In this document: piece by piece, positions 1-43,996 of the stretch
Numbering within the stretch: the stretch's first letter is position 1
How the letters are laid out: each line of letters begins with the position of its first letter
NCBI GenBank assembly: GCA_002734085.1
Contig: NVXV01000006.1
Coordinates: 1-43,996 of the forward strand
Direction of reading: 5' to 3'
DNA length: 43,996 nucleotides
Origin: Fluviicola sp.
GTDB lineage: Bacteria; Bacteroidota; Bacteroidia; Flavobacteriales_D; Crocinitomicaceae
Program-made: the position numbers and the translations under genes
Notes under the pieces: model-generated
What the model saw: the letters and a program-made list of their open reading frames with translations, nothing else
Told to the model about the DNA's origin: nothing
Databases searched by the model: none

Positions 1-25
1 CTTCCATAAATTTTAGTATATTCAT
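1..25 (-). CDS. Possible 5' end of a leftward gene (partial)
   Basis: Reading leftward from an ATG at 25 gives an open frame of eight codons (MNILKFME) that runs off the window edge. An A-rich stretch precedes the ATG, and a TAnnTTTG-type box lies at 40-47 on the same strand, which would place transcription start just ahead of this codon. Too little is visible to say what the protein is, or even to be certain that it is a gene. Confidence 0.3.
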
Positions 26-39
26 CTTGCTTTTTTCTT

Positions 40-47
40 CAAAACTA
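40..47 (-). promoter_or_regulatory. Possible -7 box of a leftward promoter
   Basis: On the minus strand this reads TAGTTTTG, which fits the Bacteroidota -7 consensus TAnnTTTG and lies 14 bases ahead of the leftward ATG at 25. I see no TTG at the usual -33 spacing, so support is weak. Confidence 0.3.
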
Positions 48-174
48 GACCGGCAGAACTTATTCTATTTACGTGCTGGTATTTTGTGGGGGAATCAGAA
101 TTTTTTTAAATGATTTATAGATTGTATTCGATAATTAATATTTTTACCTCGAATTAATCATTATAATTGCCAAT

Positions 175-480
175 ATGAATAAGCCGAGAGTTGTTAAAGA
201 TTACGATAAGCTGGATGAGTCAGTTCAGCAGCAAATTAAGCTTCACTACCCTAAGGGTTTTGAGGATAATTTGGTAAAATTTCAAAATAAAGAAGGTCAT
301 ACAGTAAGTGCTTTGCCTTTTGAAACTGAAGAAAAGTATTATTTAATTCGAATGACAATTCTAGAGGCTCAAGAAATAATTGAAGATGATGAAGATTATG
401 ATGATGATGGATTCTTACGCGAAGATGCGCGTGAAGAATATGAAGAAAATCTAGATGAAGAGGATTTAGACGAAGATTAG
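175..480 (+). CDS. Small acidic conserved hypothetical protein
   Basis: A protein of 101 residues. The N-terminal half is mixed and globular-looking (residues 1-65, with KDYDKL, HYPKGF and SALPFETE), and the C-terminal third is almost all Asp and Glu (residues 68-101). There is no signal peptide or membrane segment, so it should be cytoplasmic. From memory, proteins with this layout are common in Flavobacteriia and carry uninformative automatic names; I know of no established function. The acidic tail could bind basic proteins or metal ions, but that is a guess. It ends 47 bases before the transporter gene that follows, so the two may share a transcript. Confidence 0.75.
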   Translation: MNKPRVVKDYDKLDESVQQQIKLHYPKGFEDNLVKFQNKEGHTVSALPFETEEKYYLIRMTILEAQEIIEDDEDYDDDGFLREDAREEYEENLDEEDLDED

Positions 481-527
481 TTGTTTCTCAGTGCAACTTT
501 TTATCTGTTTTAACTGTTGTATTCAGT

Positions 528-1325
528 ATGATACACGCAAATCAAGAAGTACCAGCTTACATTCAAAGAAGAAGAGAAATGGTCTTTTTGATCCTTTCAG
601 GAATATTCCTCGGGTCACTTGTTATGTTAAACATATTAGGCGTAAGTCGATTTGTGGATCTTTCTGATTGGTTTGGAATCCCTGAAGATAGTAGGATAAC
701 TTTTTCACTTGCCATAGGAGTCCTACCATACCCCATAACCTTTCTTTGTACGGATTTTATATCAGAGATTTACGGAAAAAAAAGAGCAAATCGAGTGGTT
801 TGGGTAGGATTAATTCTGAACATTTGGATTCTAATTGTACTTTGGTTTAGTGGCTGGCTCGACGCTCCTGAAAATTTGCAGTCAGATGGAACATTGCCTT
901 TAGAAGTTCTTGATGGAAGTGTCGTAGAACCTCATGGTTACGCTTTTTACAGTATCCGAAGCTTAGCTTTTGGAGCAACGATCGCTTCTATGATCGCTTA
1001 TATCACTGCGCAATTTATCGATGTACATATTTTTCATTATTTGAAGAAAAAAACGAATGGTAAAAAATTGTGGTTAAGAAATAATGGTTCGACATTAGTC
1101 AGTCAACTTGTTGATTCAATTGCTGTTATTTTAATAACACACTATTTTGCAAATGGTCTTCCGATAGATAAGAACGCCACATTATCCACCCAGTTACTCT
1201 CTTTTATTATAAGTGCTTATTTATTTAAGTTAGTTGTCGCGTTGCTCGATACGATTCCTTTTTATATCGGAACGAAGCGATTGAAGAAATACCTGAACGT
1301 GAATTCGGAGATAGCTGCACCTTAG
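528..1325 (+). CDS. yhhQ: Queuosine precursor transporter, YhhQ/VUT family
   Basis: A 265-residue integral membrane protein of the COG1738/VUT family. Members import a queuosine precursor (preQ0/preQ1) across the inner membrane for tRNA wobble modification. Visible: about six hydrophobic segments starting at residue 18; the family-like stretch LPYPITFLCTDFISEIYGKK near residues 66-85, in which TDFISEIYGKKRA is the best-conserved part; and a second conserved block, GSTLVSQLVDSIAVILI, near residues 187-203. Length is within the normal range of roughly 220-270. The N-terminal 15 residues are polar and charged. No other queuosine genes are nearby. Family assignment is strong; the exact substrate follows from the family. 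Confidence 0.9.
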   Translation: MIHANQEVPAYIQRRREMVFLILSGIFLGSLVMLNILGVSRFVDLSDWFGIPEDSRITFSLAIGVLPYPITFLCTDFISEIYGKKRANRVVWVGLILNIWILIVLWFSGWLDAPENLQSDGTLPLEVLDGSVVEPHGYAFYSIRSLAFGATIASMIAYITAQFIDVHIFHYLKKKTNGKKLWLRNNGSTLVSQLVDSIAVILITHYFANGLPIDKNATLSTQLLSFIISAYLFKLVVALLDTIPFYIGTKRLKKYLNVNSEIAAP

Positions 1326-1333
1326 AAGATTAT

Positions 1334-2551
1334 CTAAGCATCAAACCCGCCACCTAAACGTTCCTGTCTACGTTGCTCTCTTTCGTCACGATATTTTTGA
1401 TTGGTCTTACTGAAGATCAAGTGTAGAATAACGTAAGTTAGAGCTAAAACAGCTAATACAACTCCATAAATAAATACATCTAGTACAGTGTCAGGAGTAC
1501 TGTCGTAAATGACTAGTGTACTTGCTGAGCCAAATAAAATTCCAAGTTCCAAGGAGATAAAAAGTGTGCCTGAACCAATCCCACGACGATGCTTTGGAGA
1601 TAAATCTGCCATCCAGGCGAAGAGTGTAGGACTTGATACACCAGTAGCCATACCAAATATAAATGATGCTATTGTATACCAAAAAACGGTTTCTGCCATA
1701 CCTGTCATAATCATAGAAATAATAAGTAGAGAGATGCCAATTAGCAGTGTTTCTCGTCTTCCAATAATATCAGATACAGAACCAGCAACCAACCTTACAA
1801 TGATTGTTGAGATTACGTAGTAAACGAAATACCATCCTTTATTTTCTATGTCTAAATATTCGGACATGTCTGGAGAAAGGACGAAAATTAAACCTGTACA
1901 GGCCGCAGTGAGAAACATGACAACGGCTACAGGAAGCACATCCTTTTCTACAATTTCATCAGATTTTATCTTAAGAAAACTCCATTTAAAGGGTTGTGGA
2001 TTCTCTAAGGTTTCTTTGACAGTAAAAATGATAAACATGGATGCTATTGCCAATGCTCCGGAAACAAAAAAAAGTCCAGTTATAGTCACCAAATTTGCAA
2101 CAGGTGTGCCCAAAAATTGTCCTACGCCTATACCTAAAGAAATAGCAGTGCCAAAAACACCCATTCCCTTACCTCTTTTTTTAGCGGGTAATAAGTCTGT
2201 GACTAATGCTGTAGCGCCAGTTGGAAGGAAGCCCGTAGAAAATCCATGAAAGAAGCGTAATGATAGAAAGAAAAAAACAGTACCACTAAGTGGATACATA
2301 AAAGTTATTAAAACACAAACTACAGTACCAATATACATTGTGATTTTTCTTCCAACTACGTCAGCAAGTTTTCCAGAAAAAGGTCTTGAAATAGCTGCAG
2401 TGATTGTAAATAGAGCAATGATAAGACCCTTGTAATCTTCCCCGCCTAACTTTGTAATGAAATCATTTAATTCAGGAATAATTATATTGAACGACGTCAT
2501 AAATAAAAACATCGCTAAACTTATTGCCCAGAAATTTCTACTGTATCCCAT
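1334..2551 (-). CDS. Major facilitator superfamily transporter
   Basis: A 405-residue MFS permease with about twelve transmembrane segments, predicted in the inner membrane. The MFS motif A appears after helix 2 as GKLADVVGRKI (about residues 60-70), and a degenerate copy in the second half reads GSVSDIIGRRE (about residues 257-267), as expected from the internal duplication. A short charged C-terminal tail (residues 387-405) is rich in Arg and Glu. The layout resembles drug:H+ antiporter-1 type exporters, but nothing here fixes the substrate. It converges on the preceding transporter gene with an 8-base gap and no obvious terminator between them. Confidence 0.9.
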   Translation of the reverse strand: MGYSRNFWAISLAMFLFMTSFNIIIPELNDFITKLGGEDYKGLIIALFTITAAISRPFSGKLADVVGRKITMYIGTVVCVLITFMYPLSGTVFFFLSLRFFHGFSTGFLPTGATALVTDLLPAKKRGKGMGVFGTAISLGIGVGQFLGTPVANLVTITGLFFVSGALAIASMFIIFTVKETLENPQPFKWSFLKIKSDEIVEKDVLPVAVVMFLTAACTGLIFVLSPDMSEYLDIENKGWYFVYYVISTIIVRLVAGSVSDIIGRRETLLIGISLLIISMIMTGMAETVFWYTIASFIFGMATGVSSPTLFAWMADLSPKHRRGIGSGTLFISLELGILFGSASTLVIYDSTPDTVLDVFIYGVVLAVLALTYVILHLIFSKTNQKYRDEREQRRQERLGGGFDA

Positions 2552-2642
2552 TCCCTTTTTTGAATTTTACAAAATTAGCTTTAATATTGAATGAGAACAT
2601 CCGAAGAGATGATTTGTTACGTAAGTAGATTAAAAAGTAATT

Positions 2643-3158
2643 ATGAGAACAATTGTAATAGTTTTTATAGCGCTCTTAGTTCTAGCTTGTGTTGATACCA
2701 GCGATGTGAAGATGGAGTCTAATAATGAGGAAAAGGAACAGTCTACTATTCAAAATGAAGACACGATTAAAAAAATAGTTAAGTCAGACGCAGAATGGAA
2801 GAAACAACTTACAGATATTCAGTATCATGTTACTAGAGAAGCGGGTACAGAGCAGGCATTTACTGGAAAATATTGGGACAACAAGAAAAAAGGGGTATAT
2901 AAATGTGTTTGCTGTGATCTTCCGTTATTCAGTTCTAAGACCAAATACAAGTCGGGAACAGGTTGGCCAAGCTTTTATGCACCGATTAATGAAAATCATG
3001 TCCTCGAAAAAGTAGATGGAACTGGCATGTGGGCGAGAACAGAAATTGTTTGTGCAAGATGCGACGCACACTTGGGACATGTGTTTGATGATGGACCAGA
3101 ACCGACAGGTTTGAGATACTGCATGAATTCAGCAGCATTGGATTTTAAGGAGGAGTAA
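2643..3158 (+). CDS. msrB: Peptide-methionine (R)-S-oxide reductase MsrB, lipoprotein form
   Basis: MsrB reduces the R epimer of methionine sulfoxide in proteins. The domain covers about residues 48-168. Both zinc-binding CxxC pairs are present (C88/C91 and C137/C140), along with the SGTGWPSFY motif (104-112), the [10 protein letters not shown] motif (143-152) and the catalytic Cys in RYCMNS (C160). Unlike cytoplasmic MsrB, it starts with a lipoprotein signal, LLVLAC with lipidated Cys at residue 16, then an acidic and polar linker (17-45). It should therefore be anchored outside the inner membrane and repair envelope proteins. It reads toward apaG, with a large inverted repeat between them. 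Confidence 0.95.
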
Positions 3159-3174
3159 GATTACTAACTGTGCA

Positions 3175-3350
3175 CCAATGCCAGTTCTCTCGGTACATTT
3201 TGTTTTCCGTTACACTCTAAACAAAACACTCAATCACCTAACTTTTATGAATTGATTTATCACTCCAATGAAATTACAAAGTTAGGTGATCAAGTGTTTT
3301 TGGACGAAGCGAAGTGTAGTCAAAAATGTACCGAGAGAACCGATAATTGG
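3175..3350. repeat. Long imperfect inverted repeat (REP/MITE-like or giant hairpin)
   Basis: Two nested pairs of arms can be aligned by eye. The outer arms 3185-3202 and 3321-3339 match over 18 bases with one extra base; further matching in the flanks extends them to 3175 and 3350. The inner arms 3223-3244 and 3279-3300 match at 20 of 22 positions. The segments between outer and inner arms pair poorly apart from a TACACT block, and the loop is 3245-3278. It fills most of the space between the convergent msrB and apaG genes, so it may also act as a terminator for both. It encodes no convincing protein. No second copy was seen in this window. Confidence 0.8.
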
Positions 3351-3428
3351 AACCGCAGAAGTCAGAAGTTTAAAGTTCGAAAATTTGCCTAGAAAATGTT
3401 TATCTTTTAGCAGTTGAAAAGCTATACT

Positions 3429-3827
3429 TTAATTCAATTTAGCAGGGTATTCCAATCTAAACCGAGGAACAGTCACTTTGAAGAATGCGTTGGGTGAACC
3501 TTCTGCATCAATTTGAGCAAAGTCGTAGTGTCCTTCCATGTATCCCATTTCTGAGATCAGATCGCAACCAGAACTGTACATGTAAACTTCACCAGGCTCA
3601 AGAATAGGTTGTTCTCCAATAACGCCAGTACCACTTACCGTTCTAAGTTTATCAAGTGAATCAAAAATGTGCCAGTTTCTCGAAATGAGTTGGATTTGAT
3701 AGGAGTTTTGATTTTCAATTTCAATCGAATAATTAAAAAAGAGGATACGCTTAGAAATATCAGAAAGATCTGGTCTAAATATCGTTTCAACTGAAATTTT
3801 TACTCCTTTTGTTATTGCCGTATCCAT
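3429..3827 (-). CDS. apaG: ApaG domain protein
   Basis: A 132-residue protein matching ApaG (DUF525) over its full length. The fold is a fibronectin-III/Ig-like beta sandwich, and every segment looks beta-rich: SVETIFRP (12-19), FFNYSIEIENQ (30-40), LISRNWHIFDS (46-56), VIGEQPILEPGEVYMYSSG (69-87) and the MEGHYDF stretch near residue 97. The GEQP..EPGE..YSSG signature is diagnostic. ApaG has been linked to Co2+/Mg2+ resistance, and its domain also occurs in eukaryotic F-box proteins; the biochemical role is not settled. There is no signal peptide. It diverges from the nqr operon. Confidence 0.92.
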   Translation of the reverse strand: MDTAITKGVKISVETIFRPDLSDISKRILFFNYSIEIENQNSYQIQLISRNWHIFDSLDKLRTVSGTGVIGEQPILEPGEVYMYSSGCDLISEMGYMEGHYDFAQIDAEGSPNAFFKVTVPRFRLEYPAKLN

Positions 3828-4018
3828 TCAAATGAATTTACAGTAAATATAGGAAAGAATTTCTTAATTAAAAATTGGTGTTTGTTTTTTACATTTTTTT
3901 GGCACTAAATATTATTTATATGTCTCATTAAAAACAGTTTAATTATTTAGAATGATTCTAAATTAACAAAACCTTCATTGAAACACAATAAAGGATATTT
4001 TAAAGTCCTACAAATTTA

Positions 4019-4026
4019 TATTTTTG
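4019..4026 (+). promoter_or_regulatory. Possible -7 box of the nqr operon promoter
   Basis: TATTTTTG fits TAnnTTTG and lies 27 bases before the nqrA ATG, which is reasonable for a short leader. No TTG occurs at the normal distance upstream (the nearest is at 3978-3980, too far), so the -33 element is poor. Confidence 0.45.
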
Positions 4027-4052
4027 TCAGTCAAAATAAATGTCTATAGAAC

Positions 4053-5414
4053 ATGTCAAAGACGGTTAGACTTAGAAAAGGGCTTGATATAAACTTGCTC
4101 GGAGAAGCGGATAAAGTAAAAGCAGATGTTAAGCCGCCTGCAATGGTCGCTCTCAAGCCTGCAGACTTTCACGGATTAGTGCCGAAAGTGGTATTGAAAA
4201 CCGGCGATAAAGTCAAAAGAGGTGAAGTTGTATTTTATGATAAATACAATCAGGATATCAAATTCGTATCCCCAATCAGTGGAACATTCGAAGAAATTGT
4301 ACGTGGAGCTAAACGTAAGATTTTAGAAGTACGTATAAAATCAGATGGTTCTGACGATGTTGTTTCGGTAGATCCTATCGATCCAAGTAGTCTCTCAGCT
4401 GATGAGGTAAAGAAGGTGATGTTAGATAATGGTCTTTGGCCATTTTTAAAACAACGTCCTTTAGATATAATAGCAAATCCTGCAGTTAAGCCAAAAGCGA
4501 TTTTTATTTCTGCATTTGATTCTGCGCCGTTAGCTCCTGATTATGACTTTATTTTACATGGTCAGGATCAAGACTTTCAACATGGATTAAATGCGATTTC
4601 GAAACTTACTGATGGAAAAGTTCATTTAACATTAAATGGAAAGGTTCCTGCTGATAAAGCATTTCAAAATGCGAAGAATGTAGAAATTAATAAAATTAGT
4701 GGTAAACACCCTGCTGGAAATGTAGGTACACAAATTCATCACATTGATCCAATTGGGAAAGGTGATATGGTTTTTACAATTAATCCACAAGATGTTGTAA
4801 CAATAGGAAAATTCTTTGCTGAAGGAAAATTTGATCCTACTAGAATTGTTGCCTTGACTGGTTCTGAAGCAAAAAACAGAAAGTATTATCGAACAATAAT
4901 TGGTACTCAATTAACGGATATTGTTAAAGATAACTTAGAGTCGGATAATGTTCGTGTAATTAGCGGAAATGCGCTCACAGGAGCAAAAGTAGATGCTGAC
5001 GGATTTTTAGGTTTTTACGATTCTCACATTACGGTTCTTCCGGAAGGAGATGAGTACAAATTCTTTTTAACAAAAGGTTGGCTAGGACCTGGTTTCGATA
5101 AATACTCAAGTCACCGCTTGTTCCCTACATGGATTATGAAGAATAAGAAATATCGTTTAGATACGAATATGAACGGTGAAGAACGTGGTTTTGTGGTTAC
5201 TGGTGAAATGGAAAAAGTACTTCCTTTTGATATTCTTCCAATGCAACTGATTAAAGCCATTATGGTAAAAGATATTGATGCAATGGAACAACTGGGTATT
5301 TACGAAATTGCTCCCGAGGATTTTGCCTTGTGTGAATATGTTTGTACATCTAAAATTGAAATTCAGGAGAAAATTCGTGAAGGGTTAGATGTGATGAACG
5401 AAGAGGTAATGTAA
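4053..5414 (+). CDS. nqrA: Na+-translocating NADH:quinone reductase subunit A
   Basis: NqrA, 453 residues, is the cytoplasm-facing quinone-associated subunit of the sodium pump. The N-terminal region (about 1-110) reads KGLDINLLGEADK, then a barrel-sandwich domain with a GDKVKRGEVVFYDK hairpin (51-64) and SPISGTFEEI (75-84), typical of NqrA/RnfC-type proteins. The central and C-terminal parts contain IFISAFDSAPLAPDYDF (150-166) and the GWLGPGFDKYSSHR block, both family features. There are no transmembrane helices. It is the first gene of a six-gene operon in canonical order, A to F. Length is as usual for the family (about 445-455). Confidence 0.97.
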   Translation: MSKTVRLRKGLDINLLGEADKVKADVKPPAMVALKPADFHGLVPKVVLKTGDKVKRGEVVFYDKYNQDIKFVSPISGTFEEIVRGAKRKILEVRIKSDGSDDVVSVDPIDPSSLSADEVKKVMLDNGLWPFLKQRPLDIIANPAVKPKAIFISAFDSAPLAPDYDFILHGQDQDFQHGLNAISKLTDGKVHLTLNGKVPADKAFQNAKNVEINKISGKHPAGNVGTQIHHIDPIGKGDMVFTINPQDVVTIGKFFAEGKFDPTRIVALTGSEAKNRKYYRTIIGTQLTDIVKDNLESDNVRVISGNALTGAKVDADGFLGFYDSHITVLPEGDEYKFFLTKGWLGPGFDKYSSHRLFPTWIMKNKKYRLDTNMNGEERGFVVTGEMEKVLPFDILPMQLIKAIMVKDIDAMEQLGIYEIAPEDFALCEYVCTSKIEIQEKIREGLDVMNEEVM

Positions 5415-5444
5415 TATTGTTTAATTATATAAAAGTTAAAGAAA

Positions 5445-6722
5445 TTGAAAGCATTAAAAAAAGTAATTCACAATCTTGACCCGAAGTTTGAAAAGGGTGG
5501 AAAGTGGGAGAAAATGTATCCGCTTTACGAAACTCTTTCAACATTCTTATTTACTCCAAAACACGTAACTAAGAAAGGTGCTCATATCCGAGACGGTGTT
5601 GATTTGAAGCGTACCATGTTTATGGTGATCATCGCTTTGGTTCCATGCTTGTTATTCGGAATCTATAATACAGGTCACTGGCATTATGAGCTTCAATCTT
5701 ATTTGAACCCTGAACAATATGCAGGCTATTCGGATTACCTTACAGGATTTGGGGATAAAGTAGTTTATGGTCTGATTCAAGTGTTACCATTGGTTATTGT
5801 TTCCTATGCAGCAGGTTTAGGAGCCGAATTTATTTTTGGGTTTATCAGAGGACATGGCCTTCATGAAGGATTTTTGGTTTCTGGTTTATTGATCCCGTTA
5901 ACAATGCCTGCAGATGTTCCACTTTGGATGGTTGCTGTTGCTACAGTTTTTGCTGTTGTGATTGGTAAAGAAGTGTTTGGTGGTACTGGTATGAATATTT
6001 TAAATGTGGCTCTAACGGCGCGTGCATTCTTATTCTTTGCATATCCAACAGCTATGTCTGGTGATAAGGTTTGGAAATCAGGTACGAAAGAAGTGATGGC
6101 TGAAAATGGAGGCTTAATGCCTGATGGTTCTTCAGGAGCTACCGCTTTAGGAGATTTGGCAACATTCGTCGGGGATTCGCCGTCGGTCGCTGGAGAGGCT
6201 TTGTCCGCCTCTGCGAGTAACGGAGCGCTCCTAGATAAGTTCCAAGCCGCTTATGATCCAATTCACGCATTTATAGGTATGATTCCTGGTTCTGTTGGTG
6301 AAACTTCTACATTAGCAGTATTAATTGGAGCTGGAATATTGCTATTTACAGGTGTTGCATCTTGGAGAATTATACTTTCATTCTTTGCAGGTGGTTTTGT
6401 ATTTGGATTATTGATGAATGGAATTAGTGCAAATGCTTATATGGATATGCCAGCATTCTATCATTTGATTATTGGAGGTTTTGCATTTGGAGCTGTCTTT
6501 ATGGCTACTGATCCTGTAACTGCCTCCCAAACCCAATATGGTAAACTCTGGTACGGATTTCTTGGAGGAGGTTTAGCCGTTCTAATACGTGTACTAAACC
6601 CAGCATATCCAGAAGGTGTGATGCTTGCAATTCTCTTTATGAATGTAATGGCACCATTAATTGACCACTATGTGGTTCAGGCAAATATTAAAAGACGTCA
6701 AAAAAGATTTAAAACTGCATAA
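5445..6722 (+). CDS. nqrB: Na+-translocating NADH:quinone reductase subunit B
   Basis: NqrB, 425 residues, is the main membrane subunit with covalently bound FMN. I place the start at a TTG codon (5445), because the product MKALKKVIHNLDPKFEKGGK is the normal NqrB N-terminus and no ATG lies nearby upstream. About ten transmembrane helices are visible. The FMN-attachment motif SGAT is intact, with the acceptor Thr at residue 233. The GKEVFGGTGMNILN stretch (174-187) and TDPVTAS near the C-terminus are family landmarks. Just after the SGAT loop, bases 6166-6236 are markedly richer in GC than the rest of the gene and encode an Ala/Ser-rich segment (see findings). Confidence 0.97.
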   Translation: MKALKKVIHNLDPKFEKGGKWEKMYPLYETLSTFLFTPKHVTKKGAHIRDGVDLKRTMFMVIIALVPCLLFGIYNTGHWHYELQSYLNPEQYAGYSDYLTGFGDKVVYGLIQVLPLVIVSYAAGLGAEFIFGFIRGHGLHEGFLVSGLLIPLTMPADVPLWMVAVATVFAVVIGKEVFGGTGMNILNVALTARAFLFFAYPTAMSGDKVWKSGTKEVMAENGGLMPDGSSGATALGDLATFVGDSPSVAGEALSASASNGALLDKFQAAYDPIHAFIGMIPGSVGETSTLAVLIGAGILLFTGVASWRIILSFFAGGFVFGLLMNGISANAYMDMPAFYHLIIGGFAFGAVFMATDPVTASQTQYGKLWYGFLGGGLAVLIRVLNPAYPEGVMLAILFMNVMAPLIDHYVVQANIKRRQKRFKTA

Positions 6723-6724
6723 TT

Positions 6725-7441
6725 ATGGCAATTAATAAAGATAGTAACGGTTATACCTTTGGCTTTTCTATAGTTTTGGTTATTGTTGTTGGTGTTGTAC
6801 TTTCATCTCTTGCAATAGGATTAAAGCCAAGGATTAAGGCCAATGAAGCAGTGAAAAAGAAGATGGATATCTTAGCTGCTATTGGAGTTGAATCCAGCCG
6901 AAAGAACGGTGAGAAATTATACGCTGAGTATGTAACTGATAGTTATGTGATTTCTGCAGAAGGAGAAGTTGTTGAGAACCTCCCGGAGGAAAAAACAGCA
7001 ATTAAACTGGATATTCAAAATCAATTTAGAGATAAGAAAATAGCTAAGCAAGATCGATTATATCCAGTTTTTGAAGCTGAACTAGATGGTAACAAAGTAT
7101 TTGTTTTGCCAGTTGTTGGTAAAGGACTTTGGGGACCAATTTGGGGATACCTTGCTTTAGCAGATGATTATCAGACTATAGTAGGTGCATCTTTTGACCA
7201 TAAAGGAGAAACTCCTGGTCTTGGGGCTGAGATTAAACAAAGTTTTTTCGAAAAACAGTTTAAGAATGAAAAAATCAGTAAAGGTGGAGAATTTGTAGAG
7301 ATTCAAGTGGTTCAAAACGGAACTGGTACTGAAGATCAAAAAGTAGATGGTATCACGGGTGGTACGATTACTTCAAAAGGTGTAGAAGAAATGGTGAACC
7401 GAACTATGAAGGTTTATCAAAAATATTTTAGTAAAAAATAA
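6725..7441 (+). CDS. nqrC: Na+-translocating NADH:quinone reductase subunit C
   Basis: NqrC, 238 residues, has one N-terminal membrane helix (about 12-32) and a periplasmic FMN-binding domain. The covalent-flavin motif near the C-terminus reads D208-G-I-T-G-G-T214, then ITSKGV. The acceptor Thr and the preceding Asp are present, but the usual Ala of (S/T)GAT is Gly. The GETPGLGAEI stretch (161-170) is the other hallmark. The start lies 2 bases after nqrB, so the genes are clearly cotranscribed. The flavin transferase ApbE needed to load this subunit is not in the window. Confidence 0.97.
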   Translation: MAINKDSNGYTFGFSIVLVIVVGVVLSSLAIGLKPRIKANEAVKKKMDILAAIGVESSRKNGEKLYAEYVTDSYVISAEGEVVENLPEEKTAIKLDIQNQFRDKKIAKQDRLYPVFEAELDGNKVFVLPVVGKGLWGPIWGYLALADDYQTIVGASFDHKGETPGLGAEIKQSFFEKQFKNEKISKGGEFVEIQVVQNGTGTEDQKVDGITGGTITSKGVEEMVNRTMKVYQKYFSKK

Positions 7442-7450
7442 TTTAGAGCA

Positions 7451-8152
7451 ATGAGTGATAACGCAGAAAATGTAAAAGCTCCAAAGGAGTCATTATTCTC
7501 TAAAAAGAATAAAAAGCTAATAACTGAACCGTTGGGTGATAACAACCCAATTACGATTCAGGTTCTTGGAATATGTTCGGCACTTGCAATTACGGTTCAA
7601 GTAGAACAAGCATTTTGGATGTCTGTTTCGGTAATATTCGTAATGATATTCGGTAACTTAATTATTTCACTTTTAAGAAACTTAATTCCTTCAAGGGTAC
7701 GTATAATCGTACAGCTTGTAGTTGTGGCTTCTCTTGTGATTATCGTAAATGAGTTACTGCAGGCATTTGTTCCCGATGTTTCGGAAAAACTCTCGGTATT
7801 TGTTGGTTTGATTATTACCAACTGTATTATCATGGGTCGATTTGAAGCATTTGCAATGAGTAATAAACCATTTCCATCTATATTAGATGCAATTGGAAAC
7901 GCCCTTGGTTATGCTTGGATACTTATTGTTGTAGCCCTCGCTCGTGAGGTGTTTGGCTCTGGTAAGATTTGGGGATTTGAGATCTTTGGTTCAAATATTC
8001 CAGATGAAGAAACCGGTCAGATGACAGGTTTATATGAATTGGGATATATGAACAACAACATGATGATTTTACCTCCAATGGCCTTAATCGTTGTTGGAAT
8101 TATAATCTGGGTTCAGAGATCTAAGAATAAAGAATTAGTTGAAGAGCATTAA
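7451..8152 (+). CDS. nqrD: Na+-translocating NADH:quinone reductase subunit D
   Basis: NqrD, 233 residues, is a six-helix membrane subunit related to NqrE and RnfA/E. After a polar N-terminus (1-30), the first helix has the conserved Cys in LGICSALA (C42), and a later helix has the partner Cys in TNCIIMGR (C125). In characterised complexes such a pair, together with the pair in NqrE, holds an intramembrane iron-sulfur centre between the two subunits. The REVFGSGKIWG loop (about 165-175) is also typical. It is about 20 residues longer than the Vibrio protein, mostly at the N-terminus. Confidence 0.96.
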   Translation: MSDNAENVKAPKESLFSKKNKKLITEPLGDNNPITIQVLGICSALAITVQVEQAFWMSVSVIFVMIFGNLIISLLRNLIPSRVRIIVQLVVVASLVIIVNELLQAFVPDVSEKLSVFVGLIITNCIIMGRFEAFAMSNKPFPSILDAIGNALGYAWILIVVALAREVFGSGKIWGFEIFGSNIPDEETGQMTGLYELGYMNNNMMILPPMALIVVGIIIWVQRSKNKELVEEH

Positions 8153-8174
8153 TAGAATAATTTAGAAAAGTATT

Positions 8175-8876
8175 ATGGAAAGTACATTAGACATATTTGT
8201 TAAAGCTATTTTTTCTGAAAATATGATTTTCGCATATTTTTTGGGAATGTGCTCTTACTTAGCAGTATCAAAAACAGTGAAAACTGGTGTTGGTTTAGGA
8301 GCTGCGGTAATATTTGTATTAGGAATCACAGTGCCGATAAATTATTTATTAGAGAACTATGTTCTTAAAGAAGGTGCATTAGAATGGCTAAATGAAGCAT
8401 ATGGTAAAGGCGGTGAAAATACGATCGATTTAAGTTTCTTATCTTTTATCATGTTCATCGCAGTAATTGCCTCAATGGTGCAACTTGTTGAGATGCTTGT
8501 AGAGAAGTTTGCTCCCGCTTTATACGGAGCACTAGGGATTTTCTTACCACTTATCGCTGTAAACTGTTCCATTTTGGGTGGTGCTTTATTTATGCAGGAC
8601 CGTCAATATTCAACAATTCTGGATGCAACAGCTTTTGGAATAGGTTCAGGAATAGGTTGGTTCTTAGCGATTGTTGCTATTGCTGCAATTCGAGAGAAAA
8701 TTAGATATTCGAATGTCCCACCTGCATTGAGAGGATTAGGTATTACTTTCATCATCACTGGTTTGATGGGAATAGCCTTCATGAGTTTCATGGGAATCAA
8801 ATATGGAGGAGACAAAAAGGAAAAAGCAGAGGTGGTTAAGACTTCTCAAGTTATTAATGATCAAATACAGGAATAA
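8175..8876 (+). CDS. nqrE: Na+-translocating NADH:quinone reductase subunit E
   Basis: NqrE, 233 residues, is the membrane partner of NqrD. The conserved Cys residues are in [11 protein letters not shown] (C26) and AVNCSILGG (C131), matching the iron-sulfur ligands of the family. About six helices are visible. A loop with [15 protein letters not shown] (66-80) lies between helices 2 and 3, and the C-terminus (213-233) is a charged tail. Its stop codon overlaps the nqrF start in TAATG, which suggests translational coupling. Confidence 0.96.
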
Positions 8877-10174
8877 TGGGATTATCAATTGCAATTACAG
8901 TTATATTCTTTCTTGCCGTAATTTTAATTTTGGTGAGTATGCTTCTGTTCGTAAAAGCAAAGCTATCTCCAGCTGGTAAATTAAAAATTACTATAAATGG
9001 TGAGAAAGAACTTGAAGTCAATGGAGGTGATACTTTGTTAACTACTTTGAGTAATAATGGAATTTATCTTCCATCTGCTTGTGGTGGAGGTGGTACATGT
9101 ATTCAGTGTACTTGCCAGGTTCATAGTGGTGGAGGTAGTATACTTCCAACAGAAGAACCTCATTTTTCTAGAAAGGAAATCAAAGAGAACTTTAGACTAG
9201 GATGTCAGGTTAAAGTGAAGGAAGATATGGAACTTGAACTCCCTGAAGAAATCATGGGAATCAAAGAGTGGGAAGCGGAAGTTGTATCTAATTATAACGT
9301 AGCATCTTTCATTAAAGAATTCATTGTACAGATTCCAGAAGATATGGATTATAAAGCGGGTGGATATATCCAGATACGCGTTCCTCCGTGTGTTGTGGAC
9401 TTTAAAGATTTTGACATCGAAGCACACCCTGAAGATCACAAAGGTGAGCCAGATAAATTTAAACCTGAGTGGGACAAATTTAAATTGTGGCCACTGACAA
9501 TGACAAATACAGAGGATACAGTTCGCGCATACTCAATGGCTTCATACCCAGCTGAGGGAAGAAGAATTATGTTGAATGTACGTATTGCAACTCCTCCTTT
9601 TGATCGTAAAGCGGGTGATTGGATGAAAGTGAATCCAGGGATTGCCTCTTCTTTTATCTTCAATCAGAAGAAAGGGGATAAAGTGATAATATCAGGACCT
9701 TACGGAGAATTCTTTATCAATAAAGAAAGTGATTCTGAAATGCTTTATATCGGAGGTGGTGCTGGAATGGCACCTATGAGATCTCACTTGTATGAATTGT
9801 TTAAAACAATGCGTACGGATAGAAAAGTGACTTATTGGTATGGTGGTCGTTCGAAGGCTGAGTTGTTTTATATTGAGCATTTCCGTGAGTTAGAAAGAGA
9901 ATTTCCAAACTTTAAATTCTACATGGTATTATCAGAACCTTTACCTGAAGATAACTGGGTTGAGAAAAAAGATATTTATGATGAAGAAGGTGACGGATTC
10001 CTAGGATTTGTTCACCAGGCTGTTATTGATCAATATTTGAAGAAACACGATGAACCAGAGGAAATAGAATATTATTTCTGCGGTCCTCCATTAATGAATC
10101 AAGCTGTTTTAAACATGTGCGATGAATGGGGTGTACCACCAGAAAATGTTTCATTTGATGATTTTGGTGGATAA
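8876..10174 (+). CDS. nqrF: Na+-translocating NADH:quinone reductase subunit F (NADH dehydrogenase)
   Basis: NqrF, 432 residues, is the electron-entry subunit: it oxidises NADH through FAD and a [2Fe-2S] centre. Domains in order: membrane anchor helix (about 4-26); ferredoxin domain (33-125) with ligands C69, C75, C78 and C110; FAD-binding domain (about 130-275) with the RxYS motif R217-A-Y219-S220; and NADH-binding domain with GGGAGMAP (293-300) and CGPPLMNQAV near residue 395. It ends in the family-typical FDDFGG. All cofactor residues are intact, so the pump should work. It is the last gene of the operon, followed by a strong terminator. Confidence 0.98.
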   Translation: MGLSIAITVIFFLAVILILVSMLLFVKAKLSPAGKLKITINGEKELEVNGGDTLLTTLSNNGIYLPSACGGGGTCIQCTCQVHSGGGSILPTEEPHFSRKEIKENFRLGCQVKVKEDMELELPEEIMGIKEWEAEVVSNYNVASFIKEFIVQIPEDMDYKAGGYIQIRVPPCVVDFKDFDIEAHPEDHKGEPDKFKPEWDKFKLWPLTMTNTEDTVRAYSMASYPAEGRRIMLNVRIATPPFDRKAGDWMKVNPGIASSFIFNQKKGDKVIISGPYGEFFINKESDSEMLYIGGGAGMAPMRSHLYELFKTMRTDRKVTYWYGGRSKAELFYIEHFRELEREFPNFKFYMVLSEPLPEDNWVEKKDIYDEEGDGFLGFVHQAVIDQYLKKHDEPEEIEYYFCGPPLMNQAVLNMCDEWGVPPENVSFDDFGG

Positions 10175-10192
10175 TATTTTTAAGACTATTGT

Positions 10193-10229
10193 AAAAGCGC
10201 TTCTTTGACGGAGCGCTTTTTTATTTTTG
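10193..10229 (+). terminator. Rho-independent terminator of the nqr operon
   Basis: A perfect 9-bp stem (AAAAGCGCT at 10193-10201 with AGCGCTTTT at 10212-10220) is followed by a T-rich run. It starts 19 bases after the nqrF stop. Confidence 0.88.
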
Positions 10230-10275
10230 AATTATTGCTTTTCAGTTCATAACCAGAAAATTGACAGATTTATAC

Positions 10276-10283
10276 TATTTTTG
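10276..10283 (+). promoter_or_regulatory. Possible -7 box for the dipeptidyl peptidase gene
   Basis: TATTTTTG matches TAnnTTTG and lies 37 bases before the ATG of the next gene, after the nqr terminator. A TTG at 10261-10263 is only 12 bases upstream of the box, so -33 spacing is not canonical. Confidence 0.35.
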
Positions 10284-10320
10284 GTACGAAATTGGGTTTA
10301 ACTCCTTTAAATAAGATCAA

Positions 10321-12441
10321 ATGCGTTTAATACTTTCTTTACTTTTTTCCAGTCTACTTTTTAGTACTATAGCCCAAAAAGATTTATCACTAGAAGAAGC
10401 TGTGATGGGTCAATACCAGCAGTTTTATCCAGAGAACATATTCGGATTTAGCTGGGTGCCGAATACAGATGATTATTCGTATTTAGATAAATACACCAAT
10501 TTGATGTATGCCAATGCTAGAAATGGAAATGATAAAAAGATTCTGACTATTCAAGAAGTGAATGAAAAAATGGAGACGGAGTTCAGATATTTTTCTGGTT
10601 TTGAATGGAAGAATAAAACGTCTTTTTATCTGAAGGGAAAGAATGTTATTGTGTTTTTTGATTATAAGTCAAAAGAAGGAAAGAAAATAGAACTTCCGGA
10701 GAATGCAGAAAATATAACTGTTTCAGCCAGTTCAGATCAAGTTGTATTCACGATAGAGAACAATGTTCATTATATGACAATGGATGGGGAGTCTAAAGCA
10801 ATCACTGATTTTGAAGATAAGAATATTGTTTCAGGTCAGGCCATTGCAAGAAGTGAGTTCGGAATAACTGGAGGTTTGTTTTGGTCTCCAAACGCAACTC
10901 AAATAGCTTTTTATCAAAAAGATGAAACGCATGTGCACGATTACCCTCTTTTGGATATTAATGAGTATCCTGGTGAGTTAAACGCTATCAAGTATCCAAT
11001 GGCGGGTCAAAAGAGTGAACGTGCTCGAGTCGGTATTTACAATATTCAAAGTGGAAAAACATATTATATCAAACCAAGGAATGGAGTAGAGAGCTACCTG
11101 ACTAATTTAAGCTGGACACCAGATAGTAAACAGATTGTACTGGCAGAGGTAAATAGAGATCAAAATAACACTGTTGTTGATTTATATGATAACAAGGCGA
11201 AATTCTTGAAAACTTTATTTGCAGAGACAAGTGATACATGGACTGAACCAGAACACGCTGCTGTATTTCCTTTCCAAGATCCTTCGAAATTGTATTGGGT
11301 TACAGAAATGAATGGCTTTGCTAATCTTCATCAGATTAGTTATGAGGGAAACACAATTAGTTTTGAAGCTATTACTGAGAATGACTTCGTTTTGAAGGAT
11401 ATTCTTCAAACAAGTGATAATGGTGATGTCTTCTTTACAGCAACTGGGGATAGTCCATTAAACACAATGTTATATAAAGTCGATCAAGATGGTATACAAA
11501 CGCTCCTTACCAAAGAGTCTGGAACACATACTGTTCAAATAAGTAGCAATGGGAAGTATATCTTCGACAGTTATTCTTCGCATAGTATTCCTAATAAAAC
11601 GGTAATTAGAGATGCAAGCGGCAAGGTGATAAGAACACTTATTGATGCAAAAAATCCGCTTGAAGAATATAATTTATCTGAGGCTGAGATTAAAACAATT
11701 ACTGGGAAAGACGGTACTGAACTATATACGCGATTAATCAAGCCGAAAAATTTTGATCCAACGAAAAAATATCCTGTTTTAATTTATGTTTACGGAGGTC
11801 CACATGCTCAAATGATTACAAATAGCTGGCTTGATGGAGGTAGTTTATGGATGCATTGGATGGCAAATCAAGGGTATCTGGTTTTTACGCTGGATAATCG
11901 AGGTTCAGGAAATAGAGGTAAAGATTTTGAACATGGAATCCACAGACAGTTGGGTACACTTGAATTAGAAGACCAATTAACAGGTGTTGAGTATCTAAAA
12001 TCTCTTGAGTTTGTAGATCAAAATCGATTTGCTGTGCACGGCTGGAGCTTCGGTGGATTCATGACAGGTACTATGATGACAAAAGCAGCTGATGTCTTTA
12101 AAGTAGGTGTGGCGGGAGGACCAGTTACTGACTGGAAATATTATGAAATCATGTATGGTGAACGCTACATGGACGCACCTCAGGACAATGAGGAAGGATA
12201 CAAGAATGCGAGCTTGATAGAAAATGCTGATAAACTTGAAGGTAAATTATTACTCATTCATGGAACATCCGATAACGTAGTAGTAATGCAGCACAATCTT
12301 GCACTGGTTCAGAAGTTTGTTTCTATTGGAAAACAAGTAGATTTTTTCCCTTATCCTATGCACGAGCACAACGTTCGAGGAAAGGATAGAATTCATCTCA
12401 TGGAAAAAGTATTAACCTATATCTTAGATAACAACAATTAA
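10321..12441 (+). CDS. Dipeptidyl peptidase IV-like serine peptidase (family S9)
   Basis: A 706-residue exported S9 prolyl-oligopeptidase-family enzyme, probably releasing X-Pro or similar dipeptides from peptide N-termini in the periplasm or at the surface. A signal peptide covers about residues 1-19, ending TIAQ. Residues about 35-460 form the beta-propeller (N-terminal DPPIV region) and about 470-706 the alpha/beta hydrolase. The catalytic triad is visible: Ser576 in GWSFGG, Asp651 in HGTSDNVV and His683 in HEHNVRG. The VYGGPHAQ segment before the nucleophile and NRGSGNRG are S9 landmarks. It stands alone between the nqr terminator and the next promoter region, so it is probably monocistronic. 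Confidence 0.95.
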   Translation: MRLILSLLFSSLLFSTIAQKDLSLEEAVMGQYQQFYPENIFGFSWVPNTDDYSYLDKYTNLMYANARNGNDKKILTIQEVNEKMETEFRYFSGFEWKNKTSFYLKGKNVIVFFDYKSKEGKKIELPENAENITVSASSDQVVFTIENNVHYMTMDGESKAITDFEDKNIVSGQAIARSEFGITGGLFWSPNATQIAFYQKDETHVHDYPLLDINEYPGELNAIKYPMAGQKSERARVGIYNIQSGKTYYIKPRNGVESYLTNLSWTPDSKQIVLAEVNRDQNNTVVDLYDNKAKFLKTLFAETSDTWTEPEHAAVFPFQDPSKLYWVTEMNGFANLHQISYEGNTISFEAITENDFVLKDILQTSDNGDVFFTATGDSPLNTMLYKVDQDGIQTLLTKESGTHTVQISSNGKYIFDSYSSHSIPNKTVIRDASGKVIRTLIDAKNPLEEYNLSEAEIKTITGKDGTELYTRLIKPKNFDPTKKYPVLIYVYGGPHAQMITNSWLDGGSLWMHWMANQGYLVFTLDNRGSGNRGKDFEHGIHRQLGTLELEDQLTGVEYLKSLEFVDQNRFAVHGWSFGGFMTGTMMTKAADVFKVGVAGGPVTDWKYYEIMYGERYMDAPQDNEEGYKNASLIENADKLEGKLLLIHGTSDNVVVMQHNLALVQKFVSIGKQVDFFPYPMHEHNVRGKDRIHLMEKVLTYILDNNN

Positions 12442-12581
12442 CTCATTGTTGACTGAAAATGTGACTTATGTCCAATCCATAATTAAAATCTACGTTTTTG
12501 TTGATTTAATTATGTAGAACACTTTTTTTTCCTTTATTTTGTAGGTAATTGGTTTATTATTTAACACTATCAAGCGAAACT

Positions 12582-12902
12582 ATGTTTAGGATATTATTAC
12601 TAAGCGCCTTACTTTTAGGTGTCACTACTTTTTCAAGCGCTCAAAACTATAGTTACAGTTTTCAAGGAGATATTGATTCACTTGCTGTAGTTGATCTCGC
12701 TGAAAAATTATCACTACTGGAAGGTGTAGAAACCGTTAAAGGAAGATTTAAGGTTGAAAAGAAAGCAGGTGAATTTTTAATTTATTCTAGCAATTTCAAG
12801 GACAAGACAAATCCGTATCCATTTGACCCTTCTAAGTTCAAGGCTATTTTAATAGAAAATAACCTTACTCCACTTAAGTTTAAAGAGATTCCAACTAAAT
12901 AA
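12582..12902 (+). CDS. Small secreted hypothetical protein
   Basis: I use the ATG at 12582, giving 106 residues, rather than an in-frame TTG at 12549, because it begins directly with a clean signal peptide (MFRILLLSALLLGVTTFSSA, cleaved near AQN). The mature part of about 85 residues has no Cys and alternates short predicted strands and helices (DLAEKLSLLEGVETVKG, then EFLIYSS). The DLAEKL..LEGVETVKGRF pattern followed by a strand vaguely recalls heavy-metal-associated folds, but the metal CxxC is absent. It ends 7 bases before the large type IX substrate gene, so it is probably cotranscribed with it and may be part of the same surface system. Function unknown. Confidence 0.65.
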   Translation: MFRILLLSALLLGVTTFSSAQNYSYSFQGDIDSLAVVDLAEKLSLLEGVETVKGRFKVEKKAGEFLIYSSNFKDKTNPYPFDPSKFKAILIENNLTPLKFKEIPTK

Positions 12903-12909
12903 ATTAGTT

Positions 12910-15900
12910 ATGATAATATTAAAAAAAGCATTTCCTTTTTTAGGGGCTATTTTATTGTGTTTCCATGGGGTTGGACAATCAGATGGTTGTTCATTTTCTC
13001 CGGTACTAAGCGTCACTGCTAACTGTTCATCACCGACAGCTGGAACTTCTACTGGAGCAACCCAAACGATTACTGGATGTGCTGGTAACGCAGATGATGA
13101 TGTTTGGTATGAATTTACAGCTACATCTACTTCACACCAAATTCAGGTGGGAGCAAGTGGTGGTTATGACCCTGTAATTCAAGTGTTTTCAAATGTTTGT
13201 AGTAGTTTGGTTTCGCTGGGATGTCAAGACAACTTTGGTACTGGCGTAGATGAAACTTTTAATTATTCAAGTTTTACTCCAGGTCAAGTGTATAAAATAC
13301 GTGTCTATCACTGGGGCGCTGGATCTGGAACAGGAGACTTCACTATTTGTGTAACTACACCGCCTGCACCACCAAGTAATGATGCTTGTGGAGGAGCAAT
13401 ATCTCTAAACGTTAATACAAGTTGTAGTCCGCAATTATTTTCAAATGATGGCGCTACAAATTCACTTGCAGGTTGTTCGGGAAATGCTGACGATGATGTT
13501 TGGTTTAGTTTTGTTGCAACAAATTCTGTACAAGATATTATCGTTGATCCAGTTTCAACCATGGATTTAGTTGTAGAATTATACCAAGGAAATTGTTCTT
13601 CACTGAATTCTTTGAATTGCATGGACAATACCTTTACCGGTGATCAAGAAGAAATCAATGCCGTAGGATTAACACCAGGTGAGACCTATTATTTCCGTGT
13701 GTATGATTATTATTCTGGAACCACAGGAGATTTTAATGTTTGTGTGGTAGGATCACCAACACCTGCTCCAACGAATGATGAGCCTTGTGACGCTATTCTA
13801 ATGCCACCCGTAACTTCAGCTTGTAATTACGGCACGTTTAACAATGTTGGAGCAACGACTACTACCGGAGCAGGTATTCCAACACCTTCCTCTTGTGCCG
13901 GAGGTAGTGGAGCAGCAATAGGAGGGTTTACTTCGGGTACTGCTGATGTTTGGTTTCAAATTGTAGTGCCTTCCACTGGGAATATCAATATTACAGCTGA
14001 ACCAAATTTAGGGGGTGGTGCAATTACAGACGGTGTAATGGCACTCTATTCTGGAGATTGTAGCAATATGTCTCAAATAGCATGTGCTGATGATTACTCA
14101 GATTACCCAGGTTCTGCTCATGATTTACTCCCAATGATAACTGAAAATGGATTAACTCCTGGAGACACCTTATACTTAAGATACTGGGGGTTTGGTACAA
14201 ATCAAGGTGATTTTGGGTTCTGTGTGAATACTGCATTAAATGATGACTGTGTAGATGCATTATATATATGTGATATAAACGGATACAGTGGTTCTACTAG
14301 TTCTGCATATACTCCAAAACGACCAAGTAATATGAGAGGGAATGCCGAACAAAATGACCCTCCGACATACACATATACACCTGGGACAAATACAGGTGGA
14401 GTTTTTGGACAAGGTGGCCCTTGGGGAAATGGAGCTCCTAATTACGATGTGCGAATTGATAATAATTCTTGGATCTCATTTACTGCTTCAGATGTAACTG
14501 CAGTACTTAATGTCTCTGTGATTGATTGCTGGGTAGGGAATTATCCAAGTGGAGGAATCCAAATGCAAATTTTTGACGCGGATAATTGTACGAATTTTGT
14601 TCCCGTTTCCAATTTCGAAGAAAATAGTACAGGATTTACAATTACTGCAAATGATTTAATTGTTGGAAATGATTACTACCTAATGGTGGACGGCTATGCA
14701 GGAGATATTTGTAGTTATACAATTAGTGCAAATTCAGGTGTGCAATTCCCAGACATTCCTGACGTTGCCCCAATTTGTCCTGGTGAGACGGTTGTTTTAA
14801 CTGCACCATCTGGAGCAACAAGTTATGAATGGCAACACAATGGAGCGACCACTCAAAGTGTTACGGTTTCACCTGGAGCTACAACCACTTTTATTTGTGA
14901 AGTAGAAGGGTTGTGTGATTACAAGCAAACATTAGACGTTGAAGTAGAAGTTAAACCACTTCCAGTAATCACTTTCTCAACAGGGCCAAGTACAACAATT
15001 TGTGCGGAAGAATCAGTTACTATAATTGCTAATGGTGCAGATTCGTATGATTGGGATTCTGGACAAACCACACAGAGTATTACTGTTTCGCCATCTTCAA
15101 CCACCACATATACAGTTACTGGAACAACAAATGGTTGTGAAAGTGTTGAACAGGTATTAGTAAATGTAAATCAATTACCAACATTATCAACGAATCCTTC
15201 TGCAACAGATGCAGATTGTGGAGTTTCAAATGGCGCACTTACAGGCGGAGTAGCTGCAGGTAATCCTTCTTTTACTTATGTATGGACCAATGGCAGCGGA
15301 ACAGTTGTTGGAAATAATATGGATTTAACAAATATTCCAGCAGGTCTATATTCGCTAGAAGTGACAGATGGAAATGGTTGTTCAGACAATTTCGGACCAT
15401 TTAGTGTTGCAAATCCCGGAGCTCCTAGCGCACCGACTATTACAGTTAGTACAAATCAAGCTTGTGATGGAGAAGGTATTACTTTTTCAGTGAGTTCTTC
15501 GGATCCTTCAGCAACTTTTGATTGGTCAGGACCAAATGGTTTTAGCTCTAATGCCGATAATTTTACAGTGACAATGGATCAACTTACGGAAGGAAATTAT
15601 TGCGTTACTGCTACTGTTTCTAACTGTACTAGTCCTTCAGCCTGTGAATCAATTGTGCTAAATGAACTCCCTACTTTAAATGTTACTTCAGATAGTGAAG
15701 GCACCTTGGTTTGTGAGAATAGTGATGTTGAATTAACAGCAAGTGGTGCAAGCTCATTAGTCTGGAATGGACCAAATGGATTTAACGCAAATGGAGCATC
15801 TGTTTCATTAACCAATAGTTCTACGAATTCTACCGGATGGTATGTGGTAACTGGAACCGATGGGAACAACTGTTCTTCAGTAGACTCTACTTATGTTGAA

Positions 15901-16692
15901 GTAGTACCATTGCCAACAGCTGATGCAGCAGCGAGTAGCGATTCACAAACAGCCTTTTGTGAAGGTAGTGTTGGATTCCTTTATGGATCTGGAGGTGATG
16001 ATTTTGTTTGGATGGGACCAAATGGATTCAGCTCATCAAATCAAAATCCTACAATAGCAAACTTCGACTCAACGAATGTCGGAACTTATATTTTAACTGT
16101 TACGGATGTAAATGGATGTCAGAATCAAGATTCAATTAGTTTGGATGTTTCTGTTTTTGAAGATGTTTCGATAAACGCTGGAGATACGGTACTCTGTCCT
16201 GGTGATTTACTTTCGCTTTCAGCGAGTGGAGCTGAAAGTTATGTTTGGACAGGTCCAAATGGGTTTTCTGAATCGGGGCAAAATATAACAATTGACAATA
16301 TTTCTTTGAATCAATCGGGTACTTATTATGTTGAAGGGACAAGTGCCTTTGGATGTACTGGTGGAGATGAAGTTGAAATAGTGGTCGAAATGAGTTCTGA
16401 TTGTTTGTTTATTCCTGGTCTGGTAACACCTAATGATGACAACAGAAATGATGCTTGGGTAATTACGGGAATAACAAATTACCCTGATGCTGAAATATCC
16501 ATCTTTAATAGATGGGGTAATTTGGTGTATTTTGTTTCTCCTTATGAAAATGATTGGGGAGGTCAAGTAAATAGAGGTGTTAATGTAGGAGACGGTTCAG
16601 GAAGATTACCTACAGGAACCTATTTCTATATTGTCAAGTTGAATGATGGAGTAACCGATCCATTCAAAGGTTATATTGAATTACAATACTAG
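12910..16692 (+). CDS. Giant type IX secretion substrate with gliding-type (type B) C-terminal sorting domain
   Basis: A 1260-residue cell-surface protein. A signal peptide (1-22) is followed by three related Cys-containing beta domains of about 130 residues, with the recurring pattern CxGNADDDVWYEF / ADDDVWFSF / TADVWFQI and a closing GDFxxCV. A fourth, larger unit (about 445-615) starts DDCVDALYICD. Then come Ig/PKD-like domains near 620-760 (CPGETVVLTAPSGATSYEW and CAEESVTIIANGADSYDW), a SprB-like repeat near 765-835 (DCGVSNGALTGG), and four tandem domains each with a GPNGF motif, about 80 residues apart. The C-terminal 90 residues (LVTPNDDNRNDAW, FNRWGNLVY, PTGTYFYIVKL) are the type B sorting domain. 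It is a probable adhesin or matrix protein. Confidence 0.93.
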   Translation: MIILKKAFPFLGAILLCFHGVGQSDGCSFSPVLSVTANCSSPTAGTSTGATQTITGCAGNADDDVWYEFTATSTSHQIQVGASGGYDPVIQVFSNVCSSLVSLGCQDNFGTGVDETFNYSSFTPGQVYKIRVYHWGAGSGTGDFTICVTTPPAPPSNDACGGAISLNVNTSCSPQLFSNDGATNSLAGCSGNADDDVWFSFVATNSVQDIIVDPVSTMDLVVELYQGNCSSLNSLNCMDNTFTGDQEEINAVGLTPGETYYFRVYDYYSGTTGDFNVCVVGSPTPAPTNDEPCDAILMPPVTSACNYGTFNNVGATTTTGAGIPTPSSCAGGSGAAIGGFTSGTADVWFQIVVPSTGNINITAEPNLGGGAITDGVMALYSGDCSNMSQIACADDYSDYPGSAHDLLPMITENGLTPGDTLYLRYWGFGTNQGDFGFCVNTALNDDCVDALYICDINGYSGSTSSAYTPKRPSNMRGNAEQNDPPTYTYTPGTNTGGVFGQGGPWGNGAPNYDVRIDNNSWISFTASDVTAVLNVSVIDCWVGNYPSGGIQMQIFDADNCTNFVPVSNFEENSTGFTITANDLIVGNDYYLMVDGYAGDICSYTISANSGVQFPDIPDVAPICPGETVVLTAPSGATSYEWQHNGATTQSVTVSPGATTTFICEVEGLCDYKQTLDVEVEVKPLPVITFSTGPSTTICAEESVTIIANGADSYDWDSGQTTQSITVSPSSTTTYTVTGTTNGCESVEQVLVNVNQLPTLSTNPSATDADCGVSNGALTGGVAAGNPSFTYVWTNGSGTVVGNNMDLTNIPAGLYSLEVTDGNGCSDNFGPFSVANPGAPSAPTITVSTNQACDGEGITFSVSSSDPSATFDWSGPNGFSSNADNFTVTMDQLTEGNYCVTATVSNCTSPSACESIVLNELPTLNVTSDSEGTLVCENSDVELTASGASSLVWNGPNGFNANGASVSLTNSSTNSTGWYVVTGTDGNNCSSVDSTYVEVVPLPTADAAASSDSQTAFCEGSVGFLYGSGGDDFVWMGPNGFSSSNQNPTIANFDSTNVGTYILTVTDVNGCQNQDSISLDVSVFEDVSINAGDTVLCPGDLLSLSASGAESYVWTGPNGFSESGQNITIDNISLNQSGTYYVEGTSAFGCTGGDEVEIVVEMSSDCLFIPGLVTPNDDNRNDAWVITGITNYPDAEISIFNRWGNLVYFVSPYENDWGGQVNRGVNVGDGSGRLPTGTYFYIVKLNDGVTDPFKGYIELQY

Positions 16693-16698
16693 TTTACT

Positions 16699-17634
16699 AT
16701 GAAATGTATATTTAAATTTTGTTGCGTATTGTTTGTAGTGCTTTTTGTTGTACCGCTTAGTAGTGTAAGCTATGGTCAGCAAGATGAACAACTTTCTTTA
16801 TACAATTATAATCCATTATACTATAACCCTGCTTATGCGGGTAGTAAAAGCGCACTAAGCGTTGTTGCTATGGCAAGATTTCAATGGGTGAATTTTGAGG
16901 GGGCTCCAAATACCCAGTTTTTATCAGTTCACACTCCAGTAATGGGACAGTCTCTTGGGATGGGGTTAAATCTCGTGAATGACCAAGTTGGCTCAAGGCA
17001 ACGAACAGCTGCTTACTATAATGTAAGTTCTGGGATAAGATTAAATGAGAAGAACGATCGCTTAGCTTTTGGACTTTCTGTTGGAATGGATGTGATGTCT
17101 TATGATTTTTCAAGTCTAAATGTACACGATGTAAGTGACCCGTTTTATGGCCAGCAATTATCAACTACTAAAGCAAATGTTGGAGGAGGGATTTACTATT
17201 ATTCTGATAGACATTATGTTGGTGTTTCAAGCCCTCGTTTGTTAGAGTCAAAGGCTCTAGATAATGAAAATGTAATGACAGCTTTAAATAAAAGACACTT
17301 TTTTATTAGCGCGGGAAAGGTATTTGATATCAATAGTGTAATTAAGTTTAAGCCAACGACCTTAATTAAGGTAACTCCAAATGCTCCACTTACTTTTGAT
17401 GCCAATACAAACTTTTTACTTTATGAGCGTTTTTGGGCAGGTGCCTTTTACAGATTTCATGAAGCAGTTGGTTTAAACTTTGTGTACAATTACAAAAATT
17501 TCATTCACGTGGGGTATGGTTTTGAATTTCCAATTAACCGACTTTCATCGTACCAATCTGGGTCTCACGAAGTGTTATTACAGATTGATATTCAGTCAAA
17601 AAAACATTTATTCACTTCACCACGATACTTTTAA
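16699..17634 (+). CDS. PorP/SprF family type IX secretion outer-membrane protein
   Basis: A 311-residue beta-barrel protein. The signal peptide spans about residues 1-26 and ends in SYGQQD. Family features are the N-terminal LSLYNYNPLYYNPAYAGS (32-49), FQWVNFEGAPNTQFLSVHTP (56-75) and the GxGxxLVNDQVG stretch. PorP/SprF paralogues usually lie beside a type B CTD substrate and are needed for surface attachment of that partner (established for SprF-SprB). Here the gene starts 7 bases after the stop of the giant type B protein and ends 3 bases before the OmpA-family gene, so it almost certainly serves this substrate. Confidence 0.95.
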   Translation: MKCIFKFCCVLFVVLFVVPLSSVSYGQQDEQLSLYNYNPLYYNPAYAGSKSALSVVAMARFQWVNFEGAPNTQFLSVHTPVMGQSLGMGLNLVNDQVGSRQRTAAYYNVSSGIRLNEKNDRLAFGLSVGMDVMSYDFSSLNVHDVSDPFYGQQLSTTKANVGGGIYYYSDRHYVGVSSPRLLESKALDNENVMTALNKRHFFISAGKVFDINSVIKFKPTTLIKVTPNAPLTFDANTNFLLYERFWAGAFYRFHEAVGLNFVYNYKNFIHVGYGFEFPINRLSSYQSGSHEVLLQIDIQSKKHLFTSPRYF

Positions 17635-17637
17635 GTA

Positions 17638-19791
17638 ATGCGGATATTAATAACTCTTTGTGCTGTATTAATAAGTTTTTGCTCCTTTTCCCAATTGAAG
17701 CAGAAATTAGCTGATAACCATTATGAAAATATGGCTTATTATGATGCTGCTCCTATTTATGGAGAGTTGGCTGACAAGTTTCTTTCAAAGAAAAAAGGAG
17801 ATAAGGAAAGCGTAAAACGTGCCGCATACTCTTATGGTAAAATATTTGAATTTAAAACTTCTAACAAATACTATAAGGCACTTTTAAAGTTGGATATTAA
17901 AGCGCTAAATGAGCAAGAATATATGGAGTATGTCAATCAGCTCCGAATGGTAAGACAGTATCAGGAGTCAGTGACAATTGCGCAAAGTGCATTGCAGTTA
18001 TATCCTGAAAACGAATATTTTAAGATGATAGCCTCCAAAGGAACCAAGTTGAAAAAGATATTCGCTGATTCCTTATTAAATAAAGTTCAACTAATGCCTT
18101 TTAATTCGAACCTGGGGGATTTTGCACCATTTTACTTTAAAGACGGTCTGGTCTACACAACTAAATCTGTGCATAAAGGATTTCTCACAGGAAGGTATGC
18201 CTGGGACCATGCTAATTTTACCAATATTGTTTTTACAACAAAGAAAGACGGAGAATGGAAAAAACCGAAGGCACTATCCGATCAGTTTTTTTCAAGAAAA
18301 CACGATGGACCTGTGGCTTTTAACTCGGACGAAACAAAGATGGTTATTACTCATAACTATAGCAACAAAGAAAAGAAAGAGGGTGTTCGATATTTGGCGT
18401 TGTATCTAAGTGAAAAAGACGAAGAGGGTGAATGGAAGGAGCTAGAAGCTTTTCCTCACGATGTTAAAAATAGTAATACAGGGCATGGATGCTTTTCTCC
18501 AGATGGCAATACGCTCTATTTTGTTTCAGATAGAAAAGGGGGAGAAGGAAAAACAGATATTTATTATTCAAATTTTGAATATGGAGAATGGCAAAAACCT
18601 GTAAACCTCGAAATAGTAAACACTGTTGGTGAAGAGATGTTTCCATACGTTAGTGATGAGAACGTATTGTATTTTGCTTCCAATGGACATTTAGGTTTAG
18701 GAGGATTAGATGTTTTTATGATCGACCTTAATAACCTACAAACGGAACCTGTAAATCTGGGTGGAGGAATAAATTCATCTGCTGATGACTTCGGTTTTAT
18801 CGTTGATGATACAGGTGAAAATGGGTATTTATCATCTGATAGAGATAACTTTATAGATAAAATTTACTCTTGGGAAAGGAAGTCTCCAAAAATTAAATTA
18901 AATGGTTATGTTTATGCGGCTTATAAACCAAAAGAACCATTAAAAAACCAACGTGTCGTATTGTACTCAAACAACAAATCAGATTCCACCGTTTTTCAAA
19001 CGGATGACATGGGATATTTTGAAACAACGTTGGAGGAAAGAAAGTCCTATGCCCTCAGAACTGAAAAAGAGTTTTTTGAATTAGATGAAAAAGTAGACTT
19101 CACAACGAACAGCATCCGAAGAGATACTGTTTTAAAAAGAGATTTGAATCTTAATCCAACCAAGATCACCGTTAGAATTCAGGTTGTAGAAAAGAAAACG
19201 AGAAATGAAGTTTCTCAGGCAAAAATCAACTTTTTAAATGAAGAGACAAAAAATGATACAACTGCTCTTACAGATGAAAAAGGTTACCTTAAACTGGAAG
19301 TCGACCGACACCAAGATTATTGGGTGAGGGCATCGAAAAAAGGATTCATTGATGATGAAGTTGGATTTAAAACTGGGAATTATAGCGATAAATTTGTTGA
19401 GTTAGAATTAGAACTACTAAAAATTAACAAAGGAGAAAAATTCAAATTGGAAAACATTTTCTATGATCTGAATGAAGCTACACTGAGGGCAGAAAGTAAA
19501 ACTTCTCTAGATCGCCTTGCAGAATTTTTAATTGAAAACAACCTTAAGATTGAGTTGAGCGCACACACGGATTCACGTGGAAGTCGACGCTATAACAAAG
19601 ACCTTTCTCAACGTCGAGCACAAAGTTGTGTAGATTATTTAATAGAAAAAGGCGTCTCAAAATATAATATTGTAGCAAAAGGCTATGGTGAGACCAGACT
19701 GGTAAACGAATGTAAAGATGGTGTAGAGTGTACCGAAGAACAGCATCAGGAAAATCGTAGAACTGAGGTTAAAATTTTGGAAATTAAATAA
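17638..19791 (+). CDS. OmpA-family protein with PD40 repeats (PorE-like)
   Basis: A 717-residue exported protein whose order resembles PorE, a type IX component that anchors the machinery to peptidoglycan. Order: signal peptide (1-19, ending CSFSQ); TPR-like helical region (about 20-150); PD40/WD40-like beta-propeller repeats (about 160-425; for example FSPDGNTLYFVSDRKGG and DENVLYFASNGHLG); two carboxypeptidase-regulatory/Ig-like domains (about 420-590; NGYVYAAYKP and VRIQVVEK); and an OmpA_C peptidoglycan-binding domain (about 600-717) with AHTDSRGSRRYNKDLSQRRA. The Asp and Arg that bind diaminopimelate appear conserved. It closes a three-gene type IX operon. Whether it is the core PorE or an accessory paralogue cannot be told here. 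Confidence 0.9.
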   Translation: MRILITLCAVLISFCSFSQLKQKLADNHYENMAYYDAAPIYGELADKFLSKKKGDKESVKRAAYSYGKIFEFKTSNKYYKALLKLDIKALNEQEYMEYVNQLRMVRQYQESVTIAQSALQLYPENEYFKMIASKGTKLKKIFADSLLNKVQLMPFNSNLGDFAPFYFKDGLVYTTKSVHKGFLTGRYAWDHANFTNIVFTTKKDGEWKKPKALSDQFFSRKHDGPVAFNSDETKMVITHNYSNKEKKEGVRYLALYLSEKDEEGEWKELEAFPHDVKNSNTGHGCFSPDGNTLYFVSDRKGGEGKTDIYYSNFEYGEWQKPVNLEIVNTVGEEMFPYVSDENVLYFASNGHLGLGGLDVFMIDLNNLQTEPVNLGGGINSSADDFGFIVDDTGENGYLSSDRDNFIDKIYSWERKSPKIKLNGYVYAAYKPKEPLKNQRVVLYSNNKSDSTVFQTDDMGYFETTLEERKSYALRTEKEFFELDEKVDFTTNSIRRDTVLKRDLNLNPTKITVRIQVVEKKTRNEVSQAKINFLNEETKNDTTALTDEKGYLKLEVDRHQDYWVRASKKGFIDDEVGFKTGNYSDKFVELELELLKINKGEKFKLENIFYDLNEATLRAESKTSLDRLAEFLIENNLKIELSAHTDSRGSRRYNKDLSQRRAQSCVDYLIEKGVSKYNIVAKGYGETRLVNECKDGVECTEEQHQENRRTEVKILEIK

Positions 19792-19851
19792 TCAAAATAT
19801 TCAATTGGCACAGTTATTGAATCTCCTTGATTGAATTTAAAACTTTAAACC

Positions 19852-20112
19852 ATGAAAAGAATAATGTCCTCATTGATAGTATCGAGTCTTGTTCTCGTTG
19901 TGTCTGCAAGTACTAGTTTCGCTCAGCAAGTACAGGAACGAAACAAGGCTGAGCTGCACGAAACTAAAACTGAAAAAGTGCAGGTAGAAGTTAAAAGAGC
20001 TTTGCAAAAAGATGATTTACACAAAAAAAGTAAATTAAAAGCAAAACCTGTTAAAGCAAGAGCTAAAATTAATGCTAAACCTGCGCGAATTAAAATAATT
20101 AGAAAGAAATAG
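19852..20112 (+). CDS. Small Lys-rich secreted protein
   Basis: An 86-residue protein with a clear signal peptide (about 1-24, ending STSFAQ) and a mature part of about 62 residues. The mature part begins with an acidic/amphipathic helix (QERNKAELHETKTEKVQVEV) and ends in a strongly basic tail made of Lys, Ala, Pro and Arg (KAKPVKARAKINAKPARIK). There are no Cys. The tail recalls nucleic-acid-binding or polyanion-binding peptides. It follows the type IX block after a 60-base gap and has its own terminator. Unrecognised; a periplasmic or surface polybasic peptide is all I can say. Confidence 0.6.
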   Translation: MKRIMSSLIVSSLVLVVSASTSFAQQVQERNKAELHETKTEKVQVEVKRALQKDDLHKKSKLKAKPVKARAKINAKPARIKIIRKK

Positions 20113-20141
20113 ATATATTGTATTTTTAATTTTTGTTGCAT

Positions 20142-20172
20142 AAGAGCTGTCATTTGGCGGCTCTTTTGTGTT
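20142..20172 (+). terminator. Terminator after the Lys-rich protein gene
   Basis: A 6-bp stem AAGAGC (20142-20147) with GCTCTT (20160-20165), extended inward by wobble and G-C pairs, is followed by TTGTGTTT. It lies 30 bases after the stop codon and separates this gene from the met operon promoter. Confidence 0.75.
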
Positions 20173-20220
20173 TAAATAACTTTTGTTTTAAGTATTTTTT
20201 TAAAAAAATAACTCAAAAGT

Positions 20221-20252
20221 TTGTTTAATTCAAAAATCTGTACTTACATTTG
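20221..20252 (+). promoter_or_regulatory. Promoter of the met operon leader
   Basis: TTG at 20221-20223 and TACATTTG at 20245-20252 are separated by 21 bases. This fits the flavobacterial pattern TTG, 17-23 bases, TAnnTTTG. Predicted transcription start is about 20259, some 30 bases before the SAM riboswitch and about 400 bases before metY. Confidence 0.75.
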
Positions 20253-20290
20253 TGCCAACGTTTTCCCAATTCCGGGAATGAAATTTTATA

Positions 20291-20395
20291 AAGAATGAGG
20301 TGAGAGACTGGCTCTATGACCCTCTGGCAACCAACTTTAAGTTGTGATGTGAAAATCATAATTGGAAAACAGGTGCCAACTCCAGATTTGTTCAA
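20291..20395 (+). ncRNA. SAM-I (S-box) riboswitch
   Basis: The conserved core is unmistakable: GAGAGACTGGCTCTATGACC at 20303-20322, then CTCTGGCAACC, a variable P3 arm (20333-20365), and AGGTGCCAACTCC (20371-20383) closing the SAM pocket. P1 can be drawn between GAATGAG (20293-20299) and TTTGTTC (20387-20393) using several G-U pairs. It lies between a consensus promoter and the methionine biosynthesis operon, as expected for feedback control by S-adenosylmethionine. The downstream platform lacks a textbook terminator, because the alternative hairpin at 20388-20409 has no T-run. Control may therefore act on translation or via the small ORF that follows. Confidence 0.92.
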
Positions 20396-20409
20396 AATGT
20401 TTTGAGCAA
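20388..20409 (+). promoter_or_regulatory. Alternative hairpin overlapping riboswitch P1 (candidate expression platform)
   Basis: TTGTTCAAAA (20388-20397) pairs with TTTTGAGCAA (20400-20409), ten pairs with one G-U; the two-base gap means the innermost A-U pairs must open to form a loop. The 5' arm contains most of the 3' strand of P1, so the two structures exclude one another. No poly-T follows. The hairpin ends 19 bases before the ATG of the leader ORF. Confidence 0.55.
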
Positions 20410-20428
20410 AGAATATAAAAGATAAACA

Positions 20429-20550
20429 ATGAAGTTAGTAAGACATTCTTATTTTTCAATTGAGCACTCCGATCGAAGTGCCGACCTTTCAATTCATAAC
20501 ATTTCTCGTATTGATAACACCATGATGTGGTGTTGTCAAATGTCTTGTTG

Positions 20551-20566
<16 letters not shown>
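20429..20566 (+). CDS. 45-codon Met/Cys-rich leader peptide ORF upstream of metY
   Basis: A short ORF lies between the SAM riboswitch and metY. It begins MKLVRHSYFS, contains ADLSIHNISRIDNT (18-31), and ends M-M-W-C-C-Q-M-S and then six Cys before TAG. The last 14 codons thus hold three Met, one Trp and eight Cys. In a low-GC genome with few Cys codons this is extreme and not expected from random sequence. The arrangement (ORF in the leader of a Cys/Met pathway operon, regulatory codons at its end, pairing potential downstream) is that of an attenuation leader peptide. The N-terminal 30 residues are more complex than needed for a simple leader, so the peptide could also have its own function. 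Expression is not shown. Confidence 0.7.
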
Positions 20567-21982
<1,416 letters not shown>

Positions 21983-21991
21983 TTAATAAAT

Positions 21992-22026
21992 GTTCCGAAG
22001 TAGCTTTTCTGAGTTTACTTCGGAAC
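21992..22026 (+). repeat. Intercistronic hairpin between metY and metX
   Basis: Perfect 11-bp arms, GTTCCGAAGTA (21992-22002) and TACTTCGGAAC (22016-22026), flank a 13-base loop. No T-run follows, so it is more likely an mRNA-stability or processing element, or a weak attenuator, than a full terminator. The metX ATG is 17 bases downstream. Confidence 0.7.
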
Positions 22027-22043
22027 CTTAAAAAAGGAATACA

Positions 22044-23099
22044 ATGCCAAATACAAAAACATTTTACGACTTCGAACTATCTGATGGAACAGTTCTTCCT
22101 GAGGTTAGAATCGTATATACCACTTACGGTAAATTGAATCAAAATAAAGACAACGTGATTTGGGTTTGTCACGCACTAACTGGTGACACTAATGTAAAAG
22201 ATTGGTGGAAAGGAATATTTGGTGGAAATCAAGTGTTAGATCCTCAAAAGAATTTTATTGTTTGTGCAAATGTTATTGGTTCTAGCTATGGAAGTACCAA
22301 TCCCTGGAGCTCTGAAGTGCCAGAATGGTTGAAAGGAAGACATTTCCCCCTAATTACTATCACTGATATCGTACATGGTCATCAGCTACTGGCAGAAGCT
22401 TTAGAAATTGATCAAATCCATCTTTTAATTGGACCATCACTTGGTGGACAACAAGCGTTGGAGTGGTCAGTAGAAGAACCAGAACGTATTCAGAATCTAT
22501 GTGTGATAGCTTCGAATGCAAAACATTCACCTTGGGGCATTGCCTTTAATGAATCTCAACGACTGGCAATATGGGCGGATGAATCTTTTCGGGCAAATAT
22601 GCCAGATGGAGGAAAGTATGGACTCAAAACAGCGCGATCATTAGCTTTATTAAGTTATCGTAGTTATGATGCATATAACGTCACTCAATTCGAATCAAAT
22701 GATGAAAAAAAGGAAGGGTTTTTTGCTTCTTCCTACCAAAACTATCAAGGTGAGAAATTGGTTGATCGATTCAATGCCTATGCATATTGGACACTATCGA
22801 AAGCGATGGATAGTCATAACGTAGGTCGAAATAGAGGAGGTTTGAAGAAAGCTTTACGAAAAATTAGAGCAAAAACTTTAGTTATAGGAATAAATTCTGA
22901 TGTGTTATTTCCTACTAGTGAACAAGAATTCATAGCGAATAATGTTCCACATGGGTTTTATCAAACGATATATTCAGATTATGGTCACGATGGTTTTTTA
23001 ATCGAATCAGAGAAATTGAATGAGGTTGTAAAGTCATTTTTAAATAATCAATTGCGACCACATTCATTTACAACTTTTAAAACAACAATATTAAATTAA
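22044..23099 (+). CDS. metX: Homoserine O-acetyltransferase
   Basis: A 351-residue alpha/beta-hydrolase acyltransferase that activates homoserine, with acetyl-CoA as the expected donor, for direct sulfhydrylation. The catalytic triad is visible: Ser132 in IGPSLGGQQALEW, Asp286 in INSDVLFP and His315 in YGHDGFL. NVIGSSYGSTNPWS (77-90) is a hallmark near the substrate tunnel. Acetyl versus succinyl specificity cannot be settled by eye, but pairing with a MetY-type enzyme favours acetyl. AAGGA is placed for ribosome binding ahead of the ATG. The next gene begins 6 bases after its stop. Confidence 0.93.
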   Translation: MPNTKTFYDFELSDGTVLPEVRIVYTTYGKLNQNKDNVIWVCHALTGDTNVKDWWKGIFGGNQVLDPQKNFIVCANVIGSSYGSTNPWSSEVPEWLKGRHFPLITITDIVHGHQLLAEALEIDQIHLLIGPSLGGQQALEWSVEEPERIQNLCVIASNAKHSPWGIAFNESQRLAIWADESFRANMPDGGKYGLKTARSLALLSYRSYDAYNVTQFESNDEKKEGFFASSYQNYQGEKLVDRFNAYAYWTLSKAMDSHNVGRNRGGLKKALRKIRAKTLVIGINSDVLFPTSEQEFIANNVPHGFYQTIYSDYGHDGFLIESEKLNEVVKSFLNNQLRPHSFTTFKTTILN

Positions 23100-23105
23100 A
23101 ACAAA

Positions 23106-24341
23106 ATGAGTAAAAAATTAAATATAGGACTTTTCGGTTTTGGATGTGTTGGAGAAGGGCTTTACGAAGTCTTGAATAAATCCAACTTATTAAACGCTGA
23201 AATTAAATCAATCGTTGTAAAAACGAAGAACAAAAAACGCACATTGGATGAGAGCTATTTCTCATATGATTCAAATGTAATTTTAGAAGATCCGGAAATC
23301 AATACCGTTGTAGAACTTATAGATGATGCTGAAGCAGCTTATATAATTGTAAAGAAAGCGTTTGAGAAAGGAAAGAATGTAGTTTCTGCAAATAAAAAGT
23401 TGATCGCAGAACATTTGGATGAATTAATTAGTATTGCTAAGGGGAAGAATTTATCTTTTCTCTATGAAGCATCGGTGTGTGCAAGTATTCCGATAATTAG
23501 AAATTTAGAAGAATATTACAACAATGATTCTTTGTCTGGTATTCAAGGTATTTGCAACGGAACAACAAATTATATTTTAACGCAAACTAACTATGGTAAA
23601 GATTATAAAACAGCATTGAAAGAAGCGCAAAACCTGGGCTATGCAGAATCAGATCCAACATTAGATGTTGATGGATTTGATTCTAAATACAAGTTGCAAA
23701 TTCTCATCAAACATGCATTTGGTATTTCAACTTCACCAGAGGATATTTTTAATTATGGCGTTCGATACGTAACAAAAGAAAATGTAAACTATGCGCTTGA
23801 GAAGAATTATCATATTAAACTTATTTCTCATGCTGTGAAATTAGCAGACAAGGTCTTTGGTTTTGTTGCGCCACATTTTATTAAGGCTGATCATCCAGTG
23901 TATGCTGTAGAAAATGAATTCAATGCTGTGATAGTCGAAGCTTTGTTTACAGACCGTCAATTATTTGTAGGGAAAGGCGCTGGAAGTCATCCCACAGCTA
24001 GTGCCGTTTTATCCGATATAAGTGCACTTCAATATAATTACCAGTATGAGTATAAGAAGGCAGAATCAGCAAAAGAGCTTTACTTTTCTAATGATTTTGC
24101 TATAAAGATATACTTAGGTTCTAAAAATGAAATAAAATTAAAGACATTTGATTTTCATGAAAAAGATGAGATATTCCAAAGCCGTGAGTACAATTATATA
24201 ACCGGATGGATTTCGTTTTCCGAACTTTTAAAGCTTGATTTTAATAAAGAAGAGGATTTATTTTTTGCTGTGTTGCCTGAGCCTTTTAAATCAAGTGAGT
24301 ATTTCAAGAGATCAGAAAAAGAAGAATTGTTATTTGCTTAA
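23106..24341 (+). CDS. hom: Homoserine dehydrogenase (monofunctional)
   Basis: A 411-residue NAD(P)-dependent dehydrogenase that reduces aspartate semialdehyde to homoserine. The Rossmann motif GLFGFGCVGEGLYEVL is at residues 8-23. The conserved substrate/NAD region includes SANKKLI (94-100), CNGTTNYIL (148-156) and YAESDPTLDVDGFDSKYKL (about 178-196), with the acid residues and Lys expected for catalysis. There is no fused aspartokinase domain. The C-terminal 100 residues after about 310 do not show an obvious ACT-domain signature. This enzyme feeds metX directly within the same operon, so the operon makes its own homoserine rather than drawing only on a thr operon. Confidence 0.93.
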   Translation: MSKKLNIGLFGFGCVGEGLYEVLNKSNLLNAEIKSIVVKTKNKKRTLDESYFSYDSNVILEDPEINTVVELIDDAEAAYIIVKKAFEKGKNVVSANKKLIAEHLDELISIAKGKNLSFLYEASVCASIPIIRNLEEYYNNDSLSGIQGICNGTTNYILTQTNYGKDYKTALKEAQNLGYAESDPTLDVDGFDSKYKLQILIKHAFGISTSPEDIFNYGVRYVTKENVNYALEKNYHIKLISHAVKLADKVFGFVAPHFIKADHPVYAVENEFNAVIVEALFTDRQLFVGKGAGSHPTASAVLSDISALQYNYQYEYKKAESAKELYFSNDFAIKIYLGSKNEIKLKTFDFHEKDEIFQSREYNYITGWISFSELLKLDFNKEEDLFFAVLPEPFKSSEYFKRSEKEELLFA

Positions 24342-24350
24342 AATTGAATT

Positions 24351-25514
24351 ATGAGAAAAGAAACAGTTGCTATTCGAACACAATCAAAGAGAAGTCACTT
24401 TAAAGAACATTCGGGACCAATTTACATGACAAGTAGTTATGCTTTTGAGGATGCTGAAGAAATGCGTGCCCTGTTCTCTGAAGAGAGAGAAGGTAATATT
24501 TACTCGCGATACTCCAACCCTAATACATCTGAGTTTGTTGAGAAAATGGTTCTTTTGGAAGGGGCGGAAGATGGTTGGGCTACGGCTTCAGGAATGGCGG
24601 CTATTTTTTCCACTTTTGGTGCTTTATTGGAGAAAGGAGATCATATTGTTTCTTGTCGTTCCGTTTTTGGTAGTACACATAAGTTACTTACAGAAATACT
24701 TCCCAAGTTCGGTATAAAAAACACCTATGTTGATTTTGATGATTATGAAGGGTTTCAAAAGAAAGTGAATGAAAATACCAAAATGATATACCTGGAAACA
24801 CCATCAAATCCTGGACTTGATATTATAGACTTGTCTCGAGTGTCAAAAATTTGTAAATCGAAAGGTATTTTGCTTGTAGTAGATAATTGTTTTGCTACAC
24901 CTATTATTCAGCAACCGATTAGACATGGAGCTGATATAGTTATTCATTCCGCAACCAAATACATTGATGGACAAGGAAGAAGTCTAGGAGGTGTAATTCT
25001 TGGTACGTCAAGTTTAATTCAAAAAATCCAAGCTTTTGCAAGGCATACAGGGCCTTGTTTAAGTCCATTTAATGCGTGGCTTTTATCAAAATCCCTGGAA
25101 ACACTTGATGTTAGATTAGAAAGGCATTGTAAAAACGCCTTAGTTGTAGCAAGGTGGTTAGAAACAAAGAGTGAAGTAAATTGGGTAAAGTATCCGTTTT
25201 TAGAGTCCCATCCACAGTATGAATTAGCTAAAAAGCAAATGTCTCAAGGAGGGGGAATCATTACATTTGAAATAAAAGGAGGTATTAAAAAAGGTAAGCA
25301 ATTTTTAGATCAGCTAAAAATGTTTTCACTTACGGCAAACCTAGGGGACACGCGTTCAATTGCAACTCATCCTGCTAGTACCACCCATTCAAAACTATCT
25401 AAAGAGGATCGGTTAGCAGTTGGAATTACAGATGGTTTGATAAGGTTATCTATTGGGTTGGAGCATACTGAAGATATTGTAATAGATTTAAATAAGGCAT
25501 TCTCAAAAACGTAA
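24351..25514 (+). CDS. Second homoserine-ester sulfhydrylase / trans-sulfuration enzyme (MetZ-like)
   Basis: A 387-residue PLP enzyme of the same superfamily as the metY product but of the shorter, MetB/MetZ type. The PLP lysine is K203 in HSATKYIDGQGR. The DGQGR extension, and ETPSNPGLDIIDL (149-161) followed by VDNCFATPIIQQP (177-189), look more like O-succinylhomoserine sulfhydrylase (MetZ) than classical cystathionine gamma-synthase, but MetB or MetC activity cannot be excluded. YSRYSNPNTSEFVEKMVLLE (51-70) supplies the neighbouring-subunit cofactor contacts. It is the last gene of the met operon, 9 bases after hom. Two sulfhydrylases in one operon is notable. Confidence 0.85.
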   Translation: MRKETVAIRTQSKRSHFKEHSGPIYMTSSYAFEDAEEMRALFSEEREGNIYSRYSNPNTSEFVEKMVLLEGAEDGWATASGMAAIFSTFGALLEKGDHIVSCRSVFGSTHKLLTEILPKFGIKNTYVDFDDYEGFQKKVNENTKMIYLETPSNPGLDIIDLSRVSKICKSKGILLVVDNCFATPIIQQPIRHGADIVIHSATKYIDGQGRSLGGVILGTSSLIQKIQAFARHTGPCLSPFNAWLLSKSLETLDVRLERHCKNALVVARWLETKSEVNWVKYPFLESHPQYELAKKQMSQGGGIITFEIKGGIKKGKQFLDQLKMFSLTANLGDTRSIATHPASTTHSKLSKEDRLAVGITDGLIRLSIGLEHTEDIVIDLNKAFSKT

Positions 25515-25614
25515 ACAAATTGTTAAAAAAAGGAAAGAAGTTCACCGATATTTATCGAGAATTTAGATTTTGAATTGAATAATTCCTTATATTAGTGGGC
25601 TTAAATTATACATT

Positions 25615-28600
25615 ATGAACTTTATGAAGCTTAACCACTTTCTTTTGGTAGTATCTTTAATACTTTTTTTTAATGTTTCTGCTCAAGATAAATTGGAGTA
25701 TGAAAAATCCTTAAATCCACTCTTGAAGGGGGAAGAATATCAAAATGAAGGAGAGTTCGAAAAGGCCTTAGAACAATTTAATAAAGTCTATGAGGGAGAC
25801 TCTCTCTTTTTTAGGTATGCACTTCACATGAAAATGGCTAGTCTTGTTCAGCTTGAGAGATATGAAGAAGTAAAAGAAATTGGAGACAAGTATTGGTACT
25901 TTAGACATGAATTACCGACTGAATTTTACTTGAGTTATGGAACTGCTTTGGATAAGTTGGAAGAATATGATCAAGCACAAGAAATGTATACTTCAATTCT
26001 TGAAGAATTCCCAATTAATCATTCTTTATGGTACAATTATGGTGTTTCTTTATCACTTTCAGGAAAGCACCAAGAGGCTTACGAAACGTTTAAGAAAACT
26101 GTGGCTATTAATCCTTTTTATGACCGAGTTCATCTTGCCTTAGCAAATATGGCTGTTAATGAGCAACAAACAACTAAAGCTCTAATGGCGTTAGGAATGT
26201 ATATGTGGTTGTCTGTGGATAAAAGAAATAATTTTCAGCAGTTGAGATATGGGAATTACTTGGCGAGCTCAAAATATTGGACAGCAGAGGATTTTGAAGG
26301 TTCAAATAATGTTGATTTAGGGAGTAATTCTGATTATTCTTCAATTGATCAAATCGTGCATAATTATGTTGGTCTTCGAGATAAATATAAGACACCCAGT
26401 AAATTGGACTTTGCTTTTATTAATCAATGTCATATAATCTTTACTCAATTGGAAGGAATGAATGGAGATGAGGACGATTTTTGGTATAACACCTATGCAG
26501 AGTTCTTTGGTAAGATGTTGAAGGAAAAGCAATTTGCAGGATACTCCTACTTGATTTGTAATTATGTTGAGAATGAAAAAACAGCAAAAACGGTAAAAAA
26601 GAAAAAGAAAGATGCACTAGAATTTTTTAGTTGGGGGAAAACAAATCTTGACGAGATTAAACGTATGGTCAATTTGGATTTTATTGGTTTTGGTAAAACA
26701 AAAGTAACAAGAAACGAAGACTCACATTTAATTGAGATTGTTGGAGATTATGAACTTAATCAATCTTCTGGTAATTTAATCGGTGATATTACAGTGATTT
26801 CTGAAAATGGGAGAAAAACGGCAATTGGAACCTACAATAAAAACGGGAATAAGGAAGGTGAGTGGAAATACTATTACCCGAATGGATATTTAAGGGAGAT
26901 TGAAGTTTTGGATGATGGTGCCCCCGTGGATACGAATTTCTCATATTATGATAATGGATTACTGCGATTAAAAATACCATATAAGGATGGTAAAATCGAT
27001 GGAGATGTATTGTTTTATAGAAATGAAATTTTATATCGATCATTACCTTATACTGCTGGAGAAATGAAAGAAGGGGAGTTTAAAGAATTCCATGCAATCG
27101 GTAGTGTTGATTTTAGTTATACTTTGAAAGATGGAAAGTCTCATGGTCCATTCAAATCTTATTTTGATTCGGGAGAGTTATATAGAGAAGGAAGCTTTAG
27201 TGAAGGTAATCTTGAAGGCGAACGTATCACATACTATAGGTCTGGAGAAATTAGCGTCAAGGAGAACTTTGAAGAAGACTTAAATCAAGGAAAGTATCTA
27301 AGTTATTATCAAGATGGTCAATTGGAAGCTGAGGGCTCTTTTGATGAAGGTAATAAAGTTGGAGAATGGGTCTTTTATTTTGAGAATGGTAATAAAAGAA
27401 AAGTTCAGAACTTTGATGAAAATGGGAAAGAAAATGGTGTTGAGGAATTGTACACTAAGAACGGATGGAAGTTGTCAGAGCATACTTTTAATAAAGGCGT
27501 TGTAGATTCTTATGTGTTTTACGATGAAAATGGTGAAGTTATCTCAAAAGGAAATCGTAAAGGAGGCGAATTAGAGTACAAAAGCTATTTTGAAAATGGT
27601 AATGTAAGTGCTGAAGGGAACTATAATAAAACGGGTAAACATGGTGCTTGGAAATACTATGATTATAATGGAACTTTAGAAACGACTACACAGTATGAGG
27701 ACGGAGTATCAAAAGGAACTTATAAAGATTACTTCGTAAACGGTAATGTAGAAATTGAATATGAATTCAATGATGAAGGTGACTCAGAAGGTTATTACCA
27801 AAACTATTACAGAAATGGAAATCTATATAGACAAGGGTTTTTGAAGGATGGTAATATGGACGGTCCATGGAGAGATTATTACAGAAACTCTGATCTTGCT
27901 CAAGAATATTTCTATAGTGATAATCAAAAAACAGGATTTCACAATGAATATGCGAACAATGGTGACCAGGAAATTGCTGGATATTACGAGTCGGGATTAA
28001 GAAAATTCATGATCTATTATGATACTGCTGGAGTTGCATTTGACACTGTTTATCAATTACCAGGTAAGAGAAAGGTAGAGCTTAAAAGATGTGCAGAATG
28101 TCCTGTATTTATGGTTGTAGATGTTTTAAATAATATTTATCATGGTACTCAAACTTTTACGCATCCAAATGGTCAGTTAAGTGGTGAAGGTGAAGTCTTC
28201 AATAATAATAAAAATGGATTATGGAAAACATATCATCCAAATGGTGAATTATCTACTGAAGGAAAGTATGTATACGGTGATAAAGAGGGAGTATGGAAAT
28301 ATTATAATGTTTACGGAATAATGACAGCTGAAGTAAATTATAAAAACGGTAAGCGTCACGGTACAAGAAAAACATTTGATGAAGATGGTAATGTTGATTT
28401 TGAAGCGAACTACTATTATGGTGATTTACATGGAGAAGCTATTTATTATGTTGGTAATAAAGCGGATTCTAAAAGAGAATATAACTATGGACACATTGTT
28501 TCTTATTCTTATACAAAGAATGGAAAAGAGGTGAATATTGAAATGAAGAATGAAACTGCCGAGGTTCAAACATTTTGGAGTAACGGTAAATTAGCTAGAG

Positions 28601-28935
28601 ATTTTAATATTGAGCGTGGTTGGTTCCAAGGACCATACAAAACTTACTATCAAAATGGACAACTTGAAAATGAACAAACTTATGTGAACGACCGCAGAGA
28701 AGGATCTTCCATTACTTATTATCCGAATGGAAAGTTAAAATCAGAAGGAAATTATGTTGATGGTGAAGTTGAAGGAGAATATAAAGTGTATTATCCATCT
28801 GGAAAAGTGAAAGAACTATTCAATTATGAAAATGGAGAGTTAGAAGGCTGGTCATATTATTACAACAAAGACGGTAGTATTAAAATGAAAATTTACTACG
28901 TAAACAGTAATGAAATACAAGTTGAAAATGATTAA
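25615..28935 (+). CDS. Large secreted TPR and MORN-repeat (YwqK-like) protein
   Basis: 1106 residues. The signal peptide is about 1-24 (ending FFNVSAQ). TPR-like helical repeats cover about 30-200 (EGEFEKALEQFNKVYEGD and GKHQEAYETFKKTVAINP). A less clear linker contains a Lys cluster near 325-335. From about 390 to 1095 there are some two dozen MORN_2/YwqK units with the pattern NGxxxxEGxYxxGxxxGxWxxYYxNG. The array is interrupted near residues 822-840 by a piece with two Cys (CAEC). MORN_2 proteins are common, poorly understood surface or envelope proteins in Bacteroidota; YwqK family names refer to toxin-antitoxin lore that need not apply here. Its stop overlaps the next gene, so it is cotranscribed with the DUF3857 pair. 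Confidence 0.88.
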   Translation: MNFMKLNHFLLVVSLILFFNVSAQDKLEYEKSLNPLLKGEEYQNEGEFEKALEQFNKVYEGDSLFFRYALHMKMASLVQLERYEEVKEIGDKYWYFRHELPTEFYLSYGTALDKLEEYDQAQEMYTSILEEFPINHSLWYNYGVSLSLSGKHQEAYETFKKTVAINPFYDRVHLALANMAVNEQQTTKALMALGMYMWLSVDKRNNFQQLRYGNYLASSKYWTAEDFEGSNNVDLGSNSDYSSIDQIVHNYVGLRDKYKTPSKLDFAFINQCHIIFTQLEGMNGDEDDFWYNTYAEFFGKMLKEKQFAGYSYLICNYVENEKTAKTVKKKKKDALEFFSWGKTNLDEIKRMVNLDFIGFGKTKVTRNEDSHLIEIVGDYELNQSSGNLIGDITVISENGRKTAIGTYNKNGNKEGEWKYYYPNGYLREIEVLDDGAPVDTNFSYYDNGLLRLKIPYKDGKIDGDVLFYRNEILYRSLPYTAGEMKEGEFKEFHAIGSVDFSYTLKDGKSHGPFKSYFDSGELYREGSFSEGNLEGERITYYRSGEISVKENFEEDLNQGKYLSYYQDGQLEAEGSFDEGNKVGEWVFYFENGNKRKVQNFDENGKENGVEELYTKNGWKLSEHTFNKGVVDSYVFYDENGEVISKGNRKGGELEYKSYFENGNVSAEGNYNKTGKHGAWKYYDYNGTLETTTQYEDGVSKGTYKDYFVNGNVEIEYEFNDEGDSEGYYQNYYRNGNLYRQGFLKDGNMDGPWRDYYRNSDLAQEYFYSDNQKTGFHNEYANNGDQEIAGYYESGLRKFMIYYDTAGVAFDTVYQLPGKRKVELKRCAECPVFMVVDVLNNIYHGTQTFTHPNGQLSGEGEVFNNNKNGLWKTYHPNGELSTEGKYVYGDKEGVWKYYNVYGIMTAEVNYKNGKRHGTRKTFDEDGNVDFEANYYYGDLHGEAIYYVGNKADSKREYNYGHIVSYSYTKNGKEVNIEMKNETAEVQTFWSNGKLARDFNIERGWFQGPYKTYYQNGQLENEQTYVNDRREGSSITYYPNGKLKSEGNYVDGEVEGEYKVYYPSGKVKELFNYENGELEGWSYYYNKDGSIKMKIYYVNSNEIQVEND

Positions 28936-30871
28936 AATTCCATTTCTTATTCTACTTATCTTTGCCACTTTTACGAGTTTGGCTCAAAAACCTGAAGACT
29001 ATAAACATCTACTAGATAAATATAAGGATAAAGATTATGTTGTTCTTGATGACAAAACAACTGTTGAGATTACAAGCAATAAGGATAAAGGAGTTGAAAT
29101 CATTAAAAAGGAAAATATACGTATTTATCTAACCTCAGATGATGCTGCCTTATTTAAAAAAGATCGCGTACGTTCTTCTTATTTTGAAAAAACGTTAAAC
29201 ATTGAAGCATTCGCGCTAAATAAGAAAGGAAGCAGGTATAAAAAATCAAAAGTAAAGGATTTTGAAACAAAAGAAACAATTAGTAATAACGTTTTTTATG
29301 ATGACATTTCGGTTACTAATTTTGAATACGAAGGATTAAAAAAAGAAAGCATTATTAATCTATCGTATGAAGTTGAATTGACAGATCCTCACTTGGCTAT
29401 ATCTCAAATTTTCGGCTCGAATTATCCACTTTTAAATAAGTCATTGACTGTTGAAGTGGACAACTCAATTGATATAGCAATCAGTTATTTTAACATGGAG
29501 CAGGATGACGTGCTGTTCACAAAAGAGGAAGGCAGAAATTCTACGATCTATTCTTGGACCCAAAAAGATTATGATTTGATTAAGCTTGAACCATCAAGTT
29601 TAAGCGTTAGATACTTTTTGCCGCATATTGTCGTAAGAATAAGAAGTTATATAGACTCTGATGGAAATACTGTCAATGTTCTCAGAGACGTGCGAGACCT
29701 TCATAATTGGTATAAATCATTCTTGAATGAAGTTACTTGTGACAATGAAGAGGAACTGACAAAAGTTTTAGAAAAACTTGACTTGTCAGAATTATCAGAA
29801 AAACAAAAAGTTAAAAAAGTATTCGAGTGGGTACAAAATAACATAAAATACATTGCTATCGAAGATGGACTGGGAGGATTTATTCCGAGAAATCCAGATT
29901 TAGTTATGAATCGCCGATATGGTGATTGTAAGGATATGGCAACGCTAATTGTACAAATGCTTTCAATGTTAGACATAGAGGCGCATAAAGTTTGGATTGG
30001 AACTGATGAAATACCATATACATATCGTGAGCTCCCATCACCTTTGGTTGATAATCATATGATTGCAGCATATTACGATAAAGAAGAAAATGAATATATT
30101 TATTTGGATGGCACTGACTCTAAAGTGACATTTGGTTTTCCAACACAGTTTATTCAAGGTAAAGAAGCCTTAATTCACAAAGGAGACACTTTTGAAATAA
30201 GAGAAGTGCCAATCGTTCCTTCAATTAAAAATAAATTAGTTGATAGTGTCGATTTAAAAATTAAGGATAATATGTTAGTAGGTGCCGGTAACCTGACTAT
30301 GACAGGATACTACGCAGGTGATTTCAAGCACCACTTGAGTAGTGTTAAAACGGAAGAATCTAAAAAGAATCAAGTAAAAGTAATTACAAAAAAAGGAAGT
30401 AATAAATACAAACTAACGGATTATAAAATCAAAGTAGATGAGACTTCACTAAGTTATGACTATAGATTTGAACTTTCAGATTATATCTTTAAAAATGAGG
30501 GTGAGATCTATATTAACCTTAATCTAGATCCATTAGAATCATTTTTCAACCCTTATACTGAAGATCGAGAGTTAGATGTTAAAGAAAGATACTGTAGCAA
30601 TACCAATTATTATTTTAATCTCACTATCCCAGAAGGGTATGAAGTAGATTATTTACCAGAGAATGTAGTGATAAAAAATAAAGATTACGATGTCAGAATC
30701 ACTTATGAACTCGTGAATGAAAATTTATTAAGCTACTCTTTAGAGATTGATCTGAACTATTTAGTGATGGATCAAGAACGAGTTTCAGAAATATATGAAA
30801 TGGGTAAAACCCTAAAAAAAGCATATAACGAAAGTATTATACTTAAAAAAATTAACCATGAAAAAAATTAA
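28928..30871 (+). CDS. DUF3857 and transglutaminase-domain protein, active-site residues intact
   Basis: I choose the ATG at 28928 (647 residues), which begins directly with a signal peptide (MIKIPFLILLIFATFTSLAQ), over the in-frame ATG at 28910. An N-terminal DUF3857 beta domain (about 30-240) is followed by a transglutaminase-like papain-fold core (about 270-400) with all three catalytic residues: Cys334 in YGDCKDMATL, His377 in DNHMIAAYY and Asp394 in LDGTDS. A beta-rich C-terminal domain follows. It starts inside the last codons of the MORN gene (8-base overlap) and overlaps the next, related gene. It is periplasmic or surface-located. Such domains act as peptidases or amidotransferases; the substrate is unknown. 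Confidence 0.9.
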   Translation: MIKIPFLILLIFATFTSLAQKPEDYKHLLDKYKDKDYVVLDDKTTVEITSNKDKGVEIIKKENIRIYLTSDDAALFKKDRVRSSYFEKTLNIEAFALNKKGSRYKKSKVKDFETKETISNNVFYDDISVTNFEYEGLKKESIINLSYEVELTDPHLAISQIFGSNYPLLNKSLTVEVDNSIDIAISYFNMEQDDVLFTKEEGRNSTIYSWTQKDYDLIKLEPSSLSVRYFLPHIVVRIRSYIDSDGNTVNVLRDVRDLHNWYKSFLNEVTCDNEEELTKVLEKLDLSELSEKQKVKKVFEWVQNNIKYIAIEDGLGGFIPRNPDLVMNRRYGDCKDMATLIVQMLSMLDIEAHKVWIGTDEIPYTYRELPSPLVDNHMIAAYYDKEENEYIYLDGTDSKVTFGFPTQFIQGKEALIHKGDTFEIREVPIVPSIKNKLVDSVDLKIKDNMLVGAGNLTMTGYYAGDFKHHLSSVKTEESKKNQVKVITKKGSNKYKLTDYKIKVDETSLSYDYRFELSDYIFKNEGEIYINLNLDPLESFFNPYTEDRELDVKERYCSNTNYYFNLTIPEGYEVDYLPENVVIKNKDYDVRITYELVNENLLSYSLEIDLNYLVMDQERVSEIYEMGKTLKKAYNESIILKKINHEKN

Positions 30872-32840
30872 CCTATTTATAGTTTTTATTTTATTCACAT
30901 CAACATTTTTTACTTTTGGTCAGCTTGAGCATGCTGATTATGACTGGGAAGGGGATCCTGAACTTTCAAATATCGAATCAAATGATACGAACGTAGCTTT
31001 TGTTTACCTAAAAAAGTATGAAAGCATTGAATTTATGGATACGGATGAGGGCTTTAAGGAGTTTGTACTTATTCACACCAAAGTAAAACTTTTCACAGAC
31101 CGAGGTATTGAAGGATTTAATAAAGTTTATCTGCCAGTTTATGGTGAAGATAAATTTTTAATTGAAAAAGCAAGAGTAATAAACAGTAAAGGAGAAATCA
31201 TTAACCTCAAGGAAAGCGATATAAAAGAAGGAGTTGATGAAGAGAGTCAAAGAAAATATCGATATTTTGCATTTGAAGGTATTGATATAAACGCCGAAAT
31301 TGAGTACGTCTATATGTTTAAGAGAAGTCCAGAATTAACAGGGCAATTAAAAGATATTCAGACCAATTCCAAAATCATTAATTACTCATTTGAAATTATT
31401 TGTCCTCAGCGTTTAGTAATTGATTTTAAAACCTATAATACAGATTTGGAATTTCAATATGACTCTACTTTAATCGAGAGTGATGAAAAAAATCGTTGGT
31501 ATTTAGAAGTTGATAGCATCGAAGGTTTACCAAAACAAAGGTCTTCAGCATATAGCGCAGAATTAATGTTTTTTGGGTATAAATTGAGTAAGAACTATTA
31601 CAATAACTCATCAGATCTTTTTTCTTATGGTGAGCTTTCGAAAATGATATACTCTAGTTTGTATGAAAACTTATCTAAAAAGGAAAATAAATTCATAAAG
31701 AAACTAAGTAAAAAAATCGACTATGCTGATGATGCATCTGAATTTGATAAAATTAGAGCTATCGAAGAGTTTGTGAAATCGCACGCCCGAGTGATAGATG
31801 CTAATTTTAATAATGAGGTTACTTTAGAGGACTTATGGGAAGCTAAAATTTTAAATGAGGCTTATGCCATGCGTCTCTTATTAAGTCTGTTCGAACATCA
31901 TGAAATCAATTGTCAAGCAGCCCTTACTTCGAATAGATATGATTATAAGTTTGATGGAGAATTTGAACTTTGGAGTTTTGCTGATAAGTATGTGTTATAC
32001 TTCCCCGATATTGATGCGTATTCCACGCCAGAAAATTTTGATAGATTAGGGCAAATGAATTATAACCTTTTCCATAATAATGGTTTGTTTATAAAAGTAG
32101 TAGATTTAGCTGGGGAAAAATTTGGTGTCGGAAATGTTGATTTTATACCTAAAAACGACTACAAAAAGTCGGGAGATAGCCTTGTAGTTAATGTTGATTT
32201 GAAAAACCAATCATTCGTTGACGTTAAGCTTGATGTTTACCACAGTCTTAATGGCTATAAAGCGGAATATATTCAACCTTATTTCCATGAAATTAGTGAT
32301 GAAGAGGATGCAAAAGAGTTGAAAGAATCACTTATCAATTTTTTAGACTCCGATGGTGAGGTAGAGGATATGGAGGTTGAAAATTTAAATATTGAAAATT
32401 ATGGTTTAAAACCTTTGTGCTCTACTGGAACGTTAATTTCTAATAAGTTTTTTGAAAAGGCGAGAGATAATTATCTTTTTAAGGTGGGTGAATTGATTGG
32501 GCCACAAGCTGAAATGTATAGTGAAACAGAAAGAGAATTACCAATAGAGGAAGCTTTTGCTAGACATTATGATAGAACCATTACTTTTACCGTTCCTGAG
32601 GGATATACAGTGAGTAAATTAGAAGGATTGAATTTGCACGAATTCTATGAGAATGAAGAAGGAGAAAGAATAATGGAATTTAAATCTGTTTATGAGAAAA
32701 ATAGAGATGAGATTACCGTTCATATTTCAGAGTACTATACTGAGGTACATTATCCTTTGGATATCTATAAAGATTATCAACGTGTAATAAATGCTGCAGC
32801 TGACTTCAACAAGGTAGTAGTGATTTTTGAAAAACAATAA
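30858..32840 (+). CDS. DUF3857 / transglutaminase-like protein lacking the catalytic residues
   Basis: 660 residues with signal peptide 1-21 (ending FFTFGQ). It has the same architecture as the preceding protein: DUF3857 region (about 35-240), helical lead-in (KIRAIEEFVKSHARVID) and transglutaminase-like core. At the position of GDCKD in its neighbour it has L332-N-E-A-Y336, and the later segment has FADKYVLYF instead of the His-containing DNHMIAAYY, so both the catalytic Cys and His appear lost. It is probably a non-enzymatic partner arising from old duplication. The start overlaps the previous stop by 14 bases, so the two are translationally coupled. The C-terminal beta domain (about 575-655) is retained. 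Confidence 0.85.
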   Translation: MKKINLFIVFILFTSTFFTFGQLEHADYDWEGDPELSNIESNDTNVAFVYLKKYESIEFMDTDEGFKEFVLIHTKVKLFTDRGIEGFNKVYLPVYGEDKFLIEKARVINSKGEIINLKESDIKEGVDEESQRKYRYFAFEGIDINAEIEYVYMFKRSPELTGQLKDIQTNSKIINYSFEIICPQRLVIDFKTYNTDLEFQYDSTLIESDEKNRWYLEVDSIEGLPKQRSSAYSAELMFFGYKLSKNYYNNSSDLFSYGELSKMIYSSLYENLSKKENKFIKKLSKKIDYADDASEFDKIRAIEEFVKSHARVIDANFNNEVTLEDLWEAKILNEAYAMRLLLSLFEHHEINCQAALTSNRYDYKFDGEFELWSFADKYVLYFPDIDAYSTPENFDRLGQMNYNLFHNNGLFIKVVDLAGEKFGVGNVDFIPKNDYKKSGDSLVVNVDLKNQSFVDVKLDVYHSLNGYKAEYIQPYFHEISDEEDAKELKESLINFLDSDGEVEDMEVENLNIENYGLKPLCSTGTLISNKFFEKARDNYLFKVGELIGPQAEMYSETERELPIEEAFARHYDRTITFTVPEGYTVSKLEGLNLHEFYENEEGERIMEFKSVYEKNRDEITVHISEYYTEVHYPLDIYKDYQRVINAAADFNKVVVIFEKQ

Positions 32841-32907
32841 TTTCCCTTATTCACTTTAGGGTTTACATCATACGTGAAACTTTTTTATCTTAGCGAAAAA
32901 GATAAAA

Positions 32908-33681
32908 ATGGTACTTGATATTTCAAATAAAAACGGTGTAGCAATTTTAAAGTTCAATCGTCCAGATAAATTTAATAGCTTCAATCAAAAGCTTGCATTT
33001 GAGGTTCAGAAGGCTTTAGATGATTGCGAGAAAGATGATAATGTTCGCGCGATAGTTTTAACGGGCGAAGGAAAAGCATTTTGTGCAGGTCAAGATTTAG
33101 CGGAAGCTACTGATCCAAACGGTCCTCCACTACAGTCTATTGTAGGAAAACATTACAATCCAATAATAGAAAGAATTCGCGCTATAGAAAAGCCAATAAT
33201 AGCTGCTGTGAATGGCGTTGCCGCAGGAGCAGGCGCAAACATTGCTTTGGCATGTGATATCGTAATTGCTAAAAATTCTGCCAAATTTATTCAGGCTTTC
33301 TCTGCCATTGGGTTGATTCCAGATTCAGGAGGAACATTCTTTTTACCAAGATTAGTTGGTGTTCAAAAAGCATTGTCTTTAATGATGACAGGAGACAAGG
33401 TCAGTGCTGAGGAAGCCGAAGCAATGAATATGATCTATAAATCGGTAGAAGACGATGATTTTGAAGAGTTTATTGAGAACTTTGCGAATAGGATGGCTAA
33501 GATGCCAACAAAAGGTTTTGGTTTGACTAAAAGGGCAGTTAATGAATCATTCAATAACTCGCTAACTGAACAATTATCGCTTGAGGAAGAGCTTCAAACA
33601 GTGGCAGGGGGATCTCATGATTTTAAAGAAGGTACGCAAGCATTTTTAGAAAAAAGAAAACCAAATTTTAAAGGAAATTAA
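32908..33681 (+). CDS. Enoyl-CoA hydratase/isomerase, PaaG-like
   Basis: A 257-residue crotonase-fold enzyme. The oxyanion-hole segments are GKAFCAGQDLAEA (55-67) and AAVNGVAAGAGANIALACD (99-117). The motif IPDSGGTFFLPRLVG (137-151) carries Asp139, which corresponds to the catalytic Asp of PaaG (ring-opening isomerase of phenylacetate degradation), and lacks the second Glu of classical hydratases. This points to an isomerase of the PaaG or Delta3-Delta2-enoyl-CoA type. No other paa genes (paaABCDE, paaK, paaZ) are nearby, so it may serve fatty acid or aromatic acid beta-oxidation more generally. It is followed after 3 bases by a hydroxyacyl-CoA dehydrogenase that would take a later step. Confidence 0.88.
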   Translation: MVLDISNKNGVAILKFNRPDKFNSFNQKLAFEVQKALDDCEKDDNVRAIVLTGEGKAFCAGQDLAEATDPNGPPLQSIVGKHYNPIIERIRAIEKPIIAAVNGVAAGAGANIALACDIVIAKNSAKFIQAFSAIGLIPDSGGTFFLPRLVGVQKALSLMMTGDKVSAEEAEAMNMIYKSVEDDDFEEFIENFANRMAKMPTKGFGLTKRAVNESFNNSLTEQLSLEEELQTVAGGSHDFKEGTQAFLEKRKPNFKGN

Positions 33682-33684
33682 AAA

Positions 33685-34845
33685 ATGGAAAAAGAAACGA
33701 TAGGTGTTCTCGGTTCAGGGACAATGGGAAGAGGAATTGCACAAGTTGCAGCTCAAAATGGACATAATGTTGTTCTCGTAGATATTAATGAAGAGGCTCT
33801 AAAGACAGCTTCTAATAGTTTACGAAAAATAATGGAACGCCTTGTTGAAAAAGGAAAATGGGAACAAGATTTTGCAGATAAAACTTTTGGTAGAATAAAA
33901 TTCTCTCAATCAGTTAATGATTTTAAGGACTGCTCAATTGTTATTGAGGCCATTGTTGAAAATTTAGATGTGAAACATAAAGTATTTAGAGACTTGGAAA
34001 GTATAGTTTCTAATCATTGCATTTTAGCCTCAAATACATCTTCACTCTCTATTGCATCGATTGGTGCTGTGTTGCAAAATCCAGACCGCGTTATTGGAAT
34101 ACATTTCTTCAACCCAGCTCCACTGATGCCGTTAGTTGAGATTGTTCCAGCTGTACAAACAATAGATGATACAGTGAATAGAGCGAAAAAGCTAATTGAT
34201 GGTTGGAACAAAGTGACTGTTTTGGCAAAAGACACACCTGGTTTTATTGTGAATCGTGTGGCCAGACCATTCTATGGAGAAGCTTTACGAATCTATGAAG
34301 AGGGGATTGCAGATTTTGCTACAATTGATTGGGCTATGACTGAATTGGGTGGCTTTAGAATGGGGCCTTTTACATTGATGGATTACATTGGGAACGATGT
34401 AAACTACGCAGTAACTGAATCAGTGTTTAAGTCATTTTATTATGATCCGAGATATAAACCTTCATTTACACAGAAAAGACACTCAGAGGCTGGTTATTTA
34501 GGTCGTAAATCGGGAAGAGGATATTTCGACTACTCTGAAAATGCTGTAAAAATTGAGCCAAATAAAGATTCCGCTTTAGGTGAGCAAATCAAAAACCGTA
34601 TTTTGGTAATGTTATTCAATGAAGCAATTGATGCTTTGTTCTTAAATATCGCAAGTAAAGAGGACATAGATTTGGCTATGACAAAAGGAGTAAATTATCC
34701 TAAAGGACTTTTACAGTGGTCCGAAGAGATTGGTCTAGAAAAAGTATTGAATCAACTAGAAGGTTTGTTTCACGAATACGGCGAAGATAGATATCGACCA
34801 AGTCCTCTATTAAGAAGAATGGTACGTGATAAAAAATCATTTTAA
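33685..34845 (+). CDS. 3-hydroxyacyl-CoA dehydrogenase (PaaH/FadB-N type)
   Basis: 386 residues. The NAD-binding domain begins GVLGSGTMGRGIAQVAAQNG (7-26), with the acidic beta-2 end at DINEEAL. Catalytic elements are SNTSSLSI near 114-121 and the catalytic His in IGIHFFNPAPLMPLVEIV near 138-155. KDTPGFIVNRVARPF (about 180-194) joins the NAD domain to the first C-terminal dimerisation domain; a second, partial C-terminal domain is present to 386. It oxidises 3-hydroxyacyl-CoA to 3-oxoacyl-CoA. It forms a two-gene operon with the PaaG-like enzyme and ends at a strong palindromic terminator. Substrate range is not visible. Confidence 0.93.
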   Translation: MEKETIGVLGSGTMGRGIAQVAAQNGHNVVLVDINEEALKTASNSLRKIMERLVEKGKWEQDFADKTFGRIKFSQSVNDFKDCSIVIEAIVENLDVKHKVFRDLESIVSNHCILASNTSSLSIASIGAVLQNPDRVIGIHFFNPAPLMPLVEIVPAVQTIDDTVNRAKKLIDGWNKVTVLAKDTPGFIVNRVARPFYGEALRIYEEGIADFATIDWAMTELGGFRMGPFTLMDYIGNDVNYAVTESVFKSFYYDPRYKPSFTQKRHSEAGYLGRKSGRGYFDYSENAVKIEPNKDSALGEQIKNRILVMLFNEAIDALFLNIASKEDIDLAMTKGVNYPKGLLQWSEEIGLEKVLNQLEGLFHEYGEDRYRPSPLLRRMVRDKKSF

Positions 34846-34865
34846 GTCATAAGTTTTGTAAATGA

Positions 34866-34897
34866 AAAAAGAGGAATTCAGCTGAATTCCTCTTTTT
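34866..34897. terminator. Bidirectional terminator
   Basis: A perfect palindrome with GAGGAATTCAG / CTGAATTCCTC arms at 34871-34892, flanked by A-run and T-run, lies between two convergent genes. It serves the dehydrogenase gene on the plus strand and the outer-membrane protein gene on the minus strand. Confidence 0.92.
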
Positions 34898-34915
34898 ATG
34901 ACTATATGGTTTTAA

Positions 34916-35533
34916 CTAAAATTTCAATGCTAAACCTCCTTGTAATCTAGAAGATCTACCTTGGCCTACCTCAGCAAAGACTCCTAGCTTATCATTGAAA
35001 TAATAACGAATTCCAGCATGAACTTCTCCTATAAAAAGAACACCTACATCACCGCTAACATTACTCCCCGGTTTAGGAATTGCAAATGAAGGTCCTGCTC
35101 CAAGAGCCAAACCAGCATATACATCCATTTGCTCAGCAAATGAACCACCTGTTTTGTCAGCAATTAATTGAAGAAAGTGGAAGTTACCGATCATACCTAA
35201 GGGAATTCCTATATTGCTCCAATTTGACGCGAAAACGTTGCCAAATCCTGGCGCAGAACCTAAAGAACCAGAAAATGTAGCCCCTGCTGTAAAACCTAAA
35301 CCAACATATTCGTGGATTCCAAACTCTCCTTGAACGCCAACATTAAAACCGAAAGGATTGTAAGTACCTTTTACGCCAACGTTATTTTCTGTGAAGAATG
35401 TAGGATAATTAGAAAACCCAACCCCTACTAAAAATGCTTTACTTCCTTTCCCTCCAAAAGCTTGAGCATTTGATTGATTTGGTATGGTTAAAACCAATGA
35501 TAATGCGAATAATATAATAAGTGATTTTTTCAT
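34916..35533 (-). CDS. Outer-membrane beta-barrel protein
   Basis: 205 residues with signal peptide (about 1-24, ending NQSNAQA). The mature protein is made of alternating strands rich in Gly and aromatic residues (FLVGVGFSNYPTFF, NPFGFNVGVQGEFG, YVGLGFTAGATF, GLALGAGPSF, FIGEVHAGIRYYF, LGVFAEVGQG), consistent with an eight-stranded barrel, and ends with a terminal aromatic (LALKF) as outer-membrane proteins do. No specific ligand or enzyme motif is seen. It is a single gene between a bidirectional terminator and the sigma factor region. A general porin-like or structural role is possible; function unknown. Confidence 0.8.
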   Translation of the reverse strand: MKKSLIILFALSLVLTIPNQSNAQAFGGKGSKAFLVGVGFSNYPTFFTENNVGVKGTYNPFGFNVGVQGEFGIHEYVGLGFTAGATFSGSLGSAPGFGNVFASNWSNIGIPLGMIGNFHFLQLIADKTGGSFAEQMDVYAGLALGAGPSFAIPKPGSNVSGDVGVLFIGEVHAGIRYYFNDKLGVFAEVGQGRSSRLQGGLALKF

Positions 35534-35568
35534 AATAATGTATCTATTTTAGTTTCAAAAATATAATA

Positions 35569-35576
35569 CAAATATA
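35569..35576 (-). promoter_or_regulatory. Possible -7 box for the barrel protein gene
   Basis: The minus strand reads TATATTTG, a match to TAnnTTTG, 36 bases ahead of the ATG at 35533. No TTG is found at the -33 distance. Confidence 0.4.
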
Positions 35577-35636
35577 TCGAAATTTAAAACTTTATAAGCG
35601 TGAAACTTAAGAATAAAAATAATTTCTCGCTAAATG

Positions 35637-36764
35637 TTATTTTAACTTTTGAAGTAGACTACTGGCCTCTTTAGCATAAAATTTATTTTCCGAAGCGATT
35701 TGTTGAAGTAATTGTTTTGCTTTTTCTAGTTCAGTCATTTCAATGAGAGCTTTTGCTTTAAACCAAATTGCTTCTTGTCTGAAATTACCGAACTCCAAAT
35801 TATATGATTTTTCGAAATGAGTAATGGCTTTTTCGTACTGACCAAGATTGTAATAGCACAACCCCCCATAAAAATGCGCATTTATATCATCCTCATAGGT
35901 TGTTAGTATAACATTACACCTTTTTAAGGCTTTTTTGTAGTTCGATTTTTCAAAATACGACATGGTTTCATCGAGATAATCTACATAAGATATGTCAATA
36001 TCTTTCCATACAAAGTCTTCCTGATCTTCACTTTCATAATATTCTTGATCGGCAGGTGTTCCCGCTGGTACAAGTTTCCTCTTTTTTATAGGAGCATCTC
36101 TGAATTTTCTGTAATCGATTAATTTGAAATCGTGCAAGTAAAACTCATCAACGAAGTGATAAACCAATGTATTTCTATTTTCCTCAACCGGAATATTACT
36201 CTGAACTTCAGGAGATATAGTTACAGTCACTTGATCTATTGGAGTATTTTGTATCGTATCAGATTTATCTGAATCAGAAGTAGAAGCAATTCGTTTTAAA
36301 CTACTCGGTTGAACTTCTTTTTCTTTTGAAATAGTTTCTAAACTATTTATTACTTTATCTTCTTCACTAGTACTATGTTCAATTGCGTCTATAGGTATTA
36401 TTGTATTAGGTTGTCTATTCTCTTTTACTTCCACAAGTTGAGTTTCATCGTGTTGATTCGAAGTATAAGTAAAGGTTAATATAACACCACTAACTATGAA
36501 GAAAAGAGTGAAAAATAAGATTGTACTGGATGACCAAACAGAAGAATTGTATTTAGACTGAAACATTTCGTCCAGACTACTCATTTCTTCAATTGGAATA
36601 CCACTATCTGTCCATCCGTCTATTGCGTCACTATCAAAATCATCAGATAATGACTTCTCTTCAATGTCATGGGTGTTTTTCTTTTTTTGATAAGAAGAAA
36701 TCTCATCACGAGATAAAGAACCTCTATGACCAAAAATTCTATTAAGCAGATTTAAAATTATCAT
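35637..36764 (-). CDS. Membrane-anchored TPR protein paired with an ECF sigma factor
   Basis: 375 residues. The cytoplasmic N-terminus (about 1-78) is polar and acidic (SLSDDFDSDAIDGWTD). A single transmembrane helix follows (about 79-100; STILFFTLFFIVSGVILTF), then a low-complexity periplasmic linker to about 190. A C-terminal TPR region has YFEKSNYKKALKRCNVILT, AHFYGGLCYYNLGQYEKAITHFEKSY and a third repeat to the end. The start overlaps the sigma-factor gene by 23 bases. By position and topology it is likely to be the partner that controls the sigma factor (anti-sigma role) or reports envelope state, but it lacks a recognisable ZAS or FecR domain, so this is inference. Confidence 0.8.
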   Translation of the reverse strand: MIILNLLNRIFGHRGSLSRDEISSYQKKKNTHDIEEKSLSDDFDSDAIDGWTDSGIPIEEMSSLDEMFQSKYNSSVWSSSTILFFTLFFIVSGVILTFTYTSNQHDETQLVEVKENRQPNTIIPIDAIEHSTSEEDKVINSLETISKEKEVQPSSLKRIASTSDSDKSDTIQNTPIDQVTVTISPEVQSNIPVEENRNTLVYHFVDEFYLHDFKLIDYRKFRDAPIKKRKLVPAGTPADQEYYESEDQEDFVWKDIDISYVDYLDETMSYFEKSNYKKALKRCNVILTTYEDDINAHFYGGLCYYNLGQYEKAITHFEKSYNLEFGNFRQEAIWFKAKALIEMTELEKAKQLLQQIASENKFYAKEASSLLQKLK

Positions 36765-37314
36765 TTTTCTCTAATTTCAGTTTTAAATTACGCTTTCCAT
36801 TTTGAATTGCGCTTTTCACCTTTTTAATGGGTAAGTTCATATTTTTACTTATCTCTTGATATGATTGTCGTTTAAAATAGAATAGTCGAACAGCAGTTTT
36901 CTGTTCCTCTTTCAAGTTTTCCACCGCTTCTTCCAAGGTGCTATATTTTTCTTCTTCCAGAAACTTAGTATTTATTTCTTCTGGTGCAGCATGAATGCGT
37001 TCGTCAATTTCTTGAGAAGGAATATTTTTCTTTCTTAATCGCATTAGACAAGCATTTTTGGTTGTCATATAAAGCCACGATTTGAAATGTTCAACTGTAT
37101 GTTTTTGTAACTTTTGTGGTAAAACCTCAAACAACTCCATTACAGTATCTTCTGCTTCCTCTTTGTTTTTAAGGTATTTCAAACATGTCCCCATCATTAA
37201 ATGACCAAAACGCAAATATATTTCACTCAATAATTCGTTCGAAGAATTGTCTTTAAAGTAAGATGCCAGTTCGTTATCACTGATTTTTTGATATTTGCGT
37301 TTACTTCTCTTCAT
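36742..37314 (-). CDS. ECF-type RNA polymerase sigma factor
   Basis: 190 residues with the two sigma-70 domains of ECF factors. Region 2 spans about residues 25-95 (IYLRFGHLMMGTCLKYLKNKEEAEDTVMELFEVLPQ split as core-binding and -10 recognition; HFKSWLYMTTKNACLMRLRK). Region 4 spans about 125-180 (ALENLKEEQKTAV-like stretch, then LFYFKRQSYQEISKNMNLPIKKVKSAIQNGKRNLK), a helix-turn-helix for -35 recognition. There is no region 1 or 3. It overlaps the membrane TPR gene downstream, as sigma/anti-sigma pairs usually do. A palindrome lies 21 bases ahead of its start and could be its own control site. Confidence 0.92.
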   Translation of the reverse strand: MKRSKRKYQKISDNELASYFKDNSSNELLSEIYLRFGHLMMGTCLKYLKNKEEAEDTVMELFEVLPQKLQKHTVEHFKSWLYMTTKNACLMRLRKKNIPSQEIDERIHAAPEEINTKFLEEEKYSTLEEAVENLKEEQKTAVRLFYFKRQSYQEISKNMNLPIKKVKSAIQNGKRNLKLKLEKNDNFKSA

Positions 37315-37334
37315 TCATATGTTATGATGCGTGA

Positions 37335-37352
37335 TTATGGAAAATTCCATAA
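37335..37352. promoter_or_regulatory. Palindrome upstream of the ECF sigma gene
   Basis: TTATGGAA and TTCCATAA form perfect 8-base arms around AA. It lies in the divergent spacer just ahead of the sigma gene, where an operator or autoregulated promoter element would be expected. It is AT-rich, so chance is possible. Confidence 0.35.
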
Positions 37353-37494
37353 AATGTTTTTTAAAGTTAATAGAATTTAACTTTTGCTTAAGTAAATTAT
37401 CACTTTTGAAATGAACATTTAGAGTAAAATTGTGTTATATAGATAGAAGTTGAATCAGTATAGTTTCAAAAGTTGCTTTTACTCATAATTTCTG

Positions 37495-37526
37495 TTGATT
37501 TTATGACCAAATTGTAAATATTTTTG
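37495..37526 (+). promoter_or_regulatory. Promoter of the small protein / dps unit
   Basis: TTG at 37495-37497 and TATTTTTG at 37519-37526 are 21 bases apart, fitting the flavobacterial consensus. The next ATG is 33 bases downstream of the -7 box. Confidence 0.65.
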
Positions 37527-37558
37527 TATATTAAAGGTAAATAAAAATACGATTACTG

Positions 37559-37747
37559 ATGGGTAAAAAAGATATCTTAGAGAAGAAGATTTTGGTTTTG
37601 ACGAATAAGCTTCGAGATGAAAAACCAATGGTTTATAAGCATTTGATGGAAAATCCTCAAACGCTTCCAGATAAGGAAAATGAAGAGGAGTTCATTAATG
37701 CCCTTCAGAAGTACGAAAAACATCTGGAGAATCTATTGAATACATAA
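37559..37747 (+). CDS. Small helical hypothetical protein next to dps
   Basis: A 62-residue, mostly charged, predicted all-helical protein (KKDILEKKILVLTNKLRDE, then a turn at NPQTLPDKENEEE, then FINALQKYEKHLENLL). No signal peptide, no Cys. It has a consensus promoter and is followed after 31 bases by dps, which suggests that both are expressed together, perhaps in stationary phase or oxidative stress. The heptad-like second helix could form a coiled-coil dimer. Unrecognised. Confidence 0.7.
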   Translation: MGKKDILEKKILVLTNKLRDEKPMVYKHLMENPQTLPDKENEEEFINALQKYEKHLENLLNT

Positions 37748-37778
37748 TTTGTAATTAATAAACACAAACATATATAAA

Positions 37779-38255
37779 ATGAAAACGTACAAAAAGTTAG
37801 GTTTCGATTCAGAAGAAACCAAAGATGTGGTAGAAAATTTAAACAAACTATTAGCAAATTTACATGTTCATTATCAAAAATTGAGAAATTATCATTGGAA
37901 CGTAGAAGGGCCTGATTTTTTTGATATCCATGAAACATTTGAAGAAGAATACAATGAAGTGAAATTAGAAATAGATGAAATCGCTGAAAGAATTCGTGTT
38001 TTTGGCAAAACACCTTATAGCACGCTTTCAAAGTATTTAGAAGTTTCGGAGATTAAAGAAACTGGAACGGATTTAAAAGCGGATGAAATGGTTAAAGAAA
38101 TTTTGAGAGACTTTGAAATATTATTGTCTTTTATGGTTGATTCTGTTGAAGCATCAGAGAAGATTGGTGATATATCGACTAACGATTTAGTCACTGGATT
38201 TATGAAAAGAAGAGAGAAGAAGCACTGGATGCTCACTGCTTTCTCGAAGAAGTAA
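37779..38255 (+). CDS. dps: Dps family DNA-protection / mini-ferritin protein
   Basis: 158 residues, the usual Dps length. It forms the four-helix bundle of a 12-subunit cage that oxidises and stores iron and protects DNA. The ferroxidase ligands match the family spacing exactly: H39 in NYHWNVEG, H51 in IHETFEEEY, E55, D66 and E70 in DEIAERI. The N-terminal tail before helix 1 is short and has three Lys (KTYKKLGF), so DNA binding through the tail would be modest. It follows a small helical protein in the same unit and ends at a clear terminator. Confidence 0.95.
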   Translation: MKTYKKLGFDSEETKDVVENLNKLLANLHVHYQKLRNYHWNVEGPDFFDIHETFEEEYNEVKLEIDEIAERIRVFGKTPYSTLSKYLEVSEIKETGTDLKADEMVKEILRDFEILLSFMVDSVEASEKIGDISTNDLVTGFMKRREKKHWMLTAFSKK

Positions 38256-38278
38256 AAGTGATTGAAATAGAAGTATTG

Positions 38279-38309
38279 GAGACTGTCAATTTTGGCAGTC
38301 TCTTTTTTT
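38279..38309 (+). terminator. Terminator of dps
   Basis: GAGACTG (38279-38285) pairs with CAGTCTC (38296-38302), extended inward by more pairs, and is followed by TTTTTTT. The convergent cysteine desulfurase gene ends inside the T-run at 38308. Confidence 0.9.
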
Positions 38310-39453
38310 ATTCTACTAGGTTTTTTCTGTAGACTTCATTGAGAACTTCAAGTGCATAATCCACTTCTTCCATTTTAGTGTACCTGGAAAATGAAAAGCG
38401 AACATTTGGTTTGGATACATCTGCAGCAATCCCTTCTAATACATGTGACCCTTTGTTCGATCCTGATGTACAAGCTGAGCCGCCTGAGCAAGCTACACCT
38501 TTTAAGTCAAGGGTGAATAACAACATAGATGCTTTAGACGTTTTTGGTAGACAAACGTTGAGCACAGTATATAGACTGTTCTCTGGAGTTATATCCCCAT
38601 GAAAGTCAACCTCTTTAAAACTTGATCTTAAAGAATTAATCATATGAGTTTTTAAAGACTGAACTTGCTTTTGATGGTCCTTTAAACCTGAATAGGCTAA
38701 TTCCATGGCTTTCGCTAATCCGATAATACCATAGAGATTTTCTGTGCCCCCCCTCATTCCTCTTTCTTGTGAACCACCGTGAATGAAAGGTGTGTTTTTA
38801 AGTTTATTATTGACATATAAGAAACCAACGCCTTTTGGACCATGAAATTTATGAGCAGCACAAGTTATGAAATCTATATCGAGTGCCTCCAAATCAAACG
38901 TGTAATGTCCCATGGTTTGAACGGTGTCAGAATGAAAATAAGCGTTATGCTTACGACATAATTTACTCACTTTATTAAGGGGTAATAAATTCCCTATTTC
39001 ATTATTACCATGCATCAAAGAAACGATTGTTTTCTTTTCAGATTTGGTTAATAACTCTTCTAGATGATTTAAATCTACATGCCCATTTTCAGTGAGTTTG
39101 ACTAGATCTAATTCAATTTTAGATTTATTACAAATATGTTCAGCGGTATGAATGATAGCATGGTGTTCGATTGACGAAGTAATGATGCGTTGTACTCCTA
39201 AATCTGAAATAGCACAATTTAGAGCCATGTTATCGGCTTCTGTTCCTCCAGAAGTGAAAATAATTTCAGATGGTTTTGAATGAATTAATTCAGCTACTTT
39301 TCGCCGTGCAGTTTCTATAGCTGCTTTCGTTTGTCTGCCATAAAAATGGGTTGAGGAAGGATTCCCAAACTCATTTTTTAAATAGGGTACCATTGCGTCA
39401 AAAACTTCTGGCGCAAGAGGTGTGGTTGCTGCGTTATCTAAATATACCTTCAT
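38308..39453 (-). CDS. Cysteine desulfurase (NifS/IscS family)
   Basis: A 381-residue PLP enzyme that takes sulfur from cysteine as a persulfide for iron-sulfur clusters, tRNA thiolation or other acceptors. Start MKVYLDNAATTP is canonical. The PLP lysine is K202 in TCAAHKFHGPKGVG, with H98 stacking on PLP in SSIEHHAI. The active Cys is C328 in SGGSACTSGSNKGSHVL, with the extended loop of group I (IscS/NifS) rather than SufS. There are no isc genes beside it, so it may be a stand-alone sulfur donor (for example for tRNA modification). It stands alone, between the dps terminator and the glmM operon. Confidence 0.93.
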   Translation of the reverse strand: MKVYLDNAATTPLAPEVFDAMVPYLKNEFGNPSSTHFYGRQTKAAIETARRKVAELIHSKPSEIIFTSGGTEADNMALNCAISDLGVQRIITSSIEHHAIIHTAEHICNKSKIELDLVKLTENGHVDLNHLEELLTKSEKKTIVSLMHGNNEIGNLLPLNKVSKLCRKHNAYFHSDTVQTMGHYTFDLEALDIDFITCAAHKFHGPKGVGFLYVNNKLKNTPFIHGGSQERGMRGGTENLYGIIGLAKAMELAYSGLKDHQKQVQSLKTHMINSLRSSFKEVDFHGDITPENSLYTVLNVCLPKTSKASMLLFTLDLKGVACSGGSACTSGSNKGSHVLEGIAADVSKPNVRFSFSRYTKMEEVDYALEVLNEVYRKNLVE

Positions 39454-39584
39454 ACCTTAAAATTACTGAGGAAACATTATTCCGTTTCTTAAACAGAGTC
39501 TAAAGTTCAGTAAAATATTTAATACTTAACTGTAGTTCCGTAAAAACGCTCTATAAAAGTTTGGTTTACTATTGAAATCCTGAA

Positions 39585-40970
39585 TTAAATGATATTCTTT
39601 ATTTCTGTCATAATATTATTTGCCAATTGATCTGCTTTTTCACCGCTTTCACTTTCGGCATAAATTCGAATAATAGGTTCAGTATTACTCTTTCTTAAGT
39701 GTACCCACTCTTTTTCAAAGTATATCTTTACTCCGTCAGTAGAGTCAACTTCTTGCTGGCTATATTTCTTAGCCATATCGAGTAAAACTTTGTCAACATT
39801 CACTTCCGGAGTAAGTTGAATTTTATTTTTTGAGATTGTGTATTTAGGATAACTATCTCTTAATTCACTTGCAGAAACATTCTTTTTCGCAAGCAATGTC
39901 AAAAATATAGCGATACCAACTAACGCATCACGACCATAATGGAGGTCTGGTAATATAACACCTCCGTTTCCTTCACCTCCGATAATAGCATTTACCTCTT
40001 TCATTTTAGCAACTACATTCACTTCTCCAACAGCAGATGCAAAGTATTGATAACCGTGTTTTTCTGTGACATCTCTCAATGCGCGAGTAGAGGATAAGTT
40101 TGAAACCGTTGCGCCGCCTTTTTGTGAAAGTACATAGTCTGCAACTGCAACGAGTGTATATTCTTCTCCAAACATGCTTCCGTCTTCACAAACCATCGCT
40201 AAACGATCAACATCTGGATCTACAGTAATACCTAAGTCTGCCTTTTTTTCTAAGATAGTTTCAGATAAATCAACTAGATGCGCAGGAAGTGGTTCTGGGT
40301 TGTGAGCAAACTCACCTGTCGGTTCACAATGAATACCATCTACGTTATCCACACCAAGAGCATGTAATAGCAGAGGAATAGCAATACCTCCAGTTGAATT
40401 AACGGCATCAACCACAATATGGAAATCTGCTTTTTTTATACTTTCTGTATCAACAAATGGTAATTTGATAACCGCATCAATGTGTTTCTGGATATAATCA
40501 TTTTTATAACTAACCTTTCCCAATGAATCTACATCTGCATATTCAAAAGATTCTTTTTCAGCAATATCAAGAACATCAAGTCCGTCTTGAGACGAAATAA
40601 ATTCACCCTTTTCGTTTAGCAGTTTAAGTGCATTCCATTCTTTTGGATTATGACTAGCCGTCAAGATAATTCCACCATGCGCTTTTTCCATAGTAACCGC
40701 CATTTCAACTGTTGGAGTTGTAGATAATCCTAAATCAACAACATTGATACCTAAACTACGTAGTGATGCAATAACTATATCATTTACAATTGGACCAGAA
40801 ATTCTAGCATCTCTACCAACCACAAGAGTTAATTTTTTTGCGTTATTTTTATCTTGTAGCCATGCACCAAATGCAGATGTGAATTTGACAATATCGATTG
40901 GAGAAAGGCCTTCGCCTACTTGGCCTCCAATTGTACCTCTTATTCCTGATATAGATTTAATTAATGTCAC
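39585..40970 (-). CDS. glmM: Phosphoglucosamine mutase (GlmM-like phosphohexomutase)
   Basis: 461 residues of the alpha-D-phosphohexomutase superfamily. The opening KSISGIRGTIGG, phosphoserine loop TASHNPKEWNALK with Ser106, metal loop DPDVDRLA with D251, D253 and D255, sugar loop GGEGNGGVILPD (about 334-345) and C-terminal phosphate-binding RKSNTEPIIRIYAE are all present. The expected reaction is glucosamine-6-phosphate to glucosamine-1-phosphate, for peptidoglycan and lipopolysaccharide. The sugar loop differs from E. coli GlmM, and phosphomannomutase or phosphoglucomutase activity is possible. It is the last gene of an operon with ribH and a TPR protein. Confidence 0.85.
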   Translation of the reverse strand: MTLIKSISGIRGTIGGQVGEGLSPIDIVKFTSAFGAWLQDKNNAKKLTLVVGRDARISGPIVNDIVIASLRSLGINVVDLGLSTTPTVEMAVTMEKAHGGIILTASHNPKEWNALKLLNEKGEFISSQDGLDVLDIAEKESFEYADVDSLGKVSYKNDYIQKHIDAVIKLPFVDTESIKKADFHIVVDAVNSTGGIAIPLLLHALGVDNVDGIHCEPTGEFAHNPEPLPAHLVDLSETILEKKADLGITVDPDVDRLAMVCEDGSMFGEEYTLVAVADYVLSQKGGATVSNLSSTRALRDVTEKHGYQYFASAVGEVNVVAKMKEVNAIIGGEGNGGVILPDLHYGRDALVGIAIFLTLLAKKNVSASELRDSYPKYTISKNKIQLTPEVNVDKVLLDMAKKYSQQEVDSTDGVKIYFEKEWVHLRKSNTEPIIRIYAESESGEKADQLANNIMTEIKNII

Positions 40971-40976
40971 AGTTTT

Positions 40977-41468
40977 TTATTTTAATGTTTTTTGAAGCTT
41001 AATCATTTTTAAACAAGCAACAGCACACTCGATACCTTTATTACCATGTCTGCCTCCTGACCGATCTTCAGCTTGCTGCATAGTATTGTCAGTTAATACA
41101 CCAAATATGACAGGTTTATTGTATTTTAATGAAACATCCTTCACTCCTTGTGCAACGCCATTACAAACAAAGTCGAAATGCTTTGTTTCACCTTGAATTA
41201 CAGAGCCCAAGGCAATTACGCCGTCTATGTTACTGTTTTCAAGTAAAAACTGTGCACCTAGTGGAAGTTCAAAGGATCCTGGTGTCAAATGAACAAATAT
41301 ATTATCTGCTTTTACTCCGTGTTTTAGTAATGTCTCTTTAGCACCTTTCAATAAGTTAAAAGTAATAGAAGAGTTCCATTCAGAAACAACAATGCCGATT
41401 CTAAAATCGGCACCGTTTGGAATAGTTGATATATCGTATTTTGATAAATTTGTATTTGCTGTCGCCAC
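40977..41468 (-). CDS. ribH: 6,7-dimethyl-8-ribityllumazine synthase
   Basis: 163 residues of the penultimate enzyme of riboflavin synthesis, a self-assembling pentamer or 60-mer. Substrate-site motifs are visible: FRIGIVVSEWNSSI (22-35), VHLTPGSFELPLGAQ (59-73), the GSVIQGETKHFD block with catalytic His97, and FGVLTDNTMQQAEDRSGG. The start is a GTG, one base after the stop of the TPR gene; no ATG lies upstream in frame, and the first family-conserved residues fall about 20 codons later. Its product feeds FMN/FAD, which fits a window containing the flavin-rich Nqr complex, but they are separate operons. Confidence 0.95.
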   Translation of the reverse strand: MATANTNLSKYDISTIPNGADFRIGIVVSEWNSSITFNLLKGAKETLLKHGVKADNIFVHLTPGSFELPLGAQFLLENSNIDGVIALGSVIQGETKHFDFVCNGVAQGVKDVSLKYNKPVIFGVLTDNTMQQAEDRSGGRHGNKGIECAVACLKMIKLQKTLK

Positions 41469-41469
41469 T

Positions 41470-42111
41470 TTATTCTACAATTGAATTCTCAGCTCTAGAA
41501 ATATATTTTTCAATACCTTTCTGACTAGAGAAAGTTAAGTATTTTTCTTTGATTTTTTTGTAGTATGACGCAGCTTTTTCAAAATCCCCAGCTTCTTCAG
41601 CATGTAAACCTGCTTTGAAATAAAACATGGGTGTTGTTACTTCATTCTCTTGTCTTTCAGCTGCTTTAACATACATGTTTACTGCATTTTCATATTCTCC
41701 CAACTCTGAATAACAGTCTCCTTGAGTACCAATCGCTAAAGTTTGCAAATAAGTATCTTCGATTTCAACACCTTCCAATTCTTTCAATGCAGCCTCATAA
41801 TTACCTTGTTCAAAGTATAAGTTTCCTAAAGAATACTGAGCGATTTCACCACCACTATATCCATCGTATTCAGATGTTAAGTATTCAAACTCTTCAACTG
41901 CCATTTGAGTTGAGTCTTTTTCTAAGAAAAGGATACCCTTTGCAATTTCTGCTTTAGAGGCTTCTTCATTTGGACCAGATACAAAGTTCTGATAAGCCAA
42001 AACGATTAAAACTACAGCAGCAATTGCTCCAACAACATAAGTTGAATACTTAAGGAGTTTATTTCCTTTAAACTGTTCTATTAATTCTTCTTTCGTTAAA
42101 TCTTCATTCAT
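41470..42111 (-). CDS. Membrane-anchored TPR protein, YfgM-like
   Basis: 213 residues. A short cytoplasmic N-terminus (1-20; EELIEQFKGNKLLKY) precedes one transmembrane helix (about 21-44; TYVVGAIAAVVLIVLAYQNF). The outside part is TPR-like (KGILFLEKDSTQMAVEEFEYL, GEIAQYSLGNLYFEQGNYEAALKEL, GTQGDCYSELGEYENAVNMYVKAAE and PMFYFKAGLHAEEAGDFEKAASYYKKI). Layout and length resemble YfgM, an accessory factor at the Sec translocon in E. coli; orthology is not certain. First gene of the ribH-glmM operon, with one base between its stop and the ribH start. Confidence 0.85.
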   Translation of the reverse strand: MNEDLTKEELIEQFKGNKLLKYSTYVVGAIAAVVLIVLAYQNFVSGPNEEASKAEIAKGILFLEKDSTQMAVEEFEYLTSEYDGYSGGEIAQYSLGNLYFEQGNYEAALKELEGVEIEDTYLQTLAIGTQGDCYSELGEYENAVNMYVKAAERQENEVTTPMFYFKAGLHAEEAGDFEKAASYYKKIKEKYLTFSSQKGIEKYISRAENSIVE

Positions 42112-42131
42112 GTTTTTGCTTTTAGCGAATG

Positions 42132-42166
42132 CAAAAATAAGTTTTTTTTTTATGCTTAGCTAACAA
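42132..42166 (-). promoter_or_regulatory. Promoter of the TPR-ribH-glmM operon
   Basis: On the minus strand TATTTTTG (42132-42139) lies 20 bases ahead of the start at 42111, and TTG (42164-42166) lies 24 bases further upstream, about one base beyond the usual spacing range. Confidence 0.5.
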
Positions 42167-42302
42167 TTTTTCAACAGTCCGACTTTTAAATGTTGATAGC
42201 TTCAAGGTTCGAGGACTTAAAAGGTTAATTTTTTAGTTAGAATAGTAACTGATAATATTTAAAATGGGTTGCGTTTTCTAATATAAAAGCAACTAAAATA
42301 TT

Positions 42303-42310
42303 TACCTTTG
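42303..42310 (+). promoter_or_regulatory. -7 box of the recF-dciA promoter
   Basis: TACCTTTG matches TAnnTTTG. The predicted transcript start near 42317 falls after a GTG at 42315 and about ten bases before the ATG at 42327, which favours the ATG as the recF start. No well-spaced TTG is seen at -33. Confidence 0.5.
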
Positions 42311-42326
42311 TAAGGTGAATAAAGAA

Positions 42327-43457
42327 ATGTTTGTTGAGAAGATCGCATTGGTGAATTTTAAGAATTACCAAGAAGCAGAAATTAATCTTACGAGTGAGAT
42401 TAACTGTTTTGTAGGGCCAAATGGTGCGGGTAAAACAAATGTATTAGACGCTGTGTACTACATGAGTATGTGTAAGTCCTACATGAATCCAATAGATAGT
42501 CAGAATATAAGGTTTGAAGAATCCTTTTTTGTGCTTCAAGGAACTTGGTGTAGGTCGGGTAAAAATGACAGCTTATATTGTGCCATTAAGAAGGGTAAAA
42601 AGAAAGTTTTCAAGAAAAATAAAGTGGTTTATGAAAAATTGGCTGAGCATATTGGTCAATTCCCAGCGGTTATGATTTCACCGTATGATAGGAATTTGAT
42701 TTTGGAAGGAAGTGAGGTGCGAAGAAAGTGGATTGATGGAATCATTTCACAATTCAATAGAACATTTCTAGATCAATTGATTAAATACGGGAAAGTACTG
42801 GAACAGCGTAATGCTTTATTGAAGAATATGTTTTCTCATGGTTTTTTTGATCGAGAAGGGATAGAGGTATGGGATGAGCAATTAGTACGCTATGGTGAAT
42901 TTGTCCATCAGGAAAGAAAAAAGTTTTTAGGTGATTTTATTCCAATTTTTGAAAAATATTATCAGTGGTTGTCCTCGAATAAAGAACAGGTGAATTTAGA
43001 GTATAAGTCGCAATTGTTAGAAGGAGATTTTCGTGAAATGCTAAAGCATGCAGAGAAACGAGACCAGCGTAAACAATATTCTACAGTTGGTATTCATAAA
43101 GACGATTTAGTATTTACAATTAATGAGCATCCGATCAAAAAGTTTGGTTCGCAAGGGCAACAGAAATCTTATCTCATTGCATTAAAACTAGCTCAATTTG
43201 AATGGCTTAATTTGAACTTGGGAATGAAACCAGTATTGTTATTGGATGATATTTTTGATAAATTAGATCATAATAGAGTAGAGAGATTGATGGAAATGGT
43301 AAGTAATCACGATTTTGGACAGGTTTTAATTACAGATACAGACATTGATCGTATTAAAAGTATCTTTCAAAATATTAATACACCTTTTAAAGCATTTAAT
43401 GTAAATGATAATTCCATCGAAGAGTTTGAAACCAATAAACTAGAGATTCATGGATGA
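42327..43457 (+). CDS. recF: DNA replication/repair protein RecF
   Basis: 376 residues from the ATG at 42327; an in-frame GTG at 42315 would add four residues but probably precedes the transcript start. RecF is an SMC-like ATPase that helps load RecA at single-strand gaps with RecO and RecR. Visible: N-terminal VEKIALVNFKNYQEAEI; Walker A GPNGAGKT (30-37); the central RecF region with PYDRNLILEGSEVRRKWIDG; the ABC signature region SQGQQKS near residue 271; and Walker B PVLLLDDIFDKLD (about 301-313). All ATPase motifs are intact. The end overlaps dciA by 8 bases. Confidence 0.95.
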   Translation: MFVEKIALVNFKNYQEAEINLTSEINCFVGPNGAGKTNVLDAVYYMSMCKSYMNPIDSQNIRFEESFFVLQGTWCRSGKNDSLYCAIKKGKKKVFKKNKVVYEKLAEHIGQFPAVMISPYDRNLILEGSEVRRKWIDGIISQFNRTFLDQLIKYGKVLEQRNALLKNMFSHGFFDREGIEVWDEQLVRYGEFVHQERKKFLGDFIPIFEKYYQWLSSNKEQVNLEYKSQLLEGDFREMLKHAEKRDQRKQYSTVGIHKDDLVFTINEHPIKKFGSQGQQKSYLIALKLAQFEWLNLNLGMKPVLLLDDIFDKLDHNRVERLMEMVSNHDFGQVLITDTDIDRIKSIFQNINTPFKAFNVNDNSIEEFETNKLEIHG

Positions 43458-43752
43458 TCGAAAAAGAAGCTCTGAAAACCAGGAGATAGGTAAGGTGATT
43501 GACCGAATGTTAAAAGCATACGGTTTAGACGGGAAGATGAAAGAGATGGATGTCATTAATGCTTGGGAGGAAATGATGGGGAAAGCTGTTGCAACAAGAA
43601 CGGATAATATTTTTATAAAAAATAATGTGCTCCATTTAAAACTCAACTCTTCTGTAATGCGTGATGAACTGTTGTTTGGCAAACAAGTAATTATAGAAAG
43701 AGTGAATCAAAAGGCAGGTTTTCAGATTATTAACGATGTCTGGTTTCAATAG
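43450..43752 (+). CDS. DUF721 / DciA-family protein
   Basis: 100 residues matching DUF721, the family of DciA, a loader of the DnaB replicative helicase in bacteria lacking DnaC/DnaI. After a charged lead (1-14), a helix with GKVIDRMLKAYGLDGKMKEM, the family pattern VINAWEEMMGKAVATRTDNI (35-54), and beta strands with the conserved VLHLKLNSSVMRDELLFGKQVIIERVN segment (64-90) are visible. It lacks the unstructured extension seen in longer DciA proteins. Coupling to recF by overlap is common in Bacteroidota and supports a replication role, but helicase loading has not been shown for this short form as far as I know. Confidence 0.88.
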   Translation: MDDRKRSSENQEIGKVIDRMLKAYGLDGKMKEMDVINAWEEMMGKAVATRTDNIFIKNNVLHLKLNSSVMRDELLFGKQVIIERVNQKAGFQIINDVWFQ

Positions 43753-43774
43753 CTAAAGCTATATTCGTTTGCTG

Positions 43775-43782
43775 TATCTTTG
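43775..43782 (+). promoter_or_regulatory. Possible -7 box before the last gene
   Basis: TATCTTTG matches TAnnTTTG and lies 88 bases ahead of the ATG at 43871. No TTG is seen at the right -33 distance. Confidence 0.3.
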
Positions 43783-43870
43783 GATTCCTAAATTGTTACT
43801 TTTTGATTGTTCTTTACTGAAACAGTCATAACTATTTTTCTTTATGATATACATTCGTTATATTTGAGTT

Positions 43871-43996
43871 ATGAAAAATACAAAGCTACTCTTAGGAACT
43901 ATATTGATGGCAAGTAGTACTTTATTTGCCCAAGAAACAAGTGAAACTGAAAACAATGTTCAGAAAGTACAAGGTAAGTACCTTGGAATATCAGAG
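43871..43996 (+). CDS. Secreted protein, 5' part only
   Basis: An ATG opens a frame that runs to the window end: 42 codons. The first 21 residues are a clean signal peptide (MKNTKLLLGTILMASSTLFAQ), followed by a polar start of the mature protein (ETSETENNVQKVQ, then GKYLGISE). It is therefore exported, probably to the periplasm, outer membrane or surface. The product cannot be identified from so little. The preceding 118 bases contain a possible -7 box but no obvious terminator for recF-dciA. Confidence 0.7.
   Translation, partial: MKNTKLLLGTILMASSTLFAQETSETENNVQKVQGKYLGISE

Follow-up and report, generated by a model that had tools for sequence, protein, structure and literature searches.

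Short open reading frames (ORFs) that end in a run of cysteine codons lie behind SAM-I riboswitches, mostly ahead of metY or metX, and this arrangement is real and widespread in Bacteroidota. With some confidence we take the two elements to form a two-input RNA regulator, in which the SAM-I aptamer would gate a Cys-tRNA-sensing leader ahead of metY or metX; a single homocysteine mRNA of these bacteria would then probably read both SAM level and cysteine supply.

The window, a stretch of 43,996 nucleotides from a Fluviicola sp. contig, holds the following features at this locus:

20283-20421, + strand: SAM-I riboswitch aptamer (RF00162; 57.7 bits, gathering threshold 44.4, full model 1-108)
20414-20421, + strand: 3' strand of aptamer helix P1, pairing with 20283-20290 (Rfam structure line); -15 to -8 relative to the leader ATG
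20429-20566, + strand: leader ORF, 45 codons, ATG to TAG, translated as MKLVRHSYFSIEHSDRSADLSIHNISRIDNTMMWCCQMSCCCCCC*
20511-20539, + strand: 13-bp hairpin within the ORF, over the IDNTMMWCCQ codons, terminator-like by consensus scan
20522-20563, + strand: putative sensor tail MMWCCQMSCCCCCC, the last 14 residues of the leader ORF, with 3 Met, 1 Trp and 8 Cys codons, the final six being Cys only
20545-20592, + strand: hairpin H1, predicted by folding, Cys codons paired with a post-stop segment (CAGUAGGAACAA); z -2.17 for the 110-nt stretch
20600-20619, + strand: hairpin H3, predicted by folding, CGGACGC-AUUCC-GCGAUCCG, 3' of the stop
20663-21982, + strand: metY, O-acetylhomoserine/O-acetylserine sulfhydrylase (TIGR01326, 651.6 bits)
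22044-23099, + strand: metX-like homoserine O-acetyltransferase (best NCBIfam match TIGR01392, 328.6 bits, under its cut-off of 500)
23106-24341, + strand: homoserine dehydrogenase, hom (PF00742; NF004976, 329.6 bits, cut-off 205)
24351-25514, + strand: second Cys/Met-metabolism PLP enzyme, nearest to O-succinylhomoserine sulfhydrylase (PF01053; NF006003, 521 bits, cut-off 522)

Translation, RF00162 and TIGR01326 thus agree with a reading of this DNA from its letters alone (hereafter the sequence-only reading), which had placed a 45-codon frame with a Met/Cys tail between a SAM riboswitch and metY. The aptamer ends 7 nt before the leader ATG, and 96 nt separate the leader stop from metY; the ATG lies 146 nt 3' of the first aptamer base, and the ORF is not leaderless if the aptamer is co-transcribed with it. 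The leader peptide had no match in NCBIfam or Pfam, and Rfam gave no match at 20400-20680 up to an E-value of 1. Upstream, a terminator-like hairpin with a T-rich tail lies at 20142-20165, after the preceding ORF and ahead of the aptamer, and positions 19852-20112 hold an 86-residue, Lys/Ala-rich ORF with a start that by eye resembles a signal peptide (best Pfam match E 0.19).

Recurrence of the leader in Bacteroidota

Across 150 genomes of the family, a search by peptide similarity found only weak relatives apart from the window itself, none better than E 0.008, since the body, which makes up most of the peptide, diverges. Relatives were found instead by position behind an aptamer together with metY synteny. 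Within the family, metY was detected at E-values up to 1e-100 in 21 of 240 genomes; 13 of these 21 loci, the window included, have a Cys-run ORF behind a SAM-I aptamer, six carry neither (L085-L090), and two (L091 and L092) have no riboswitch but a pair of short Met- and Cys-rich ORFs in tandem. Across the phylum, metY was found at E-values up to 1e-150 in 215 of 395 genomes, and the 29 best-scoring loci besides the window, a sample chosen without regard to Cys runs, were examined. The SAM-I core motif was present in 21 of the 29; an ORF with at least three Cys in its last 15 residues followed in 15 of those 21 (dinucleotide shuffles expect 0.14), and one with at least five in 12 (0.00 expected), the Cys tail being absent from the remaining six. 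The arrangement is not due to chance, and short ORFs ending in Cys or Met codons behind SAM-I riboswitches, for which the sequence-only reading had proposed such a search, are recurrent in both the family and the wider sample.

A pattern scan of named genomes (aptamer core, ATG at set distances, three Cys codons) returned at least 120 loci; a Cys-run-tailed ORF was present in 93 of 120 (62 of 80 plus 31 of 40), a count which indicates spread and not frequency, since the loci had been pre-selected by the Cys-codon pattern. Genome titles were displayed for 80 of the 120, and all 62 titled loci with a Cys leader belong to Bacteroidota, whereas the 12 loci with titles from other phyla all lacked one. 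The titled hosts include Pedobacter, Mucilaginibacter, Pontibacter, Hymenobacter, Chryseolinea, Crocinitomicaceae, Saprospiraceae and others; the titled genera are ones that we take, from general knowledge, to belong to Bacteroidota, apart from two less familiar ones, for which this was checked.

A less strict rule gave 119 distinct leader ORFs, the window's among them, from 123 of 162 sources, and SAM-I scored above the gathering threshold at all 38 leader loci submitted to Rfam. The gene after the leader is metY for 83 of the 119 ORFs (79 by pattern, 4 by eye) and metX for 16 (3 by pattern, 13 by eye); it is another gene for 16 and was not reached for 4. Of ten of the 16 other targets put to Pfam, two matched PAPS reductase (cysH) and one sulfite reductase, while seven further domains were each seen once.

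As a control, 41 SAM-I loci were taken from searches of the window's own genome, its genus and its family, 30 of them being the best-scoring of a longer list. A Cys leader was present in two of the 41, the two that precede metY; none was found in the remaining 39 examined, 37 of which by eye precede a metH-like start.

Variant leaders were seen at several loci. L091 and L092 (reverse strand, about 1170-1470) show a divergent metY with an apparent double Met/Cys attenuator and no SAM riboswitch; the tandem ORFs of L091 read MMCCMM and then MCCCKNTMCM, and at both loci each ORF is followed, by eye, by a hairpin and U-tract. Two further metY leaders are without a riboswitch, L235 (reverse strand, about 1191-1319), in which the ORF reads MMQMCMMMCCC, and L238 (about 1249-1362), in which it reads MMQMCMMMCCAC; these ORFs are Met-richer where the SAM sensor is missing. 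At L106, L110, L147, L151 and L157, where the spacer exceeds 380 nt, a similar ORF of about 75-80 residues was noticed by eye between the Cys leader and metX.

The leader start and helix P1

According to passages of PMC6847099, mRNAs of Bacteroidota are without Shine-Dalgarno sites, and in Flavobacterium johnsoniae adenines at -3, -6, -12 and -13 promote initiation, low structure near the start going with efficient initiation. The distance from the Rfam aptamer end to the leader ATG was 5-13 nt in 33 of the 37 loci measured (leader loci from the pattern scan were partly chosen by ATG distance, those of the family and phylum samples were not), and in two of the four exceptions, L073 and L080, a second in-frame Met would restore a gap of this size. 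Among the 119 leaders, A occupies position -12 in 83% and position -11 in 69%, and the A-rich stretch upstream of the leader ATG coincides with the 3' strand of P1. SAM binding stabilises P1 in SAM-I riboswitches. We reasoned that, because the ATG follows P1 by 5-13 nt, the 3' strand of P1 overlaps the A-rich element used in place of a Shine-Dalgarno sequence, and that SAM should therefore hide the initiation region of the leader, an outcome to which we give about an even chance.

Gating of the leader by SAM is thus plausible. The broader proposal, that the leader peptide is the expression platform of the SAM riboswitch, with P1 acting as a lid over a Shine-Dalgarno-free ribosome site and a hierarchical SAM/Cys gate operating across the homocysteine genes of Bacteroidota, could equally well prove right or wrong. 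The sequence-only reading had inferred two stacked sensors on one transcript; the finding of a conserved, selected Cys leader behind SAM-I and before homocysteine genes agrees with this in part, but since the leader begins right after P1, the two would seem to be coupled in series and not merely stacked.

Alternatively, the two sensors may be independent, the leader reading Cys-tRNA and the riboswitch acting separately, for instance by long-range folding with the spacer and not via leader translation. A fold of the whole 380-nt leader does show long-range pairs involving the 3' side of P1, and some metY leaders (L091, L092, L235 and L238, all with no Rfam match) keep Met/Cys ORFs without a SAM riboswitch, so that such a leader can stand alone. 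We nonetheless regard independence as rather unlikely: the roughly 7 nt between aptamer and ATG leave no room for the usual S-box terminator or sequestering stem, and the aptamer-to-ATG spacing is conserved, yet absent from the other SAM-I loci of the family, where none of the 39 examined has an ATG 4-16 nt after P1.

The cysteine tail and the RNA folds behind it

The last ten residues of the 119 leaders consist of 57.5% Cys and 11% Met, against 1.8% and 2.3%, respectively, in the leader body. Met occurs in 93 of the 119 tails and Trp in six; in 116 the last Cys is found no further than two codons from the stop, and the longest stretch comprises nine consecutive Cys. Of the 114 ORFs that contain four or more Cys codons, 112 use both TGT and TGC. 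Selection was assessed, on protein-guided alignments, in two genus-level groups of 11 leaders each: in the tail, pN/pS was 0.39 for the Pedobacter-like and 0.20 for the Mucilaginibacter-like group, compared to 0.64 and 0.75 in the body, while shifted frames gave 0.88-1.26. Since the tail values are low and those of shifted frames near 1, it is the encoded peptide that selection preserves in the tail, and the test for purifying selection put forward in the sequence-only reading comes out in favor of the leader. The body is weakly kept within the two groups and differs between genera, and the suggestion that the N-terminal 30 residues might be conserved separately is thereby not borne out.

Ribosome-mediated attenuators of the trp/his type place a short ORF containing a run of cognate codons ahead of biosynthetic genes, and such an ORF is present here; attenuation by Cys-tRNA is the likely mechanism. 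Because Cys dominates the tail over Met, the leader would be mainly a Cys sensor: the ORF had been read as sensing the charging of Cys- and Met-tRNA, and the conserved, selected tail agrees with such a role, which from its composition is narrowed mainly to Cys.

That the peptide works after its synthesis, for example as a Cys-rich small protein binding metal or serving in redox chemistry, is very improbable; up to nine consecutive Cys could bind metal, but the body varies from genus to genus and is under weak constraint in the two groups analyzed, and the 119 leader ORFs sit in cis immediately behind the aptamer, though these were collected by that criterion. An origin of the Cys run in a (TGY)n repeat or in RNA structure, with no translated sensor involved, is scarcely credible. 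TGY repeats could slip, and the Cys codons lie in hairpins in several clades; against this, TGT and TGC are mixed in nearly all runs, Met is found in most tails, the stop comes directly after the run, the tail shows the low pN/pS given above while shifted frames stay close to 1, and the targets are mostly sulphur-related.

Returning to the two-input regulator, the spacer, alone or with the tail, is more strongly folded than expected: mean z-scores against shuffles were -1.58 for the spacer and -1.93 for tail plus spacer, compared to +0.05 for the ORF body. In the six of the 13 family leaders that were picked because they could be aligned, the last Cys codons and the stop pair with a downstream segment, with 83% of cells paired versus 33-52% in slid controls, and 4 of 11 pairs are changed on both sides, a count that uses a structure derived from the same alignment. 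The hairpin after the leader has five pairs changed on both sides in the 11 Pedobacter-like leaders, again for a structure derived from the alignment itself; the hairpin holding the Cys codons has none in these 11 leaders, nor has its counterpart in the 16 of 21 Mucilaginibacter-like leaders aligned. No single consensus fold was obtained for the 13 family leaders, and folds are therefore claimed per clade only.

A general switch between tail-spacer and spacer-only pairing found no support in a test on 117 leaders, six or more crossing bases occurring in 75% of leaders versus 68% of shuffles and the re-pairing value being 0.40 versus 0.42 in shuffles. A universal U-tract terminator likewise found no support: terminator-like hairpins with a U-tract turned up in no more than 32 of the 114 spacers, against an expectation of 13.3 from mononucleotide shuffles, the stretch scanned taking in the last 30 nt of the ORF. 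The scan called no terminator-like site in the window spacer; H3 was not called, whereas the in-ORF hairpin at 20511-20539 was. C outnumbers G in 108 of the 119 spacers, a bias that would fit Rho but is no proof of it. GGGCCC occurs in 10 of 12 family spacers (L073-L084), mostly in the loop of the post-leader hairpin, and is absent from the window spacer.

We infer translation of the leader, stalling, gating by SAM and a downstream on/off step to be combined as follows. With SAM bound, the A-rich upstream part of the leader initiation region would be hidden and the leader left untranslated, and the RNA would adopt its default (off) hairpins. At low SAM the leader would be translated, and its C-terminal Cys codons, with some Met, would measure charged tRNA-Cys through the progress of the ribosome; scarce Cys-tRNA would cause ribosomes to stall on the Cys run, opening the Cys-codon hairpin and allowing metY or metX to be expressed. 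The downstream step may be an intrinsic terminator, Rho or mRNA decay.

Known relatives and physiological setting

Both halves of the arrangement have known counterparts. In mycobacteria, polycysteine-encoding leaderless short ORFs are, going by the title of Canestrari 2020 (cited in PMC13236596), cysteine-responsive attenuators of operonic genes; like the window leader they are short ORFs with a Cys run, but they are leaderless, whereas the Bacteroidota ORF sits inside a leader behind a SAM-I aptamer and before metY or metX. Actinobacterial cys/cbs operons have Cys-run leader peptides which, as excerpted from PMC1262725, resemble those described here in their Cys-codon runs near the stop and apparently in missing conserved terminator hairpins, and differ in phylum and genes and in that no riboswitch is reported there alongside. 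The uORFC-8-2 of Rhodobacterales, upstream of cysS, similarly has Cys codons in a hairpin and is a presumed attenuator; it holds only two tandem Cys codons and has a U run after the last stem, and the relevant passage of PMC8632094 reports no riboswitch. In the SAM-I Xcc riboswitch of Xanthomonas, a single SAM-I leader also reads SAM together with tRNA charging state, but its platform binds uncharged initiator tRNA directly (PMC7270179, in part), whereas the Bacteroidota leader would read charged tRNA-Cys via the ribosome.

T-boxes, too, bind tRNA directly. Rfam matched none in the window at the gathering threshold, nor at 20400-20680 with E-values up to 1. In this the window is unlike the contiguous T-box and SAM riboswitches of Bacillota, which by an extract from PMC12452182 are alike in placing SAM and tRNA sensors in a single leader. 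In general terms, a portion of PMC9723704 gives clues that leader peptides attenuate amino-acid operons in a flavobacterium, and the term 'leader peptide' is not mentioned in the excerpts of PMC3766115. Among the matches listed from the open-access literature, none reported a Cys leader behind a SAM riboswitch; each part is of a known kind, and their combination has probably not been described before.

Homocysteine is the branch point to methionine and SAM and, given cystathionine beta-synthase, to cysteine. About 24 kb beyond metY, the same contig carries a cystathionine beta-synthase-like gene (489 bits, cut-off 510); together with metY this gene means that homocysteine can feed methionine and SAM and probably cysteine, and joint control by SAM and Cys-tRNA would therefore be sensible. 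A leader that reads both ends of the homocysteine branch would be a compact two-input controller. If correct, the proposal would add a new type of output for SAM-I riboswitches, the switching on and off of a translated leader; it would place poly-Cys amino-acid attenuation in many lineages of a phylum without Shine-Dalgarno initiation, and would give a role to a short ORF absent from the protein-family libraries searched.

The genome of the window also contains three PAPS-reductase-domain matches. At other loci, SAM-I riboswitches with almost pure Cys-run leaders were observed ahead of cysH (L095 and L202) and ahead of sulfite reductase (L166 by Pfam, and L199 by its similar start and length).
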